A DNA stretch of 64,000 bases from Actinacidiphila yeochonensis CN732 (GTDB lineage: Bacteria > Actinomycetota > Actinomycetes > Streptomycetales > Streptomycetaceae): contig NZ_JQNR01000004.1 in assembly GCF_000745345.1 (NCBI RefSeq), positions 992,001-1,056,000 on the forward strand, read 5' to 3'. Below, one piece after another: positions 1 to 64,000 of the stretch. The first letter of the stretch is position 1. The number at the start of each line of letters is the position of its first letter. The notes beneath the pieces were generated by a model. That model had not been told where the DNA came from. It did no database searches and saw only the letters and a list, made by a program, of their open reading frames with translations. A program made the translations under genes and the position numbers.

Positions 1-1245
1 CCGCAGGGCAACGGCGACCCGTCCCTCGCCCAGTTCGGCGAGAACGTGACGCCGAACCAGCACGCGCTGGCCGAGCAGTTCGGGCTGTACGACAACACGT
101 ACGACGTCGGCACGAACTCCGCCGAGGGCCACAACTGGCTCATGCAGGCCGACGACCCGGAGTACACCGAGTCCTCCGCCGGCGAGTACCTGCGCAGCTA
201 CGACACCGAGGACGACGCCCTCGGCCACCAGGCGAGCGGCACCCTCTGGAGCGGCGCCGAGACGGCCGGCAAGACGGTCCGCGACTACGGCGAGTTCCAG
301 CAGTTCCTGGACAAGCCGGCGGACGCGAGCTGGCAGAACCTGTACTGCGACGCGAAGACGATGGACACCACCGGGGCGAAGAGCGCCTACACGCTGGACT
401 CGTCCTCGCCGATCCCGTCGCTGAACAACGTCTCGGACTCCGCCTTCCCGAAGTTCGACACCAGCGTCCCGGACCAGTACCGGTACGAGATCTGGAAGCA
501 GGAGTTCGAGAAGAACGGTCCGGCCAACCTGAACATGTTCTGGCTGTCCAGCGACCACACCGGCGGTCCGGCCAGCCCGGCCGCCCAGGTCGCCGACAAC
601 GACCTCGCGGTCGGCAAGATGGTCGACACGATCTCGCACAGCAAGTACTGGAAGGACTCGGCGATCTTCGTCGTCGAGGACGACTCCCAGGCCGGCCTCG
701 ACCACGTCGACGGCCACCGCGCGCCGATCCAGATCATCAGCCCGTACGCGCAGCACGGGACGGTGGACGACCGCTACTACTCGCAGATCACGATGGTCCG
801 CACCATCGAGCAGATCCTGGGCATCCACCCGATGAACCAGGAGGACAGCGCGGCCACCCCGATGACGACCGCGTTCAGCAACAAGCCGAACTACACGCCG
901 TTCACCGCGGTGCCCAACCGCACCTCGCTGACCGACGGCCTGGCCACCGCGCCCTCCTGCGGTGTGGACACCCCGGCCGCGCAGGACCCGACCGCGGCGG
1001 CCGTCCCGGCCACCAAGCCGGTGCCCGCGGCCGAGAAGACGGTCGCGGCGAAGTGGAACACCTGGAAGTCGCACCAGAGGCTGACCGGTGCCACCGCGGT
1101 GCCGGACTACGCCAACCCGGCGCAGATGAACCACCTCACCTGGTACGAGACCAGCAACTGGACCAAGCCCTACCCGGGTGAGGCCAGGATCTACGCTCCC
1201 GACGACGTCCCGGGCGCGTACATCCCGTCCTCGGACGACGACTGA
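1..1245 (+). CDS. Phosphoesterase / alkaline phosphatase-family protein, C-terminal part (5' end cut by window)
   Basis: The reading frame is open from base 1, so the true start lies outside the window; the GTG at 46 is internal. The visible 415 residues look like the C-terminal portion of the large phosphoesterase/alkaline-phosphatase-like proteins of actinobacteria. A middle segment with WLSSDHTGG is followed by the metal-site-like stretch EDDSQAGLDHVDGHRAPI, which has the Asp/His pattern expected of the alkaline phosphatase superfamily, then by the TMVRTIEQILG segment. Members of this family are usually exported hydrolases of phosphate esters, and some carry an N-terminal beta-propeller; neither propeller nor signal peptide can be checked here. 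The tail (residues ~320-400) is Pro/Ala-rich and ends in an acidic DDD. The gene converges on the methyltransferase across a strong stem-loop. The exact substrate is unknown. Confidence 0.8.
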   Translation, partial: PQGNGDPSLAQFGENVTPNQHALAEQFGLYDNTYDVGTNSAEGHNWLMQADDPEYTESSAGEYLRSYDTEDDALGHQASGTLWSGAETAGKTVRDYGEFQQFLDKPADASWQNLYCDAKTMDTTGAKSAYTLDSSSPIPSLNNVSDSAFPKFDTSVPDQYRYEIWKQEFEKNGPANLNMFWLSSDHTGGPASPAAQVADNDLAVGKMVDTISHSKYWKDSAIFVVEDDSQAGLDHVDGHRAPIQIISPYAQHGTVDDRYYSQITMVRTIEQILGIHPMNQEDSAATPMTTAFSNKPNYTPFTAVPNRTSLTDGLATAPSCGVDTPAAQDPTAAAVPATKPVPAAEKTVAAKWNTWKSHQRLTGATAVPDYANPAQMNHLTWYETSNWTKPYPGEARIYAPDDVPGAYIPSSDDD

Positions 1246-1383
1246 CGCGGACCGGAGCACGGCGGGCTGACGCGGGCGGAGCTGGACGGGTCTGAACAGG
1301 AACTGGCCTGAACCGGGCAGGGACTGGACAGGGACCGGGCAGCACCGACCCCGAGGGGCCCGCGGGACCGCAGCGGAATCGGA

Positions 1384-1417
1384 GGCCCCTGGCCGGCGGC
1401 AACGCCGGCCGGGGGCC
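1384..1417. terminator. Strong stem-loop between convergent genes
   Basis: A 15-bp stem (1384-1398 with 1403-1417, one G-T wobble) is closed by a GCAA tetraloop. It lies between the phosphoesterase (+) and the methyltransferase (-), so it probably terminates transcription from both sides. No U-tract follows, as is common in high-GC actinobacteria. Confidence 0.65.
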
Positions 1418-1461
1418 GCTTCCGTGCGCTCAGCGGCTCGGTAGCCGAGCGGATCAGTAGC

Positions 1462-2346
1462 TCAGCGCCGGGTCGCGGCGAAGGCCAGGGTGCGGAACGG
1501 CATCTCGACCACCGGGGGTTCGGCGCCCTCGGGGTCCCGCGCGGGCAGGCCCAGCCGCTCCCGCAAGGCCACCTCGGCGAGGGCGGTGAAACGGCGCCGC
1601 TCCTCCTCCGGCAGCACCAGGAGACGGCTGTAGGTGCCCAGCAGGGCGGCCGCGTCGGCGGGGGTGGTGGCCCGGACGCAGTGGAACACCTCGGCCGTGA
1701 AGTCCCCGAACGGCGAGCCCTCGAAGTCCAGTTGGGGCCTCAGCAGTTCACCGCGGCGCCAGTGGTTGCTGCCGGAGCCGGCGCCGTCGGACGGACTCGC
1801 CGCGTCGCCGGCGCCCGCCGCGTCGCGCGCCGGGCCGCCGAACTGCCCGCGTGCCGCGTCCCGCAGCGCGTTCCGCCAGTCGGCGACCCACTCCACCTCG
1901 TTGTCGGTGCTGTTCCAGACCACGGCCAGCCGTCCGCCCGGCCGCAGCACCCGTGCCGTCTCGGCGCGGGCCCGGTCCGGGTCGAACCAGTGCCAGGCCG
2001 AGGAGACGACCACGGCGTCCACCGACGCGTCGGGCAGCGGTACCCGCTCGGCGGTGCCCTCCAGCACCCGCACCCCGGGGTTGCGCGCGGCCAGCACCGC
2101 CCGCATCCGCTCGTCCGGGTCGACCGCGACCACCTCGTGGCCGCGCTCCACCAGCATCATCGTCAGCGTCCCCGCGCCGGCCGCCAGGTCCAGCACCCGG
2201 TGGTGCCCGCCCGCCATCCAGTCCACCGCCTCCGGGCAGGGCCCCGGCCGCAGCCGCCCGTACTCCTCGGCGGCCGACCCGAAGACGGTCGCGCGCGCGG
2301 GGTCCTGCCCGAAGACGTTCACGGGGGCGGGGTCCTGTCCGGTCAT
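1462..2346 (-). CDS. Class I SAM-dependent methyltransferase
   Basis: This is a 294-residue cytoplasmic methyltransferase. Motif I is visible at about residue 52-62 (VLDLAAGAGTL), followed by an acidic residue at the end of beta-2 (VVAVDPDERM), and by SSAWHWFDPDRA, the pattern of the ubiE/Methyltransf_11 group. The substrate cannot be inferred. The ATG at 2346 has an AAGGAG ribosome site about 9 nt upstream. The N-terminus carries a ten-residue in-frame tandem duplication (GQDPAPVNVF then GQDPARATVF) encoded by two adjacent 30-bp units at 2281-2340; the fold would not need it. A possible -10 (TAGGCT on the minus strand) lies at about 2418-2423. It stands alone, with pntB 140 bp upstream in the same orientation. 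Confidence 0.85.
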   Translation of the reverse strand: MTGQDPAPVNVFGQDPARATVFGSAAEEYGRLRPGPCPEAVDWMAGGHHRVLDLAAGAGTLTMMLVERGHEVVAVDPDERMRAVLAARNPGVRVLEGTAERVPLPDASVDAVVVSSAWHWFDPDRARAETARVLRPGGRLAVVWNSTDNEVEWVADWRNALRDAARGQFGGPARDAAGAGDAASPSDGAGSGSNHWRRGELLRPQLDFEGSPFGDFTAEVFHCVRATTPADAAALLGTYSRLLVLPEEERRRFTALAEVALRERLGLPARDPEGAEPPVVEMPFRTLAFAATRR

Positions 2347-2486
2347 GGCGGCGGCTCCTTCGGCGGCACGGGGTGGTCACGGGGCTGTCCGGGGAGCGGT
2401 CCCGGGGGCTCGGGGCGAGCCTAGGCGATCCTCCTGTCAACGCCCGGGCGGCCCGCCCCGCCCCGGCTGCCGTCCCCCCGCACCGC

Positions 2487-3893
2487 TCACAGCGCCTGGA
2501 GGATGTCCTCCACCCGCTGCTTCGCGTCGCCGAAGAGCATCTGGCTGTTCTCCCGGAAGAACAGCGGGTTCTGCACGCCCGCGTACCCGGTGCTCATCGA
2601 GCGTTTGAAGACGACGACGTTCTCCGCCTCCCAGACCCGCAGCACCGGCATGCCCGCGATCGGGCTGGCCGGGTCCTCCTGCGCGGCCGGGTTGACCGTG
2701 TCGTTGGCGCCGATCACCAGCACCACCGAGGTCGCGGCGAGGTCGTCGTTGATCTCGTCCATCTCCAGCACGATGTCGTAGGGCACCTTCGCCTCGGCCA
2801 GCAGGACGTTCATGTGGCCGGGCAGCCGGCCCGCGACCGGATGGATGCCGAAGCGCACCGCCACCCCGCGCTCACGCAGCCGCCGCGTCAGCTCGGCCAC
2901 CGGGTACTGCGCCTGGGCCACCGCCATGCCGTAGCCGGGTGTGATCACCACCGAGGAGGCGGCGCGCAGCAGGTCGGCCGTCTCCTGGGCGGTCGTCTCG
3001 CGGTGCTCGCCGTACTCCCGGTCGTCCGCGGGGGCCGCCTCCAGGCCGAAGCCGCCGGCGATCACCGAGAGGAACGACCGGTTCATCGCCGCGCACATGA
3101 TGTACGACAGGTAGGCGCCGGAGGAGCCGACCAGCGCGCCCGTGACGATCAGCAGGTTGTTGTCGAGCAGGAAGCCGGAGGCCGCGGCCGCCCATCCCGA
3201 GTAGCTGTTGAGCATGGAGACGACGACCGGCATGTCGCCGCCGCCGATCGACGCCACCAGGTGCAGTCCGAGCGCCAGCGCGACCACGGTCACCGCGATC
3301 AGCAGCCCCTCGTCCGGCGAGACGACGAAGGCGACGGTCAGGGCGGCGAACGCGGCCAGCCCGCCCAGGTTGAGGTGGTTGCGGCCCGGCAGCATCAGCG
3401 GGCTGGAGCGGATGCGGGCCGAGAGCTTCAGGAAGGCGACGATCGAGCCGGTGAACGTCACCGCGCCGATGAAGATCCCGATGAAGACCTCGGCGTGGTG
3501 GATGCGCAGCAGGGCGTGGGCGATCTCGGTCTGCCCGGCGCCGCGGGCCTCGACGTCCAGGTAGCCGTTCCAGCCGACGAGCACCGCGGCCAGGCCGACG
3601 AAGCTGTGCAGGACGGCGATCAGCTCGGGCATGCCGGTCATCTCGACCCGCCGGGCCCGCCACAGGCCGATGCCGGCGCCGACGACCATCGCGGCCACCA
3701 GCAGGGCCACTCCGGTCGCGGCGATGCTGCGGGTGGCCAGGCCGATGGTCGCGGCCAGGGCGATGGCCATGCCGGCCATGCCGAACACCACGCCCGAGCG
3801 GGAGGTCTCGTGCCGGGACAGTCCGGCCAGGCTCAGGACGAACAGGAGCGCGGCGACGATGTACGCCGCCTGCGCGGCGGAGGAGGCGGTCAC
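2487..3893 (-). CDS. pntB: NAD(P) transhydrogenase subunit beta
   Basis: PntB is the beta subunit of the proton-translocating nicotinamide nucleotide transhydrogenase, which couples hydride transfer between NADH and NADP+ to the membrane proton gradient. The 468-residue length matches the family. Residues ~1-270 form about eight or nine hydrophobic helices; residues ~285-468 form the NADP(H)-binding domain III, with the signatures [35 protein letters not shown] and [10 protein letters not shown] all intact. The start is GTG at 3893, seven bases after the pntA stop, so the two subunits are cotranscribed and probably translated together. The product likely supplies NADPH. Confidence 0.95.
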
Positions 3894-3900
3894 GGCGGCA

Positions 3901-5469
3901 TCAGTCCTTCGAGAACATGCTGAGCATGCGCCGGGTCACCGCGAAGCCGCCGAAGATGTTCACCGACGCCAGCAGGATCGCGACGAAGGAGAGCACCGTC
4001 ACGGCCGTGTGGGCGTGGCCGATCTGGAGCAGCGCGCCGACCACGATGATGCCCGAGATGGCGTTGGTCACCGACATCAGCGGCGTGTGCAGGGCGTGGT
4101 GGACGTGTCCGATGACGTAGTAGCCGATCACCACGGCCAGCACGAAGACGGTGAGGTTGCCGATCAGCTGGCTCGGCGCGAAACCGGCCAGCACGAAGAG
4201 CAACGCCGAGGTGAGGCCCGCCAGTTCGTAGCGGCGCCGGGTCGCCATGGGCTGCCCGGCCGCCCTGGGCGCGGGCGCCGGGGCGGCCGGGCTCGCGGCC
4301 GCGGCCGGGCCTCCGGGGGACGCCGCCGACACCTGGACCGGGGGCGGCGGCCACGTCACCTCGCCCTCCCGGGCCACCGTGACCGACCGCTGCACCACGT
4401 CGTCGAGGTCCAGCACCGCCCGGCCGTCCTTGCCGGGGGTGAGCAGCTTGAGGAGGTTCACCAGGTTGGTGCCGTACAGCTGGGACGCCTGGCCGGGCAG
4501 CCGGCCGGCCAGGTCGGTGTAGCCGATGATCGAGACCTGGTTGGCGGTGACGACGACCTCGTCGGCGACCGTGCCGGCCACGTTGCCGCCCTGGGCGGCG
4601 GCCATGTCCACGATGACGCTGCCGGGGCGCATCGAGGCCACCATCTCCTCGGTGATGAGCCGCGGCGCGGGGCGCCCCGGGATCAGCGCGGTGGTGATGA
4701 CGATGTCCACCTCCGGCGCCTGCCGGGCGTAGAGGGCCGCCGCGCGGGTGGTGTAGTCGTCCGACATCTCCTTGGCGTAGCCGGTGGCGCTCACCTCCAC
4801 CTCGGCCGACTCCACCGAGAGGTACTCGCCGCCCAACGACCGCACCTGGTCGGCTACTTCGGGACGCGGGTCGGTGGCCAGGACGACCGCGCCCAGGCTG
4901 CCCGCCGCGCCGATCGCGGCCAGCCCGGCCACCCCGGCGCCGGCCACCAGCACCCTGGCCGGCGGCACCTTCCCGGCGGCGGTGACCTGTCCGGTGAAGA
5001 ACCGGCCGAACCGGTGGGCGGCCTCCACCACCGCCCGGTAGCCGGCGATGTTCGCCATGGAGCTGAGCACGTCCAGCGACTGGGCCCGGGAGATCCGCGG
5101 CACCGCGTCCATGGCCAGCGCGGTGACGCCCTGCCCGGCCAGGGCCGCCAGCAGCTCCGGGCTGGTCGCCGGGGCGAGCAGGGCCACCAGCACGGCGCCC
5201 TCCCGCAGCAGTGCGATCTCCTCCGGGGCGGGCGGGTTGACGGCGAGGACCACGTCGGCCCCCCAGGCCGCGACCCGGTCCGCAACGGCCGCCCCGGCCG
5301 CCGTGTACGCCTCGTCCGACAGGCTCGACCCCAGGCCCGCACCGGACTCCACCATGATCTCGTAGCCGAGCTTGCGGAGTTGGGCGACGGTCGCGGGCGT
5401 GGCCGCCACCCGTGTTTCGCCTGGCCGCGACTCCGAGACGACACCCACTCGTTGCGCAGACTGACTCAT
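3901..5469 (-). CDS. pntA: NAD(P) transhydrogenase subunit alpha
   Basis: PntA is the partner of PntB. The chosen ATG at 5469 begins [13 protein letters not shown] and gives 522 residues, close to the usual ~510 of one-piece alpha subunits; the frame stays open further upstream, but that stretch overlaps the DUF1349 gene. Residues ~8-140 are the alanine dehydrogenase/PNT N-domain, ~145-310 the NAD(H)-binding domain with the Rossmann signature [14 protein letters not shown], and ~425-522 hold the membrane helices that join PntB. A Pro/Ala-rich linker (about 385-410) connects the soluble and membrane parts. Upstream, the minus strand reads TTCTGC, 17 bp, TATGCC, a possible promoter. It is the first gene of the pntAB operon. 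Confidence 0.95.
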
Positions 5470-5642
5470 GCTGGTCCCTTCTGCCTTGGACGGGTGCGCA
5501 TAGCGTGGCATAGCGGCGCCCAGCCGCAAGCAGAAGTGAACGGTCCGGATCCCGAAGGACCCCGGGCCGCGAAGCCGCGTCAACTCGCCCCAACCGCCTT
5601 CCGGTAGGGGCGCCTGTCGGTGCGTCAGCCGCGGGGACGGGC

Positions 5643-6239
5643 TCAGCCGTGCAGGTCGCGCGGGATGGGCTCGCCGACACGCAGGTCGTGGAAGCGGGCG
5701 TGGAAGCCGGCGCGCTGCGGGGAGCACGCCATGACGCCCACCCGGCAGGTCCGCGGCAGATCGAGGTACGCCAGCCGCAGCAGCTGCCAGGTTCCGCCGG
5801 CGTCGCGGAACTGGACGCGCACCGCCTCGGCGTGGCGGGTCACCCGCAGGTCCAGCGGTCCGCTGTGGCCGGCCAGCCGGAGCACGGACCAGTCCGAACG
5901 GCCGTTGGTGACCACGGCGCTGAGGTGCGGGTCGCCGTCGGTGTGCTCGATGCCGGTCTTCATCCAGGTGTGCTCGTCGGCTCGGACCATGAGCCCGAGC
6001 TGGTCGTAGAGCTCCTCGAAGTCGCCCTCGACGGTCACGGACGCGGTGAAGTCGCCGCTGACCTCGGCGGAGAGGAAGTGGCCGTCGTCGCGGGCGAAGC
6101 CGTAGAACGTGTGCTGCCAGAAGTCCGTCCGGTCGCCGGTGACCACGTGCAGGGAGGTCCCCTCGACGGTCCAGCCCGGCGGCTCGTTGTACCAGTCCAT
6201 GGCGGTGAGGTCGGCGGGCTCGGTGGCGGGCGCGGTCAT
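5643..6239 (-). CDS. DUF1349 domain protein (concanavalin A-like fold)
   Basis: This 198-residue protein has the features of the DUF1349 family: an N-terminal DWYNEPPGW segment, [19 protein letters not shown] in the middle, and a C-terminal beta-rich tail with [16 protein letters not shown]. The family has a concanavalin A-like jelly-roll fold, and homologues are often called regulation-of-enolase-like proteins; no enzymatic role is proven. No signal peptide is visible, so it is probably cytoplasmic. The ATG at 6239 has an AAGGAG ribosome site 8 nt upstream. It is transcribed alone, divergently from the peptide ABC operon. A TAGGGT -10-like element lies at 6320-6325 on the minus strand. Confidence 0.85.
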
Positions 6240-6598
6240 CGTGGGGCTCCTTCACCGGCCGCAGCGGCGGCCGTCGGTCCTGGGCGGCGCGGTCCGGCCG
6301 TACCCGGCCGTACGACACGACCCTACGCGGGGGCGGCCGGACGCACTCCGACGACAACAGGCCACCCTCCACACTCCCGCATCACTCCCGCAACATTTGC
6401 CGGGCAGGCTGGAGTTGATCGCACCGGCGACGGGCGACCGGCAGCGCCGTGCGCACGGCGCGCGGCGGGCGCGCGGACGGCGCAGGCGTGAAACGGACGG
6501 GGGCAGGGTAGATCCCTGTGGCTCATGGTCTGTCGTGCCCTCGTCATTGGTGGCCGGCGGCCGGACCCGGTGCCGGTGGTGTCGCGAAAGGGAGGGCG
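6240..6598. other. Divergent intergenic region with a perfect palindrome and direct repeats
   Basis: This 359-bp region separates DUF1349 (-) from the peptide ABC operon (+) and has no credible gene. It contains an 18-bp perfect palindrome at 6444-6461 (GCGCCGTGC and its complement) and a 10-bp direct repeat CACTCCCGCA at 6372-6381 and 6383-6392, spaced 11 bp (one helical turn). A TAGGGT -10-like element for the minus strand is at 6320-6325, and a TAGATC element sits near 6510 on the plus strand. The palindrome and repeats may be regulator sites, which is inference only. Confidence 0.4.
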
Positions 6599-8446
6599 AT
6601 GGCACGCAAGCGCGTGGTCGGACGGATGAGAGGTGCGGTCGTGGCCGCGCTGCTGGCGATGACCGCCGCGGCGTGCACGGGCGGCGGCGGATCGCACACG
6701 GCGATCAGCGACGGCCGGAGTGCCACCGCGTCCCACGGCCCGGTGAAGAAGGGCGGGACGGTCACCGTCGCCGAGGTCTCGGCGCAGCCCGACTTCGTCT
6801 TCCCGTTGGTCCCGGCGACCAACCAGAACGGCTACAACGTCAACCTGACGCAGGGCATGTGGCCCTTCCTGGTCTATGCCGGGGACGGCGGCTCGTCCGA
6901 GGTCAACAAGGACCGCAGCCTCTTCAGCTCGCTGGACTACTCGAACGGCGGAAAGCGGCTGACCATCCGGCTCAAGGACTGGAACTGGTCGGACGGCAAG
7001 CCGATCACCAGCCGGGACTTCACCTTCGTCTACAACCTGCTGAAGACGAACTACAAGAACTGGCAGGCCCACCTCCAGGGGCTCTTCCCCGAGGACGTGA
7101 CCAAGGTGGCCACGCCCGACGCGCACACCGTGGTGCTCGACCTCGACCGCGCCTACAACCCCGACTTCTACACCGACGACGTGCTCAGCACGATCCCGCT
7201 GCTGCCGCAGCACGCCTGGGACAAGGAGTCCGCCACCGGCGCGGTCGGCGACTACGACACCACCGCCGCCGGGGCGAAGGCCGTCTACAGCTACCTCCAG
7301 AAGGAGGGCGCGAAGACCGGCTCGTTCGCCACGAACCCGCTGTGGCAGGTCGTCGACGGCCCGTGGAAGCTCAGCGAGTTCCGCTCCAACGGCTACTACT
7401 CCTACGTCCCCAACCCCGGCTACTCCGGGGCCAAGCCGGCCATCGACAAGCTGGTCGTCAGCCCGTTCACCACGGACACCCCCGAGATCAACGCGCTGCG
7501 CTCGGGCAGCACCCTCGACGTGGCCGGGCTCCCGCTCAACGACATCAAGCAGGCCCAGGCCCTCAAGTCGAGCGGCTACTCGATCGCCAGCGAGCCGATC
7601 CCCGGCGTGGCCGAGATCGTGCCCAACTTCTACAACGCCGACGTCGGCCCGCTGCTGCGCCCGTTGTACATCCGGCAGGCGCTGGAGTACCTCATCGACC
7701 GGACGCAGATCGTCTCCAAGGTCTACGACGGCTACGCCGATCCGGGCAACGGACCCGTCCCGGTGAAGGCCCAGGAGAGCTGGGCCACCCCGCTGGAGAA
7801 GTCCGGCGGCCCCTACCCGTACTCGCCGCAGAAGGCGACGGCGCTGCTCACCGCGCACGGCTGGAAGGTGGCGGCGCGCGGCACGACCACCTGCCAGAAC
7901 CCCGGGACCGGGGCGAACCAGTGCGGCGCGGGCATCAAGGCCGGCCAGGCCCTGACCTTCCAGCTCCTCTACTCCTCCGGCCGGACCACCACCGACCAGC
8001 AGTTCGCCGCGATCAAGTCCTCCGAGGCGCAGGCCGGCATCACCCTGAACCTCAAGTCGGAGCCGTTCAACACCCTGATCGGCACCATGGGCACCTGCAC
8101 CGCCGCCTCCCACCCGAAGTCGGGCTGCGGCTGGCAGCTGGCGAGCTACGGCTACGTGCCCTACCCGCTCTACCCCAACGGCTCCGGCCTCTTCGACACC
8201 GGCGGCAGCAACAACGCGGGCGGCTACTCCGACCCGACGATGGACAAGCTGATCAAGGAGACCCAGTACAGCACCTCCAGCTCGGCGTTCAACGAGTACG
8301 AGGACTACGCCGCCCAACAACTCCCCTGGCTGTGGCTGCCATTGCGCAGCGGCATCCTGGTCTACCGGACCAAGCTCCAAGGCGTCGTCCCGCTCAACCC
8401 GTTCTCCGGCGGCAACAACTTCGAGGACTGGTACTACACCTCATGA
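6599..8446 (+). CDS. Peptide/oligopeptide ABC transporter substrate-binding lipoprotein
   Basis: This is an extracellular solute-binding protein of family 5 (DppA/OppA-like), the ligand-capturing part of a peptide importer. The chosen ATG at 6599 has a GGGAGG ribosome site and gives 615 residues, starting with a lipoprotein signal: RKRVVGR, a hydrophobic stretch, then the lipobox AAAC near residue 26, so the mature protein is anchored outside the membrane by a lipidated Cys. Family features include KDWNWSDGKPITSRDFTFVYN and RQALEYLIDRTQIV. It is the first gene of a five-domain ABC operon (binding protein, two permeases, two ATPase modules). The ligand may be a peptide or another small solute; it cannot be read from sequence. 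Confidence 0.92.
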   Translation: MARKRVVGRMRGAVVAALLAMTAAACTGGGGSHTAISDGRSATASHGPVKKGGTVTVAEVSAQPDFVFPLVPATNQNGYNVNLTQGMWPFLVYAGDGGSSEVNKDRSLFSSLDYSNGGKRLTIRLKDWNWSDGKPITSRDFTFVYNLLKTNYKNWQAHLQGLFPEDVTKVATPDAHTVVLDLDRAYNPDFYTDDVLSTIPLLPQHAWDKESATGAVGDYDTTAAGAKAVYSYLQKEGAKTGSFATNPLWQVVDGPWKLSEFRSNGYYSYVPNPGYSGAKPAIDKLVVSPFTTDTPEINALRSGSTLDVAGLPLNDIKQAQALKSSGYSIASEPIPGVAEIVPNFYNADVGPLLRPLYIRQALEYLIDRTQIVSKVYDGYADPGNGPVPVKAQESWATPLEKSGGPYPYSPQKATALLTAHGWKVAARGTTTCQNPGTGANQCGAGIKAGQALTFQLLYSSGRTTTDQQFAAIKSSEAQAGITLNLKSEPFNTLIGTMGTCTAASHPKSGCGWQLASYGYVPYPLYPNGSGLFDTGGSNNAGGYSDPTMDKLIKETQYSTSSSAFNEYEDYAAQQLPWLWLPLRSGILVYRTKLQGVVPLNPFSGGNNFEDWYYTS

Positions 8447-8507
8447 CCGGACGCTCGACGGGCCCGGCAACGGGCCCAGGACGCACGGCGGTTGCCGGAG
8501 GTGCACG

Positions 8508-9461
8508 GTGACGGCCTACCTGCTGCGCCGCACCGGGCAGGCCGTGGTCGTGGTGATCGGCGTGATGGTGCTGACCTTCGCGCTGATCCACCTCGAACCC
8601 GGCAGCGCCGCCCGCGCCACCCTCGGCACCAGGGCCACCGCCGAGCGGATCGCGGTCTTCAACGCCGCCAACGGCCTCGACCGGCCGCTGGCGGCGCAGT
8701 TCGCGACCTTCGTCAAGCAGGCGTTCCAGGGGAACTTCGGCACCTCCTACTCGCTGCACCAGCCGGTCTCCACGCTGATCGCGCAGCGGCTGCCGAAGGA
8801 CGTGCTGCTGCTGGGCCTGTCCGTCCTGCTCGCGCTGGCCGTCGCCCTGCCGATGGGCGTCTACCAGGCGGTGCGCCGCGACCGCCCCGCCGACCACGCC
8901 CTGACCGTCGTGGCGTTCACGCTCTACTCGATGCCGGACTTCTTCTTCGGCCTGCTCCTGGTGGCGCTCTTCTCCGTGCAGCTCCACCTGCTGCCCTCGC
9001 AGGCGCCGCAGGCGGCCACCGTCGGCGGCATCATCACCGACCCGCGCGGGCTGGTGCTGCCGGTGGTCACCCTGACCCTGGTCAGCCTGGCCGGGTTCAG
9101 CCGGTACGTGCGCTCCTCGGCGATCAGCACCCTCGGCCAGGACTACGTACTGGTGGCCCGCGCCAAGGGGCTGCCGGAGCACCTGGTGCTGCGGCGGCAC
9201 GTGCTGCGCAACTCGCTGCTGCCCGTGGTGACCATCCTCGGGCTCGCCGCCCCCGGCATCGTCACCGGCGCGGTCATCGCCGAGTCGGTCTTCAACTACC
9301 CGGGAATGGGGCTGCTGTTCTACCAGGCCGCGACGAGCAAGGACTACCCGGTGCTGCTCGCCTCCACGCTGGTCGTCGGCGTCGCGACCGTCGTCGGCAG
9401 CCTCCTCGCGGACATCGCCTACGGCCTCCTCGACCCCCGGATCCGCTATGACCGCGACTGA
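8508..9461 (+). CDS. ABC transporter permease, DppB/OppB type
   Basis: This is an inner-membrane permease of the binding-protein-dependent family, 317 residues with about six membrane helices. The cytoplasmic EAA-type loop that docks the ATPase is visible at about 220-245 (EHLVLRRHVLRNSLLPV). The start is GTG at 8508 with a GGAGGTG ribosome site 5 nt before it. It lies 61 bp downstream of the substrate-binding gene, and its 3' end overlaps the second permease by 14 bp, so it is in the same transcript. Together with the next gene it forms the heterodimeric pore. Confidence 0.93.
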   Translation: MTAYLLRRTGQAVVVVIGVMVLTFALIHLEPGSAARATLGTRATAERIAVFNAANGLDRPLAAQFATFVKQAFQGNFGTSYSLHQPVSTLIAQRLPKDVLLLGLSVLLALAVALPMGVYQAVRRDRPADHALTVVAFTLYSMPDFFFGLLLVALFSVQLHLLPSQAPQAATVGGIITDPRGLVLPVVTLTLVSLAGFSRYVRSSAISTLGQDYVLVARAKGLPEHLVLRRHVLRNSLLPVVTILGLAAPGIVTGAVIAESVFNYPGMGLLFYQAATSKDYPVLLASTLVVGVATVVGSLLADIAYGLLDPRIRYDRD

Positions 9462-10398
9462 CCACGGCCCCGTCCCGGCCGGTGACCACAGCCCCGTCCC
9501 GGCCGGACCGCCCGCGACCGGCCGGGACGCCGAAGCAGGGCCGACCGCCACCCTGGGCGCCGGCCGGCTGACGGTTGCCACCCTGCTGCGCAACCGCCGG
9601 GCCCAGGCCGGGCTCTCCCTGATCCTCCTCGTCGTCCTCTTCTGCTTCCTCGGCCCGCTCCTCTACCGGACCGACCAGGTGACGGTCCACCTCGACCTCG
9701 CCGAACTCCCGCCCGGCGGCGGCCATCCGCTGGGCACCGACGCGGGAGGCTACGACGTGCTGGGCCGGCTGATGGCCGGCGGACGGTCCTCGCTGGAACT
9801 CGGCTTCGCGGTGGCCGTGGCCACCACCGTCATCGGCACCCTCTACGGCGCGTTCGCCGGATACCTCGGCGGCATCGTCGACTCGCTCATGATGCGGGCC
9901 GTCGACACCTTCCTCGCCGTCCCCGGCCTGGTACTGCTGCTGATCATGGTCAGCATGTTCACGCCCTCGCTGGGCGGGATCATCCTGCTGCTCTCACTGC
10001 TGTCCTGGCTGTCGCCCGCCCGCCTCGTCCGCGGTGAGGTACTCACCCTGCGCACCCGGGAGTTCGTGCAGGCCTCGCGGATGATGGGCGGGTCCGGAGC
10101 GCGGGTGGTGCTGCGCCACCTCGTGCCGAACGCCGCCGGGGTCGTCATCGTCAGCGCCACCTTCACCGTCGCGGACTCGATCCTCATGCTGTCCACCCTC
10201 AGCTTCCTCGGCCTGGGACTGCCGCCGCCGCACGCGGACTGGGGCACCATGCTCACCGGCGGCCTGGACTTCCTCTACGACGGCTACTGGTGGCTGGTGT
10301 ACCCGCCCGCGGTGATCCTGATCATCACCGTGGTGGCGTTCAACCTGCTCGGCGACGCACTCCACGACGCCCTGGACGTCCGCTCCGACCGGACCTGA
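9448..10398 (+). CDS. ABC transporter permease, DppC/OppC type
   Basis: This is the second pore subunit of the peptide importer, 316 residues. A hydrophilic Pro/Gly-rich N-terminal tail (~1-45) precedes the OppC-type first helix (RAQAGLSLILLVVLFC), the permease core and the EAA loop (GARVVLRHLVPNAAGVV). The ATG at 9448 lies inside the end of the previous gene (14-bp overlap), indicating translational coupling. About 200 bp follow before the ATPase gene; that gap carries short imperfect repeats (CCGTCTCCGGG in tandem near 10434-10460). Confidence 0.92.
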   Translation: MTATDHGPVPAGDHSPVPAGPPATGRDAEAGPTATLGAGRLTVATLLRNRRAQAGLSLILLVVLFCFLGPLLYRTDQVTVHLDLAELPPGGGHPLGTDAGGYDVLGRLMAGGRSSLELGFAVAVATTVIGTLYGAFAGYLGGIVDSLMMRAVDTFLAVPGLVLLLIMVSMFTPSLGGIILLLSLLSWLSPARLVRGEVLTLRTREFVQASRMMGGSGARVVLRHLVPNAAGVVIVSATFTVADSILMLSTLSFLGLGLPPPHADWGTMLTGGLDFLYDGYWWLVYPPAVILIITVVAFNLLGDALHDALDVRSDRT

Positions 10399-10604
10399 AC
10401 GGACCGTGAGCCGGCCGGGCCCTGAACGGTCCGGGCCGTCTCCGGGCCGTCTCCGGGCCGTGAACGGCCCTGAACGGTCCGCCCGTCCCGTCTCAGCCGC
10501 ACCCCACCCCTCCCGCCCCGCGCCCCCGCACCCGCTGCCCGCCGTCCCCGGCGGGCAGCGCCCAGCGCCCCGCCGCCTTCGTGCGCCGAACCCGAGGAAC
10601 CGGC

Positions 10605-11800
10605 ATGCCACCCCTGCTCGACGTCCGCCACCTCACCACCCGCATCACGACCAGCCGCGGCACCGTGCGGGCGGTCGAGGACGTGTCGTTCACCCTGGAG
10701 GCCGGCGAGACCCTGGGCCTGGTGGGCGAGTCCGGCTGCGGCAAGTCCATGACCGGCCTGTCGCTCATGGGCCTGCTGCCGCCGGGCGGCGCCGTCGCCG
10801 CGGGCTCCTCCGTCCTCCTGGACGGCCGGGAGCTCGTCGGGCTGCCGGCCCGCGAGATGCGGCGGGTGCGCGGCAACGACATCGCGATGGTCTTCCAGGA
10901 CCCGATGACCTCCCTGGACCCCACCAAGACCATCGGCCACCAGGTCGCCGAGCCGGTGCTGCTGCACCAGGGCTGCGGCCGGGCCGAGGCGCGGGAGCGG
11001 GCCGTCGAGGTCCTCGGGCTGGTCGGGCTGCCGCAGCCCCGGCGCCGCCTGGACGACTACCCGCACCAGCTCTCCGGCGGGCAGCGGCAGCGCGCGCTGA
11101 TCGCCATGGCGCTGGCCAACGAGCCCCGGGTGCTCATCGCCGACGAGCCGACCACGGCCCTGGACGTCACCATCCAGGCGCAGATCCTCGCCCTCCTCGC
11201 CGACGTCCGCGCCCGCCTGGGCATGGCGATGATCCTCATCACCCACGACATGGGCGTCACCGCCGGCAACACCGACCGGGTGCACGTCATGTACGCCGGC
11301 CGCATCGCGGAGAGCGCCGACACCGACCGGCTCTTCGACCGCATGCGCCACCCCTACACCCAGCGGCTGCTCGCCTCGGTGCCGCGGCTGGACCAGGACC
11401 CCGCCCGCGAACTGCCCGCGATCCCCGGCCTGCCCCCGACCTCGTCGACCCGCCCGCTGGGTGCCGCTTCGCCGACCGCTGCCCGTACGCCACCGCGCGC
11501 TGCCGGGAGCAGGAGCCCGTCCTCACCGGCACCGGCGGGCACCTGCACGCCTGCTGGCACCCGGTCGACGGCCCGGTGCCGCTGGTGGGCCCGGTGCCGA
11601 CGGAGAGCCCGCTACCGCCGGACGCCGCGGGGCCGCTGGACGTCCCGCCGCCTGCGCCGTCCCCGCCCGGCCCTCGCGTCAGGGCCCGTCCGCGAGCAGC
11701 AGGGGACCCGGAGCACCCGTACGTGGAGAGTCCTGGGCGGGAAGACCCGGAACCGGAGCACCCGGACCCGGTCGGCGGCGGTCCGGGCGCCGGGGGAGGG
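10605..11800 (+). CDS. Peptide ABC transporter ATPase, N-terminal (DppD-like) module, frameshifted
   Basis: This is the DppD/OppD-type ATPase. The ATG at 10605 follows a GAGGA ribosome site. Walker A (GESGCGKS), the ABC signature (LSGGQRQRAL) and Walker B (VLIADEPTTALD) are all intact. At the C-run 11433-11437 the frame breaks: the in-frame reading turns into Ser/Thr/Arg-rich nonsense, whereas the next frame continues perfectly with the family's C-terminal Cys motif (PAGCRFADRCPYATARC). One missing base explains this. After restoring it, no stop occurs before the next ATPase module, so the intact gene would encode one ~746-residue double ATPase (10605-12844). A Pro/acidic linker (~11580-11800) joins the halves. 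As given, the reading is disrupted: sequencing error or a real mutation. Confidence 0.75.
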
Positions 11801-12844
11801 GTGCCGCCGCTGCTCGAAGCGCGCGGTCTGGTCCGCGTGTACCCGCTGCGCGGCGCCCGGCTGCCCGGCCGGCCCCGACGGGCCGTGCACGCGGTCTCCG
11901 ACGTCTCGTTCACGCTCGCGCCGGGCGAGACCTTCGGCCTGGTGGGCGAGTCCGGCTGCGGCAAGACCACCCTCGGCCGGCTGCTGGTCGGCCTGGACCG
12001 GCCCGACGCGGGCACCGTCGCCCTGGACGGCACCGACCTCGGCTCCCTGCGCGGACGCGAGCTGCGCCGGCGCCGCCGCGACCTCCAGATGGTCTTCCAG
12101 GACCCCTTCTCCTCGCTCGACCCGCGCATGCGGGTCAGCGCGATCCTGCGCGAGCCGCTGGCCATCCAGGGCATCGGCACCGCCCGCGAGCAGCACGCCC
12201 GGGTGGCCGACCTCATGGCCGAGGTGGGCCTGCCGAAGCGCGGCCTCGACCTCTTCCCGCACGAGTTCTCCGGCGGCCAGCGCCAACGCGTCGGCCTGGC
12301 CCGGGCGCTGGCGCTCACCCCCAAGGTGATCGTCGCCGACGAGCCCGTCTCCGCCCTGGACGTGTCGGTCCGGGCCCAGGTGCTCAACCTGATGAAGCGC
12401 CTGCAGGCCGCGCACGGGCTGTCGTACGTGGTCATCTCGCACGACCTGGCCGTGGTGCGGCACCTGGCCGACCGGATCGGCGTGATGTACCTGGGCCGGC
12501 TGGTCGAGTCCGGCACGGCGGAGGACGTCTGCGTGCGGCCCGCGCACCCGTACACCGCCGGGCTGCTGGCCGCCGTGCCCGTCCCGGACCCGGCCGCCGA
12601 GCGGGCCAAGCGCGGGCAGGCCCCCGGCGGGGAACTCCCCGATCCGGCGGCGCCGCCGAGCGGGTGCCGGTTCCGTACCCGCTGCCCGCTCGCCCAGGAG
12701 CGCTGCGCCCGCGAGGAGCCGCTGCCGCGCGCCTTCGGCCCCGGCCACACCGCGGCCTGCCACTTCCCGCTGCGCACCCCCCTTGAGGACCACGCGGACG
12801 GGGCCGGTGCCGACCGGGTCCGGCCGGAGGGGCTCAGCCGCTGA
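11801..12844 (+). CDS. Peptide ABC transporter ATPase, C-terminal (DppF-like) module
   Basis: This is the second ATP-hydrolysing module of the importer, DppF/OppF type. Walker A (GESGCGKT), the signature (FSGGQRQRVGLARAL), Walker B (VIVADEPVSALD) and the C-terminal oligopeptide-transporter Cys motif (SGCRFRTRCPLAQERC) are present. A GTG at 11801 is preceded directly by GGGGGAGGG. That spacing is too tight for a normal ribosome site, so I favour fusion to the upstream DppD-like module over an independent start. If independent, the product has 347 residues. It ends the transporter operon; the next gene (cold-shock) has its own leader. Confidence 0.8.
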   Translation: MPPLLEARGLVRVYPLRGARLPGRPRRAVHAVSDVSFTLAPGETFGLVGESGCGKTTLGRLLVGLDRPDAGTVALDGTDLGSLRGRELRRRRRDLQMVFQDPFSSLDPRMRVSAILREPLAIQGIGTAREQHARVADLMAEVGLPKRGLDLFPHEFSGGQRQRVGLARALALTPKVIVADEPVSALDVSVRAQVLNLMKRLQAAHGLSYVVISHDLAVVRHLADRIGVMYLGRLVESGTAEDVCVRPAHPYTAGLLAAVPVPDPAAERAKRGQAPGGELPDPAAPPSGCRFRTRCPLAQERCAREEPLPRAFGPGHTAACHFPLRTPLEDHADGAGADRVRPEGLSR

Positions 12845-12978
12845 CCGGCTGTCCTCGGGTCCGCAGCCGGGCTCCCCCGGGCGTTCCGCGCGCCTCCTGC
12901 CCGCCCGGAACGGCCGACCGATATCATCGGGTCAGGTCGTGCGGGCATGGGGCCCGTGGTTGCGGTTGGGGGTCTGGC

Positions 12979-13389
12979 ATGGTTGCCGGTCGGGTCGTGC
13001 GGTTCGACGGTGCGCGCGGTTACGGGTTCATCGCACCGGAGACCGGTGGGGAGGACGTCTTCCTGCACGTCAACGATCTGCTGATCCCGGAGTCGTTCGT
13101 CCGCTCCGGAGTGCAGGTCGAGTTCGAGGTCGAGGACGGCGAGCGGGGGCTGAAGGCCTCCTCGGTCCGGTTGGCGCACGACGCCGACCCCGTCAGCCGG
13201 ACGCCGCGTCCCGTCGGCGGCGGCGACCTGGAGGACCCGATGTGCGACGTGCTCAGCGAGGACGAGTACACCCGGGACGTCACGGAGCTGCTGATCAAGT
13301 CGGCGCCCTGGCTGACGGGTGAGCAGATCGTGCAGATCCGGGGCCAGTTCGTCCGCTTCGGCAAGGGCCACGGCTGGATCGAGGACTGA
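12979..13389 (+). CDS. Cold-shock-domain protein
   Basis: This is a 136-residue protein with an N-terminal cold-shock domain (residues ~1-67). RNP1 (ARGYGFIAP) and RNP2 (DVFLHVND), which bind single-stranded RNA or DNA, are well conserved. Residues ~68-136 form an extension found in actinobacterial CSD proteins, with the segment YTRDVTELLIKSAPWLTGEQIV. It probably acts as a nucleic-acid chaperone in the cytoplasm. The ATG at 12979 follows GGGGGT. A TATCAT -10-like element lies near 12920. The gene is alone and converges on the DinB-like gene. Confidence 0.9.
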   Translation: MVAGRVVRFDGARGYGFIAPETGGEDVFLHVNDLLIPESFVRSGVQVEFEVEDGERGLKASSVRLAHDADPVSRTPRPVGGGDLEDPMCDVLSEDEYTRDVTELLIKSAPWLTGEQIVQIRGQFVRFGKGHGWIED

Positions 13390-13404
13390 GCGCGCCGGGC
13401 GTGC

Positions 13405-13420
13405 CCGGGCCTCGGCCCGG
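13405..13420. terminator. Short hairpin between convergent genes
   Basis: A 6-7-bp GC-only inverted repeat (CCGGGCC with GGCCCGG) lies between the cold-shock gene (+) and the DinB-like gene (-). It could act as a weak two-way terminator; overlapping alternative pairings exist with 13394-13400. Confidence 0.35.
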
Positions 13421-13954
13421 CTACTCGCCCGTCGTGCCGTCGAGCAGCTCGCGGACGATGTCGAGCTGCCCGACGTGGCGGGCGTACTCCTGGAGCAGGT
13501 GGAAGAGGATGCGCCCGAGAGTGGGCGCGTCCTCCGGGGTCCGGAAGCGTCCGCCGAGCCGGGCCCGGTCGTCCAGCGCGGCGGCGGCCGCGACCGCGGT
13601 CGCCGCCGCCACCTCCGCTCGGTAGCCGGCCAGCACCTCCTGGCTGCTCCGGCCCGCCGGCACGCCCCACTCCTCGGCGTCGCCCCCGGCCGGGTACGCG
13701 ATGACGTCCTCGGCGGCGAACCCCCAGCGCATCCAGCGGCGTTCGACCCAGCCGAGGTGCTGCACCAGGCCGAGCGGCGACCAGCCCATCGGCTCGACCG
13801 GAGCCCGCAGCAGCGTGTCGGGGAGCCCGGCGAGCTTCCGCTCCAGCGTCTCGCGGTACCAGTCCAGGTACCCCAGGAGGAGTTCACGCGGGTCCACCGC
13901 CGCGGTGGCCGGACCGTCCAGGGGCGCGGGCGTCTGCTCGGGCGGCTGAGGCAC
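13421..13954 (-). CDS. DinB / DUF664-family protein
   Basis: This 177-residue protein resembles the DinB-like four-helix-bundle family (DUF664 branch): ELLLGYLDWYRETLERKLAGL near the start, WSPLGLVQHLGWVERRW with the expected metal-binding His, and LFHLLQEYARHVGQLDIVRELL with a second His near the end. Members often act as thiol-dependent transferases or stress proteins; the role here is unknown. The start is GTG at 13954 and the mRNA is probably leaderless: TAGGGT is followed by exactly six bases and then the GTG. Confidence 0.85.
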   Translation of the reverse strand: MPQPPEQTPAPLDGPATAAVDPRELLLGYLDWYRETLERKLAGLPDTLLRAPVEPMGWSPLGLVQHLGWVERRWMRWGFAAEDVIAYPAGGDAEEWGVPAGRSSQEVLAGYRAEVAAATAVAAAAALDDRARLGGRFRTPEDAPTLGRILFHLLQEYARHVGQLDIVRELLDGTTGE

Positions 13955-14133
13955 CCTCCGACCCTAGCGCTGCTCCGGACGTCGGCGCGGCACGCCAGGA
14001 CGGGACGCGCCGGGACGGGACGGGCGGGGACGGCGCGGGCCTCCGGTGCGGTGCCCTCCCGCGGGCGGGTGGCGGAGCTGTCGGCGGTCCGGATCAACGT
14101 GGCGCCGCCCTCGGCGGCGGACTGTTTCTGGCG

Positions 14134-14147
14134 TGTTAACGCTCACA
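14134..14147 (-). promoter_or_regulatory. Distal LacI-type operator (inverted copy)
   Basis: On the plus strand it reads TGTTAACGCTCACA, and on the minus strand TGTGAGCGTTAACA. This matches the site at the regulator's own promoter with two differences. It is about 557 bp from that site, in inverted orientation, with no gene reading away from it, so an auxiliary operator for DNA looping or a duplication remnant is likely. Confidence 0.6.
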
Positions 14148-14261
14148 GGCAGAGCTGCGCCAGCGTGCCGGAGCCGTGTGCTGGTCGCGCGCCTGCCGAG
14201 GGAGCCGGAGTCCGCAGCCGGCGCGCCCGGTGTCCCGCGCCCGACGTCCGAGGACGTCCGC

Positions 14262-14420
14262 CGCGCCGCGCCGCGTTGGACGATGGGCCGACCGCTGCCG
14301 GGTTCGCGGTGCCAGGCGGGCCCGGTCGGGCCTCGGTGCGGTTCGGCCCGTACGTCCTGCCGGGCGCCGGGCGCCGGGGACGGGCGCCGGCCGGCCCATC
14401 GTCCGACGCGGCGCGCCGCG
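14262..14420. repeat. 32-bp imperfect inverted repeat with ~95-bp loop
   Basis: The arms at about 14262-14293 and 14389-14420 match at 29 of 32 positions, sharing the core GGACGATGGGCCG. The spacer is about 95 bp. It is non-coding; it could extrude as a cruciform or mark an old inverted duplication. Confidence 0.65.
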
Positions 14421-14491
14421 CGTGGCGACGCGGTCCGCGGTGCGCCACTCCGTCCGGACGCCGCCGGTCGACGGGTTGGACGACGTGGCTG

Positions 14492-14553
14492 CCGCCGTTC
14501 GGCGCACCCGGGCGCGTGCGGCACCGTCGCGACGGCGCCTCGCCGAACGGCGG
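14492..14553. repeat. 13-bp perfect inverted repeat enclosing a 12-bp palindrome
   Basis: CCGCCGTTCGGCG (14492-14504) pairs exactly with 14541-14553. The loop contains the perfect palindrome CCGTCGCGACGG (14524-14535). The function is unknown. Confidence 0.6.
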
Positions 14554-14676
14554 GCCGGCCGTCTCCGCGTCGGCCCCGCCGAGGCCCGGCGGGTCGCGCC
14601 TCCGTCGGTGGCCAGGCCCCGCAGAGCGTCCCCGAGCACGGCTCCGCGGCTTTCCTTCCGGTTTGGCGCAGCTCCC

Positions 14677-14705
14677 TTGACGCCCCTGCCTGTGAACGCT
14701 AACAA
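14677..14705 (+). promoter_or_regulatory. Promoter with embedded operator of the LacI-type arabinose regulator
   Basis: TTGACG (14677-14682), a 17-bp spacer and TAACAA (14700-14705) form a sigma-70-type promoter. The operator TGTGAACGCTAACA (14691-14704) covers the spacer end and the -10, which implies autorepression. The same layout is repeated at 20262-20289. Confidence 0.7.
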
Positions 14706-14731
14706 TGATGCCCATCACGGATCGGAGCCCC

Positions 14732-15796
14732 ATGTCGCAGACCGCTGACCGTACCGGCGGCCCCCGGAAGGCGCCCACCATGGCGGACGTCGCCCAGGTC
14801 GCGGGCGTGTCGCACCAGACGGTGTCGCGGGTGCTGAGCAACCACCCCAACGTGCGCGAATCGACCCGGGCCGAGGTCCTGCGGGCGATCGAGCAGCTGG
14901 GGTACCGGCGGAACTCCTCGGCACGGGCGCTGGTCACCCGGCGCACCCTCACCCTGGGCGTGGTGGCCTGCAACCCCACGCTGTTCGGCCCCTCCAGCAC
15001 GCTCTTCGGCCTGGAGGAGGCGGCCCGTGACGAGGGGTACATGGTCTCCGCGGTCACGCTGCGCAGCTACTCGGCCGCCGCCCTGAAGGAGGCGATCGAC
15101 CACCTCAGCGACTGGGGGGTGGAGGGCATCGTGGTGATCGTCCCGCACCGGGAGGCGGTCAGCGCACTGGCCGAACTGCGTCTGCCCTTCCCCGTGGTGA
15201 CCGTGGAGGGCGGCCACAGCCTGCCGATACCCGGCGTGTCGGTCGACCAGCGACTGGGCGCGCGGATGGTCACGAGCCATCTGCTGGCGGCCGGCCACAA
15301 GACGGTCTGGCACGTCGCCGGGCCGCCGAGCTGGCTGGAGGCCGAGGCCCGGATCGGCGGCTGGCGCTCGGTACTGGAGGAGGCCGGCGCGGTCGTGCCG
15401 CCGCCGCTCCAGGGCGACTGGACACCGCTGTCGGGCTACCGCGCCGGCCAGGAGCTGGCCGGCCGGGTGGCGGCGGGCACCGCGGGCCGCGGGGCCCCGG
15501 AGGTGACCGCCGTCTTCGTCGCCAACGACCAGATGGCCCTCGGGGTGCTGCGCGCCTTCCGCGAGGCGGGTCTGTCCGTCCCCGGCCAGGTGGCCATCGC
15601 GGGCTTCGACGACATCCCCGAGGCCGAGTTCTTCATGCCCCCGCTGACCACCGTCCGGCAGGACTTCGCCGCGGTCGGCCAGGCGAGCATCCGCCTGCTG
15701 GTCAGCCGCCTGGAGTCCGGCGGCACCGAGGGCGACGACGAGCGCGTGGTGATCGAGCCGCGGCTGATCGTCCGAGGCAGCAGCACCCCTTCCTGA
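14732..15796 (+). CDS. LacI-family transcriptional regulator, probable arabinose repressor
   Basis: This is a 354-residue LacI/GalR regulator. The N-terminal helix-turn-helix is clear (MADVAQVAGVSHQTVSRVLSN), followed by the hinge and a periplasmic-binding-like effector domain (residues ~70-345, with VFVANDQMALGVLRAF and GFDDIPEAEFF). I chose the ATG at 14732 because GGAG precedes it by five bases; an ATG at 14705 in the same frame overlaps the operator. It sits at the head of araB-araD-araA and an arabinose-type importer, and its own promoter contains an operator identical in type to those found elsewhere in the locus. It therefore probably represses the locus and responds to arabinose or a derivative. 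The effector is inference. Confidence 0.9.
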   Translation: MSQTADRTGGPRKAPTMADVAQVAGVSHQTVSRVLSNHPNVRESTRAEVLRAIEQLGYRRNSSARALVTRRTLTLGVVACNPTLFGPSSTLFGLEEAARDEGYMVSAVTLRSYSAAALKEAIDHLSDWGVEGIVVIVPHREAVSALAELRLPFPVVTVEGGHSLPIPGVSVDQRLGARMVTSHLLAAGHKTVWHVAGPPSWLEAEARIGGWRSVLEEAGAVVPPPLQGDWTPLSGYRAGQELAGRVAAGTAGRGAPEVTAVFVANDQMALGVLRAFREAGLSVPGQVAIAGFDDIPEAEFFMPPLTTVRQDFAAVGQASIRLLVSRLESGGTEGDDERVVIEPRLIVRGSSTPS

Positions 15797-15893
15797 CGGA
15801 CGCACCCGTCCCGACGGACGCACCGCATCCGCAGGCGAACGCGGCGGCGCCCCAGCGGGCCGCCGCGCGCGCCGCCCACGACTGGAGGAGACC

Positions 15894-17555
15894 ATGACCA
15901 CCGATCCGCCCGCCGTCACCGTCGGCATCGACTTCGGCACGCTCTCGGGGCGCGCCCTGGTCGTCGCCGTCGAGGACGGCCGGGAGCTGGGCAGCGCGGT
16001 GCACGAGTACACCCACGCGGTGGTGGACCGCAGGCTGCCGGGCGGGACGCCGCTGCCACCGGACTGGGCGCTCCAGGTGCCCCAGGACTGGCGCGACGTG
16101 CTCCGCGTCGCCGTGCCCCGGGCGCTGGCCGCCGCGGGGGTGCGGCCCGAGCAGGTGGTCGGCGTCGCCACCGACTTCACCGCCTGCACGGTGCTCCCCA
16201 CCACCTGGGACGGCACCCCGCTGTGCGAGCTGCCCGAGTTCTCGGGGCGCCCGCACGCGTACCCCAAGCTGTGGCGCCACCATGCCGCGCAGCCCGAGGC
16301 CGACCTCATCGTCGCCCGGGCCGAGGAGAGCGGACAGCCGTGGCTGGCCCGCTACGGCGGGAAGATCTCCAGCGAGTGGCAGTACGCCAAGGCGCTCCAG
16401 GTGCTGCGCGAGGACCCGGCCGTCTACGCCGCCGCCGACCGCTGGATCGAGGCCGCCGACTGGATCGTGTGGCAGCTCACCGGCGCCGAGAGCCGCAACC
16501 CGTGCACCGCCGGCTACAAGGGCATCCACCAGAACGGCCGCTACCCGGACGAGGGCTTCCTCGCCTCGCTGCACCCGGGGTTCGCCGGCTTCACCGCCAA
16601 GCTGGAGCACCCGCTGACGCCGCTGGGCGCCCCCGCCGGCAAGGTCACCGCCCAGGCGGCCGAGCTGACCGGGCTGCGCGCGGGCACCGTGGTGGCCGCC
16701 GGGAACGTCGACGCGCACGTGACCAGCGCGGCCGCCCAGGCCCTCGACCCCGGCCGGATGCTGGCCATCATGGGCACCTCCACCTGCCACATCATGAACT
16801 CCGACGTGCTCGCCGAGGTCCCCGGCATGTGCGGGGCGGTCCGTGACGGCGTGGTGCCGGGACTGTGGGGGTACGAGGCGGGACAGAGCGGCGTGGGCGA
16901 CATCTTCGCGTGGGCCGCCCGTACGGCCGTGCCGGAGGAGTACGCGGTGGAGGCGCGCCGCCGCGGGATCGGCGTCCACGAGCTGCTGACGGAGCGGGCG
17001 GCGGCCCAACCGGTCGGCGGCCACGGGCTGCTGGCGTTGGACTGGCACAGCGGCAACCGCTCGGTGCTGGTCGACCACCACCTGTCCGGGCTGGTCGTGG
17101 GGCTGACGCTGGATACGCGGCCCGAGGACGTCTACCGGGCCCTGGTGGAGGCCACCGCGTTCGGCACCCGCACCATCGTCGACGCCTTCGAGGCGGCCGG
17201 CGTCCCGGTGGCCGACCTCACCGCGGCCGGGGGGCTGCTGAGGAACCGCTTCCTGATGCAGGTCTACAGCGACGTGCTGAACCGCCCGATCCACCTGCTC
17301 TCCTCCGAGCAGGGCCCGGCCCTCGGGTCGGCGATCCACGCCGCGGTGGCCGCCGGGGTCCACCCCGACATCCGCGCCGCCTCGGCCGCCATGGGCCGCC
17401 GCGAGGAGCGCGCCTACACCCCCGACCCCGCCCGCGCGGCGGCGTACGAGCCCCTGTACGCCGAGTACCGCGCACTGCACGACCACTTCGGTCGGGGCGG
17501 CAGCGATGTCATGCACCGGCTGCGAGAGCTGCGCTCGGCCGCACTCTCCCGCTAG
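15894..17555 (+). CDS. araB: L-ribulokinase
   Basis: AraB phosphorylates L-ribulose to L-ribulose 5-phosphate, the second step of bacterial L-arabinose catabolism. The 553-residue protein has the FGGY-kinase N-domain start (VGIDFGTLSGRALVV), the central GNVDAHVTSAAAQALDPGRM and MGTSTCHIM segments, and the C-terminal AAGGLLRNRFLMQVYSDVL. Length and motifs fit AraB rather than glycerol or xylulose kinase, and the neighbours araD and araA support this strongly. The ATG at 15894 has a perfect GGAGGAG ribosome site. It lies 97 bp downstream of the LacI-type regulator with no terminator between, so the two may share a transcript. Confidence 0.93.
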   Translation: MTTDPPAVTVGIDFGTLSGRALVVAVEDGRELGSAVHEYTHAVVDRRLPGGTPLPPDWALQVPQDWRDVLRVAVPRALAAAGVRPEQVVGVATDFTACTVLPTTWDGTPLCELPEFSGRPHAYPKLWRHHAAQPEADLIVARAEESGQPWLARYGGKISSEWQYAKALQVLREDPAVYAAADRWIEAADWIVWQLTGAESRNPCTAGYKGIHQNGRYPDEGFLASLHPGFAGFTAKLEHPLTPLGAPAGKVTAQAAELTGLRAGTVVAAGNVDAHVTSAAAQALDPGRMLAIMGTSTCHIMNSDVLAEVPGMCGAVRDGVVPGLWGYEAGQSGVGDIFAWAARTAVPEEYAVEARRRGIGVHELLTERAAAQPVGGHGLLALDWHSGNRSVLVDHHLSGLVVGLTLDTRPEDVYRALVEATAFGTRTIVDAFEAAGVPVADLTAAGGLLRNRFLMQVYSDVLNRPIHLLSSEQGPALGSAIHAAVAAGVHPDIRAASAAMGRREERAYTPDPARAAAYEPLYAEYRALHDHFGRGGSDVMHRLRELRSAALSR

Positions 17556-17558
17556 CGG

Positions 17559-17594
17559 TGTGAGCGCTCACCCTTGGTGTTGTGAGCGCTCACA
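17559..17594 (+). promoter_or_regulatory. Tandem LacI-type operators between araB and araD
   Basis: Two palindromes lie here: GTGAGCGCTCAC (17560-17571, 12 bp perfect) and TGTGAGCGCTCACA (17581-17594, 14 bp perfect). Their centres are 22 bp apart, about two helical turns, so two dimers could bind the same face. They sit just after the araB stop and 43 bp before araD, which suggests a separately regulated araDA promoter. Confidence 0.75.
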
Positions 17595-17636
17595 TCCACC
17601 CACCCCACCCTCCTCCCACCTTCTTCGAGGTCGGCA

Positions 17637-18344
17637 ATGGTCATGAACGCAGGTTCCCTCCCCCCGGGCACGGCGGCCGCGGTCGCCGCGCTCCGCGAGG
17701 AGGTGAGCGCCCTGCACCAGGAACTGGTCCGCTACAACCTGGTCGTGTGGACCGGCGGCAACGTCTCCGGGCGGGTCCCCGGGCACGACCTGTTCGTCAT
17801 CAAGCCCAGCGGCGTGCCGTACGACCGGCTGACCGCCGCGTCGATGATCGTCTGCGACCTGGACGGCGAGGTGGTCGACGGCGACCTGTCGCCGTCCTCC
17901 GACACCGCCGCCCACGCCTACGTCTACCGGCACATGCCCGAGGTCGGCGGTGTCGTCCACACCCACTCCACCTACGCCTGCGCCTGGGCGGCCCGCGGTG
18001 AGCCGGTGCCGTGCGTACTGACCGCCATGGCCGACGAGTTCGGCGCCGAGATACCCGTCGGACCGTTCGCGGTGATCGGCGACGACTCGATCGGCCGGGG
18101 CATCGTGGAGACCCTCGCCGGGCACCGCTCGCCGGCCGTGCTCATGCAGAACCACGGCCCGTTCACCATCGGCGAGGACCCGCGCGCCGCCGTGAAGGCC
18201 GCGGTGATGTGCGAGGACGTCGCCCGCAGCGTGCACATCTCCCGCCAGCTCGGCCGACCGCTGCCGATCGACCCCGACGCGGTCGACCGGCTGCACGACC
18301 GCTACCGGAACGTCTACGGCCAGCCCGGGCCGTCCGCCCAGTGA
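17637..18344 (+). CDS. araD: L-ribulose-5-phosphate 4-epimerase
   Basis: AraD converts L-ribulose 5-phosphate to D-xylulose 5-phosphate, feeding the pentose phosphate pathway. The 235-residue protein is a class II aldolase/epimerase. Phosphate-binding [11 protein letters not shown] and the zinc ligands in [12 protein letters not shown] (two His) and MQNHGPF (third His) are present. The ATG at 17637 follows GAGG; an in-frame ATG six bases later is an alternative. It is 13 bp ahead of araA, in one transcript. Twin operators lie directly upstream. Confidence 0.92.
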
Positions 18345-18357
18345 GGAGCCTGCCAGC

Positions 18358-19863
18358 ATGACACCGCCCGCCGCACCCGAGGTCTGGTTCCTCACCGGCA
18401 GCCAGGGACTCTACGGAGCGGACACCCTCCGCCAGGTCGCCGAGCAGTCCCGCGCCATCAGCGACCAGCTCGCCGCCGCCCCGGACGCCCCGGCCCGGGT
18501 CGTGTGGAAACCCGTGCTCACCGACTCGTCGTCCATCCTCGCCCTCGTCCTCGCGGCCAACGCCGACCCGGCCTGCGTCGGGCTGATCGCGTGGATGCAC
18601 ACCTTCTCCCCGGCCAAGATGTGGATCGCCGGCCTCGACGCGCTCCGCAAGCCGCTGCTGCACCTGCACACGCAGGCCAACACCGCGCTGCCCTGGGCCA
18701 CCATCGACATGGACTTCATGAACCTCAACCAGGCCGCCCACGGCGACCGGGAGTTCGGGTACATCCAGTCCAGGACCGGCGTCGCCCGCAAGACCGTCGC
18801 CGGCCACGTCTCGGACCCCCGGACGGCGCCCCGCATCCACGGCTGGATGCGCGCCGCCCTCGGCCACGACGCGCTGCGCCGGCTGCGGCTGGCCCGCTTC
18901 GGCGACAACATGCGCGACGTCGCCGTCACCGAGGGCGACAAGGTCGAGGCGCAACTGCGGTTCGGGGTGTCCGTCAACACCTACGGGGTCAACGACCTGG
19001 TGGCCGTGGTGGACGCCGTCGAGGACGCGGCCGTGGGCGCCCTCGTCAAGGAGTACGCCGACGCCTACCGGCTGGCCCCCGAACTGCTCCACGACGGCGG
19101 CCGGCACGAGGCCCTGCGCTACGCCGCCCGGATCGAACTGGGCCTGCGGGCCTTCCTCGACGACGGCGGCTTCGGCGCCTTCACCACCAACTTCGAGGAC
19201 CTCGGCGGCCTTCGGCAGCTCCCCGGCATCGCCGTGCAGCGGCTGATGGCCGACGGCTACGGCTTCGGCGGCGAGGGCGACTGGAAGACCTCCGCGCTGC
19301 TGGCCGCCCTCAAGGCGGCCGGCGCGGGCGCGCCTGGCGGCACCTCCTTCATGGAGGACTACACCTACCACCTGGTGCCCGGCGAGGAGCTCATCCTCGG
19401 CGCGCACATGCTGGAGGTGTGCCCCAGCATCGCGGCGGACCGGCCCAGGTGCGAGATCCACCCGCTGGGCATCGGCGGGCGCGAGGACCCGGTCCGGCTG
19501 GTCTTCGACGCCGCGCCCGGCCCGGCCGTCGTGGTCGGCCTCGCCGACATCGGCGACCGGTTCCGGCTGGTCGCCAACAGGATCGACGTCGTCCCGCCGC
19601 TGGAGGAGCTGCCCAGCCTCCCCGTCGCCCGCGCCGTCTGGCGGCCCAGCCCCGACCTCGGCACCTCGACGGAGGCGTGGCTGACCGCGGGCGGCCCGCA
19701 CCACACGGTGCTCACCTCGGCGGTGGGCCCGGAGGTGCTCGGCGACTTCGCCGACATGCTCCGCACGGAGCTGCTGCTCATCGACGAGACCACCGACATA
19801 CGGCAGTTCGCGAAGGAGATCCGCTGGAACCAGGCGTACTACCGGCTCGCCGGCGGCCTCTGA
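18358..19863 (+). CDS. araA: L-arabinose isomerase
   Basis: AraA isomerises L-arabinose to L-ribulose, using Mn2+. The 501 residues match the family length (~500). It begins [12 protein letters not shown] and has the conserved TNFEDLGGL and [11 protein letters not shown] segments and the [13 protein letters not shown] metal-site segment, all typical of bacterial AraA. The ATG at 18358 has a GAGGAG site. It is the last gene of the catabolic operon; a strong hairpin follows within 25 bp. With araB and araD it completes the canonical isomerase-kinase-epimerase route. Confidence 0.95.
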
Positions 19864-19884
19864 GCCGACGGCCCCGCGCCCGGG

Positions 19885-19925
19885 GTCCCGGGCCCGCCGG
19901 GGCCCTGGCCCCCGGGCTCCGGGAC
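19885..19925 (+). terminator. Stem-loop after araA
   Basis: GTCCCGG (19885-19891) pairs with CCGGGAC (19919-19925), and further GC pairs (19892-19896 with 19913-19917) continue inside. It starts 22 bp after the araA stop and is probably the terminator of the araBDA transcript. Confidence 0.6.
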
Positions 19926-20261
19926 CGGCTCCGGCCCGGGCCGTGCGGCGCGTGGGCACGGCCGGCCGCTGGGCCGGCGCGGCGGGCCGGACCGGGCCGG
20001 CAGCGGTGCTTCCGCCCGGTCTCGACCCGGGCCGGGCGCCGCTTTCGGCGCGAACAGCCCCTGTGCGGTGCGGGCGTCCGGCGATCGACGGCATTGATGA
20101 GCCGTCAGATTCAGGGCGACATTCGCATGCTCTGACGCGTCGTCATATACAGCCATTTCCACCCGAACGCGCCTACCGGAGAGGTGATTTGGGCGGACCG
20201 GCGACGGTTCGGGTGTAGTGGAGGCGCCATCGCGGACGGCTCTTTTCTTCGCCCCGACGCC

Positions 20262-20289
20262 TTGACGCCATGCCGGTGAACGCTAACAC
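20262..20289 (+). promoter_or_regulatory. Promoter with embedded LacI-type operator upstream of the sugar importer
   Basis: TTGACG (20262-20267), a 16-bp spacer and TAACAC (20284-20289) form a promoter; the operator GGTGAACGCTAACA occupies 20275-20288. Sequence and layout copy the regulator's own promoter at 14677-14705, so the importer should be under the same repressor. Confidence 0.7.
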
Positions 20290-20530
20290 TCTCTGCCATG
20301 CGAAGGAGCGCCGACGCGGCAGCGGTGCCGTCGCCGCGTTCAGGCGTGTCAGGTCCATGACATAAGTGGCGCGGTGTCCCGGTTCCGGTCCCGTCGGCGC
20401 GGCGGTGCGGGTGTCCGGCCGTCCGGATCGGCCGCCGGCCGGGAAGGGCGGGCGCCAACGGCGCTCGCGTGCCGGCGTCCCCTCGCGGGTGCCGCAGGTG
20501 GGCGCTTGCGCGGCAGTCCTTCCGTCTTGA

Positions 20531-20544
20531 TGTGAGCGCTAACA
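20531..20544 (+). promoter_or_regulatory. LacI-type operator close to the importer start
   Basis: TGTGAGCGCTAACA, a near-palindrome of the same family, ends 33 bp before the start codon. Its centre is 256 bp from the upstream operator, a distance compatible with a repression loop. No good -35 fits a promoter at this second site. Confidence 0.65.
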
Positions 20545-20577
20545 GGCCGCGAGGCCCTTCTGAAGAGGATGTCGATC

Positions 20578-21795
20578 ATGCGTGGTGTTCGGTCCAGCGG
20601 TTGGTCCGGCGGACGGTCGGGATCGGGTCAGGGCGCGGGCCGGCGGGTGCGGCCGGTGCGGTGGGGCGTCGCCGGGGTGGCGGTGGTGGCGGTCTTGGCG
20701 GCCGGCGCGTGCAGCAAGAGCGGCGCCGGCGGCGGGTCCACGTCCTCGGGCTCCGGGGCGGGCTCCGGCTCCCGTTCGAGCGCGTCCGCGCCGGCGGTGA
20801 CGATCAAGGGCGACATCACCTTCAACGACGCGAACCTGGCCAAGCTCGACGCCGCCCTCAAGGCGGCCCTGGCGGGCAAGGACCTGTCCAAGCAGGATCT
20901 CGCGATGGTGGTGAACGTCGCGACCGACTACTGGAACGCGGGCAAGACCGGCTTCGACAAGGGGGTGTCCGACCTCGGCGTGAAGGGCACCTACCAGGCG
21001 CCGGCGAACGGGCGGCTGGACCAGCAGCTGTCCATCATCCAGACGCTCCGCGGCCAGGGGATCACCGGCATGAGCGTGTCGGCCATCGACCCGACGGCGA
21101 TCAAGGCGCCCATCTCGTCCGCGAACAAGGCGGGCATCCCGGTGCTGGCCATCGACTCCCCGCTGCCCAAGGAGGACGGCGCGGCGCTGTACCTGGGGAC
21201 GCCGAACTACGAGGCCGGGCAGAAGGCCGGTGAGGCGATGAAGGAGGCGCTCGGCGGCAAGGGCCAGGTGGCCGTACTCGTCGGGTCGTTGACCACCTCC
21301 AACGCGGTGGAGCGGATCTCCGGGTTCGAGGACGCGTTGAAGGGCTCGGGGGTGAAGGTGGTGCAGAAGCTGAGCGACGCGATGGACGCGTCGAAGGCGC
21401 TGTCCAACGCGCAGACCGTGATCCAGACGAACCCGAACGTCAACGGCCTGTACGGGGTGTACTCGTACGACGGACCGTCGGCCGGCCAGGCGGTGCAGTC
21501 GGCCGGCAAGGCCGGCAAGGTGAAGATCATCTCCGACGACAGCGACCCGCAGACGCTGAAGTTCGTCCAGTCCGGGGTGATCCAGGCCACCGTGCTGCAG
21601 CAGCCCTACCAGCAGGGGTACACCGGGGCGTACCTGCTGGCCGCGCTGAAGGTGCTGGGCAAGGACGCCACGATGAGGATCGTCCAGCCCTACCTGGAGT
21701 CCGACGGGACGACGCTCAGCTCCGGGGTGGGGCTGGTCACGCAGGGCAACCTCGCGGACTACCAGGCCAAGCTCACCCAACTGGGCATCGGATGA
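20578..21795 (+). CDS. Sugar ABC transporter substrate-binding lipoprotein (probable arabinose)
   Basis: This is a periplasmic-binding-protein-like sugar receptor (Peripl_BP_4/RbsB class), 405 residues from the ATG at 20578 (AGAGGA ribosome site). The N-terminus has Arg residues, a hydrophobic helix and the lipobox AAGACS near residue 45, then a Gly/Ser-rich linker before the binding domain. Typical elements are GQGITGMSVSAIDP and VNGLYGVYSYDGPSAGQAV. Operators shared with the ara genes and the adjacent ABC subunits suggest L-arabinose or a related pentose as ligand. It overlaps the ATPase gene by four bases (ATGA). Confidence 0.9.
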   Translation: MRGVRSSGWSGGRSGSGQGAGRRVRPVRWGVAGVAVVAVLAAGACSKSGAGGGSTSSGSGAGSGSRSSASAPAVTIKGDITFNDANLAKLDAALKAALAGKDLSKQDLAMVVNVATDYWNAGKTGFDKGVSDLGVKGTYQAPANGRLDQQLSIIQTLRGQGITGMSVSAIDPTAIKAPISSANKAGIPVLAIDSPLPKEDGAALYLGTPNYEAGQKAGEAMKEALGGKGQVAVLVGSLTTSNAVERISGFEDALKGSGVKVVQKLSDAMDASKALSNAQTVIQTNPNVNGLYGVYSYDGPSAGQAVQSAGKAGKVKIISDDSDPQTLKFVQSGVIQATVLQQPYQQGYTGAYLLAALKVLGKDATMRIVQPYLESDGTTLSSGVGLVTQGNLADYQAKLTQLGIG

Positions 21796-23348
21796 CGGCC
21801 GTCGGGAGCGAGATCGCCGCGTCGCTGCGCGGGGTCACCAAGTCCTACGGCCCCGTGAAGGTGCTGGACATCCCGCGCCTGGACCTGACACGTGGCCAGA
21901 TCGTCGCGGTGGTCGGTGAGAACGGGGCCGGAAAGTCCACGCTGATGGGCGTGCTGTCGGGGACGGTCACCCCCACCACCGGCGCCGTCGAGGTCGCCGG
22001 GCGGGCGCTGACCCCCGGCCGGCCCGACCACGCGCGGGAGCTCGGGGTGGCGCTGGTCGCCCAGGAGTTCCCGCTGGTGGGGAAGGTGAGCGTGGCGGAG
22101 AACCTGCTGCTGGGCCGGCGCCCGGCACGGGCCGCGGGCGGACCGGTCGGCCGGTTCGTCGTCGACCGCTCCGCCACCCGGGCCGAGGCACGGGCGCTGC
22201 TGGCCGAGGTCGGCATCGGACAGGTGGACGTCGACCGGCCGGTGGAGCGCTTCCCGGTGCCGGTCCGGCAGATGATCGAGATCGCCAAGGCGTGGGGCCA
22301 CCACCCGGTGGTGCTCATCCTGGACGAGCCGACCTCCTCGCTCGGCCCGGTCGAGGCCGGCCGGGTGCTGGAGCTCGCCCGGCGGCACGCCGCCGCCGGG
22401 GGAGCGGTGCTCTTCATCGGGCACCGCCTGGACGAGGTGCGGGCGGTCGCCGACCGGGTCGTCGTCCTGCGCGGCGGCAGGCTCGTGGCCGACCTCGCTC
22501 CGGAGGAGGCATCCGAGGAGCGGATGATCCGCGAGATGGTCGGCAGCGAGCTGGCCCGTGCCGACCTCGCCCCGCCCTCCTCCGTCGAGCGGGCCACCAC
22601 CCTGTCCGTGCGCGGCCTGACGGCCGACGGCCTGGGGCCGGTGGACCTCGACGTCAGGGCGGGCGAGATCGTCGGCGTGGCCGGGCTGATGGGCTCCGGC
22701 CGAAGCCGGCTGCTGCACACCGTGATGGGCGCCCAGCCGCGGACCGGCGGCGAGGTCCTCTTCGACGGGGCGGCGTTCCACCCGCGCCATCCGGCCGACG
22801 CGGTCCGGGCCGGCATCGGCCTGGTGCCCGAGGACCGCAAGGCGCAGTCGCTGCTGCCGTCGCACTCCGTGCGGTGGAACGTCACACTGGCGACCCTGCG
22901 CCGGATCAGCCGGCGCGGCGTGCTCCGGCCGCGCGCGGACAGGGAGCACGCGGCGCGGATCGTCAAGGACCTCGGCGTTCGGCTGCGCAGCCAGGAGCAG
23001 CCGATCGCGGACCTGTCCGGCGGCAACCAGCAGAAGGCGGTCTTCGGCCGCTGGCTGGCCGCGGAGCCCAGGCTGCTGCTCCTGGACGAGCCCACCCGCG
23101 GGGTGGACGTCGGAGCCAAGGCGGAGATCTACGCGCTGATCGACGCCGCCGCGCAGGACGGCCTGGCGGTCCTGGTGGCCTCCTCCGAACTGGAGGAGCT
23201 GCTGTGGATCTGCCACCGGATCGTGGTCATGTCGCACGGCGAGATCGTCGCGGACCTGCCGCGGGAGCGGTTCGGCAAGGAAGTGATCATGACGGCGGCG
23301 GCCGGCACGCGGACCGGTGCGGCCAGGCAGGGGAAGGCGAGCGCATGA
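21792..23348 (+). CDS. Sugar ABC transporter ATPase, double-domain (RbsA/AraG type)
   Basis: This 518-residue ATPase has two ABC domains in tandem. Domain 1 has Walker A GENGAGKST, a degenerate signature (PVPVRQMIEIAKAW) and Walker B VVLILDEPTSSLG. Domain 2 has the usual degenerate Walker A (GLMGSGRSRL), the signature LSGGNQQKAVFGRWLA and Walker B LLLLDEPTRGVD. This asymmetric pattern is normal for the pentose/galactose importer class (AraG, RbsA, XylG). It overlaps the genes on both sides by ATGA, so the three subunits are translationally coupled. Confidence 0.93.
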   Translation: MTAVGSEIAASLRGVTKSYGPVKVLDIPRLDLTRGQIVAVVGENGAGKSTLMGVLSGTVTPTTGAVEVAGRALTPGRPDHARELGVALVAQEFPLVGKVSVAENLLLGRRPARAAGGPVGRFVVDRSATRAEARALLAEVGIGQVDVDRPVERFPVPVRQMIEIAKAWGHHPVVLILDEPTSSLGPVEAGRVLELARRHAAAGGAVLFIGHRLDEVRAVADRVVVLRGGRLVADLAPEEASEERMIREMVGSELARADLAPPSSVERATTLSVRGLTADGLGPVDLDVRAGEIVGVAGLMGSGRSRLLHTVMGAQPRTGGEVLFDGAAFHPRHPADAVRAGIGLVPEDRKAQSLLPSHSVRWNVTLATLRRISRRGVLRPRADREHAARIVKDLGVRLRSQEQPIADLSGGNQQKAVFGRWLAAEPRLLLLDEPTRGVDVGAKAEIYALIDAAAQDGLAVLVASSELEELLWICHRIVVMSHGEIVADLPRERFGKEVIMTAAAGTRTGAARQGKASA

Positions 23349-24361
23349 AGACCAGTACGGCCGCGGTGCCGGCCGAGGCGGTGGCCGGCGGCGGCGGACG
23401 CGGGCCGCTCGCCCGCCGGCTGCTGGAGACGCCCGAGGTGGGGGTGGTCGCCGCCTGCGTGATCGTGTTCGTCGCGCTGGCACTGGACAAGTCCTCGTTC
23501 GCCGGCGCCGTCAACCTCCAGGGCATGGGCTTCGACCTGGCCCAGTACGGGCTGATCGCGATCGGCGAGTCGCTGGTGATCCTCACCGGCGGCATCGACC
23601 TGTCGGTCGGCGCGCTGCTGGGCACCAGCGTCATCCTGATGTCCTGGTTCAACGTCCGGGCCGGGCTGCCCCCGGTCGTCGCGATCCTGCTGACGCTGCT
23701 GATCGCCGGCGCCGTCGGGCTGGTGCACGGACTGGCGGTCACCCGGCTGAAGATGGCCCCCTTCGTGGTGACCCTGGTGACGTACACCGTCGCCCAGGGC
23801 GTCACGCTCGCCATCACCTCCGGCACCTCGATCACCGGCATCGGCGGCACGTTCAGCGACCTGGGGCAGACCTACGTCGCCCAGGTGCCGCTGCCGCTCA
23901 TCCTGTTCGTCGTCGTCGCGGTCGTCGCCTGGTTCTTCCTGGAGCGCACCTACGCCGGCCGGCAGGTGTACGCCGTCGGCGGCAACCCCGAGGCGGCGCG
24001 GCTGGCCGGAATCCGCGGCGACCGGCGGGTGGTGTCCATGTACGTCACCAGCTCCCTGCTGTCGGCGTTCGCCGGAATCCTGGTGCTCGGCCGGATGGGG
24101 GTCGGCTCCGCGAGCGGGGTGGGCGTCGGCTGGGAGCTCTCGGCCATCGCCGCCGCGGTGATCGGAGGCGTCAGCCTGGTCGGCGGGCAGGGCCGCATCC
24201 TGGGCATCGTCGCCGGCACGATCCTGCTCGAACTCATCAACAACGGTCTGACGACTCTTCAGATCAACCCCAACTACACCGACATCGTGCTCGGTTGCGT
24301 GCTCGGCCTGGCCATCACCGCCGACCGGCTGCGAGCCAGAAGCATCGCCCGGCGCGGCTGA
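23345..24361 (+). CDS. Sugar ABC transporter permease (RbsC/AraH type)
   Basis: This 338-residue membrane protein has about nine or ten hydrophobic segments and the family hallmarks ESLVILTGGIDLSVGALLG and GRQVYAVGGNPEAARLAGI. It forms the channel of the importer. The ATG at 23345 overlaps the ATPase stop. It is the third and last gene of the importer operon; GH54 starts 235 bp further on in the same direction, possibly on the same transcript or from its own promoter. Confidence 0.93.
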   Translation: MKTSTAAVPAEAVAGGGGRGPLARRLLETPEVGVVAACVIVFVALALDKSSFAGAVNLQGMGFDLAQYGLIAIGESLVILTGGIDLSVGALLGTSVILMSWFNVRAGLPPVVAILLTLLIAGAVGLVHGLAVTRLKMAPFVVTLVTYTVAQGVTLAITSGTSITGIGGTFSDLGQTYVAQVPLPLILFVVVAVVAWFFLERTYAGRQVYAVGGNPEAARLAGIRGDRRVVSMYVTSSLLSAFAGILVLGRMGVGSASGVGVGWELSAIAAAVIGGVSLVGGQGRILGIVAGTILLELINNGLTTLQINPNYTDIVLGCVLGLAITADRLRARSIARRG

Positions 24362-24534
24362 CCCGCACGACCCGAACCGTCGTTTCCGGACGGGCCGCCA
24401 CCCCGACGGGAGCCCCCCGACCGTCCGAACGCGCCTGACCGCGCCGTCGCCTCCCGGCGGCGCGGGGCAGCCGTCGGCGTGCCCGCGACATGCCGCCCCT
24501 CCCTCCGTGCGCTCCGGCCGTCCTGACAGCGGCC

Positions 24535-24544
24535 GGAGCGCTCC
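24535..24544 (+). promoter_or_regulatory. Possible weak LacI-type operator upstream of GH54
   Basis: GGAGCGCTCC is a perfect 10-bp palindrome sharing the core GAGCGCTC with the sites between araB and araD, 52 bp before the GH54 start. The flanks depart from the consensus, so this is tentative. Confidence 0.3.
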
Positions 24545-24595
24545 CCCCACACGCCCGAGCACCTGCTCGGCATCCCCACACACAGAGGAGGACCC

Positions 24596-26161
24596 GTGTC
24601 CGCACCCGCACCGTCCCGACTGCTGCGCCGGCTCAGAAAGTGGGCGCTGTCCGCCGCCGCCGCCGGGACACTCGTCGCCGGCGTCCTGGTCGGCGGCACC
24701 CAGGCGTCGCAGGCGGCCGGCTCGCTGCCCTGCGACCTGTACGCCTCCGGCGGTACCCCCTGCGTGGCCGCGCACAGCACCACGCGCGCGCTGTACTCGG
24801 CGTACAACGGCTCGCTCTACCAGGTCCGGCGCGCCTCGGACAACACCACCAAGGACATCGGGGTGCTGAGCGCCGGCGGCTACGCCAACGCCGCCGCGCA
24901 GGACTCCTTCTGCTCCGGCACGACCTGCGTCATCACCGTCATCTACGACCAGTCCGGCAAGGGCAACAACCTCACCCAGGCCCCCGCGGGCGGCGCGGCC
25001 GGCGGCCCGGACGCCCTCGCCAACGCCACGGCCGCCCCCACCACGGTCGCCGGCCACAAGGCGTACGGCGTGTTCGTGGCCCCCGGCACCGGCTACCGCG
25101 ACGACCGGACCTCGGGCATCGCGACCGGCGACGCCGCCGAGGGCATGTACGCGGTGCTGGACGGCACGCACTACAACGGCGGCTGCTGCTTCGACTACGG
25201 CAACGCCGAGACCAGCAACAACGACACCGGCAACGGCCACATGGAGGCGATCTACTTCGGCAACATCAAGGTCTGGGGCTACGGTTCCGGCAACGGGCCG
25301 TGGGTGATGGCCGACCTGGAGAACGGCCTGTTCTCCGGCGTCAACGCCGGCTACAACGCCAACGACCCGAGCGTCAGCAACCGCTACCAGACCGCGATGG
25401 TCAAGGGCCAGCCGAACCAGTGGGCGATCCGGGGCGGCAACGCCCAGTCCGGCGGCCTGTCGACGTACTACAGCGGCGCGCGGCCCAACGTCTCGGGGTA
25501 CAACCCGATGCACAAGGAGGGTGCGATCATCCTCGGCATCGGCGGTGACAACAGCAAGAGTTCGGCCGGCACCTTCTACGAGGGCGTGATGACCTCCGGC
25601 TACCCCTCGGACGCCACCGAGAACGCCGTCCAGGCCAACATCACCTCCGTCGGCTACGCCACCTCCTCCTCCACCGGCTCCGGAGCGCTGACGCCCGGCA
25701 CGAAGATCTCCCTGCGCGCCACCACCTCGTGCTGCACCACCGACTACGTCCGGCACGACGACGCCGACAGCAACGTCGTCATCTCCGCCGTCTCCTCGTC
25801 CAGTTCCGCCACCGACAAGGCCGACGCCAGCTGGATCGTCCGGGCGGGCCTGGCCAACAGCTCCTGCGTCTCCTTCGAGTCGGCCAACGACTCGGGCCAG
25901 TACCTGCGCCACTACAACTACGCGCTCCAACTCAACGCCGACGACGGTACGTCGCAGTTCGCGCAGGACGCCACGTTCTGCCCGCAGACCGGCCAGAACG
26001 GGCAGGGGTACTCGTTCCAGTCGGTCAACTACACCAACAAGTACCTGCGCCACTACAACTACTCCGTGTACATCGCCAGCGACGGCGGCTCCAACGCGTG
26101 GGACAGCGCCACGTCCTGGAGCGACGACACCAGCTGGGTGGTTGCCGCCTCCTGGGCCTGA
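24596..26161 (+). CDS. Secreted alpha-L-arabinofuranosidase, GH54 with arabinose-binding (CBM42) domain
   Basis: This is a secreted enzyme releasing L-arabinose from arabinan or arabinoxylan side chains. The start is GTG at 24596 with GGAGG just upstream. A Sec signal peptide (Arg-rich start, hydrophobic helix, cleavage near residue 42 after SQA) leads into the GH54 catalytic domain (~43-345), which begins LPCDLYASGGTPCVAAHSTT. It contains the unusual vicinal Cys pair (GGCCFDYGNAE), LENGLFSG and GIGGDNS; from memory of fungal AbfB the last two hold the catalytic Glu and Asp. Residues ~360-521 form an AbfB-type arabinose-binding domain with two similar QYLRHYNY/KYLRHYNY repeats. It supplies the sugar imported and catabolised by the genes before it. 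Confidence 0.93.
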   Translation: MSAPAPSRLLRRLRKWALSAAAAGTLVAGVLVGGTQASQAAGSLPCDLYASGGTPCVAAHSTTRALYSAYNGSLYQVRRASDNTTKDIGVLSAGGYANAAAQDSFCSGTTCVITVIYDQSGKGNNLTQAPAGGAAGGPDALANATAAPTTVAGHKAYGVFVAPGTGYRDDRTSGIATGDAAEGMYAVLDGTHYNGGCCFDYGNAETSNNDTGNGHMEAIYFGNIKVWGYGSGNGPWVMADLENGLFSGVNAGYNANDPSVSNRYQTAMVKGQPNQWAIRGGNAQSGGLSTYYSGARPNVSGYNPMHKEGAIILGIGGDNSKSSAGTFYEGVMTSGYPSDATENAVQANITSVGYATSSSTGSGALTPGTKISLRATTSCCTTDYVRHDDADSNVVISAVSSSSSATDKADASWIVRAGLANSSCVSFESANDSGQYLRHYNYALQLNADDGTSQFAQDATFCPQTGQNGQGYSFQSVNYTNKYLRHYNYSVYIASDGGSNAWDSATSWSDDTSWVVAASWA

Positions 26162-26192
26162 CCCCGGCCGCGCGACCCCTACCCGGAGCAAA

Positions 26193-26221
26193 GGGGTGCC
26201 GCCCTCCAGGGGCGGCACCCC
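26193..26221. terminator. Perfect 12-bp stem-loop between convergent genes
   Basis: GGGGTGCCGCCC (26193-26204) pairs exactly with 26210-26221 around a 5-nt loop, 32 bp after the GH54 stop and before the minus-strand M55 gene. It is a probable bidirectional terminator. Confidence 0.7.
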
Positions 26222-26284
26222 CCCGGCCCGCCCCGCCCGCCCCGCCCGCCCCGCCCGCCCGGCCCGCCCCGCCCGCCCCGGCCG
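26222..26284. repeat. CG-only short tandem repeat
   Basis: Several tandem copies of a nine-base unit close to CCCCGCCCG lie immediately after the terminator. The tract is non-coding, all C/G, and prone to slippage. Confidence 0.6.
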
Positions 26285-26389
26285 GTGCCGGGCCGACACG
26301 GCTCGGCAGGTCTCCACGCGGGCGGCGGGGAGAACGCCCGCAGGGGGCCGGGGCGACACCGGGCGAACCGCGTCGGCGGTCCGCCGGGG

Positions 26390-27223
26390 CTACTCGGCGA
26401 TGCCCCGGGTGAGCAGCACCACCGTGACGAAGGTGCGGTACAGCCGGATCGGGTCGTCGTCGGTGATCGACACCGCCACCGGGTCGGCCGGGTCCGGGCG
26501 GACGCCCTGCACCCAGGTGGCCATCTCGGCCAGATCCGGGTTGCGCATCCGCACCGTCAGCGTCGCCGGCAGCTCGATCGCCGGCAGCGGAGCCCCCGCG
26601 GCCAGGGACTGCACCGCGCGGCGGGCGGCGCCCCGGATCACCTCGCGGGCGTCGTGCGGGTGCAGGCTGTCGGCGGCGAAGCGGGACACCGAGGTCTTCA
26701 CCACCGCCGCGGCGGCTCCCGGGCAGAACGGCCGCAGCTCGCGGGCGGTCGTCTCGTCGCCGGTGACGAGCACCACCGGCACCCCGTGGCCGAGCGCCAC
26801 CAGCGCGTTGATCCCGCTCTCCCCGGCCACCACGCCGTTCAGCCGCACCTCGCTGATCGCCGCCGGGTTGTAGGTGTGCGACAGCGTGGCGGGGGAGCCC
26901 GACATGGAGCCGTGGTAGGAGACGAAGAAGACCGCGTCGAAGGACGGGTCGAGCCCCTGCATCATGTACAGCGGCTTGTGCCGTCCCGACAGGTAGCGGG
27001 CCCGCCCGCCCAGTTCCGCCGGCCGCAGGTTCGCCATCGTCGAGTGCGAGTCGTTGACCAGGAACTCCCGCGCCCCGGCGGCCTGCGCGCCCTCGATGGC
27101 CGCGTTCACCTCGGCCTGGAGCAGGCCGCGGTAGTGCTCGTACTCGGGCTGCCCGGGGCGGCACTGCGCCCAGTCGACGACGCCGGCGGTGCCCTCCATG
27201 TCGGAGGAGACGAAGACCTTCAC
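26390..27223 (-). CDS. M55-family D-aminopeptidase (DppA-like)
   Basis: This 277-residue member of the M55 family is a zinc-dependent D-aminopeptidase of the kind typified by Bacillus DppA. Metal ligands are visible: SSDMEG (Asp, Glu) at the N-terminus, NDSHSTM, SYHGSMSG (His) and GESGINA (Glu). The start is GTG at 27223, which shares GTGA with the stop of the glycosylasparaginase gene, so the two are translationally coupled. No signal peptide is visible, so it acts in the cytoplasm on imported D-peptides. The family pairing is common in actinobacteria; here it borders glycan-degrading genes. Confidence 0.9.
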   Translation of the reverse strand: MKVFVSSDMEGTAGVVDWAQCRPGQPEYEHYRGLLQAEVNAAIEGAQAAGAREFLVNDSHSTMANLRPAELGGRARYLSGRHKPLYMMQGLDPSFDAVFFVSYHGSMSGSPATLSHTYNPAAISEVRLNGVVAGESGINALVALGHGVPVVLVTGDETTARELRPFCPGAAAAVVKTSVSRFAADSLHPHDAREVIRGAARRAVQSLAAGAPLPAIELPATLTVRMRNPDLAEMATWVQGVRPDPADPVAVSITDDDPIRLYRTFVTVVLLTRGIAE

Positions 27224-28167
27224 AGCACGCTCCTGGGCCGGAACTCCGGCTCGGTGGAGGCGTCCGTCATCAGCGCGTAGACGCTGCCCTGCTGGCCGGC
27301 CGCGCCGCCGTGCCGCCCGTCCGGGGTCAGCGCCAGCGCGCGCAGCTCGGCGCGGAAGTCGTCGGGCAGGGTGGCCGCGTCGGCCAGTGCGGCCCGGCAG
27401 GCGTCGGCCGGGTCCTGGCCGGCCGCGAGCAGGTCCACGATGGTGCGGGCGGTGCCGCCGCGCATGCTCAGCTCGCCGCGGCCGGTGCAGGCCGCGCCGC
27501 CGGCCCGCAGGTCGCACCAGTTGCCCGCGCCCGGCAGCGCCGAGTCGCCCACCCGGCCGGGGTACTTGTACGGGTAGCCCGAGGTGGACACGCCCACGCA
27601 CATCTCGCCGGTGGCGTCCAGCGCGATGATGTTGATGGTGCCCCACGGGCCGTCGTGCGGGGCCAGCCGGCGGATCAGGGCGAGCGCGCTCTCCCGGTAG
27701 CGGGCGTCGCCGTCGGTGGCCGCGGTGTTCTCGCCCTCGACCGACCCGCGCGAGTCGGCGACCTGCTTGCGCCACAGCTCCCGCGACTCCTCGGTGAGCA
27801 GGTCGGCGGTGGTGAAACCGTTCTCCTCGGCGAAGAGCGCGGCGCCCTCACCCACCAGCAGGCTGTGCTGCGGCAGCTTCTCCAGCACGGCGCGGGCCAC
27901 CGAGATGGGGTTCGGGTAGTTCTTCAGCGCCGCCACCGCGCCGAAGCGGCGGTCGCTGCCGGTCATGAGGGAGGCGTCCAGCTCCACCACGCCCCGCGCG
28001 TTGGGCAGGCCGGCGGTGCCGACGTAGTGGTCGGCCGGGTTGTCCTCGCAGCGCCGCATGGCCGCCTCGACCGCGTCGAGCGCGGAGCCGCCGCGCCGCA
28101 GCACCTCCATGCCGGTGGGCAGCCCGGCCTCGCTGCGCTCGCTGCCGATGATGATCGCTTCCGCCAC
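27220..28167 (-). CDS. N4-(beta-N-acetylglucosaminyl)-L-asparaginase / isoaspartyl peptidase-type Ntn hydrolase
   Basis: This 315-residue enzyme of the asparaginase-2 (glycosylasparaginase) family would hydrolyse the GlcNAc-Asn bond of N-glycopeptides or related beta-aspartyl bonds. The precursor should cleave itself before the nucleophile Thr in PWGTINIIALD (about residue 175), as known for the family. Supporting segments are AGLPNARGVVELDASLMTG and SGYPYKYPGRVGDSALPGAG. There is no signal peptide, hence a cytoplasmic location. It is the first gene of a two-gene unit with the M55 peptidase. The closest alternative is plant-type L-asparaginase; GlcNAc-asparaginase is favoured by the neighbouring mannosidase-type enzymes and by the WGTI motif. 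Confidence 0.85.
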   Translation of the reverse strand: MAEAIIIGSERSEAGLPTGMEVLRRGGSALDAVEAAMRRCEDNPADHYVGTAGLPNARGVVELDASLMTGSDRRFGAVAALKNYPNPISVARAVLEKLPQHSLLVGEGAALFAEENGFTTADLLTEESRELWRKQVADSRGSVEGENTAATDGDARYRESALALIRRLAPHDGPWGTINIIALDATGEMCVGVSTSGYPYKYPGRVGDSALPGAGNWCDLRAGGAACTGRGELSMRGGTARTIVDLLAAGQDPADACRAALADAATLPDDFRAELRALALTPDGRHGGAAGQQGSVYALMTDASTEPEFRPRSVL

Positions 28168-28354
28168 GTCGTACCTCCTCGTACTCGCCGCGACCTGCGC
28201 GTACGTCGGGCGCCGGCCGCCGCGGGCAGTCTCGCACCCGGGAGGCCCGGCGGCACGGTCGGGGCGCTGTGGCCCTCGCCACGGTTGAGGGTCGGCCTGA
28301 CACTCCGCGTTCTTGCGTGAGTTCTGTCAAATATTTCGCCTGATGCGCCGTCTA

Positions 28355-28383
28355 TTGCGGTGTCGTGTCGACCTCGTTACCAT
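28355..28383 (+). promoter_or_regulatory. Putative promoter of the GH71/99-like gene
   Basis: TTGCGG (28355-28360), an exact 17-bp spacer and TACCAT (28378-28383) form a sigma-70-type promoter about 80 bp before the start codon, in a locally AT-richer stretch. Confidence 0.5.
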
Positions 28384-28463
28384 CCGGCGCAGGCCGCCGG
28401 ACGGGTGCCGGCACACGGAACGGCCCGCGGCGCCGGGAGACGACGACCGATCGGAGAATCCGC

Positions 28464-30158
28464 ATGGGTGTCACGCGTCGGGTGTTCCTGCAGGCGGCGG
28501 TGGCCGCCACCGCGGTCGGGGCGACCGCCGGAGTCCAGACCGCCGGGGCCGGGGCCGCGAGCGCGGCCAGCGCCGCCGGCGACGTCGTCGGCAAGGTGAC
28601 GGTCGGCTACCAGGGCTGGTTCGCCTGCGTCGGCGACGGCGCGCCGATCAACGCCTGGTGGCACTGGAGCGCCAACTCCGGCCAGGCGCCCTCCCCGTCC
28701 AACACCACCATCGTGGCCTGGCCGGACGTCCGCGAGTACACCCACACCTACCAGACCGGCTACGCCGCCCTCGGCAACGGCCAGCCCGCCACCCTCTTCT
28801 CCTCCTACGACCAGCAGACGGTCGACACGCACTTCCTGTGGCTCCAGCAGAACGGCATCGACACCGCCGCCCTCCAGCGCTTCAACCCCAACGGCTCCGA
28901 GGGCCCCACCCGCGACGCGATGGCACAGAAGGTGCGCAGCTCCGCCGAGAAGTACGGGCGGAAGTTCCACATCATGTACGACGTCTCGGACTGGACCAAC
29001 ATGCAGTCCGAGATCAAGACCGACTGGACGAACAAGATGCAGGCCCACACCGCCAGTTCGGCCTACGCCGTGCAGAACGGCAAGCCGGTGGTGTGCATCT
29101 GGGGCTTCGGCTTCAACGACAACCAGCGGCCGTTCGCCGCCGACGCCTGCCTGGACGTGGTCAACTGGTTCAAGGCGCAGGGATGTTACGTGATCGGCGG
29201 GGTGCCCACCTGGTGGCGCACCGGAGACCGCGACTCCCGGGCCGGGTTCTCGGACGTCTACCACGCCTTCCACATGCTCTCGCCGTGGATGGTCGGCCGG
29301 ATCGGCAGCGTCGCGGACGCCGACAATTTCTACACCGTCGCCACCGTGCCGGACCTGGCCGAGTGCGCCGCCTACGGCATCGACTACCAGCCGTGCGTGC
29401 TGCCCGGCTCGGTGACGGGGCGCCAGCGCGCCCACGGCGACTTCATGTGGCGGCAGTTCTACGACCACGTGCGGGCCGGGGTGAAAAGCGTCTACATTTC
29501 CATGTTCGACGAGTTCAACGAGGGCAACCAGATCTGCAAGACCGCCGAGTCCCAGGCGTGGGTGCCCACCAACTCCGGCTTCCTGGCGCTCGACGAGGAC
29601 GGCACCGCCTGCTCCTCCGACTACTACCTGCGGCTCACCGGCGACGGCGGCCGGATGCTCAAGGGCCAGCTCGCGCTCACCGCCACCCGGCCCACCCAGC
29701 CGGTGGTGAGCGGTTCGGGGACCGGCGGCAGCCCCAACACCGACCTGGCCCTGCACAAGTCCACCTCCGAGAGCGGCCACACCCAGGTCTACGCCTCCGG
29801 CAACGCGGTGGACGGCGACCCGAACAGCTACTGGGAGTCCACGGACAACGCCTTCCCGCAGTGGTTCCAGGTGGACCTCGGCTCGGCGGCGCAGGTCAGG
29901 CGGCTGGTGCTGACCCTCCCGCCGTCCACCGCCTGGGGCGCCCGCACCCAGACGCTCGGCGTGACGGGCGGCACCGACCCCGGGCAGCTCGGCCAGCTCG
30001 CCGCCTCGGCCGGCTACACCTTCGACCCGGCGACCGGGAACACCGCGACGATCACCCTGCCGTCCACGGCCACCGCCCGCTACCTGCGGCTGACCTTCAC
30101 CGCCAACACCGGCTGGCCGGCCGGGCAGCTCTCCGGCCTCCAGGTCTACAGCGGCTGA
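28464..30158 (+). CDS. Tat-secreted GH71/99-like glycoside hydrolase with F5/8-type C domain
   Basis: This 564-residue protein starts at ATG 28464 (GGAGA ribosome site). A twin-arginine signal (TRRVFLQAAVAATAVG) directs folded export. The catalytic part (~45-405) opens with VGYQGWFACVGDG and holds SMFDEFNEGNQI, the acidic motif typical of the GH71/99-like clan, whose known members are endo-acting alpha-mannanases/mannosidases or alpha-1,3-glucanases. Residues ~425-564 form a discoidin-like carbohydrate-binding domain (NTDLALHKSTSES, SYWESTDNAFPQWFQVDLG). Mannan or N-glycan is a plausible substrate given GH92 next door, but that is inference. Confidence 0.88.
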   Translation: MGVTRRVFLQAAVAATAVGATAGVQTAGAGAASAASAAGDVVGKVTVGYQGWFACVGDGAPINAWWHWSANSGQAPSPSNTTIVAWPDVREYTHTYQTGYAALGNGQPATLFSSYDQQTVDTHFLWLQQNGIDTAALQRFNPNGSEGPTRDAMAQKVRSSAEKYGRKFHIMYDVSDWTNMQSEIKTDWTNKMQAHTASSAYAVQNGKPVVCIWGFGFNDNQRPFAADACLDVVNWFKAQGCYVIGGVPTWWRTGDRDSRAGFSDVYHAFHMLSPWMVGRIGSVADADNFYTVATVPDLAECAAYGIDYQPCVLPGSVTGRQRAHGDFMWRQFYDHVRAGVKSVYISMFDEFNEGNQICKTAESQAWVPTNSGFLALDEDGTACSSDYYLRLTGDGGRMLKGQLALTATRPTQPVVSGSGTGGSPNTDLALHKSTSESGHTQVYASGNAVDGDPNSYWESTDNAFPQWFQVDLGSAAQVRRLVLTLPPSTAWGARTQTLGVTGGTDPGQLGQLAASAGYTFDPATGNTATITLPSTATARYLRLTFTANTGWPAGQLSGLQVYSG

Positions 30159-30243
30159 CCGCACCCCGGACCTCCCGGACCCGGGCCGCACCTCCCGCGC
30201 CGGACCGGCGACGCGCGGAGGTGCGGCCTCGGCCGGCCTGGGA

Positions 30244-32619
30244 TCACACCGCGGACGGCGGCGCCCACTTCGGGTCGCTGCCCCAGGCGGTGTTCGGCTC
30301 CGCCCCCATCCGCAGGGTGAGCCGTCCGCCGGCCAGCACCTCCTCGTGGCGCAGCCACGCCCGGTGCAGGGGGCGGCCGTTGAGCTCGGCGGAGCGCACG
30401 TAGAGGTTGTCCGCGGAGTTGTCGCGGGCCTCGACGGTGAACCGGGTGCGGCGGCTGGTGGTGAAGGCGACCTCGTCGAAGACCGGGCTGCCGATGACGT
30501 ACACGCCGCTGGCCGGCGCGACCGGGTAGAGGCCGGAGGCGGCCAGCACGTACCAGGCGGACATCTGGCCGCAGTCGTCGTTGCCGATCAGCCCCGAGGG
30601 CCCGGTGCCGTAGGCGTACTGGCACACGTACCGCGACCACTTCTGCGTCAGCCAGGGCGCGCCGGTGTACACGAACATGAACGCCAGGTGGTGCACCGGC
30701 TCGTTGGAGTGGTTGTACTTGTCGTTCCAGGTGCGCATCGCCTCCGGCGGCGTCTGCTCGAACAGCTCGTTCAGCCGGGTGTTGAAGGCGTCGCGCCCGC
30801 CGATCAGGCCGGCCAGGCCGTCGATGTCGTGCGGGACGAACCAGCCCTGCTGCTCCGGGGTGGACTCCACGCAGCCGTCCTGGTCGCCCATCCAGCTGCC
30901 GTCGGCGTTGCGGCCGCGGAACCAGCCGGCGTCCGCGTCGAACAGGTTGCGGTAGTTCTGGGAGGTGCCCTCCAGCGTGCGGGCGTCGGCGTGCTTGCCG
31001 AGGGCCCGGGCGAACCGGGCCAGGGCGTAGTCGGAGTAGCAGTTCTCCAGCGTCGTGGACAGGCTGGTGTCGACGCAGTACCCGAGCTTCGACCAGTTCC
31101 CGAAGTCGTTGCGGTTGGACGACTCGGCCGGCCCCAGGGCCACGTCACGGCAGTACTGGTACGCCGTCTCCGCGTCGAAGCCGCGCACGCCCTTGAGGTA
31201 GGCCTCCGCTATGACGTTGATCCCCGGGTCGCCGACCATCGTGTTGGTGTCGGTGCCCAGCAGCTCCCAGCGGGCCAGGCCCTTGACGGCACCCGAACCG
31301 GTCAGCGCCAGCAGCGTGTTGACCTGGTCGGCGACGACCTGCTCGTCGATGATCGTCAACAGCGGGAACTGCGCCCGGAAGACGTCCCAGCCGCTGAACA
31401 CGGTGCGGTGGGTGAAGTCGTCGTGGCGGACGGGGCCGTCGCCGAAGCGGCCGGAGCCGTCGGAGTCGCTGGAGATCCGCGGGTCGATCATGGTGTGGTA
31501 GAGCGCGGAGTAGAAGATCTCCCGCTGCTCGTCGGTGCCGCCGCTGGCCGCCACCTTGCCGACGGCGGTCGACCACGTCCGCCGGGCCGCGTTCCGCGTG
31601 CCGTCGAAGTCCCACCCCGGGATGTCCGCCGCGAGGTTCGCCCGGGCACCGGCGATGCTGGTGTACGACAGCCCGGCCTTGAGGAGCACCTGCTGGCCGG
31701 CGGTGACCGGGAACTCGACGAAGAACCCGGCGTCGTCGCTCGCGCCGGCCAGTCCCGTCGCCCCCTGGGTGACGGTGCCGCCGTCCCAGGTGTCGAGCCG
31801 GGTGATCGGCAGCTCGAAGCACATCGTGAAGTACACCGTGTACACCGGGCCGTTGCCGCAGATCCAGCCGCCGCCGGAGCGGTCGGCCGTCAAGGTGCCC
31901 TCCACGGTGTGCGCGTCGACCAGGGTGAGCGCCTGGGTGACGGTGTGGGTGCCGTCGAAGCCGATGCGCCGTGACAGGTCCACCTTCAGCCGGCCGGTGC
32001 CGGCGTCGTGGAAGGTGCAGCGCAGGATGCCGGCGCGCTCGGCCGCGGTCAGCTCGACCCGTACGCCGTAGCGGTCGAGTTCCACCGCGTAGTACCCGGC
32101 CTCGGCGGTCTCGGTGGCCTTGTCGAACGGGCTCTTGGCGGCGTCGCGCCCGGTCACCAGGTCGCCGGTCTGCGGCATCACCTGGAGCTCGCCGAGGTCG
32201 CCGTAGCAGCCGATGCCGCTCAGGTGCAGGAAGCTGAACCCCTCGATGGTGGTCATGTCGGCGGAGTAGCCGCTGCCGTTGTCGCCGCCGCTGACGGTGT
32301 CCGGGCTGAGCTGGACCAAGCCGAAGGGCACCACCGCGCCGGGGAAGGTCTTGCCGCAGGCGGTGTCCGCGGAGGTGGTGAGGGCCCCTGTCAGCGGGTT
32401 GATCCAGTCCACCGCGGCGCGCCGGGCGGACGTGCCGGCGGCCGTCGCGGCGCCGGCCGGCTCGGCGACCGGACCCCTGGCGGCTGCCGCCTCCGACGCC
32501 CCGTCGGCCGCCGCCGCGGTGGGCGCCGCGGCGCCGAGCGCCGCCGCTGCCGCCGCGCCGCCTCCGGCGAGCAGAAATCCCCGCCTGCTGAACGCGTCAC
32601 CGTGCTCGGATGTGGACAT
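30244..32619 (-). CDS. Tat-secreted GH92 alpha-mannosidase
   Basis: This 791-residue member of GH92, a family of calcium-dependent exo-alpha-mannosidases, starts at ATG 32619 (GGAGGAG ribosome site) with a twin-arginine signal (SRRGFLLAGGG). The N-domain begins VDWINPLTGALTTSADTACGKTFPGA. The catalytic (alpha/alpha)6 part contains SNEPVHHLAFMF and GNDDCGQMSAWYVLAASG, the diagnostic GH92 segments with acid/base residues. It would trim terminal mannose from N-glycans or mannoproteins outside the cell. It is divergent from the GH95 gene and shares an AT-rich promoter region with it. Confidence 0.94.
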   Translation of the reverse strand: MSTSEHGDAFSRRGFLLAGGGAAAAAALGAAAPTAAAADGASEAAAARGPVAEPAGAATAAGTSARRAAVDWINPLTGALTTSADTACGKTFPGAVVPFGLVQLSPDTVSGGDNGSGYSADMTTIEGFSFLHLSGIGCYGDLGELQVMPQTGDLVTGRDAAKSPFDKATETAEAGYYAVELDRYGVRVELTAAERAGILRCTFHDAGTGRLKVDLSRRIGFDGTHTVTQALTLVDAHTVEGTLTADRSGGGWICGNGPVYTVYFTMCFELPITRLDTWDGGTVTQGATGLAGASDDAGFFVEFPVTAGQQVLLKAGLSYTSIAGARANLAADIPGWDFDGTRNAARRTWSTAVGKVAASGGTDEQREIFYSALYHTMIDPRISSDSDGSGRFGDGPVRHDDFTHRTVFSGWDVFRAQFPLLTIIDEQVVADQVNTLLALTGSGAVKGLARWELLGTDTNTMVGDPGINVIAEAYLKGVRGFDAETAYQYCRDVALGPAESSNRNDFGNWSKLGYCVDTSLSTTLENCYSDYALARFARALGKHADARTLEGTSQNYRNLFDADAGWFRGRNADGSWMGDQDGCVESTPEQQGWFVPHDIDGLAGLIGGRDAFNTRLNELFEQTPPEAMRTWNDKYNHSNEPVHHLAFMFVYTGAPWLTQKWSRYVCQYAYGTGPSGLIGNDDCGQMSAWYVLAASGLYPVAPASGVYVIGSPVFDEVAFTTSRRTRFTVEARDNSADNLYVRSAELNGRPLHRAWLRHEEVLAGGRLTLRMGAEPNTAWGSDPKWAPPSAV

Positions 32620-32628
32620 GCTCCTCCA

Positions 32629-32654
32629 GACATCGGATGTCGCGCTGGGCGACA
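32629..32654. promoter_or_regulatory. Overlapping palindromes upstream of GH92
   Basis: GACATC-G-GATGTC (32629-32641) is a perfect palindrome around one base and lies directly before the GH92 ribosome site. TGTCGC-N5-GCGACA (32638-32654) overlaps it. They are unlike the ara-type operators, so a different regulator may control the mannosidase. Confidence 0.45.
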
Positions 32655-32701
32655 CGGTTGTCAACTTGGCCGTCCCTGGCTGTCCCTGATCGCTCAAGGT
32701 C

Positions 32702-32749
32702 TTGAAACCATTAATTAACAGTTTTATGTTGCTCCTGCACCGCTGGCAA
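32702..32749. promoter_or_regulatory. Overlapping divergent promoters for GH92 and GH95
   Basis: On the plus strand TTGAAA (32702-32707), exactly 17 bp and TATGTT (32725-32730) face GH95. On the minus strand TTGCCA (32749-32744), 16 bp and ATAAAA (32727-32722) face GH92. The two -10 regions overlap inside a rare AT-rich patch with TTAATTAA, so the two genes may be coregulated or compete for polymerase. Confidence 0.5.
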
Positions 32750-32834
32750 GTGATCAGCAGAAACAGCAGGAACTGGCAGAAACCAGAAGACTTCACCGGA
32801 CTTCGCAGGTCATCCTCCAGGAGACGCCACCCTT

Positions 32835-35257
32835 ATGACTGCCTCTCAGCCAGGCCCCCGCCGGTCGCCCAGTCGTCGGAGCTTTATCGCCCTCGCGGGT
32901 GCCGGAGCCGCCGGCTCGATCGCCGCGATGGGCCTGCCGGCCTTCACCGCGGCCGCTGCCGAACCGCGGCGCCCGGCCGGCGATCCGCGCACTCCGGACG
33001 CCGAGGCGCTGCGGCTGTGGTGGAGCACGCCCGCCGCCGAGGACGTGATGATCCAGCAGGCCGTTCCGGTCGGCAACGGTCGGCTCGGCGCCCTCACCGG
33101 CGGCGACCCCGCGCGCGAGACGCTCTACGTCACCGACAGCACCCTGTGGACCGGCGGCCTCAACGACGTCCTCGACGACGACGGCCAGTTCCCCTACGAG
33201 CGGGTGGAGTTCGGATCGCTCACCCAACTCGCACACCTGACACTGGAGTTGCCGGACCACACGCCGGAGACCGTCACCGGCTACCGGCGCACCCTGGACC
33301 TCAGCAACGCCCTGGCCGCCGTCGAGTACCGGCAGCGCGGCGCCGCCCACCGCCGCGAGGTCTACGCCAGCCACCCCGACGACGCCGTCGTGCTCCGCCT
33401 CACCCAGCCCGGAGGCGGCCTGACCGGCACCATCGCGCTGGCCGGCACCCACGGCGAGGCCGCGGCGACCGCGGCCCCGGCCGGCCCTCGGGCGGCGCCA
33501 CCCTCTCCTTCTCCGCGGCCCTCGACAACGGCCTGCGCTACGCCGCCGCCGTCACCGCCGTCAGCCGCACCGGCACGGTGCGGGCCACCGCAGACGGACT
33601 GGCCTTCACCGGCTGCTCCGACCTGCTGGTGGTGCTCAGCGGCGGCACCGACTACGCCCCCGACCCGGCACGCGGCTACCGCGACCCGGGCGCCGACCCG
33701 CTCGCGCTGTCCCGCCGCAAGGCGCGGGCCGCCGCCGCGACCGACCCCGACGCCCTGCGCTCCACCCATGTGGCGGACTACCAGCGGCTGTTCGGGACGA
33801 TGTCGGTGGACCTCGGTCCGTCGAGTGCTGCCCAGCGCGCCGCCGACACCTGGACCCGGCTCACCGACCGGGCCCGGGACGGCGCCGCCCCGGACCCCGA
33901 ACTGGAAGCCGCCTACCTCCAGTTCGGCCGCTACCTGATGATCAGCGGCTCCCGCGACAGCGTGCCCATGGGGTTGCAGGGGCCCTGGCTGGACGGCAAC
34001 GACCCGGACTGGATGGGCGACTACCACACCGACATCAACGTCCAGATGAACTACTGGATGGCCGACCGCACCGGCCTGCCCGGCTGCTTCGACGCGTTCA
34101 CCAGGTACTGCCTGGCCCAGCTCCCCTCCTGGACCGACACCACCCGCCGCCTCTACAACGACCCGCGCAACCGCTTCCGCAACTCCTCCGGGAAGGTGGC
34201 CGGATGGGCCGTCGCCTTCTCCACCAACCTCTACGGCGGATCGGGCTGGTGGTGGCACCCGGCGGCCAACGCCTGGATCGCCAACTCCCTCTTCGCGCAC
34301 TGGGAGTACACCCAGGACACCGCCGTCCTGGCCGAGATCTACCCGCTGCTCAAGGGCGCCTGCGAGTTCTGGCAGGCCCGACTGGTGTCCATGACCGTCA
34401 CCGATCCGGCCACCGGCCAGGACCGCGAGGTCCTCGTCGACGACAAGGACTGGTCACCCGAGCAGGGCCCGCAGGACGCCGTGGGCAACACCTACGCGCA
34501 GGAGCTGGTGTGGGCGCTGTTCGGCAACTTCCACACCGCCAGCGCGGCCCTCGGCCGCGACGCGCCGCTGCGCGCCACCCTCGACGGGCTGCGCGCCCGC
34601 CTCTACCTGCCCCAGGTCAGCCCCACCAGCGGGTGGCTGGAGGAGTGGATGTCCCCCGACAACCTCGGCGAGGACCAGCACCGCCACCTCTCGCCGCTGA
34701 TCGGCTTCTTCCCCGGGGACCGGATCACCCTCGACGGCTCACCCGCCGAGCTGCTCTCCGGCGTGCGCGCCCTGCTCGTCGCGCGCGGCATGGACAGCTA
34801 CGGCTGGGCCAACGCCTGGCGCGCGCTGTGCTGGGCCCGGCTGAAGGACGCCGACCGCGCCTACCAGCTGGTGACCACGAACCTGCGCCCGTCCACCGCC
34901 AACAGCAACGGCTCGGCGATGAACCTGCTGGACATCTACCAGGTGGAGGACGACCGCAGCATCTTCCAGATCGACGCCAACTTCGGCACCCCGTCGGCGA
35001 TGGTGGAGATGCTGCTGTACTCCCGGCCCGGCCGGATCGAGCTGCTGCCCGCGCTGCCCGCCGCCTGGGCGGGGGAGGGGCGGATCACCGGCGTCGGCGC
35101 CCGCGGCGGCTTCACCGTCGACCTGGCCTGGCGGGACGGCGCGGTGACCGAGGCCACCGTGCGCAGCACCGGCGGCCGGACCACCGAGGTGGTCGCCAAC
35201 GGCACCACCCGCGCCGTGCGGCTGGCCCCCGGCCGCGAGACGGTACTGCGCTGGTGA
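32835..35257 (+). CDS. Tat-secreted GH95 alpha-L-fucosidase, with apparent frameshift
   Basis: The gene starts at ATG 32835 with a twin-arginine signal (SRRSFIALAGAGAAG). The GH95 N-domain begins WWSTPAAEDVMIQQAVPVGNGRLGALTGG. At the CCC run 33485-33487 the frame breaks; one added base joins it smoothly to the downstream frame (GGATLSFSAALDNG...), giving about 807 residues. The catalytic part has NVQMNYW, DWSPEQGPQ and QIDANFG, which from memory of Bifidobacterium AfcA carry the active-site Asn, Glu and Asp. The activity is expected to be alpha-1,2-L-fucosidase, although GH95 includes galactosidases. As printed, the protein would be truncated near residue 225. All downstream family motifs are intact, so a sequencing error or recent mutation is more likely than old decay. 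Confidence 0.85.
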
Positions 35258-35280
35258 GGCACGCGGCCCCGGCCGGATGA

Positions 35281-35328
35281 GCGCCCCGGCGGGCCCGCCC
35301 CTTCGGGAGGGCGGGCCCGCCGGGGCGC
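35281..35328. terminator. 20-bp perfect stem-loop between convergent genes
   Basis: Bases 35281-35300 pair without mismatch to 35309-35328 around an 8-nt loop that contains CTTCGG. It sits between GH95 (+) and the DUF6126 gene (-) and should terminate both. It is the longest perfect stem I see in the window. Confidence 0.8.
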
Positions 35329-35396
35329 CAGGTGGGCGGCGGCGGCTTCGGCCGGGCCCCGTCCGGGCTCACCGCCTGCCCATCACTGCCTGCCGA

Positions 35397-35648
35397 TCAC
35401 CGCTTGCCGATCACGGCGAACATCAGCCACAGGAAGAACGCCATGAAGTGGGCCACCGCCACGTAGACGAGGACCCGCAGGACGACCCCGCGCTCCCTGC
35501 GGTGCTCGGTGCCGTTGGTGGTGGGCTTCACACCCGCCGCCGGGGCGGTGGCGGAGGCCCCCGCGCCTGCGGCCTGAGCGGGCTCAGCGGCCCGGGTGGG
35601 CTCTGTGGGCTGCGAAGTCCCGACGGTCTGAGCGGTCTCAGTGGTCAC
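35397..35648 (-). CDS. Small membrane protein, DUF6126-like
   Basis: This 83-residue protein starts at GTG 35648 with AAGGAGG six bases upstream; the GTG overlaps the stop of the XRE-cupin gene (GTGA). The first ~50 residues are Thr/Ala/Pro-rich and disordered. RRERGVVLRVLVYVAVAHFMAFFLWLMFAVIG near the C-terminus is one membrane helix with positive residues before it, so the N-terminus faces the cytoplasm. It resembles the small DUF6126 proteins found next to XRE regulators in Streptomyces. Its function is unknown; coupling suggests it works with, or is controlled by, the regulator. Confidence 0.75.
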   Translation of the reverse strand: MTTETAQTVGTSQPTEPTRAAEPAQAAGAGASATAPAAGVKPTTNGTEHRRERGVVLRVLVYVAVAHFMAFFLWLMFAVIGKR

Positions 35649-36325
35649 GGTCTGCCTCCTTGGCGGGTCGGCGGCTGCGGGGTAACGCACAGCGCCGACA
35701 CCTCGCTCTGGATCAGGGTGTGGACGAAGAGCAGGTCGACGCCGGCCGGCCCGCCGGCTGCCAGCTGGTGCGGGACGAGGGAGTCGAAGTGCGCGGAGTC
35801 TCCGACCGCCAGGGTGTGCGTCTGCTCGCCCAGGGTCAGCACCAGCTCACCGCCGGTGACGTACAGCCACTCCTCGCCCGGGTGGACGCGTACCAGGCCG
35901 CCCTGCGCGTGTGCCGGTACGTGCACCCGCAGGGCCTGCATGGCGCGCCCGGTGCCGCCCGCCCGCCAGTACGTCCAGCCGCCGGCGGGCACCGCCGGCA
36001 TGGCCCCGGAGCGTACAATGGGGTCCGACTCGGCGGTCGTCTCCCCGAGCAGGTCGGAGACGGTCGTCCCGTACAGCCGGGCCAGGCCCAGCAGCACGGG
36101 CAGCGAGGGCTGGCGCAGCCCGGACTCCAGCCGCGACAGGTGCGCGGCGGACAGTCCGACGCGTCGCGCCGCGGCCTCCAGGGTGAGGCCGGCGGAGCGC
36201 CGCCGCTCCCGCAGACGCGGGGCGAGGACGGGGTTGTCGCCGCCTTCGACGCCGCCCGCGGGCGCTGTGCCGTCGGCGGGGTCGGTGCCCCGGCCGCCGG
36301 GCTGTGTGGGGTCCATGGCGTCCAT
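35645..36325 (-). CDS. XRE-family regulator with C-terminal cupin domain
   Basis: This 226-residue protein has an XRE helix-turn-helix at about residues 35-90 (LRERRRSAGLTLEAAARRVG, LSAAHLSRLESGLRQPS) and a C-terminal cupin_2 domain (GEEWLYVTGGELVLTLGEQ, FDSLVPHQL). The cupin may sense a small ligand or a metal. Start codons at 36325 and 36316 are both possible; neither has a strong ribosome site. Two palindromes lie just upstream (36340-36374), which suggests autoregulation. It is translationally coupled to the small membrane protein downstream. Confidence 0.88.
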   Translation of the reverse strand: MDAMDPTQPGGRGTDPADGTAPAGGVEGGDNPVLAPRLRERRRSAGLTLEAAARRVGLSAAHLSRLESGLRQPSLPVLLGLARLYGTTVSDLLGETTAESDPIVRSGAMPAVPAGGWTYWRAGGTGRAMQALRVHVPAHAQGGLVRVHPGEEWLYVTGGELVLTLGEQTHTLAVGDSAHFDSLVPHQLAAGGPAGVDLLFVHTLIQSEVSALCVTPQPPTRQGGRP

Positions 36326-36339
36326 GGAACACCCGGAGA

Positions 36340-36374
36340 TGCCTCTGAGGCAAAAAGTTTGCCCCAGAGGCAAA
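36340..36374 (-). promoter_or_regulatory. Tandem palindromic operators upstream of the XRE-cupin gene
   Basis: TGCCTC-T-GAGGCA (36340-36352, perfect) and TTTGCC-N5-GGCAAA (36358-36374) share the half-site GCCTC or GCCCC, with centres 20 bp apart. They lie 15-49 bp before the gene, as expected for sites of an autoregulated XRE dimer. Confidence 0.6.
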
Positions 36375-36485
36375 TGGTCCCGGGTGGCGATCCCGTGGGG
36401 GACCGGACCGCGACCGCCTCAACCCTCCGGGGCCGGACCGGCCCGTGGCGCGAAAACCGTTGGACAGCAGGGGAGTTGGCCTCCC

Positions 36486-36497
36486 TACCCTGCCCGG
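36486..36497 (+). promoter_or_regulatory. -10 element of a leaderless promoter (GNAT gene)
   Basis: TACCCT (36486-36491) is followed by six bases and then the GTG start at 36498. TTGGAC at 36460-36465 may be the -35, with a long 20-bp spacer. The absence of a ribosome site fits a leaderless mRNA. Confidence 0.5.
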
Positions 36498-37418
36498 GTG
36501 ACTGACTTCGCCTTCCTGGACACCCCCTCCGACTGGCAGCCCGGCTACCGGCAGCGCCTCGTCGACGCCTACCGGGCGAGCGGCCTGCCGGGGCCGGCCG
36601 CCACCGAACTCGCCGCCGAGGCGGTGAAGCAGAGCGGCAGCTGGACGGCCGCGGCGATCCTCGACGACGACGGCCACCGGATCGGGCAGGTCGTCGTCGG
36701 CTTGTCCGAGCGCCAGGGCACCTCCACCGGCCGGATCGGCGAGCTGTGGACCGACCCTGCCCGGGACGTACAGGGCGTCCACCGCCGCGCGGCCCACGCC
36801 TGGGCGCGCCGCTGGTGTGCGGAGCGCGGGACGCGGCAGCTGGTCGTCCGGCTGGCCGCGCCGGACGAGGTCTTCGCCGACTACCCGGTACGCGCCCAGA
36901 ACCGGATCAAGGTCCTCACCGCCCCGGCCGAGCCGCCCGCCGGGGTGACGTACCGGCCGATGACGGAGGACGAGTACCCGGCCTGGCTGGCTGCCGGGGA
37001 GAAACGTTACGCCGCCGACATGGTGCGGGCCGGCTCCTGGACGCCCGAGCAGGCGCGTCAGAAGGCCGGAGAGGACTACCGCACGCTGCTTCCCGAGGGC
37101 GTGGCCACCCCCGACACCACCCTCGTGGTGCTCCAGGCCGGCGGCGAGCCGATCGGCAACGGCTGGCTCAGGCACGGCTACCTTCCCGGAGTCACCTTCG
37201 GCTACTCGCTGCTGGTGCACCCGGAGTTCCGCGGCCGGGGCCACGGCCGCTCGGCCATGGCCGTCGGCGAGCAGATCACGGCAGCCGTCGGCGACGAGGC
37301 CCTGATGTTCAACGTCTTCGGCGGCAATGAGGTCGCGATGTCCCTCTACACCGCGGTCGGCTACTCCGTTCTGGAGGAGACGCGCGCGGACGAACTTCCC
37401 CCGAGCACCGAACACTAG
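36498..37418 (+). CDS. GNAT-family N-acetyltransferase
   Basis: This 306-residue protein starts at GTG 36498, apparently leaderless. The C-terminal GNAT domain (~155-300) contains the acetyl-CoA-binding signature LLVHPEFRGRGHGRSAM (R/QxxGxG/A) and the late beta-strand NVFGGNEVAMSLYTAVGY. The N-terminal half (~1-150) looks like a degenerate GNAT half, so this may be a tandem-GNAT protein. The substrate is unknown. It is single and divergent from the XRE-cupin gene, and could share its operators because the intergenic region is only 172 bp. Confidence 0.85.
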   Translation: MTDFAFLDTPSDWQPGYRQRLVDAYRASGLPGPAATELAAEAVKQSGSWTAAAILDDDGHRIGQVVVGLSERQGTSTGRIGELWTDPARDVQGVHRRAAHAWARRWCAERGTRQLVVRLAAPDEVFADYPVRAQNRIKVLTAPAEPPAGVTYRPMTEDEYPAWLAAGEKRYAADMVRAGSWTPEQARQKAGEDYRTLLPEGVATPDTTLVVLQAGGEPIGNGWLRHGYLPGVTFGYSLLVHPEFRGRGHGRSAMAVGEQITAAVGDEALMFNVFGGNEVAMSLYTAVGYSVLEETRADELPPSTEH

Positions 37419-37631
37419 TGCCGCTCCCGGCAGGGTTTGCCCCGCTCGCCGCCCTGGCACGGCCGTCCGCCGCGTTGCCGTACCGGCCGAGCAGGCCCGC
37501 TACGAGGCCGGGTCGGCGCCTTGCGGCCGACCGCACCAGGACACCTCGCCACCGGGCGAACCGCGCCGGTCGCGACACTGGGACCTGTCCGGGTTCGGCT
37601 CCTGGCACGCTCCGACCGGTAGCGAGCCGTG

Positions 37632-38921
37632 CTACGAAGCGCTGCCCGCCGGCTGGCCCTCCGGGAGGCCGGGCCGACTGCCCTCCGGCGCGTCGGGGAT
37701 GCCGCCGTCGAGCCGGTCGAACAGCCGCAGCAGGGGCGTGGCCATGACCGTCGTCACCACCGCGACGACCACCAGGACGGTGAACATCGACCGGGTGACG
37801 ATGCCCTCCGACAGGCCGACGTTGATCGCGATGAGCTGCATGAGCCCGCGGGCGTTCATCAGCACGCCGATCCGCAGGGCCACGGCCTGGGACTGGCCGG
37901 CCGCCCGTGACGCCGCCCAGCAGGCGCCGAACTTCCCCACCACCGCGACCACCGTGCAGCCGGCCGCGAAGAGCAGCAGGGCCGGATCGCCGAGCAGCCC
38001 GGTGTCGGTGTTGAGACCGGAGTAGGTGAAGAACAGGGGCAGCAGCAGCGTCCGGGACAGCGGTTCGGTGGCCGCCACCGCCTCGTCGATCCTGGGCCCC
38101 TTCGGCATGGCCACTCCCAGGCTGAACGCGCCGAAGACCGCGTACAGCCCGATCCGGTCGGTGTACCAGGCGGCCAGGCAGAGGGCGATCAGCAGGACGA
38201 GCTGGAGCTGCGGGGGACTGAGCCGGTCCGCCGCCTCCAGCAGCGGCGCGCGCAGGCGGAACAGCAGCGTGAGGGCCGCCACGAGCCCGACCCCGCCGGC
38301 GAGCGCCAGCACGATGGTGCCCGACGTGCCCCGCGCCATGCTGACCACCGCCGCCAGCAGCACCCACGCGACCACGTCGTCGATGGCGCCGGCCGCCAGC
38401 GAGATGCGGCCGAAGGCGGTGGCGCCCAGGCCGTTCTCGGTGATGATGCGGGCCAGCATCGGGAAGGCGGTGATGGCCAGGGTGACGCCGACGAACGCGA
38501 CGAGCACGTGCACCGGCACGCCGGGCGGCGCGGCGTTCACCGAGCCGTGCGCGGCCCATGCCAGTGCGCAGCCCAGCAGCAGGGGCGTCACGCTGCCGAA
38601 CGCCGAGACGACCACCGCCGAGCGGGCGACCTTCCCGGACCGGTCGAGGCGGAACTCGTAGCCGGTCTGGAACATGAACAGCGTCAGGCCCAACTGCCCC
38701 GTGACGTAGAGCATCGGGCGCATCTGCGCCGGGAAGAGGTGGTGTTCGGCCGACGGCAGCAGCAGTCCGAGGACGGACGGGCCGAGCAGCACTCCGGCGA
38801 GCATCTCGGCGACCACCGGGGGCTGTCCCAGTGGACGCAGTAACAGCGCGACGGCGCGGCAGACGAGCAGGATGGCGACGGTGGCGAGCAGGAAGGCGGT
38901 ACCGAGTTCGGTCGTGGACAC
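37632..38921 (-). CDS. Monovalent cation:proton antiporter (CPA2/KefB-like)
   Basis: This 429-residue integral membrane protein starts at GTG 38921 and has about twelve or thirteen hydrophobic helices. It belongs to the Na+/H+ exchanger-type domain family: GQPPVVAEMLAGVLLGPSVLG at the start, the AGAIDDVVAWVLLA segment with the conserved Asp pair thought to bind cation and proton, and MNARGLMQLIAINVGL near the end. No C-terminal TrkA domain is present. It probably exports Na+ or K+ in exchange for protons. The gene stands alone, separated from the P450 by about 180 bp. Confidence 0.9.
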   Translation of the reverse strand: MSTTELGTAFLLATVAILLVCRAVALLLRPLGQPPVVAEMLAGVLLGPSVLGLLLPSAEHHLFPAQMRPMLYVTGQLGLTLFMFQTGYEFRLDRSGKVARSAVVVSAFGSVTPLLLGCALAWAAHGSVNAAPPGVPVHVLVAFVGVTLAITAFPMLARIITENGLGATAFGRISLAAGAIDDVVAWVLLAAVVSMARGTSGTIVLALAGGVGLVAALTLLFRLRAPLLEAADRLSPPQLQLVLLIALCLAAWYTDRIGLYAVFGAFSLGVAMPKGPRIDEAVAATEPLSRTLLLPLFFTYSGLNTDTGLLGDPALLLFAAGCTVVAVVGKFGACWAASRAAGQSQAVALRIGVLMNARGLMQLIAINVGLSEGIVTRSMFTVLVVVAVVTTVMATPLLRLFDRLDGGIPDAPEGSRPGLPEGQPAGSAS

Positions 38922-39098
38922 GATCGACAGCCCTTCGGAGGGGAGCGGCGCGGCGGTGTGGGCGCGGTGCCGGGCTACGGCCCGGTGCCGGTGGGGCCGT
39001 GGCCGGTTCACGGCGCGTGGAGGTGCCGCGGGTGCGGCGGCCCCGGCCGGTTGCGCGGGTGGTGCCGGTCGGTGCGGCCGGCGGGTCGGCGCGGCCGG

Positions 39099-40565
39099 TC
39101 AGCGGTGGTGGGGGCAGTGGGCGGGGGAGCCGGCGGTGCCGTCTCCCCCGGTGGACGCCCTCGGACGGCCCTGGCTGTCGTGGCGGGCGAAGTAGGACGA
39201 GGCCAGCCGCTGCCGCCGGGCGTCCGCCACCATCCAGGTGCCGAAGCCGAGTTGGAGGAGGCTGCGGCCCACGTCCTCCCAGCGGTCGCGCACCCGCAGC
39301 AGGACCAGCAGCGCGGCCGGCCGGGTGCGCGGACGGCGCCTTCCGCGACGGATCAGGACGCAGGGCGCCCGGTTCGGAAGGGACCGTGTGTGGGAGACGG
39401 GGGAGCGGAGGACGAAGCGGCCCAGCACCTCCCCGGTGGCCGCCCGCATCACCAGGGGCGCCAGCCGCCAGGCAGGGCAGGAGCGGTTCGCGGCGACCCC
39501 GAAGGGGATGTGGTGGGCGTCCTTCGCCGTGATGTGCTCCCACCGGTCCGGGTCGAAGACCTCGGGGTCGGTGACGCCGGTGGCGTGGAAGGCGGGGTAG
39601 TCGAAGCAGAGCACGGTGCCGGCCGGATACGCCGTTCCGTCGCCGAGGTCGATGTCGGCGGTGGTGATCCGGTGCGCGATGCCGAAGAGGGGGTAGCGGC
39701 GCAGCGCCTCGTTCAGCACGTGGCCGAGGTAGCGGCCGTCCCAAGCCTCGGCGGCCGCCCGCCGCTGTACGTCCGGGTGCTGGGCGAGCGCCAGCAGCAG
39801 GTGCGCCATGGCCTCCGACATCTGGACCACGGCGGTGTTGAAGAAGGTGCCCTGGAGGTAGTGCGCCTTGTCCAGGTCGTCGGACAGCTCGGCCGGAAGC
39901 TCGTGCGGCACCTCGCCCGCGGCCAGCCGGCCCAGCAGGTAGCGGGTGAGCCGGGTGCGCCGCCCCATGTGGCGCAGCCGGGTGTTCTTCAGCGAGTCGA
40001 CGACGTCCCTGGCGTTGCCGGTGATCAGGTCCCGCACCTCGCGGGGACACGGCTCGCGGAAGACCAGCTCGTGGAAGAACTCCGCCCACACCGGCATCAT
40101 CAGGTCGCGCAGCCGTACCACCGACAGGCTCCCGGGCACCTCCTCGTCCAGGACCCGCGCGGCACAGGCGGCGGCCCGCGCGGACAACTCGGCGCTGCTG
40201 CCGCCGAGTACGGCCAGGGTGGTGCGGGCCACGGCGTCGTAGCGCGGCCCGGGTTCCAGATGCTCCTGGTGGACCTCCGGGCCGGGGGAGAGCCAGTACC
40301 AGAACAGGTCCGACAGGCCGGCGCCCCGGCTGCGGCCGTTCGCGGCGGGATGGGCGTACAGCCGCTCGAACCCCTCGGGGCCCACACGGTCGTTGGGAAC
40401 GATCACCCCCTCGGGTCCGTTGACGGCCGCGAACACCCGTCCGCGCAGGGCGACCAGGGCCCGGGGGAGCCAGTACGGGCTGGACAGCGCCGCCGCCAGC
40501 GCGGCGGCGCCCGCCGCGGCGCGCGGTCCGCCCGGCGCGGCGTCCGCCAGACGCTTCGTCACCAT
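39099..40565 (-). CDS. Divergent cytochrome P450 with C-terminal extension
   Basis: This 488-residue heme-thiolate monooxygenase has a K-helix ExxR (LNEALRRYP, ~residue 285), the PERF-like region (FDPDRW) and the heme-binding segment FGVAANRSCPAW, where Cys (~362) is followed by Pro-Ala rather than the usual x-Gly. The I-helix (~235-255) lacks the classic AGxET; the local sequence is GTFFNTAVVQMSEAM. About 75 residues extend past the normal fold end. N-terminal hydrophobic residues are few, so it is probably soluble. It is the last gene of a coupled operon with the FMN oxidase and flavin monooxygenase, 27 bp after the former. The substrate is unknown. Confidence 0.85.
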   Translation of the reverse strand: MVTKRLADAAPGGPRAAAGAAALAAALSSPYWLPRALVALRGRVFAAVNGPEGVIVPNDRVGPEGFERLYAHPAANGRSRGAGLSDLFWYWLSPGPEVHQEHLEPGPRYDAVARTTLAVLGGSSAELSARAAACAARVLDEEVPGSLSVVRLRDLMMPVWAEFFHELVFREPCPREVRDLITGNARDVVDSLKNTRLRHMGRRTRLTRYLLGRLAAGEVPHELPAELSDDLDKAHYLQGTFFNTAVVQMSEAMAHLLLALAQHPDVQRRAAAEAWDGRYLGHVLNEALRRYPLFGIAHRITTADIDLGDGTAYPAGTVLCFDYPAFHATGVTDPEVFDPDRWEHITAKDAHHIPFGVAANRSCPAWRLAPLVMRAATGEVLGRFVLRSPVSHTRSLPNRAPCVLIRRGRRRPRTRPAALLVLLRVRDRWEDVGRSLLQLGFGTWMVADARRQRLASSYFARHDSQGRPRASTGGDGTAGSPAHCPHHR

Positions 40566-40592
40566 GCCTTCTCCCGGTCTCCGTTGCGCACC

Positions 40593-41963
40593 TCACCCCT
40601 CCGTTCGCCTCCCGCACGATCGGTTCGTGCCGGTCGTCCTCGTCCGGCTCGGAGTGGCCGGCGAGGCCGCCCCTCCCCTGGACGTCCAACCGTCAACGGC
40701 CTTACGGGGCAACGCCGTCGACGTCCCAGGCGGGTCCACCGCGGCGGGCCGCGGCGCCCGGGCCACCACCTGGTCGCGGCTCAGGCCCGCGCAGTCCGGT
40801 GCCCCGCACAGGGTGAGGACGTGCGCGGTCTCGTCGCGCAGCGCCTCCAGCACCCGGGCCACACCCCGTTCGCCCTCGGCGGCCAGGCCCCACAGCACCG
40901 GTCGGCCCACTCCGACCGCGGTGGCGCCCAGCGCCAGGGCGGTGGCCACGTCGGCGCCGGAGCGCACCCCGCCGTCGAGGAGTACCGGCACCCGTCCCGC
41001 CACCGCGTCGGCGACCGCCGGAAGCGCGTCCAACGACGCGGGAGCCGCGTCGAGTTGGCGCCCGCCGTGGTTGGAGACGATGACCCCGGCGGCGCCCTCG
41101 TCCACCGCGATCCGGGCGTCCGCCGGGTGGAGCACGCCCTTGACCAGCACCGGCAGCGCCGTCATGGCCCGCAGCGCGCGCAGGTCGGCCCAGGACAGCG
41201 CGGGGGACATCGCGATCGGCCGGGTGCCGCCGGGCGGGCCGCCGGGCAGGCCGCGCATGTTCTCGGCGGCGTGGCCGGGCGGCAGGTCGTGGAAGCCGTT
41301 GCGGTCGTCGCGCGGCCGGCGGCCGAAGACGGGCGAGTCGGCGGTCACCACCAGCGCCGTGCAGCCTGCCGCCTCCGCCCGCCGCACCAGCTCCCGGATG
41401 ACCCGTTCCTCCGGCTGGAGGTAGAGCTGGAACCACACGGGGGCCGTCGGCCGCACCGAGCGAGCGGCGGCGGCCACCTCGCCGACCGCCGTGGTCGAGG
41501 CCATCGAGGTGACCATGACCGCGCCGGCCGCGGCCGCGGCCCGGGCGGTGGCCGGCTCGCCGGCGGGGTGGGCCAGCCGGTGGAAGGCGGTCGGGGCGAC
41601 CACCACCGGCAGCGCCCCCGGCGCCCCGGGCAGGTCGACGGCGGTGGTGGCCGGACCCGAGCCGCGCAGCACCCGGGGCAGCAGGGCCAGCCGGCGGAAG
41701 GCCGCCTCGTTGTCGGCCAGGGCCGTCTCCCGGCCGGCGCCGCCCTCGTAGAAGTCCCGGTACACCGGGTCGAGCCGGGCCGCGGCCGCCTCCCGCAGCA
41801 CGTCCAGTGGCCCCGGCGCCGGGCCCGCGGTGCGGCCGGGACCCTCGGCGGGCCCCCGGCCAGGGGCTCCAGCCGCGGGGTCCGGCGCCGGTCCGGCCGC
41901 GGCGGGGTCCGGGCAGCCCCGCTCCGGCGAGCGCGTCGCCGCCGGGACGGCCCGCTCCGTCAC
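40593..41963 (-). CDS. FMN-dependent alpha-hydroxy-acid oxidase/dehydrogenase
   Basis: This 456-residue member of the FMN-dependent alpha-hydroxy-acid dehydrogenase family (glycolate, lactate and mandelate oxidases) oxidises an alpha-hydroxy acid to a keto acid. It is a TIM barrel with PTAFHRLAHPAGEPATARAAAA near the FMN site, VSNHGGRQLD with the catalytic His and Arg, and LLDGGVRSGADVATALALGA binding the phosphate. The start is GTG at 41963, overlapping the monooxygenase stop by GTGA. The first ~60 residues are a Pro/Gly/Ala-rich tail of low complexity. It is the middle gene of the monooxygenase-oxidase-P450 operon. The substrate may be a pathway intermediate. Confidence 0.88.
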   Translation of the reverse strand: MTERAVPAATRSPERGCPDPAAAGPAPDPAAGAPGRGPAEGPGRTAGPAPGPLDVLREAAAARLDPVYRDFYEGGAGRETALADNEAAFRRLALLPRVLRGSGPATTAVDLPGAPGALPVVVAPTAFHRLAHPAGEPATARAAAAAGAVMVTSMASTTAVGEVAAAARSVRPTAPVWFQLYLQPEERVIRELVRRAEAAGCTALVVTADSPVFGRRPRDDRNGFHDLPPGHAAENMRGLPGGPPGGTRPIAMSPALSWADLRALRAMTALPVLVKGVLHPADARIAVDEGAAGVIVSNHGGRQLDAAPASLDALPAVADAVAGRVPVLLDGGVRSGADVATALALGATAVGVGRPVLWGLAAEGERGVARVLEALRDETAHVLTLCGAPDCAGLSRDQVVARAPRPAAVDPPGTSTALPRKAVDGWTSRGGAASPATPSRTRTTGTNRSCGRRTEG

Positions 41964-43588
41964 GCCGCCCCCGGCGCGGGTGCCGCCGGGAAGCCGTGCT
42001 CGGCGAGGAAGCGGACCAGCGGTGCCCGGTGGACGAGTTCGCTGTCCCACTCGTTCTCCAGGTTCTCCGTGACGTGGTGCTCGGCGAGCAGCGTGCCGTC
42101 GCGGAACAGCCGTACCACCGGGTGCAGGTAGCGGCCGTCGAGCCCGCCGGTGGACTGCTGCGACACCCGGACCACCGACACGTCGAACGGGTTCACCTTG
42201 TCGTGGTCCGCCCCGTACTCCAGGCTGACGGTCAGGTAGCGGTCGACAGGGCCGAACTCCCCCTTCCGCACGGCCTGGTGGAGATGGTCCAGCGGCACCT
42301 CCGGGTGGTGGCCGACCGTACCGTCGGAGCCGAGGACGACGGTGTCGGCGAGGAAGCCGAACAACTGCCACAGCGCCGAGGTGCGGTTGACCCGGGCGAG
42401 CACCGCGTCCGCCACCGCCTCGGGGCCCGGGGCCACCTCATCCCGGGGCCAACTCCGGTCGTGGTAGCGCTGTTCGAGAATGCGGTGCAGTGCGCGCACG
42501 CCGTAGCGGAACCCGTGGATGAAGCCGCTGGTGGACCTCTTGAAGTCGCGTACCTGGGTGATCGTGCCCGCGAAGTACAGGTCGGGTACGTTCGCCGACT
42601 CCCACGCCGGGGTCTGGGCCGGGAAGCGGTCCTTGATCGTCAGCTCGGGCCGGCAGCTGTCGTCGAAGATCGAGGCGTCGAAACGGAAACCGGTGGCAAG
42701 GACAACCCTGTCGTAAGGAATCTCCTTGACCACCTCGGCGACCCGTGAGAATTTGACGGCGACCCGGTAGGTTCCGTCGGCGGCCCTTTTGACGTACTGG
42801 ATGTCGCCGTCCAGTATCGCGTTCTGCGACTTCAACTGGTAGGTGTCGAGGAAGTTGTTGTTGACCGCTCGGAGGTGTCCCACGAAATGTGTCTGCCAGG
42901 CGAGGCGCAGTGAACCCGGGCCGGCCACGTGGATGACCGCCGCATTCTCCACGAGGTTGTCCGCCGTTTCGAAGGCGGAATTCCCGCGACCGATCACCAG
43001 GACCCGCTTGCCGGTGAACTCCGCAGGGTCGACGGACACCTCGGTGTAGGGCTCGGCGAGCTCCGCGCCCTCGAACGGCGGGATGTACGGCCGCGTCACG
43101 CCGGTGGCCGCGATGATCCGGCGGGCCCGCAGCACGGTCCCGTCGGCGGTGTGCGCCAGGAAGTCGCCGCGCTCCGCGGGGTCGCCGGAGGCCGTCCCGG
43201 AGGTCTCGCGGCTGATCCTGTCGATGCGGGTGTTGAACCTGATGCGGATTCCGTGAGCGGCGGCGAAGTCTCCCAGGTACTCCGGCATGGCGTCGGCCGG
43301 CGGGAAGTACCGCGGGGTGACGGCGGTGAACAGCGGGGCGCCCTCCTCGGAGAGCAGCGAGTTCCAGTCCATCCGCAGGTTGAGCTCCGGATCGTCCCAA
43401 CCGGTGTGCACCTTGTTGATGGAGATCAGCTGCCGGTGCCGGGGGTAGGTGCGGAAGAAGGTTCCCGGGGATTCCCCGGCCTCCACCACCAGGTAATTCC
43501 GGCCGGCCCGCTCCAGGTAATAGCCGGCTTGGATTCCCGCTGGTCCTGCGCCTACCACCAAGTAGTCGATCCGTTCTTCCGCGGACAT
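41960..43588 (-). CDS. Flavin-containing monooxygenase (FAD/NADPH)
   Basis: This 542-residue protein has two dinucleotide-binding motifs, VVGAGPAGIQAGYYLERAG (FAD, ~10-28) and VLVIGRGNSAFETADNL (NADPH, ~215-231), and the FMO-like ATGF before the last third (VVLATGFRFDASIF). PRHRQLISINKVHTGW near residue 50 is typical of the FOXRED2-like branch. ATG 43588 has a GGGAGGT ribosome site. It leads the operon with the alpha-hydroxy-acid oxidase (GTGA overlap) and P450. It probably performs an N- or C-oxygenation on a small molecule; the reaction is not known. Confidence 0.87.
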   Translation of the reverse strand: MSAEERIDYLVVGAGPAGIQAGYYLERAGRNYLVVEAGESPGTFFRTYPRHRQLISINKVHTGWDDPELNLRMDWNSLLSEEGAPLFTAVTPRYFPPADAMPEYLGDFAAAHGIRIRFNTRIDRISRETSGTASGDPAERGDFLAHTADGTVLRARRIIAATGVTRPYIPPFEGAELAEPYTEVSVDPAEFTGKRVLVIGRGNSAFETADNLVENAAVIHVAGPGSLRLAWQTHFVGHLRAVNNNFLDTYQLKSQNAILDGDIQYVKRAADGTYRVAVKFSRVAEVVKEIPYDRVVLATGFRFDASIFDDSCRPELTIKDRFPAQTPAWESANVPDLYFAGTITQVRDFKRSTSGFIHGFRYGVRALHRILEQRYHDRSWPRDEVAPGPEAVADAVLARVNRTSALWQLFGFLADTVVLGSDGTVGHHPEVPLDHLHQAVRKGEFGPVDRYLTVSLEYGADHDKVNPFDVSVVRVSQQSTGGLDGRYLHPVVRLFRDGTLLAEHHVTENLENEWDSELVHRAPLVRFLAEHGFPAAPAPGAA

Positions 43589-43845
43589 CAGACCTCCCGG
43601 ACTCGGACACGATGCCGGACACCCTAGTTGAGGATTCAAAAAGGTATCCAGGGGTGGGAAAGTGATCCATGTCACAGCTCTTCGGTGGATTGTCGAACCC
43701 TGCCTCCGGATAACTTCCCAGGCGGCTCGGGCCGACCGGCGGCCCCTCGCCGTGCGCCGTTCCTCCGTGAAAACGCCCCCTCGGACGGCGCGATTCACGC
43801 GGCCGGAAACCGACTCCGGCGGCCGTCGCGAATGGATGGACAAAC
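43589..43845. other. Divergent promoter region of the oxidative cluster
   Basis: This 257-bp space lies between the flavin monooxygenase (-) and AMP-ligase (+) genes. It is less GC-rich than its surroundings (runs such as GATTCAAAAAG near 43632). I see no clear palindrome or LacI-type operator. Confidence 0.4.
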
Positions 43846-45435
43846 GTGGCCGTTCCCACCCGACCGGTGTTCCCGCGCCCCCTGGTCGACGCCTTTCTGT
43901 GCGAACCGGACGCACCGGCCTTCGAGTTCCGGTCGCGCCCGGTGACCCGGGCGGCCGTGCTCGGGCTGGTGCGCGACGCCGTGCGGGGGCTGCGTGCGGC
44001 CGGCCTCCGGCCGGGCGGCGCGGTGGCTGTCGCCACCTCCGTCACGCCCGGGGCTTTCGCCGCCCAGATCGCGGCGCACCTGCTCGGCTGCCGTGTCGTC
44101 GGACTGCGTCCGGGCCTGACGTACCACCAACTCCGTGCCGTACTGGCCGACGCAGTGGACGTGCTCGTCACCGACCCCTCCACCTCGGACGAAGCGCTGA
44201 CCGCCGCCGCCAAGGCCGCCGGCCCGACCGTGCTCGACCTCGCGCGCGACGTGCTGGGCACGGAAGGGGCCACGGGCGGCGCCGCGGCGGAGCCGGCACC
44301 GGACGCCCTCGCGGAGCTGGCCTGCGCGCCCGAACTCCTCCCGCACGGCCGCCCGGACGACATCGGCCTCGTCACGCTGACCAGCGGCAGCACCGGCCGC
44401 CCCAAGGGCTGCGCGCAGACCTACGAGGCCCTCAGCCGCCACTGGTCCTGGCAGCCCGCCGAGCGGTGGTCCGCGACGGCCCGCGAACTGGCCTCCGGAT
44501 ACCGCCGGTTCCTGCTCTTCGGGACCCTCAGCAGCGCCGTGATGCTCGAACACCTCGCGCTGTGCCTGCTCGGCGGCGGCACCGCCGTCATCCCCGAGGC
44601 GCCCGTCTCCTTCCCGCAGACCTGGGCGCGCCACCGGATCACCGGCTGCCTGTGCACGGTGCCACGCCTCTACCAGGCGCTCGACGCGCTCCGCGAGCGG
44701 GACGTCGACACCTCCTCGCTGCGGGCGCTGCTGGTGGCCGGCTCCCCGCTGCCGCCGCACCGGCTCGCCGAGGCCGTGGAGCTCCTCGGCACCGCGGTGT
44801 ACCAGGGCTACGGCCAGACCGAGACCGGCATGCTCGCCCTGCTCACCCCCGCCGACATCGCCGCCCACGGGGCCGGCGTGCTCGACGCGGTGGGCCGCCC
44901 GCTGGCCGACGCCGGGCTCAGCCTGCGGGACCCCGAAGGGCGTCCGGTGCCGCCGGGGACCCCCGGCGAGGTCTGGGTGCGCACCGGCGGCCAGATGGCC
45001 GGGTACTGGCGGGAGCCCGAGCCGACCCGCGAGGTGCTGCGCGACGGCTGGATCAGGACCCGCGACCTGGCGACCCTGCGCGACGACGGCTTCCTGCGGC
45101 TGCTCGGACGGGCCCGCGAGGTGGTCTTCGTCAACGCGATCCTCTACTACTCCGGAGCGATCGAGGCCGCGCTCGCCACCCATCCGGACGTGGACCAGGC
45201 GTACGTCGTCGCCGCCCCGGACGAGCGCACCGGCGAGGCCCCGCACGCCTTCGTCGTGCCGGTCCCCGGACGTACCCCGGACCCGGCCGAACTGCGCGCC
45301 GCCGTCCGCGCCGAGCTCGGGGACGGCCCCGTACCGGCGAGCGTCACCCTGATCGACGCGGTGCCGACCGCGCCCGGTGGCAAGCCGGACAAGCAGGCGC
45401 TGCTGGCCCGGGTCACCGCCGCGCGGCGGCCGTAG
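43846..45435 (+). CDS. AMP-dependent acyl/aryl ligase
   Basis: This 529-residue adenylate-forming enzyme has the P-loop-like TLTSGSTGRPKG (~180), YQGYGQTETGM (~325), the hinge region GWIRTRDLATLRDDGFLRLLGR (~400-420) and the catalytic Lys in PGGKPDKQALL near the C-terminus; all core motifs are intact. It activates a carboxylic acid as an acyl adenylate, then transfers it to CoA or a carrier protein. No carrier or condensation domain is nearby, which argues for a CoA ligase. The GTG start at 43846 has only a weak ribosome site. It diverges from the monooxygenase operon and probably primes the substrate of the cluster. Confidence 0.88.
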   Translation: MAVPTRPVFPRPLVDAFLCEPDAPAFEFRSRPVTRAAVLGLVRDAVRGLRAAGLRPGGAVAVATSVTPGAFAAQIAAHLLGCRVVGLRPGLTYHQLRAVLADAVDVLVTDPSTSDEALTAAAKAAGPTVLDLARDVLGTEGATGGAAAEPAPDALAELACAPELLPHGRPDDIGLVTLTSGSTGRPKGCAQTYEALSRHWSWQPAERWSATARELASGYRRFLLFGTLSSAVMLEHLALCLLGGGTAVIPEAPVSFPQTWARHRITGCLCTVPRLYQALDALRERDVDTSSLRALLVAGSPLPPHRLAEAVELLGTAVYQGYGQTETGMLALLTPADIAAHGAGVLDAVGRPLADAGLSLRDPEGRPVPPGTPGEVWVRTGGQMAGYWREPEPTREVLRDGWIRTRDLATLRDDGFLRLLGRAREVVFVNAILYYSGAIEAALATHPDVDQAYVVAAPDERTGEAPHAFVVPVPGRTPDPAELRAAVRAELGDGPVPASVTLIDAVPTAPGGKPDKQALLARVTAARRP

Positions 45436-45474
45436 CGGCGCGGAACCCCGCGCCCTCCCCGGCGGGCGGGGCTT

Positions 45475-45508
45475 CGCGGGGGCGGCCCGGAGCGGACCGC
45501 CCCCCGCG
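45475..45508. terminator. Stem-loop between ligase and ferredoxin genes
   Basis: CGCGGGGGCGG pairs with CCGCCCCCCGCG (45475-45508) with a one-base bulge, between convergent genes. It is a likely two-way terminator. Confidence 0.6.
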
Positions 45509-45514
45509 AGGGCG

Positions 45515-45712
45515 CTACTCCTCCGTGACCTCGATCGCCTGCGACGGGCAGCCGGACTCCGCGTCGCGGACGTCCCGCCACGCGTCCTCGGGCGGGCGCT
45601 CGGCGAGCAGCACGACGATCCCGTCGGTGTCGCGCTGGTCGAAGACGCCGGGCGCGGTCAGCACGCACATGCCCGAGCCGCAGCACCGGTCCTGGTCGAC
45701 GTTCACTCGCAC
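45515..45712 (-). CDS. Small ferredoxin, 3Fe-4S type
   Basis: This 65-residue electron carrier has the ferredoxin pattern of Streptomyces P450 operons: Cys10-x5-Cys16 (RCCGSGMC) and a distal CP (GCPSQAI, Cys55), which fits a three-Cys [3Fe-4S] cluster; Cys11 is an extra. The start is GTG at 45712 (GAAGGAA upstream). It lies 67 bp downstream of the P450 gene and should pass electrons to it from a reductase encoded elsewhere. Confidence 0.9.
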   Translation of the reverse strand: MRVNVDQDRCCGSGMCVLTAPGVFDQRDTDGIVVLLAERPPEDAWRDVRDAESGCPSQAIEVTEE

Positions 45713-45779
45713 GGTTGGTTCCTTCCGGGTGGGGACGGGGCGGGGCGGGACGGACGGGGGCGGGGCGGGCGGCTCGCCG

Positions 45780-47012
45780 TCACCAGGCGACCGGCAGCTC
45801 GTGCAGGCCGTAGACGGCCATCTCGTGCCGGAAGCGGAGGTCCTCGAACGGGACGGCCAGCCGCAGGCCCGGCAGCCGGTCCAGGACGGCGGGCAGCGCC
45901 ACCCGCAGTTCGAGCCGGGCCAGCGGCTGGCCCAGGCACTGGTGGACGCCGAAGCCGAACGCCAGGTGCCGCCGGGCGCCCGGCCGTTCGAGGTCCAGCT
46001 GGTCGCCGTCGGGGAAGGCCGCCTCGTCGCGGTTGCCGGTGCCGAGCATGCACAGCACGCCCTCGCCGGCCCGCACCAGCGTGCCGCCGACCTCGACGTC
46101 CTCCACGGCGACCCGCGAGAGGCCGCTGTGCACCACGGTCAGGTAGCGCAGCAGCTCCTCCACCGCGGTGTCCAGCGCGGTGCCGTCGCCCTCGGCGTCC
46201 TGCCGGGCCGCCTGGCGCAGCCGCTCGGCCTGGGCGGGCTCGCGCAGCATCGCCAGCACCGACAGCGAGGTCATGTTCGCGGTGGTCTCGTGCCCGGCGA
46301 CCAGCAGCAGCCGGCCCATCGAGGCGATCTCCTCGTCGTCCAGCTCGCCCTGCGCGACCAGGCGGCTGATGATGTCGTCGTCCGGTGCGGAACGCTTGGC
46401 GCGGGCGAGTCCGGTCAGGAAGTCCAGCAGCCGCTTCTGGGCGCCGCTCACCTCCTCGGGCGGCGCGTCGGTGCGGAGCATCGTGGAGCTGCACTCCTGG
46501 AAGAACGCGTGCTCGGCGTAGGGGACGCCGAGGAGCAGGCAGATGACGACCGACGGCAGCGGCAGCGCGAACTCGGCGACCAGGTCGGCGGTTCGGCCGG
46601 GGCCGGCCGTCATCCGGTCCAGCAGGTCGTCGGCCACCGCCTGCACGGCCGGGCGCATCGCGGCCACCTTGCGGATCATGAAGTCGGCGGTGAGCATGCG
46701 GCGGAGCCGGGCGTGCGCCGGGTCGTCCATCCGGATGAAGGTGGGTAGGTCGGTGGTCAGCGCCCGCCGTCCGGCCGACAGGAACGGGAAGCCGGGCCGG
46801 GACGCGTCCGCGCTGAACCGCTGGTCGCGCAGCACGGAGCGGATGTCCGCGTGCCGGGTGACCATCCAGCACGTGGACCCGTCCCACAGCTGGACGCGGC
46901 TCAACGCCTGCTCGTCGCGGGCCTGTTCGTACGCGGGCGGGGGGTCGAAGGGGCAGCCCCCGCGCGCGGCGGGGACGGTCAGGGGAGCGGACGGGTGCGC
47001 GGCTGTGGTCAT
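45780..47012 (-). CDS. Cytochrome P450 (CYP105/CYP107-like)
   Basis: This 410-residue class I bacterial P450 has all canonical motifs: I-helix LLLVAGHETTANM (~240), ExxR in EELLRYL (~283), and heme-binding FGFGVHQCLGQPLARLEL with Cys near 359. ATG 47012 has GGAGGAG upstream. It is cotranscribed with the ferredoxin. Such enzymes hydroxylate or couple secondary metabolites or xenobiotics; the target is unknown. It probably belongs with the flavoenzyme/P450/ligase cluster to its left. Confidence 0.93.
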   Translation of the reverse strand: MTTAAHPSAPLTVPAARGGCPFDPPPAYEQARDEQALSRVQLWDGSTCWMVTRHADIRSVLRDQRFSADASRPGFPFLSAGRRALTTDLPTFIRMDDPAHARLRRMLTADFMIRKVAAMRPAVQAVADDLLDRMTAGPGRTADLVAEFALPLPSVVICLLLGVPYAEHAFFQECSSTMLRTDAPPEEVSGAQKRLLDFLTGLARAKRSAPDDDIISRLVAQGELDDEEIASMGRLLLVAGHETTANMTSLSVLAMLREPAQAERLRQAARQDAEGDGTALDTAVEELLRYLTVVHSGLSRVAVEDVEVGGTLVRAGEGVLCMLGTGNRDEAAFPDGDQLDLERPGARRHLAFGFGVHQCLGQPLARLELRVALPAVLDRLPGLRLAVPFEDLRFRHEMAVYGLHELPVAW

Positions 47013-47360
47013 GGCGGACTCTCCTCCGAAGCAGTACGGAAGGTGCCGAAGAGGTACCCGAGGTGGTTGGGGTCGATGCTCCCAGCAGTAGATGCTGTAG
47101 GCAACTAACCAGTTGATCACGTTAGTTGACCCTCCGTGCCGACGGAAGGCCGAATCCGGGCCGTGCCGGAATCTGGCCCGAACCCGACCCCGGCCGCCGC
47201 GCCGATCCGGCAGCGGGGCGTGAACCCGACACGGCGGTAAACCGCCAGGGCGCCGCGTTGACCCCGGGGCGGCCCATGGGGATCTTGAGTCACATCGCGT
47301 CCGCCCGACACCACGGGCCGCCCTGAGGTCGTCAGCCTCACCACCCACGGGAGATGACCC

Positions 47361-50300
47361 TTGCCCGCCGTATCCCCGCTCGCCCCGCGTCCTTCCGGGG
47401 GTGTTCCCAGACCGCGTGCGAGGACCTCTCTCGCCGCCTTCGCCGTCACCGCCCTGCTCGCCTGCTTCGCCCTGCTGCTGCCGGCCAACGCGTGGGCAGC
47501 CCCGCGCAGGCCCCGGCGCCCACCACGGCCGCTGCCACCGGTGCCACCGCCGCCACCAACTCCGCCGGTTCCAAGGCCGGTTCCCAGGCCGGTTCCGCCG
47601 CCGCCGCCGAACCGCTGTGCGGCACCCCCAAGCCCGGCGCCTTCACCTGCTTCGCGCTGCGCCGCACCGACACCCGCCGCGCTCTCGGCCTGCAGCGCGA
47701 CACCGCCGGCCAGGCCACCGCGCCCGCCGGCCTGTCCCCGGCCGACCTGCTGTCCGCCTACGCCCTGCCCGCCGACGGCGGCCAGGGTGCCACGATCGCG
47801 ATCGTCGACGCCTTCGACGACCCCACCGCCGAGGCCGATCTCGCCGTCTACCGCGAGCAGTTCGGGCTGCCCGCCTGCACCGCCGAGTCCGGCTGCCTGC
47901 GCAAGGTGGACGAGCACGGCGGCGCCGACTACCCCGCCGCCGACGAGGGGTGGGCCGGGGAGATCTCGCTGGACCTGGACATGGTCTCCGCGGTCGCCCC
48001 CGAGGCGCACATCCTGCTGATCGAGGCCGCGAGCGCGAACACCGACGACCTCGGCACCGCAGAGGACACCGCCGTCGCCCTGGGTGCCCGCTACGTCTCC
48101 AACTCCTACGGCGCCTACGTCGACGACCCGGCCGAACCGGCCATCGACGAGGCGTACTTCGACCACCCGGGCACCGCGCTGGTGTTCTCCTCCGGTGACG
48201 ACGGCTACGGCGCCACCTACCCCGCCGCGTCCCCCTACGTGACCTCCGTGGGCGGCACCAGCCTCACCCGCGACACCAGCGCCCGCGGCTGGACCGAGTC
48301 GGTGTGGAACTCCACCGTCACCGACGGCTCCGGCATACCGCACTGGGGCGCCCCCGCCTCGGGCTGCTCCTCCGCGGAGCCCAAGCCCGCCTTCCAGACC
48401 GACGCCGGCTGCCCCGGTCGGACCGTCACCGACGTCAGCGCCGTGGCCGACCCCGCCACCGGCGTCGCGGTCTACAACAGCTTCTCCGACGGCGGCTGGA
48501 ACGTGTACGGCGGCACCAGCGCCTCGGCCCCCATCATCACCAGCACCTACGCGCTGGCCGGCGCGCCCGTCTCCGGCACCTACCCCAACTCCTACCCGTA
48601 CAACAGCCCTTCGGCGCTGCACGACGTGACCACCGGCGACGACGCCAGCTGCGCCGACGCGTCGCTGTGCGGCTTCGGGACGACCCCGAGCTGCGACCCG
48701 TCCTACCTGTGCGCGGCCCAGGCCGGCTACGACGGCCCGACCGGTCTCGGCACCCCCGACGGCCTGGCCGCCTTCCGGCCCGGCCCGCACGCCACCGTGC
48801 ACGGCACCGTCACCGACGCCGACACCGGCAAGCCCGTGGCGCAGGCCGCCGTCGACATCGGCGGGCACCAGACCACCACCGGCTCCGACGGCACCTACCG
48901 GATCGACGTGCCCGCCGGCTCCTACCCGGCGCACGCCGGGGCCTTCGGCTACGCCGACCACGACCTCGGCACCCTGGACCTGCCCGACGGCACCGACCTC
49001 ACCGAGGACATCACCCTCACCGCGATACCGGCCGAACCGGTCTCGGGCACCGTCAAGGACAGCGCCCACGCCTGGGGCGTCTACGCCCGCGTCACCGTCG
49101 ACGGTGTGCCCGGCCAGACCTTCAGCGACCCGGCCACCGGCGCGTACCGGCTCACCGTCCCGATGAACCGCGACTACACCGTGCACGTCACCCCGCTGGT
49201 GCCCGGCTACCAGCCGCTCACCCGCGAGGTCCAGGTCGGCGCCACCGCGCTCACCGGCGTCGACCTCGTACCGCAGCTGAACACCTCCGGCACCCTGCCG
49301 GCCGGCTACGAGATCACCTACCACGGCGGCGGGCAGCAGCACTTCGACACCGCCGCCACCCCGCAGGGCTGGACCGTCAAGAACAACACCCCGGCCGGCG
49401 GCTGGCAGTTCGACGACCCGCTCAACCGCGGCAACCAGACCGGCGGCACCGGCCGGTTCGCGATCGTCGACGACTTTGCCGACGGCTGGTCCCCCGTCGA
49501 CACCGAACTCATCAGCCCGGCCTACGACTTCAGCGCCGAACGCACCCCCGAAGTGGACTTCGCGAGTGCCCTGCCCGCCGACTACCGGCTGTTGGACGCC
49601 ACCGCCGACGTCGACGTCAGCACCGACGGCGGCTCCTCCTGGACCACCGTGTGGCACCACGAGGACCTCGTGCCCGGCCCCTCGTACCAGAGCGTGCCGC
49701 TGGACGCCTACGCCGGCGACCCGTCGGTCCGGCTGCGCTTCCACTTCACCGGAAGCCTCACCGGCATCTGGGAGCTCGACGACGTCGCGGTGGGCACCCG
49801 GACCCTCACCGCCCTGCACGGCGGCATGATCGTCGGCCGGGTCACCGACGCCAACACCGGCGCCGGCGTCCCCGGCACCGTCCTGACCGTGCCCGGCGGC
49901 AGCGGTGAACCCGACGCCACCGCCCGTGCCGTCGCCTCCCCCGGCGACCCGGCCGTCGGCGACGGCGTGTACTGGCTGTACTCCGACCGCACCGGCAAGC
50001 AGACCCTGACCGCGGGGCTGCCCGCCTTCGGCTACCCCGACACCACCGCCAAGGCCACCGTGACCGCCGACCGGGCCGTCACGGCCGACGTCGCGCTCCA
50101 CCCGGGCCGGCTGGCCACCGCGCAGACCGCCCTGTCCACCTCCGTGGCCTGGGGCGACAGCCGTACCGCGAACCTCACCCTGACCAACACCGGCGGCTCC
50201 CCGGTCACCTTCTCCCTCGGCGAGCAGAACCTCCCCTCCAGCGTGCCGGGTTCGGCCGCCGGCACCGGGAACGCCCCGGCCGTGACCGCCCCCACCACGC

Positions 50301-51769
50301 TCACCCCGCTCACCGCCTACGCGCCCGCCGCCCGGTCCGGCGACCCCGCGAACAGCACCCCGCAGGGACCCACCGCCGACCTCACCGCGCACGCCGCCGC
50401 CGGCACCCCGGCCCAGGGCTGGCAGACCCTCACCGATCTGGCCGTACCCAGCTTCGGCGGTGTCGCCGCCACCGACCAGGGCGTCCTCTACGAGGGCCTC
50501 GGCGTCGGCTCCGACGGCAGCTGGACCACCGACTTCCGCGCCTACGACCAGGCCACCGGGGCCTGGCGGCAGCTCGCCTCCCCGGTCACCAAGCGGGACT
50601 CGCCCGCCTACGGCTTCATCGGCGGCAAGCTCTACGTGGTCGGCGGCCGCGACGAGTCCGGCCACGGCATCCGCGGCGGCGAGGTCTACGACCCGGCCAC
50701 CGACACCTGGGCGCAGATCGCCGACGCGCCGCTGGGCTTCGGCGGTTCGGCCTTCGGCACCGCCGGCGGCAGGCTGTACGTCATCGGCGGCTGCGACTTC
50801 TCCGTCGGCTGCGGCACCACCGACGTGCAGGTCTACGACCCGGCCACCGACACCTGGAGCACCGGCCGGCCCTACCCCGAACCGGTCTCCTACGCCGCCT
50901 GCGGCACCGTCGACTCCGTGCTGACCTGCGCCGGCGGCTCCTACGAACCCGTCGACGGCGGCGTCCAGGACAGCCGCCACACCTACCGCCTCGACACCGC
51001 CACCGGCAGCTGGCACAAGGTCGCCGACGCCCCCGACGCGTTCTGGGGCGCGGCCGGCACCGCCGCCGACGGAGACCTGCTGATCGCCGGCGGCGCCAGC
51101 TCGGCGACCGGCGAGATGACCGGGCAGACGTACGCCTACGACCCGGCCGCCGACGCCTGGAACCCGCTGCCGGGCCTGCCGCAGCCGCAGATCCTCGGCC
51201 AGGCCGCGCCCGGCTGGTACGTGCTCGGCGGCGAGAACGCCGAGGGCGGGGTCCTCGGCAGCGCCCTCCAACTGCCCGGTTGGGACGCACCGCACGCGGA
51301 CGTGCCCTGGCTCGCCGAGAGCGCGCAGAAGTTCACCCTCAAGGGCGGCGCCTCCACCACCGTCAAGGTCACCTTCGACGCCACCGCGATGGGCGCCGCC
51401 GACTACGGGGACCACCGGGCCGCCCTCGTCGTCGACAGCGACACCCCGTACGCCTCGCTGACGGTGCCGCTCACGATGTCGGTGACCGCCCCCGCCGGCT
51501 GGGGCGAGCTGTCCGGCACCGTCACCGGGCAGACACCGGACGGCGGGACGGCGCCGCTGCCCGGGGCCGTCGTCGAGGTGGACAGCAAGAACGGCGACAC
51601 CACCCTCACCACCGGCGCGGACGGCGGCTACCGGCTGTGGCGTCCGGTCTCGGACGGCAAGCTCACCGTGATCACCGCCGCCGACGGCTACCGGCCCGCC
51701 ACCCGCACCCTCACCCTCGTCAGGGGAGGTGCCGTCACCGCCGACTTCACGCTGGCCGCGCTGACGTAG
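47361..51769 (+). CDS. Secreted S53 (sedolisin) protease with kelch repeats, apparent frameshift near the signal peptide
   Basis: The gene starts at TTG 47361 with GGGAGATGA upstream. The signal peptide (Arg-rich, then TSLAAFAVTALLACFALLLP, AWAA) is in frame 3, but the mature protein continues in frame 2; adding one C at the run 47500-47503 joins them, giving about 1469 residues. The S53 domain (~100-470) has GEISLDLDMVSAVAP (catalytic Glu and Asp) and GGTSASAP (Ser). Next come carboxypeptidase-regulatory-like domains (~475-620, HGTVTDADTGKPV), a jelly-roll-like region, a second regulatory-like unit, about five or six kelch repeats (~1020-1330, AYGFIGGKLYVVGG, RLYVIGG) and a final regulatory-like domain. 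It is a cell-surface or secreted endopeptidase; its substrates are unknown. Confidence 0.85.
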
Positions 51770-51793
51770 GCGCAGCCCCCACGGTGCCGCCCT

Positions 51794-51828
51794 GCCGGTG
51801 CCGGCGCGCGACCCGCGCCGGCACCGGC
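51794..51828. terminator. 15-bp perfect stem-loop between convergent genes
   Basis: Bases 51794-51808 pair exactly with 51814-51828 around a 5-nt loop, 25 bp after the S53 gene stop and before the minus-strand SnoaL-like gene. It is a probable bidirectional terminator. Confidence 0.75.
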
Positions 51829-51921
51829 CCCCCAGGGTCGTCCGTGCCGGGCACACCGCCTCGTCACGGACGCCCCGAGCGGCCTCCGCCGGTCCGGCTC
51901 CCGCCTGGCGCGGGGGTCGGA

Positions 51922-52293
51922 TCAGGGCAGGCTGGACACCTGGTAGTGGGCGATGTACCAGCCGTCCGCGAGGCGCTTGAGCAGCAGCCCGAGGCTCACG
52001 TTCAGCGGCGGCCGCCCGCTGAAGGCGAACACCACGCTCTGGTATCCGAGCAGGAGGTCGTCGGCGAGCCGGCGCGTCTCCAGGATCTCGTACCGGGCCG
52101 TCATCCCCAGCGGCTGCGAGGCGTAGTAGGCGACGACGCCCTGCCGCCCGACGCTGTAGGGGTGCAGCCCCTGGAAGATGGCGTCCTCCGTGAAGCGCGC
52201 GGCGACCCGCTCCGGTTCGTGGGCGTCGACGCCCGCCTTCCACGCGTCGAGCACCTCGCGCAGGACCGCTTCGTCGTCCGTCGTGCCGGTCAT
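51922..52293 (-). CDS. SnoaL/NTF2-like protein
   Basis: This 123-residue single-domain alpha+beta protein of the SnoaL/NTF2 fold has the pattern VLREVLDAWKAGVDAHEPERVAARFTEDAIFQG followed by beta strands (VVAYYASQP, GYQSVVFAFSG, WYIAHYQVSSLP). ATG 52293 has AGGAGAG upstream. Members include cyclases, isomerases and ligand-binding proteins; the role here is unknown. It sits 81 bp downstream of the SDR gene in the same direction, so they may share a transcript. Confidence 0.85.
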   Translation of the reverse strand: MTGTTDDEAVLREVLDAWKAGVDAHEPERVAARFTEDAIFQGLHPYSVGRQGVVAYYASQPLGMTARYEILETRRLADDLLLGYQSVVFAFSGRPPLNVSLGLLLKRLADGWYIAHYQVSSLP

Positions 52294-52374
52294 CGGGCTC
52301 TCCTGTCGTTCTGGACGCGGGCGCGGGCGGACCGCCGTGCCCGGGACGGGATCGGCCAAGGGCCGACCGGTTGT

Positions 52375-53088
52375 TCAGTGGCCCGCGCTCTGCCCGCCGT
52401 CGACGTGGGAGATCTCGCCGGTGACGAACGGGGCCTGCTCCAGGTAGAGGACGGCCCGGACCACGTCGTCGACCTCGCCCATCCGCCGGACCGGGTGCAG
52501 GGCGGCCTGGGCGCCGCCGGGGTCGGCCGGGTGCGTCGGGGCGCGGATCACGCCGAGGGAGACGGCGTTCACCCGGATGCCGCGGGTGGCGTACTCGATC
52601 GCCAGCGATCGGGTGACCGCGTTCAGACCGCCCTTGGTCAGGGAGGCGAGGCCGCCGGTGACCCGCGCGTCCGCGTTGTCGACCAGGCTGGTCGAGATGT
52701 TCACGACGTGGCCGCCGCCCTCACGGGAGAGCATCGCGGCGATCGCGCTGCGCGAGAACGCGAAGAAGCCGCGCAGGTTCACCCCGACCACCGACGCGTA
52801 GTCCGCGTCGGTGTACTCGGTGAACGGCTTGGCGACGAAGACCCCGGCGCCGTTGACCAGCGTGTCGACGCGGCCGAACCGTTCCACCGCCGCGCCGACG
52901 ACCCGGGCGCCCGCGCCGGCCTCGGCCACGTCGCTGGGCACGGCCAGCACCTGGGGGTCGTCCGACACCTGGAGGGACCGGGCGGTCGCGGCGACCGCGT
53001 AGCCGAGCGAGCGGTAGGCCGCGACCAGGGCCGCGCCGATACCTCGTGAGGCTCCGGTGATGACGGCGACCTTCTGCGGGGAGTCCAT
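52375..53088 (-). CDS. Short-chain dehydrogenase/reductase lacking the catalytic Tyr
   Basis: This 237-residue Rossmann-fold enzyme has an intact cofactor site TGASRGIG (~12-19) and VNGAG. The catalytic Ser segment is VVNISTS, but in the following SDR Y-x3-K motif (LASLTKGG) the Tyr position is Ala while the Lys is kept. Similar Tyr-less SDRs occur in other bacteria. It may therefore use another residue or be non-classical. The ATG at 53088 has no strong ribosome site. It is possibly cotranscribed with the SnoaL-like gene; there is no other pathway context. Confidence 0.88.
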   Translation of the reverse strand: MDSPQKVAVITGASRGIGAALVAAYRSLGYAVAATARSLQVSDDPQVLAVPSDVAEAGAGARVVGAAVERFGRVDTLVNGAGVFVAKPFTEYTDADYASVVGVNLRGFFAFSRSAIAAMLSREGGGHVVNISTSLVDNADARVTGGLASLTKGGLNAVTRSLAIEYATRGIRVNAVSLGVIRAPTHPADPGGAQAALHPVRRMGEVDDVVRAVLYLEQAPFVTGEISHVDGGQSAGH

Positions 53089-53275
53089 GACCGGATTCTC
53101 ACCCCGCCCCCGCCCCCGCCGCCCGGCGCGCGCACCGGGCGGTGTGTCGTGGCGTGCCGCCCGGGACGGCCGCCGGGGTGCCGCGGAGGACGCCGGCCCC
53201 GTACCGGCGGGGCCGGTGTCGGCGACTCGCGCGGGTCCGACCCCGCCGGGCAGGGCGCCGACGGCCGCGGAGGGG

Positions 53276-54259
53276 TCAGTCCCGCGGGCGCCACCACCCC
53301 CGGTCCGCGGCCAGCACCCCGGCCTGGAAACGGCTGGCCGCCCCCAGCCGCTGCAGCAGCGCCCGCACCCGGCGCTGCACCGTGCGCAGGCCGATGCCCA
53401 GCTGCCGGGCTATCGCCTCGTCCGACAACCCCACCGCCAGCAGCGACAGGATGCGCCGCTCGTCGGGCGTCGGCCCGTCCTCGGCCTGCGTCCCGCCGCC
53501 GTCCGGCACGTAGGGCTGCGCCTGCTGCCACAGCGTCTCGAACAGCTCCGACAGGGCGTCCAGCAGCGCCGAAGGGCGCACCAGGATGCAGGAGTCCAGC
53601 ACCTGAGGCGTCGCCACCAGGGGGATCAGGCCCGCCTGGCCGTCCGCGAGGATGAGCTTCATCGGGGCCCGGGGCAGCACCCGGATCTCCTCGCCCTGCG
53701 CCATGTCCCGCTCGATCCGGTGGATCGTGCCCGGCCGGGTCAGGTTCTCCCGGCCGTGGATGAACCGGCTGCGCACCCCCGGTGAGGCCATGTTCCTGCT
53801 GGAGTTCACCGCCGCGCCGTCCCTGGCCAGCGCGTACGGCGGGGCGTCGACGCCGCGCAGCTCCCGCTCCACGCTGGTGAACAGCTGCTGGCCGCACCGG
53901 GCCACCGCCTCCGGGCCGTTGATCACCTCGATCAGCCCGGCCGAGCCCTGCCCGACCCGGCCCTTGCGGTGCTTCTCACCGAGCCACTGGGACAGCGCCC
54001 GAACCCGGCGGATGTCCCGCTCCCGGGCCAGCAGCAGCACCTCGATGGCGTGTTCCGGAGGCAGCGCCGTCCACCGGGCCGGCTCCCCGGGCAGCCGCGA
54101 CACCAAGCCCCGGTCCTCCAGCCGGGTCAGCGCACCCCGGACCGTCTCCGGCTCCAGGGCGGTCCGGGCGACCAACTCGTCCCGCCCCAGCGGGACGCCC
54201 TCCAGGAGCACGAAGTAGGCCGCCTCCTGACCGTGGTCGAGCCCGAGTACCTCCAGCAC
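53276..54259 (-). CDS. HTH transcriptional regulator with LuxR-type C-terminal domain
   Basis: This protein has about 327 residues from the GTG at 54259 (GGAGG eight bases upstream); a second GTG at 54268 is possible. The N-terminal part (~1-75) is a TrmB-like winged helix (LGRDELVARTALEPETVRGALTRLEDRGLVSRL), the middle (~80-250) is an uncharacterised effector-like region, and the C-terminus carries a LuxR helix-turn-helix (LSLLAVGLSDEAIARQLGIGLRTVQRRVRALLQRLGA). It is typical of a large Streptomyces family near secondary-metabolism genes. It is divergent from fbiC with 180 bp between, so it may control fbiC, though no evidence is visible. Confidence 0.82.
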   Translation of the reverse strand: MLEVLGLDHGQEAAYFVLLEGVPLGRDELVARTALEPETVRGALTRLEDRGLVSRLPGEPARWTALPPEHAIEVLLLARERDIRRVRALSQWLGEKHRKGRVGQGSAGLIEVINGPEAVARCGQQLFTSVERELRGVDAPPYALARDGAAVNSSRNMASPGVRSRFIHGRENLTRPGTIHRIERDMAQGEEIRVLPRAPMKLILADGQAGLIPLVATPQVLDSCILVRPSALLDALSELFETLWQQAQPYVPDGGGTQAEDGPTPDERRILSLLAVGLSDEAIARQLGIGLRTVQRRVRALLQRLGAASRFQAGVLAADRGWWRPRD

Positions 54260-54427
54260 CCCGCCCACCTCCCCTCCACAACCTGAACAGCGCGCGGCAC
54301 CCCGCAATTCCGCCGGGGAACACTGCTGGACGAATTCCGTCCAGTCTGGCCCGTCCGGGCACTCCGGCGCGCGGAGCACGAGGCGGAGGGCGTCGGGACG
54401 TGCCTCCACCACCCCGGCACATCTGCT

Positions 54428-54439
54428 TATGCTCGACCA
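54428..54439 (+). promoter_or_regulatory. -10 element of a leaderless fbiC promoter
   Basis: TATGCT (54428-54433) is followed by exactly six bases and then ATG 54440. No ribosome site precedes the ATG, so transcription probably starts at or next to the first codon base. Confidence 0.6.
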
Positions 54440-57055
54440 ATGACGACGCCTTCTCCCGTTGCCTCCGAAGAGCCCGCGGGCGCCCCGCACTCCGCTCCCT
54501 CCCCGAACGCGATGCGCCGGGCGCTGCACCGCGCCGAGGAGGGAGTCGCGCTGGACACCGCCGAGGCCGCGGTGCTGCTCCAGGCCCGGGGCGCCGACCT
54601 GGAACGGCTGTCGGCGGTCGCCGCGCGGGTGCGCGACGCGGGGCTGGAGGCCGCCGGCCGCCCCGGCGTGATCACCTACTCCCGCAAGGTCTTCATCCCC
54701 CTCACCCGGCTGTGCCGGGACCGGTGCCACTACTGCACCTTCGTCACCGTCCCCGGCAGACTGCGCCGCGAGGGCCACGGCATGTTCCTGTCGCCCGACG
54801 AGGTACTCGACATCGCCCGCCGGGGCGCGGAACTCGGCTGCAAGGAAGCCCTTTTCACCCTCGGCGACCGCCCAGAGGAGCGGTGGCCCGAGGCCCGCGA
54901 GTGGCTGGAGGCGCACGGCTACGACGACACCCTCGCCTACGTGCGGGCCATGTCCGTGCGGGTACTGGAGGAGACCGGCCTGCTGCCGCACCTCAACCCC
55001 GGGGTGCTCACCTGGACCGACTTCCAGCGGCTCAAGCCGGTCGCGCCCTCCATGGGGATGATGCTGGAGACCACCGCCACCCGGCTGTGGTCCGAGCCCG
55101 GCGGCCCGCACCACGGCTCGCCGGACAAGGAGCCCGCCGTACGGCTGCGCGTGCTGGAGGACGCGGGACGCTCCAACGTGCCCTTCACCACCGGCATCCT
55201 CATCGGCATCGGCGAGACGCACGAGGAGCGCGCCGACTCCCTCTTCGCGATCCGCCGCGCCCAACGCCGCTACCACGGCGTCCAGGAGGTGATCGTGCAG
55301 AACTTCCGCGCCAAGCCGGACACCGCCATGCGCGGCATGCCCGACGCCGAACTGGACGAACTGGCAGCCGCCATCGCCGTCGCCCGCCTCGTACTCGGCC
55401 CGGCCGCCCGCATCCAGGCCCCGCCCAACCTCGTCGACGGCGAGTACGGCCGCTTCCTCGCCGCCGGCATCGACGACTGGGGCGGGGTCTCCCCGCTCAC
55501 CCCCGACCACGTCAACCCCGAGCGGCCCTGGCCGCAGATCGACGAACTGGCCGCCCGCACCGCCGAATCCGGCTTCACCCTGCGGGAACGTCTCACCATC
55601 TACCCGGAGTTCGTCCGCCGCGGCGAACCCTGGCTGGACCCGAGGCTGCTGCCCCACGTCACCGCCCTGGCCGACCCGGAGACGGGCCTCGCCCGGGAGG
55701 ACGTCCGGCCCGCCGGCCTGCCCTGGCAGGAGCCCGAGGACACCTTCAGCGCGGCCGGCCGCACCGACCTGCACGCCACCATCGACACCACCGGCCGCAC
55801 CGCCGACCGCCGCGACGACTTCGACGAGGTCTACGGCGACTGGGCCGAACTGCGCGAGCAGGCCGCCCCCGGCATGGTGCCCGACCGGGTCGACGCCGAC
55901 GTCAGGCAGGCTCTGAGCACCGCCGCCGACGACCCGACGCGCCTCACCGACGACCAGGCCCTCGCCCTCCTGCACGCCGACGGCCCCGCCCTGGACACGC
56001 TGTGCCGGATCGCCGACGACGTGCGCCGCGACACCGTCGGCGACGACGTCACCTACATCGTCACCCGCAACATCAACTTCACCAACGTCTGCTACACCGG
56101 CTGCCGGTTCTGCGCCTTCGCGCAGCGCCGCACCGACGCCGACGCCTACACCCTCTCCCTCGACCAGGTCGCCGACCGCGCCGAACAGGCGTGGGAGGTC
56201 GGCGCGGTGGAGGTGTGCATGCAGGGCGGCATCCACCCGGACCTGCCCGGCACGGCCTACTTCGACATCGCCCGCGCCGTGAAGGCCCGGGTGCCCGGCA
56301 TGCACGTCCACGCCTTCTCGCCGATGGAGGTCGTCAACGGCGCCTCCCGTACCGGCATGTCGATCCGCGAATGGCTCACCGCCGCGAAGGAGGCGGGCCT
56401 GGACACCATCCCGGGCACCGCCGCCGAGATCCTCGACGACGAGGTGCGGTGGGTGCTCACCAAGGGCAAACTCCCCACCGCCACCTGGGTGGAGGTGGTC
56501 ACCACCGCCCACGAGCTCGGCATCCGCTCCTCGTCCACGATGATGTACGGGCACGTGGACCAGCCCCACCACTGGCTGGGGCACCTGCGGCTGCTGGCCG
56601 AGATCCAGCAGCGCACCGGCGGCTTCACCGAGTTCGTCACGCTGCCGTTCATCCACACCAACGCGCCGGTCTACCTGGCCGGCATCGCCCGCCCCGGGCC
56701 GACCACCCGCGACAACCGCGCGGTCACCGCCATGGCGCGGCTGCTGCTGCACCCGCACATCCCCAACATCCAGACCAGCTGGGTCAAGCTCGGCACCGAA
56801 GGCGCCGCCGAGATGCTGCGCGGCGGCGCCAACGACCTGGGCGGCACGCTGATGGAGGAGACCATCTCGCGGATGGCCGGCTCCTCCTACGGCTCCTACC
56901 GCTCCGTCCGCGACCTCGCCGCCATCGCCGAGGCGGCCGGCCGGCCCGCCCGGCCGCGCACCACCACCTACGGCCCGGTGCCCGAGGAGCGGGTGCGGGC
57001 CGCGCTCGCCTCCGACGGCCACCTGCCGCGCCTGCTGCCGGTGCTCGGCGGCTGA
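54440..57055 (+). CDS. fbiC: Bifunctional F420 biosynthesis enzyme FbiC (FO synthase)
   Basis: FbiC makes FO, the deazaflavin chromophore of cofactor F420, from tyrosine and 5-amino-6-ribitylaminouracil. It fuses the CofG and CofH radical-SAM enzymes; 871 residues match the actinobacterial fusion. The N-half has the 4Fe-4S/SAM motif [10 protein letters not shown] (~residue 93-102) and the C-half a second cluster motif [10 protein letters not shown] (~552-561). [15 protein letters not shown]-type sequence joins the halves. The mRNA appears leaderless. Its presence implies that the host makes F420. It converges on the UBP-type zinc-finger gene across a strong hairpin. Confidence 0.96.
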
Positions 57056-57060
57056 GGCGC

Positions 57061-57101
57061 CCCCGGCCGGACCGGCGGCACGTCAGCCGGGCCGGCCGGG
57101 G
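57061..57101. terminator. Stem-loop between fbiC and the zinc-finger gene
   Basis: CCCCGGCCGG (57061-57070) pairs with 57092-57101, an A-G mismatch follows, then five more pairs (72-76 with 86-90), and a 9-nt loop. It is a probable two-way terminator. Confidence 0.7.
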
Positions 57102-57149
57102 CCTCCGGCGGCGGTTCGGTGCGGCCCGCGGGTCGGTCCGGCGCGGCCG

Positions 57150-57515
57150 TCAGCGCAGCCTCGTGCGCCAGTCCGCCGGGAGCCGGTCGGCCGGGCCCGG
57201 CACGGACTGGTCGCCCGGGTGGCTCTCCGGGGGTGCCAGCCGCGGGCCGTCCTCGACGTACTGCGCCCGCGCGTAGTCCCAGAACCACTCCTCGCCGGGT
57301 TCGAAGCTCTGCACCACGGCGTGGCCGCTGCCCGCGGCGTGGGTGCTGGCGTGCTGCGCCGGGGAGGAGTCGCAGCAGCCGACGTGGCCGCAGGCCGCGC
57401 AGCGGCGCAGGTGGAACCACCAGCCGCCGCTCGCCTCGCAGTCCGCGCAGCCGGTGCCGCTCGGCGGCACCGACGGATCGATGTTCGTGCTTCCCTGACG
57501 GTCCGGTGTGGTCAT
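57150..57515 (-). CDS. UBP-type zinc-finger protein
   Basis: This 121-residue protein consists of one ZnF-UBP-like domain: CADCEASGGWWFHLRRCAAC then GHVGCCD, HASTHAAGSGHAVVQSFEPGEEWFWDY, with the Cys/His zinc-ligand pattern of the eukaryotic domain that binds the free C-terminus of ubiquitin. Bacteria lack ubiquitin, so the partner is unknown; a C-terminal Gly-Gly-like tail is a possibility. The start is ATG 57515, 12 bp after the kinase stop, with an AGGGAG ribosome site overlapping that stop. It is the last gene of a three-gene unit with the response-regulator fusion and the histidine kinase. The C-terminal ~40 residues are a Pro-rich tail. Confidence 0.88.
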   Translation of the reverse strand: MTTPDRQGSTNIDPSVPPSGTGCADCEASGGWWFHLRRCAACGHVGCCDSSPAQHASTHAAGSGHAVVQSFEPGEEWFWDYARAQYVEDGPRLAPPESHPGDQSVPGPADRLPADWRTRLR

Positions 57516-57527
57516 GCCGACGGCTCC

Positions 57528-59124
57528 CTACTGCTCGGCTCGGTCCGGTTCCGGCTTCGGCCCCGCCGGGTCGGGCTCCCGGTCCGGGTCCGGCCCTGCT
57601 CCCGGGCGGCCCCGGTGGCGGGTGCGGCTCGCGGGCCCGCGCCTCGCGCCGGGCGGCGTCGGCGGCGTCCGCCGCGCGGTCCGCCGCCGCGGCCTCGCTC
57701 TCCGGCGCGTCCAGCGGCAGCCGCACCCGGAAGCGGGTGTCGCCCGGCTCGGAGCGCACCTCCAGGTCGCCGTGGTGCTTGTTCACCACGATCCGCCAGG
57801 AGATGTCCAGGCCCAGGCCGGTGCCCTGCCCGACCGGCTTGGTGGTGAAGAACGGTTCGAAGATCCGCTGCCGGATCTCCGGCGGAACCCCGGGCCCGGT
57901 GTCCTGGAACTCGACCACCAGCCGGTCGGGCTCCTGCCACGTCCGCACGGTGAGCGTGCCCTCGCCGGCCATCGCCGAGACCGCGTTGTCCACCAGGTTC
58001 GTCCACACCTGGTTCAGTTCGCCCGGGTACGCCGGAATCCGCGGCAGGCCGGGGCCGAACTCCCGCACCACCCGGATCTTCGGGCCGATCTTGCCGGTCA
58101 GCATCTGCAGCGTGCTGTCCAGGAGTTCGTGGACGTCCACCACCTGGTACGGCGCCCGGTCGACCTGGGCGTACTGCCGTGCCGCGCCGACCAGGCCGGA
58201 GATGCGGGAGGTGGCGTCCTCGATCTCGTTCATCAGCAGCTCGGTCTCCACGGTGTAGTTGAGCCACCGCACCGCGCTCTCCAGCAGGCCGCCGTCCACC
58301 GCCGCCGCGACCTGGTCCAGCCACTCCGCGTCCAGGCCGGCCTGGACGAAGACCGGCGCCAGGTCCCAGCCGCCCGAGATGCCGTGCGCGTCCATCCAGT
58401 CGGCGACGGCGTCCTCGCGGTCGGACTCCTCCATCGGGCCGAGCTGTTCGGCCTTCGCGACCTTCTCCGCGGCCCGTTCCTGCACGCCGACCAGCGTGTC
58501 GAGGTCCGCCTGCCGGTAGGGCCCGCCGGCCAGGACGCGCAGCTTGTGGCGCATCCCCGCCACCCGGTCCCGCAGGCTGGCGGTGGCCCGCAGCGCGGCC
58601 GCGGCCGGGTTGTTCAACTCGTGCGTCAGCCCCGCCGACAGCGAGCCCAGCGCCAGCAGCCGCTCGCGCTGGCTGATCGCCTGCTGTACCGCCTTGTTGC
58701 CGAAGAACAGCCCCTCCAGCAGGTGCACCGCCATCGGGAACCAGTCGGCGACGATCCGGGCGAAGTCGTCCGCGGGCAGCACGAAGAACCGCGAGGGAAC
58801 CGTCACCCGCAGCGAGTTGGTGTAGTGCTGCGGCACCCGGTCGCCCAGGTATGCCTGGAACGCGCCGCTGTACACGCCCGGTTGGGAGGTGCGGTTCACC
58901 TCCACCTCGTCCGTGCCGACCCGGCGGCTGGTCACCACCTCGCCCTCCAGCAGCACGTAGAAGCACGTCGCCAGCTCGCCCTCGGCGAACACCGGACCCG
59001 GCTCCATCCGCTCCACCCGGCCGGTCCGGCACAGCTCGGCCAGCTGGTCCGGCGTCAGGCGCTCGAACAGGAAGAGCGACCGCAGCTCGTGCGGGTCGCA
59101 GGGACAGGGATTCTCGCCGCTCAC
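57528..59124 (-). CDS. Sensor histidine kinase with cyclic-nucleotide-binding domain, frame disturbed at the 3' end
   Basis: The gene starts at GTG 59124, overlapping the fusion gene by GTGA. Residues ~10-125 are a CRP/cNMP-binding-type domain (LFLFERLTPDQLAELC, FAEGELATCFYVLLEGEV). The dimerisation/H-box is LSAGLTHELNNPAAAA (His ~200). The HATPase_c domain has the N-box (NQVWTNLVDNAVSAM), DTGPGVPPEIRQRIFEPFFTT and GTGLGLDISWRIV. There are no membrane helices, so it is a cytoplasmic kinase. The printed frame runs through the zinc-finger gene to 56968. Removing one base near 57595-57606 gives a natural acidic tail (PDPDREPDPAGPKPEPD) and a TAG at 57528, about 531 residues in all. I take that as the real end. 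Confidence 0.82.
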
Positions 59125-60803
59125 AGGCCCTCCAGGTAGCGGTGCGCCAGCATCACGGCCATCGCGCCCTCGCCCACCGCCGAGGCCACGCGCTTGGCGG
59201 ACTCCGAGCGCACGTCCCCGGCCGCGAACACCCCGGGCACGCTGGTCTCCAGGTGGTACGGCAGCCGGTCCTGCGACCAGCCGGCCGGCGGCCGCCCGTC
59301 GTCCAGCAGGTCCGGGCCGGTCAGCACGAACCCGTGGTCGTCGCGCCGCACCACCCCGTCCAGCCAGCCGGTGCGCGGCGCCGCCCCGATGAACACGAAC
59401 ATCCGCTGCGCGTCGACCAGTTCCGTCGAGCCCGAGGCGGTGTCGCGCAGCGTCAGCCCCTCCAGGTGGTCCTCGCCGTGCACCCCCTCCACCTGCGTGG
59501 AGGTACGCACCCGGATCGTCGGGATGTCCGCGATCTGCTGCACCAGGTAGTACGACATCGACGCCTCCAGTGCCGCCCCGCGCACCAGCAGCGTCACCGA
59601 CTTCGCGTGTTGCGACAGGTAGACCGCCGCCTGGCCGGCGGAGTTGGCGCCGCCGACGATGTAGACGTCCTGGCCCTCGCAGCCGGCCGCCTCGGTCAGC
59701 GAGGAGCCGTAGTACACCCCGCGGCCGGTCAGCTCCTCGACGCCCGGCACGTCCAACTGGCGGTACGTGACACCGGTGGTGAGGATGACGCTCTGCGCGG
59801 AGACCGCCAGCCCGTCGGAGAACCGCACGGTGCGTGTCGGCCCCTCCACGTCCAGCGCCGTCACCTCGCACGCCGTCAGCAGCTCGGCGCCGAACCGGCT
59901 CGCCTGGCGCCGCGCCCGGTCGGTGAGCTGCGCGCCGGAGATCCCGTCGGGGAAGCCCAGGTAGTTCTCGATCCGGGCGCTCTGGCCTGCCTGGCCGCCG
60001 GTCGCGGTGCGCTCCACCAGCACCGTGCGCAGCCCCTCCGAGGCCCCGTACACCGCCGCGCCCAGCCCCGCCGGGCCGGCGCCGACCACCACCAGGTCGT
60101 AGAACTCCTCGGCCGGCGCGGTGGACAGGCCCACCCGCGCCGCCAGGTCGTGGTCCGAGGGCTCCAGCAGCACCTCGCCGTCCGCGGTGATCACCACCGG
60201 CAGCCGCCGCTCGTCGCAGTCGGCCGCGGTCAGCAGCCGCCGGCCCTCCGCCTGGTCCGACAGGTACCACCGGTACGGCACCTGGTTGCGGGCCAGGAAC
60301 TCCCGGACCTTCGACGACCGGGCCGACCAGCGGTGGCCGATCACCTTCGTCTCCGGCACCGGCCGGTGGTCCGAGGCCAGCCACGCCTCCAGCATCTCGT
60401 CGACCACCGGGTACAGCTTCTCCTCCGGCGGGTCCCACGGTTTGAGCAGGTAGTGGTCCAGGTCGACGACGTTGATCGCGTCGATGGCGGCGCCGGTGTC
60501 GGCGTAGGCGGTCAGCAGCACCCGGCGTGCGCCCGGGTAGACGTCCATGGCCAGTTCGAGGAACTCGACGCCCGTCATGTTCGGCATCCGGTAGTCGGCC
60601 AGGATCACCGCGACCAGGTCGCCGCGCAGCTTCATCTCGCGCAGCGCGTCCAGCGCGGCCTGGCCGGACTCCGCGCGCACCACCCGGTACCGCTCGCCGT
60701 AGCGGCGCCGCAGGTCGCGGGCGACGGCGCGGGAGACTCCCGGGTCGTCGTCGACGGTGAGGAGCGCGGCGCGGCGCGTGCCGTCCGGCTCGGTCATGGG
60801 CAT
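59121..60803 (-). CDS. Response-regulator receiver fused to a thioredoxin-reductase-like FAD enzyme
   Basis: This protein has about 560 residues from the ATG at 60803 (a second ATG at 60797). Residues ~10-130 are a receiver domain with the acidic pocket (LLTVDDDPG), phospho-acceptor Asp (VILADYRMPN, ~residue 60), TAYAD and KPWD. A linker of ~100 residues (RNQVPYRWYLSD) resembles a thioredoxin/glutaredoxin-like part. Residues ~240-560 are a TrxB-like FAD/NAD(P)H oxidoreductase with VVVGAGPAGLGAAVYGASEG, ENYLGFPDGISG and FAAGDVRSESAKR. The redox-active CxxC of true thioredoxin reductases is absent (GVYYGSSLTEAAGCEG instead). It forms a GTGA-coupled unit with the histidine kinase, its likely phospho-donor. 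Confidence 0.9.
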   Translation of the reverse strand: MPMTEPDGTRRAALLTVDDDPGVSRAVARDLRRRYGERYRVVRAESGQAALDALREMKLRGDLVAVILADYRMPNMTGVEFLELAMDVYPGARRVLLTAYADTGAAIDAINVVDLDHYLLKPWDPPEEKLYPVVDEMLEAWLASDHRPVPETKVIGHRWSARSSKVREFLARNQVPYRWYLSDQAEGRRLLTAADCDERRLPVVITADGEVLLEPSDHDLAARVGLSTAPAEEFYDLVVVGAGPAGLGAAVYGASEGLRTVLVERTATGGQAGQSARIENYLGFPDGISGAQLTDRARRQASRFGAELLTACEVTALDVEGPTRTVRFSDGLAVSAQSVILTTGVTYRQLDVPGVEELTGRGVYYGSSLTEAAGCEGQDVYIVGGANSAGQAAVYLSQHAKSVTLLVRGAALEASMSYYLVQQIADIPTIRVRTSTQVEGVHGEDHLEGLTLRDTASGSTELVDAQRMFVFIGAAPRTGWLDGVVRRDDHGFVLTGPDLLDDGRPPAGWSQDRLPYHLETSVPGVFAAGDVRSESAKRVASAVGEGAMAVMLAHRYLEGL

Positions 60804-61072
60804 CCCCGTCCCCGTCGTCCACGTGTTCGGCTGCCTTCGGTTCAGCCTAGCCGCTGCACCCTGCCGGGGCGCGGCGAGCAGACGCCGCTCCCGGCCGCCG
60901 CGGCCGTCACCGCCCGCCGGGCGCCGGGCCGCCGCCATCCGCGTGGCCGTCGCTGATGTGCCGCCCGGCGTGCTCGGGGGTCCTGGGGGCGGTGTCCGGC
61001 CGGCCCCGTCCGACCGCTCCCGGAACCTCCGCGCCGGTGCGCTCGGCGGGCCGTGGGCGGGAGCCCCGCGCT

Positions 61073-61084
61073 TAGGGTGGCCGC
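61073..61084 (+). promoter_or_regulatory. -10 element of a leaderless promoter (HTH-TOBE gene)
   Basis: TAGGGT (61073-61078) is followed by six bases and then ATG 61085; no ribosome site is present. This is the same layout as fbiC and the DinB-like gene. Confidence 0.6.
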
Positions 61085-61480
61085 ATGCAGTCGTACACGA
61101 TCGGGCAGGCCGCGCGCCTGCTGGGCGTCAGCCCGGACACCGCCCGCCGCTGGGCCGACGCCGGGCGGGTCGCCACCCACCGCGACGACGCGGGGCGGCG
61201 CCTCATCGACGGCCGGGACCTGGCCGCCTTCTCCGTCGAGCTCGCCCAGCAGGCCGACGGCGGCCAGGAGCCGGCCCGCACCTCCGTCCGCAACGCCTTC
61301 CCGGGCATCGTCACCGCCGTCAAGCTCGGCGACGTGGCCGCGCAGGTCGAGATCCAGGCCGGCCCGCACCGCCTGGTCTCCCTCGTGACCCGCGAAGCCG
61401 TGGAGGAGCTCGGCCTGGAGGTCGGCGCGGAGGCCGTCGCCCGCGTCAAGTCCACGAACGTGCACATCGACCGCCCGTAG
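61085..61480 (+). CDS. HTH (excisionase/MerR-like) protein with TOBE molybdate-binding domain
   Basis: This 131-residue protein has an N-terminal helix-turn-helix of the excisionase/MerR type (YTIGQAARLLGVSPDTARRWADAG, residues ~4-27). A TOBE/Mop domain follows at ~68-130 (SVRNAFPGIVTAVKLGDVAAQVEIQAG ... VKSTNVHID), which typically binds molybdate or tungstate oxyanions. It may be a molybdate-responsive regulator or store; no mod transport genes are in the window. The mRNA appears leaderless. It converges on the LuxR regulator with a 63-bp gap. Confidence 0.88.
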   Translation: MQSYTIGQAARLLGVSPDTARRWADAGRVATHRDDAGRRLIDGRDLAAFSVELAQQADGGQEPARTSVRNAFPGIVTAVKLGDVAAQVEIQAGPHRLVSLVTREAVEELGLEVGAEAVARVKSTNVHIDRP

Positions 61481-61543
61481 CCCCGGCCCGGCACCCCACC
61501 GCCGTCGACCGACGGTGCGCGGCGGCGCGCGGTGGGCCGTCCG

Positions 61544-64000
61544 TCAGGCGTTCGGGGTCGGAACCGTCGCGCCGGCCGGGTGCGGCCGGCGGGGGTGCGG
61601 GAAGCGCCGGTCGCTCCACTGGGCCGGAACAGCCGCCGGGCGCCCCATCGACACCCCCTGGACCAGCCAGGCCGGCAGATCCGACCGCCGGGTCACGCTC
61701 AACTTCCGGTAGACCCTGGTGAGATGCTGCTCCACCGTGCTCACCGTGATGTTCAGCAGGTGGCTGATCTGCCGGTTGCTCTGCCCCCGGGCGGCGAGTT
61801 GGGCCACCCTCCGCTCGGCGGCGCTCAACTGCTCGTCCAGGGAAGCCTCCTGCTCGGACAGCTCGGCGGCGTCCCCCGCCGGGCCGAACCAGCCGTCGGC
61901 CAGGACCGCCCCCGGCGGCATCCCGCCGGGCTCCCACACCGTCCCGCCCTCGTACCCGCACTCCGCCACCGCCCGCAGCAGCTGCCGCTCGCAGACCCGG
62001 ACCCCCTCGGCGTCGCCCACCGCGCCGTACGCCGCCGACAGGTCGGCCAGCACCGGCATCAGCTCCACCGCGTCCGCCGGCTCCCGCAGCAGCCCGGCCG
62101 CCTCCCGCAGCAGCGCGACCCGCTCCTGCGGCCGGGCCGTCGCCGCCAGCGCCCGCAGGCCCACGGCCCGCACCCGGGGCCCCGCCCCACCGCGCATCCG
62201 CAGCTGCTCCTCGGCCAGCGCCCGCGCTCCGGCGCGGTCGCCGAGCCGGGCCAGGGCCAGCGCGCAGTCGCCGCGCCACGGCACCAGCGCCGGCAACTCC
62301 ACCGTCCAGGACGTCGCCAGCTCCCCGCACGCCCTGAAGTCCGCCAGCGCCAGCCGGGGTTGGCCCGCCTCCAGCAGCCAGTGCCCGCGTGCCCGCAGGA
62401 ACAGCGCCGCCCGCAGGCCGCGCCGCACCACGCCCTCCGGCTGCTCCAGCCGCTCCAGAAGCCCGGCCGCCGACTGGTGCCCGAGCGCGAGCCTCGCTCG
62501 CAGCAGCACCGACAGCGGCACCCCCACCAGCACACCCCAGTCCGCCGCTTCGAGCGCCCCCAGCGCCTCGGCGGCCCACTGCCGCGCACCGGCCTCCCGG
62601 CCGTCCAGCAGCGCCGCCTCCGCCCGCACCGCCGCCAGCCGAGCCCGCCACAGCGGTACCCTCGGCGCCTCGTCCCGCTCCAGCAGCACCCCGCACCAGC
62701 GCTCGACCCGGTCGCCGCGCCCGGCGTGCAGCAGCACCTGCAACGCCGTCAGCAGTGTGGCGAACGTTCCTGCTGAAGGCGGCAGTTCGGCCAGCACCCG
62801 TTCGGCCTGCGGCACCGCCGCGCGCCCGGCCCGCTCGTACACCACGGACGCCAGCGCGTCCGCCGCCGACAGGCCGCCACGGGCCGTCGTGCCGGTGTCC
62901 GGGCCGGAGCCCGGACCGGGCTCCGCCGGGGACGCCACGACGGGCGCGAGCCGCGCCGTCGGCCGCGCCCCGGCCGGCGCGCCCCGGCCGGCCCCTCCCC
63001 GCCGGCCGGCGGCTCCGTCCACGGTGACGGCAGGCGCAGCCGGGCCGGTCCGGGGCGGCCCGGCCCGCGGCCGCCTGCGGTCAGCAGCCACCGGTACGTC
63101 TCCAGTGCCTCCTCGTCGCGGCCGAGCCACAGCAGGCCGCGCGCCAGGAACGGAGCCAGTTCCGGTTCCAGCCGCCCCGCCGCCAGGTCCTGCCGCAACG
63201 GCTCCAGATAGCGGGCCGCCGCCGACAGCCGGGTGGGCCACAGCAGCCGTATCAGCTCCACCGCGAGCCCGGCCCGCACCGACGCGTCCTCGCAGCAGCG
63301 GTACGCCGCCTCCAGGAGCTCCAGCCGCGCCGCAGGCTTCTCGCGGGCCGCCCCGTCCGCGGCGCGCCGCAGCACGTCCACCGCCCACCGCTCCCGCACC
63401 GGGCCGGCCGCCAGCAGGTGCCGCGCCACCCGGGCGGGCGGGCGTCCGTCCGCCCTCAGCATCCGCGCCGCCGCCAGGTGCAGCCGGGCGCGCTGCGCCT
63501 CGACCAGCGAGTCCAGCACCGCGGAGTGCACGGCCGGTGCGCGGAACCAGCCGCGCTCCAGCAGCGCCGACTCCGCGAGGGCGGCCAGTGCCCGCCGGAC
63601 CCGTCCACCCGGCAGGCCGGTCAGCCGCGCCACGTCCTCGGGCGGCGCGCCCCGGCCGAGGACGGCCAGGCCCCGTGCGGTGTCCACCGTGGCCCGGTCC
63701 CAGCGGTACAGGCAGCCCAGGACGGCCTGGCGGAAGAAGCCCCCGGTGACCGGGCGGGCCGGCAGGCTGCCGGGCCCGTCGGGCGGCGCGGCGGCGCCGT
63801 CCTCCACCAGTCCCTGGAGGAGCAGCGGATGTCCGCCGCTGGCCGCGTGGTAGGCGGGCGCCAGGCGCGCGGCGCCGGTGCCGCCCACCGCCGTGGTGAG
63901 CGCGGTGCGCACCCCCGACGGCGGCAGCAGCGGCAGCGTCATGCGCTGGCAGCCGGGCAGCGCGAGCAGCGCGGCGCGGGCGGTGGCCAGCTCCGGCGGC
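61544..64000 (-). CDS. Large LuxR-family (LAL-type) transcriptional regulator, 5' end outside window, apparent frameshift
   Basis: This is the C-terminal ~820 residues of a LAL/MalT-like regulator. The leftmost frame (61544 to about 62970) ends with a LuxR helix-turn-helix (LSAAERRVAQLAARGQSNRQISHLLNITVSTVEQHLTRVYRKL) and TPR-like repeats. The upstream frame (about 63000 to beyond 64000) holds the later part of the P-loop ATPase domain (LPLLPPSGVRTALTTAVGG, GGHPLLLQGLVEDG). The two frames join between about 62968 and 63000, within G/C runs, if one base is added. The Walker motifs are upstream of the window. These regulators typically activate secondary-metabolite or catabolic genes. Disruption may be sequencing error or real; all visible domains are conserved. 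Confidence 0.8.
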   Translation of the reverse strand, partial: AAGAGHRPRRAARAARLPAHDAAAAAAVGGAHRAHHGGGRHRRRAPGARLPRGQRRTSAAPPGTGGGRRRRAARRARQPAGPPGHRGLLPPGRPGLPVPLGPGHGGHRTGPGRPRPGRAARGRGAADRPAGWTGPAGTGRPRGVGAAGARLVPRTGRALRGAGLAGRGAARPAAPGGGADAEGGRTPARPGGAAPAGGRPGAGAVGGGRAAARRGRGGPREACGAAGAPGGGVPLLRGRVGAGRARGGADTAAVAHPAVGGGPLSGAVAAGPGGGAAGTGTGSVPGARPAVARPRRGGTGDVPVAADRRRPRAGPPRTGPAAPAVTVDGAAGRRGGAGRGAPAGARPTARLAPVVASPAEPGPGSGPDTGTTARGGLSAADALASVVYERAGRAAVPQAERVLAELPPSAGTFATLLTALQVLLHAGRGDRVERWCGVLLERDEAPRVPLWRARLAAVRAEAALLDGREAGARQWAAEALGALEAADWGVLVGVPLSVLLRARLALGHQSAAGLLERLEQPEGVVRRGLRAALFLRARGHWLLEAGQPRLALADFRACGELATSWTVELPALVPWRGDCALALARLGDRAGARALAEEQLRMRGGAGPRVRAVGLRALAATARPQERVALLREAAGLLREPADAVELMPVLADLSAAYGAVGDAEGVRVCERQLLRAVAECGYEGGTVWEPGGMPPGAVLADGWFGPAGDAAELSEQEASLDEQLSAAERRVAQLAARGQSNRQISHLLNITVSTVEQHLTRVYRKLSVTRRSDLPAWLVQGVSMGRPAAVPAQWSDRRFPHPRRPHPAGATVPTPNA

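Follow-up and report, generated by a model that had tools for sequence, protein, structure and literature searches.

A conserved three-gene locus of Actinacidiphila yeochonensis CN732 joins a receiver-bearing flavoprotein and a histidine kinase to a UBP-type zinc finger. Our preferred reading, to which we give a probability of roughly 0.55, is a phosphorelay governing a flavin oxidoreductase that works without thiols, in which the zinc finger would act as an adaptor that binds peptides. The components of the trio are already named in automatic annotation. The conserved locus is nonetheless more unusual than first described, because its redox module has systematically lost its thiols.

The trio lies on the minus strand of the window, by which we mean the whole 64-kb stretch of DNA analysed. 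It runs from a fusion of a receiver with a domain resembling thioredoxin reductase (TrxR), through a CRP-domain histidine kinase, to the zinc finger:

59121..60803, minus strand: receiver / glutaredoxin-like / TrxR-like fusion, 560 aa (Pfam, alignments, AlphaFold, Foldseek)
60426..60761, minus strand: receiver domain, fusion residues 15-126 (Pfam, alignment)
60126..60353, minus strand: glutaredoxin-like domain, fusion residues 151-226 (profile match to 2lqo, motif count)
59130..60101, minus strand: TrxR-like FAD/NAD(P)H domain, fusion residues 235-558 (TIGR01292, alignment with the genome's TrxB)
57528..59124, minus strand: CRP-domain histidine kinase, GTG start at 59124, end taken as the TAG at 57530-57528 past an apparent frameshift
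58621..58623, minus strand: phospho-accepting His168 of the kinase, in THELNNPAAA (alignment of 86 family kinases)
57150..57515, minus strand: UBP-type zinc finger, 121 aa (Pfam, homologue alignments, Foldseek)

Open reading frames and Pfam domains agree with the sequence-only reading that the three genes face one direction at these positions. The GTGA that it assigned to the first two genes is likewise present at 59124-59121, where the kinase GTG start overlaps the stop of the fusion; a start codon overlapping the fusion stop recurs in 77 of 127 related loci. A second possible start of the fusion lies at 60797. The zinc-finger ribosome site had also been placed over the kinase stop, and this held only in part: a TAG does lie within the site (TAGGGAG, 57530-57524, with the zinc-finger ATG at 57515), but it is not in the kinase frame. 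Two plus-strand genes neighbour the trio, encoding the F420 precursor enzyme CofGH (FbiC) at 54440-57055 and a MerR/TOBE molybdopterin-binding protein at 61085-61480.

In the window, the kinase frame has no stop until 56968. The codon-position GC signature follows this frame to ~57655 and switches frame between ~57655 and 57600; the second frame then ends at the TAG on the zinc-finger ribosome site. In 18 of the 20 same-genus loci examined, which are all those with a zinc finger, the kinase instead stops within an ATGA that also holds the zinc-finger start codon. Since these relatives end at the overlap and the GC signature changes frame, the most economical explanation is a one-base indel, whether from a recent mutation or from faulty assembly, in the low-complexity, repetitive C-terminal tail of the window kinase (57528-57715), beyond the conserved kinase segments. 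On the same two grounds we rejected a genuine 718-aa kinase running through the zinc finger. Elsewhere, the zinc-finger gene of a trio in the Streptomyces family (locus L064, ~8170-8420, plus strand) also appears frameshifted.

The catalytic parts of both receiver and kinase look functional from their conserved residues. The receiver (Response_reg, 2.4e-13) has a D18/D19 pocket, the phospho-acceptor D70 (codon 60596-60594), T98 and K121, all invariant in 33 diverse homologues, and the Asp on which the proposed phosphorelay hung is thus in place. The kinase (HATPase_c, 1.1e-25) has H, N, G1, F and G2 boxes and a His168 that are conserved across 86 aligned family kinases. These residues bear out the earlier picture of an intact kinase beside an intact receiver. 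Phosphotransfer between kinase and fusion is inferred, the pair itself being marked by conserved adjacency and start-stop coupling. The degenerate CRP-like domain of the soluble kinase would perceive a signal and so trigger autophosphorylation on His168, from which the phosphate would pass to Asp70 of the receiver. Other kinases may serve the fusion as well, because about one-third of receiver-form loci have no kinase directly downstream (some are contig ends, and three have a kinase upstream).

Cyclic-nucleotide-binding domains have as their consensus a phosphate-binding cassette with a Glu and an Arg. When the cassette region was aligned across the 86 kinases, the canonical Glu and Arg were absent at the expected place, and the Pfam match (cNMP_binding, 3.2e-6) scored exactly at the curated cut-off. 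For these reasons a cyclic nucleotide, one of the ligands entertained at first, appears unlikely, and the CRP-like domain of the kinase probably binds none.

The output domain had been taken for a thioredoxin reductase, an identity that the alignments contradict. Pfam recognizes Pyr_redox_2 (1.1e-30), and the AlphaFold model of the fusion (mean pLDDT 87.7) returned TrxR and AhpF in Foldseek, with TMt up to 0.94 to solved TrxR; TIGR01292 scored 225 bits against a cut-off of 343. Aligned with the genome's own TrxB, which is encoded elsewhere and has CATC, none of the ~130 family members compared keeps either TrxR cysteine, and the CxxC position in the window copy reads GSSL. The segment between the receiver and this domain, which has no Pfam assignment and was overlooked in the first reading, matches the glutaredoxin Rv3198.1 (2lqo, E 2e-8, using a 22-sequence profile against solved structures). 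It has W-S-x-x-S where glutaredoxin has W-C-x-x-C. Because CxxC is lost from the one domain and SxxS occupies the other, the output of the fusion is, judged by its sequence, a thiol-less flavoprotein and not a TrxR. What survives of the original proposal is a flavoprotein module with no DNA-binding domain; the dithiols do not. One-thiol chemistry may occur in the fusion's clade, since many of its members have a single cysteine near residue 375.

The FAD-binding and nucleotide-binding glycine motifs are strictly conserved in the family alignment. The NADPH-phosphate motif HRRxxxR is gone, replaced by VRGxxLxxSM, and with the contacts so altered, NAD(P)H cannot be taken for granted as the electron donor. 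In our preferred reading, receiver phosphorylation would switch the attached glutaredoxin-like/TrxR-like flavoprotein, which would move electrons from NAD(P)H through FAD to an acceptor such as a quinone, oxygen, a small molecule or a small redox protein. We suppose a non-thiol acceptor because both dithiols have been lost. Ferredoxin/flavodoxin reductases also have the TrxR fold without CxxC and are often misannotated as TrxR (PMC10294844). They rank far below true TrxRs in similarity to the fusion (63 versus 165 bits), and since the fusion family resembles true TrxRs more closely, its loss of cysteines looks like a separate one.

The reductase family was matched in 100 genomes of a phylum sample of 396, and the gene order expected of a coupled trio proved to be conserved: in the 71 receiver-form loci of this sample the kinase lies directly downstream in 46, and the zinc finger is third in 13 of those. 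The full trio is present in 18 of 20 same-genus loci and in ~22 of 80 named genome loci. Outside the phylum, cyanobacteria, Acidobacteria, Deinococcota and Betaproteobacteria have the fusion-kinase pair as well; among these cases are two plasmids, an annotated one from a cyanobacterium and one from a Betaproteobacterium. Chance does not account for the order, because 19 of the 91 zinc-finger matches in the phylum sample (tabulated by hand) lie within 3 kb of a family reductase, where a rough estimate expects well under one.

A FastTree phylogeny of 193 reductase domains divides into receiver-fused and CRP-fused clades through a single swap. The presence of a neighbouring zinc finger switches at least 20 times across this tree, with gains and losses counted alike. 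In the sister clade, the receiver's place on the same family of reductase is taken by a directly fused CRP-like domain, and this suggests that input and reductase belong to one pathway; inspected by eye, this domain keeps the Glu and lacks the Arg. NCBI names these proteins 'cyclic nucleotide-binding domain-containing thioredoxin-disulfide reductase' or 'FAD-dependent oxidoreductase', and a name is all the characterisation that we found. Unlike the window fusion, they have no receiver and no kinase.

The same evidence can be read in the opposite direction, with the flavoprotein as a sensor. Its FAD redox state or NAD(P)H occupancy would be read via the receiver and fed back on the kinase, by phosphate-sink or phosphatase control, and the true output would be another protein, perhaps reached via the zinc finger. 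With the dithiols and the NADPH-phosphate motif gone, catalysis may be weakened, as this reading would have it, and two or three CRP-domain kinases stand in tandem behind a single fusion at some loci (L079, L080 and L081, and likewise L134 and L136); the fused CRP-like domain of the sister clade would then be the input module. Against it, the FAD and nucleotide-binding glycine motifs are kept strictly, and a reduced, and in that respect limited, all-against-all comparison of neighbours gave no other receiver or output protein consistently beside the kinase. That comparison returned mainly antisense shadows of kinase and reductase in high-GC DNA, together with chaperone genes in four sister-clade loci. 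We regard a sensory flavoprotein as possible but doubtful, and continue with the flavoprotein as the controlled output.

The third gene encodes a zf-UBP domain (Pfam 1.3e-13, 51.4 bits against a cut-off of 22.7); the structure of a bacterial homologue, RPA1320 (PDB 2IDA, E 1.7e-20), has been solved. Nine Cys/His positions (C23, C26, C39, C42, C47, C48, H55, H59 and H65) are invariant, as are W33, R37 and W77. Foldseek with the zinc-finger model gave 2IDA as the top fold match (6.4e-7), and also matched HDAC6 and USP zinc fingers in complex with ubiquitin tails; the model is moderately confident (pLDDT 67.9), and pocket geometry was for this reason not read from it. Compared with the eukaryotic zf-UBP pocket, the window protein keeps the aromatic W/W/Y positions, while the pocket Arg is replaced and the Arg of WxHLRxC is invariant instead. 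Unlike RPA1320, the window copy falls in an actinobacterial subfamily whose C-terminal tail is proline-rich and conserved (57150-57260 in the window): LAPPxSHPxxQPxPGPxxRVPxDW, with PGPAxRVPxDW as the version shared by actinobacterial zinc fingers. A UBP zinc-finger match also lies under a gene annotated as a cation:proton antiporter on a Deinococcus ficus plasmid (NZ_CP021083.1, 343283-343480), which suggests other fusions.

What such a finger binds may be approached from its human counterparts, some of which are not ubiquitin binders and use the zf-UBP pocket for internal motifs (PMC13376213). This makes a putative peptide-binding adaptor plausible, with no requirement for ubiquitin-like tails, and we consider it a fair guess. 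In the preferred mechanism, the adaptor would link kinase or reductase to a partner protein. A finger that instead recognized the C-terminal end of a ubiquitin-like modifier (Pup or a sulfur-carrier protein, for example), and recruited proteins bearing it to the kinase or the reductase, would account for the match to HDAC6 and USP fingers in their ubiquitin-bound form and for the retained aromatic positions, and Pup is encoded in the genome. This seems improbable to us given the replaced pocket Arg and the human domains just mentioned. Pup in particular is disfavoured as the ligand: the genome's Pup ends in GGQ, not GG, and the finger is also found in Rhizobium, Burkholderia and Hymenobacter, bacteria not known for Pup.

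That the zinc finger is a coincidental neighbour of the kinase-reductase pair is quite improbable, even though about two-thirds of such pairs lack one. It has the start-stop overlap with the kinase in the 18 same-genus loci, and it is associated separately with both reductase clades. At locus L086 (~5349-7000, minus strand), kinase and zinc finger form one ORF, and a second zinc finger lies upstream of the fusion gene. A separate observation concerns chaperones: in Rhodococcus sp. DK17, a zinc finger and a CRP-fused reductase come after dnaK, grpE, a J-domain gene, clpB and trxA, and three further loci share parts of this chaperone arrangement. The arrangement belongs to Mycobacteriales, where at loci L125 (217-8942), L095, L177 and L178 the two genes lie in or beside a DnaK/GrpE/J-domain/ClpB/thioredoxin cluster. 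A conventional thiol reductase of the thioredoxin or AhpF type under phosphorylation control is hardly credible, and we rejected it: TrxR and AhpF are the best sequence and fold matches, but the cysteines are missing from every TrxR-like domain examined, the glutaredoxin-like domain has SxxS, and TIGR01292 falls well short of its cut-off.

Known systems resemble the locus in part. Response regulators with enzymatic output share the intact receiver fused to an enzyme-like domain and the adjacent partner kinase, but here the output is a thiol-less TrxR-like flavoprotein preceded by a glutaredoxin-like spacer. AhpF and bacterial TrxR offer the closest folds and share with the fusion the layout of one or more thioredoxin-fold domains before a low-Mr TrxR module; the fusion differs in lacking redox-active cysteines in both domains and in its added receiver, and we noticed no peroxidase partner in the annotated stretches examined. 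In the literature searched, with most subscription journals outside it, neither the trio nor the fusion is described.

If the preferred reading is true, the locus would represent a two-component system that acts through electron transfer, not transcription, with a chemistry unlike that of its thiol-based relatives. The trio would also place a domain best known as a ubiquitin reader in a bacterial context. We hold it unlikely, though worth stating, that all this forms one widespread system: a thiol-stripped flavin oxidoreductase under the control of either a phosphorelay or a fused CRP-like sensor, coupled by the zinc finger to protein tails or protein quality control. The two-clade design, with either receiver and kinase or a directly fused CRP-like domain, makes the question testable by comparing the forms. 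As the reductase family is common, a working model would help to annotate many proteins that are now named thioredoxin reductase.
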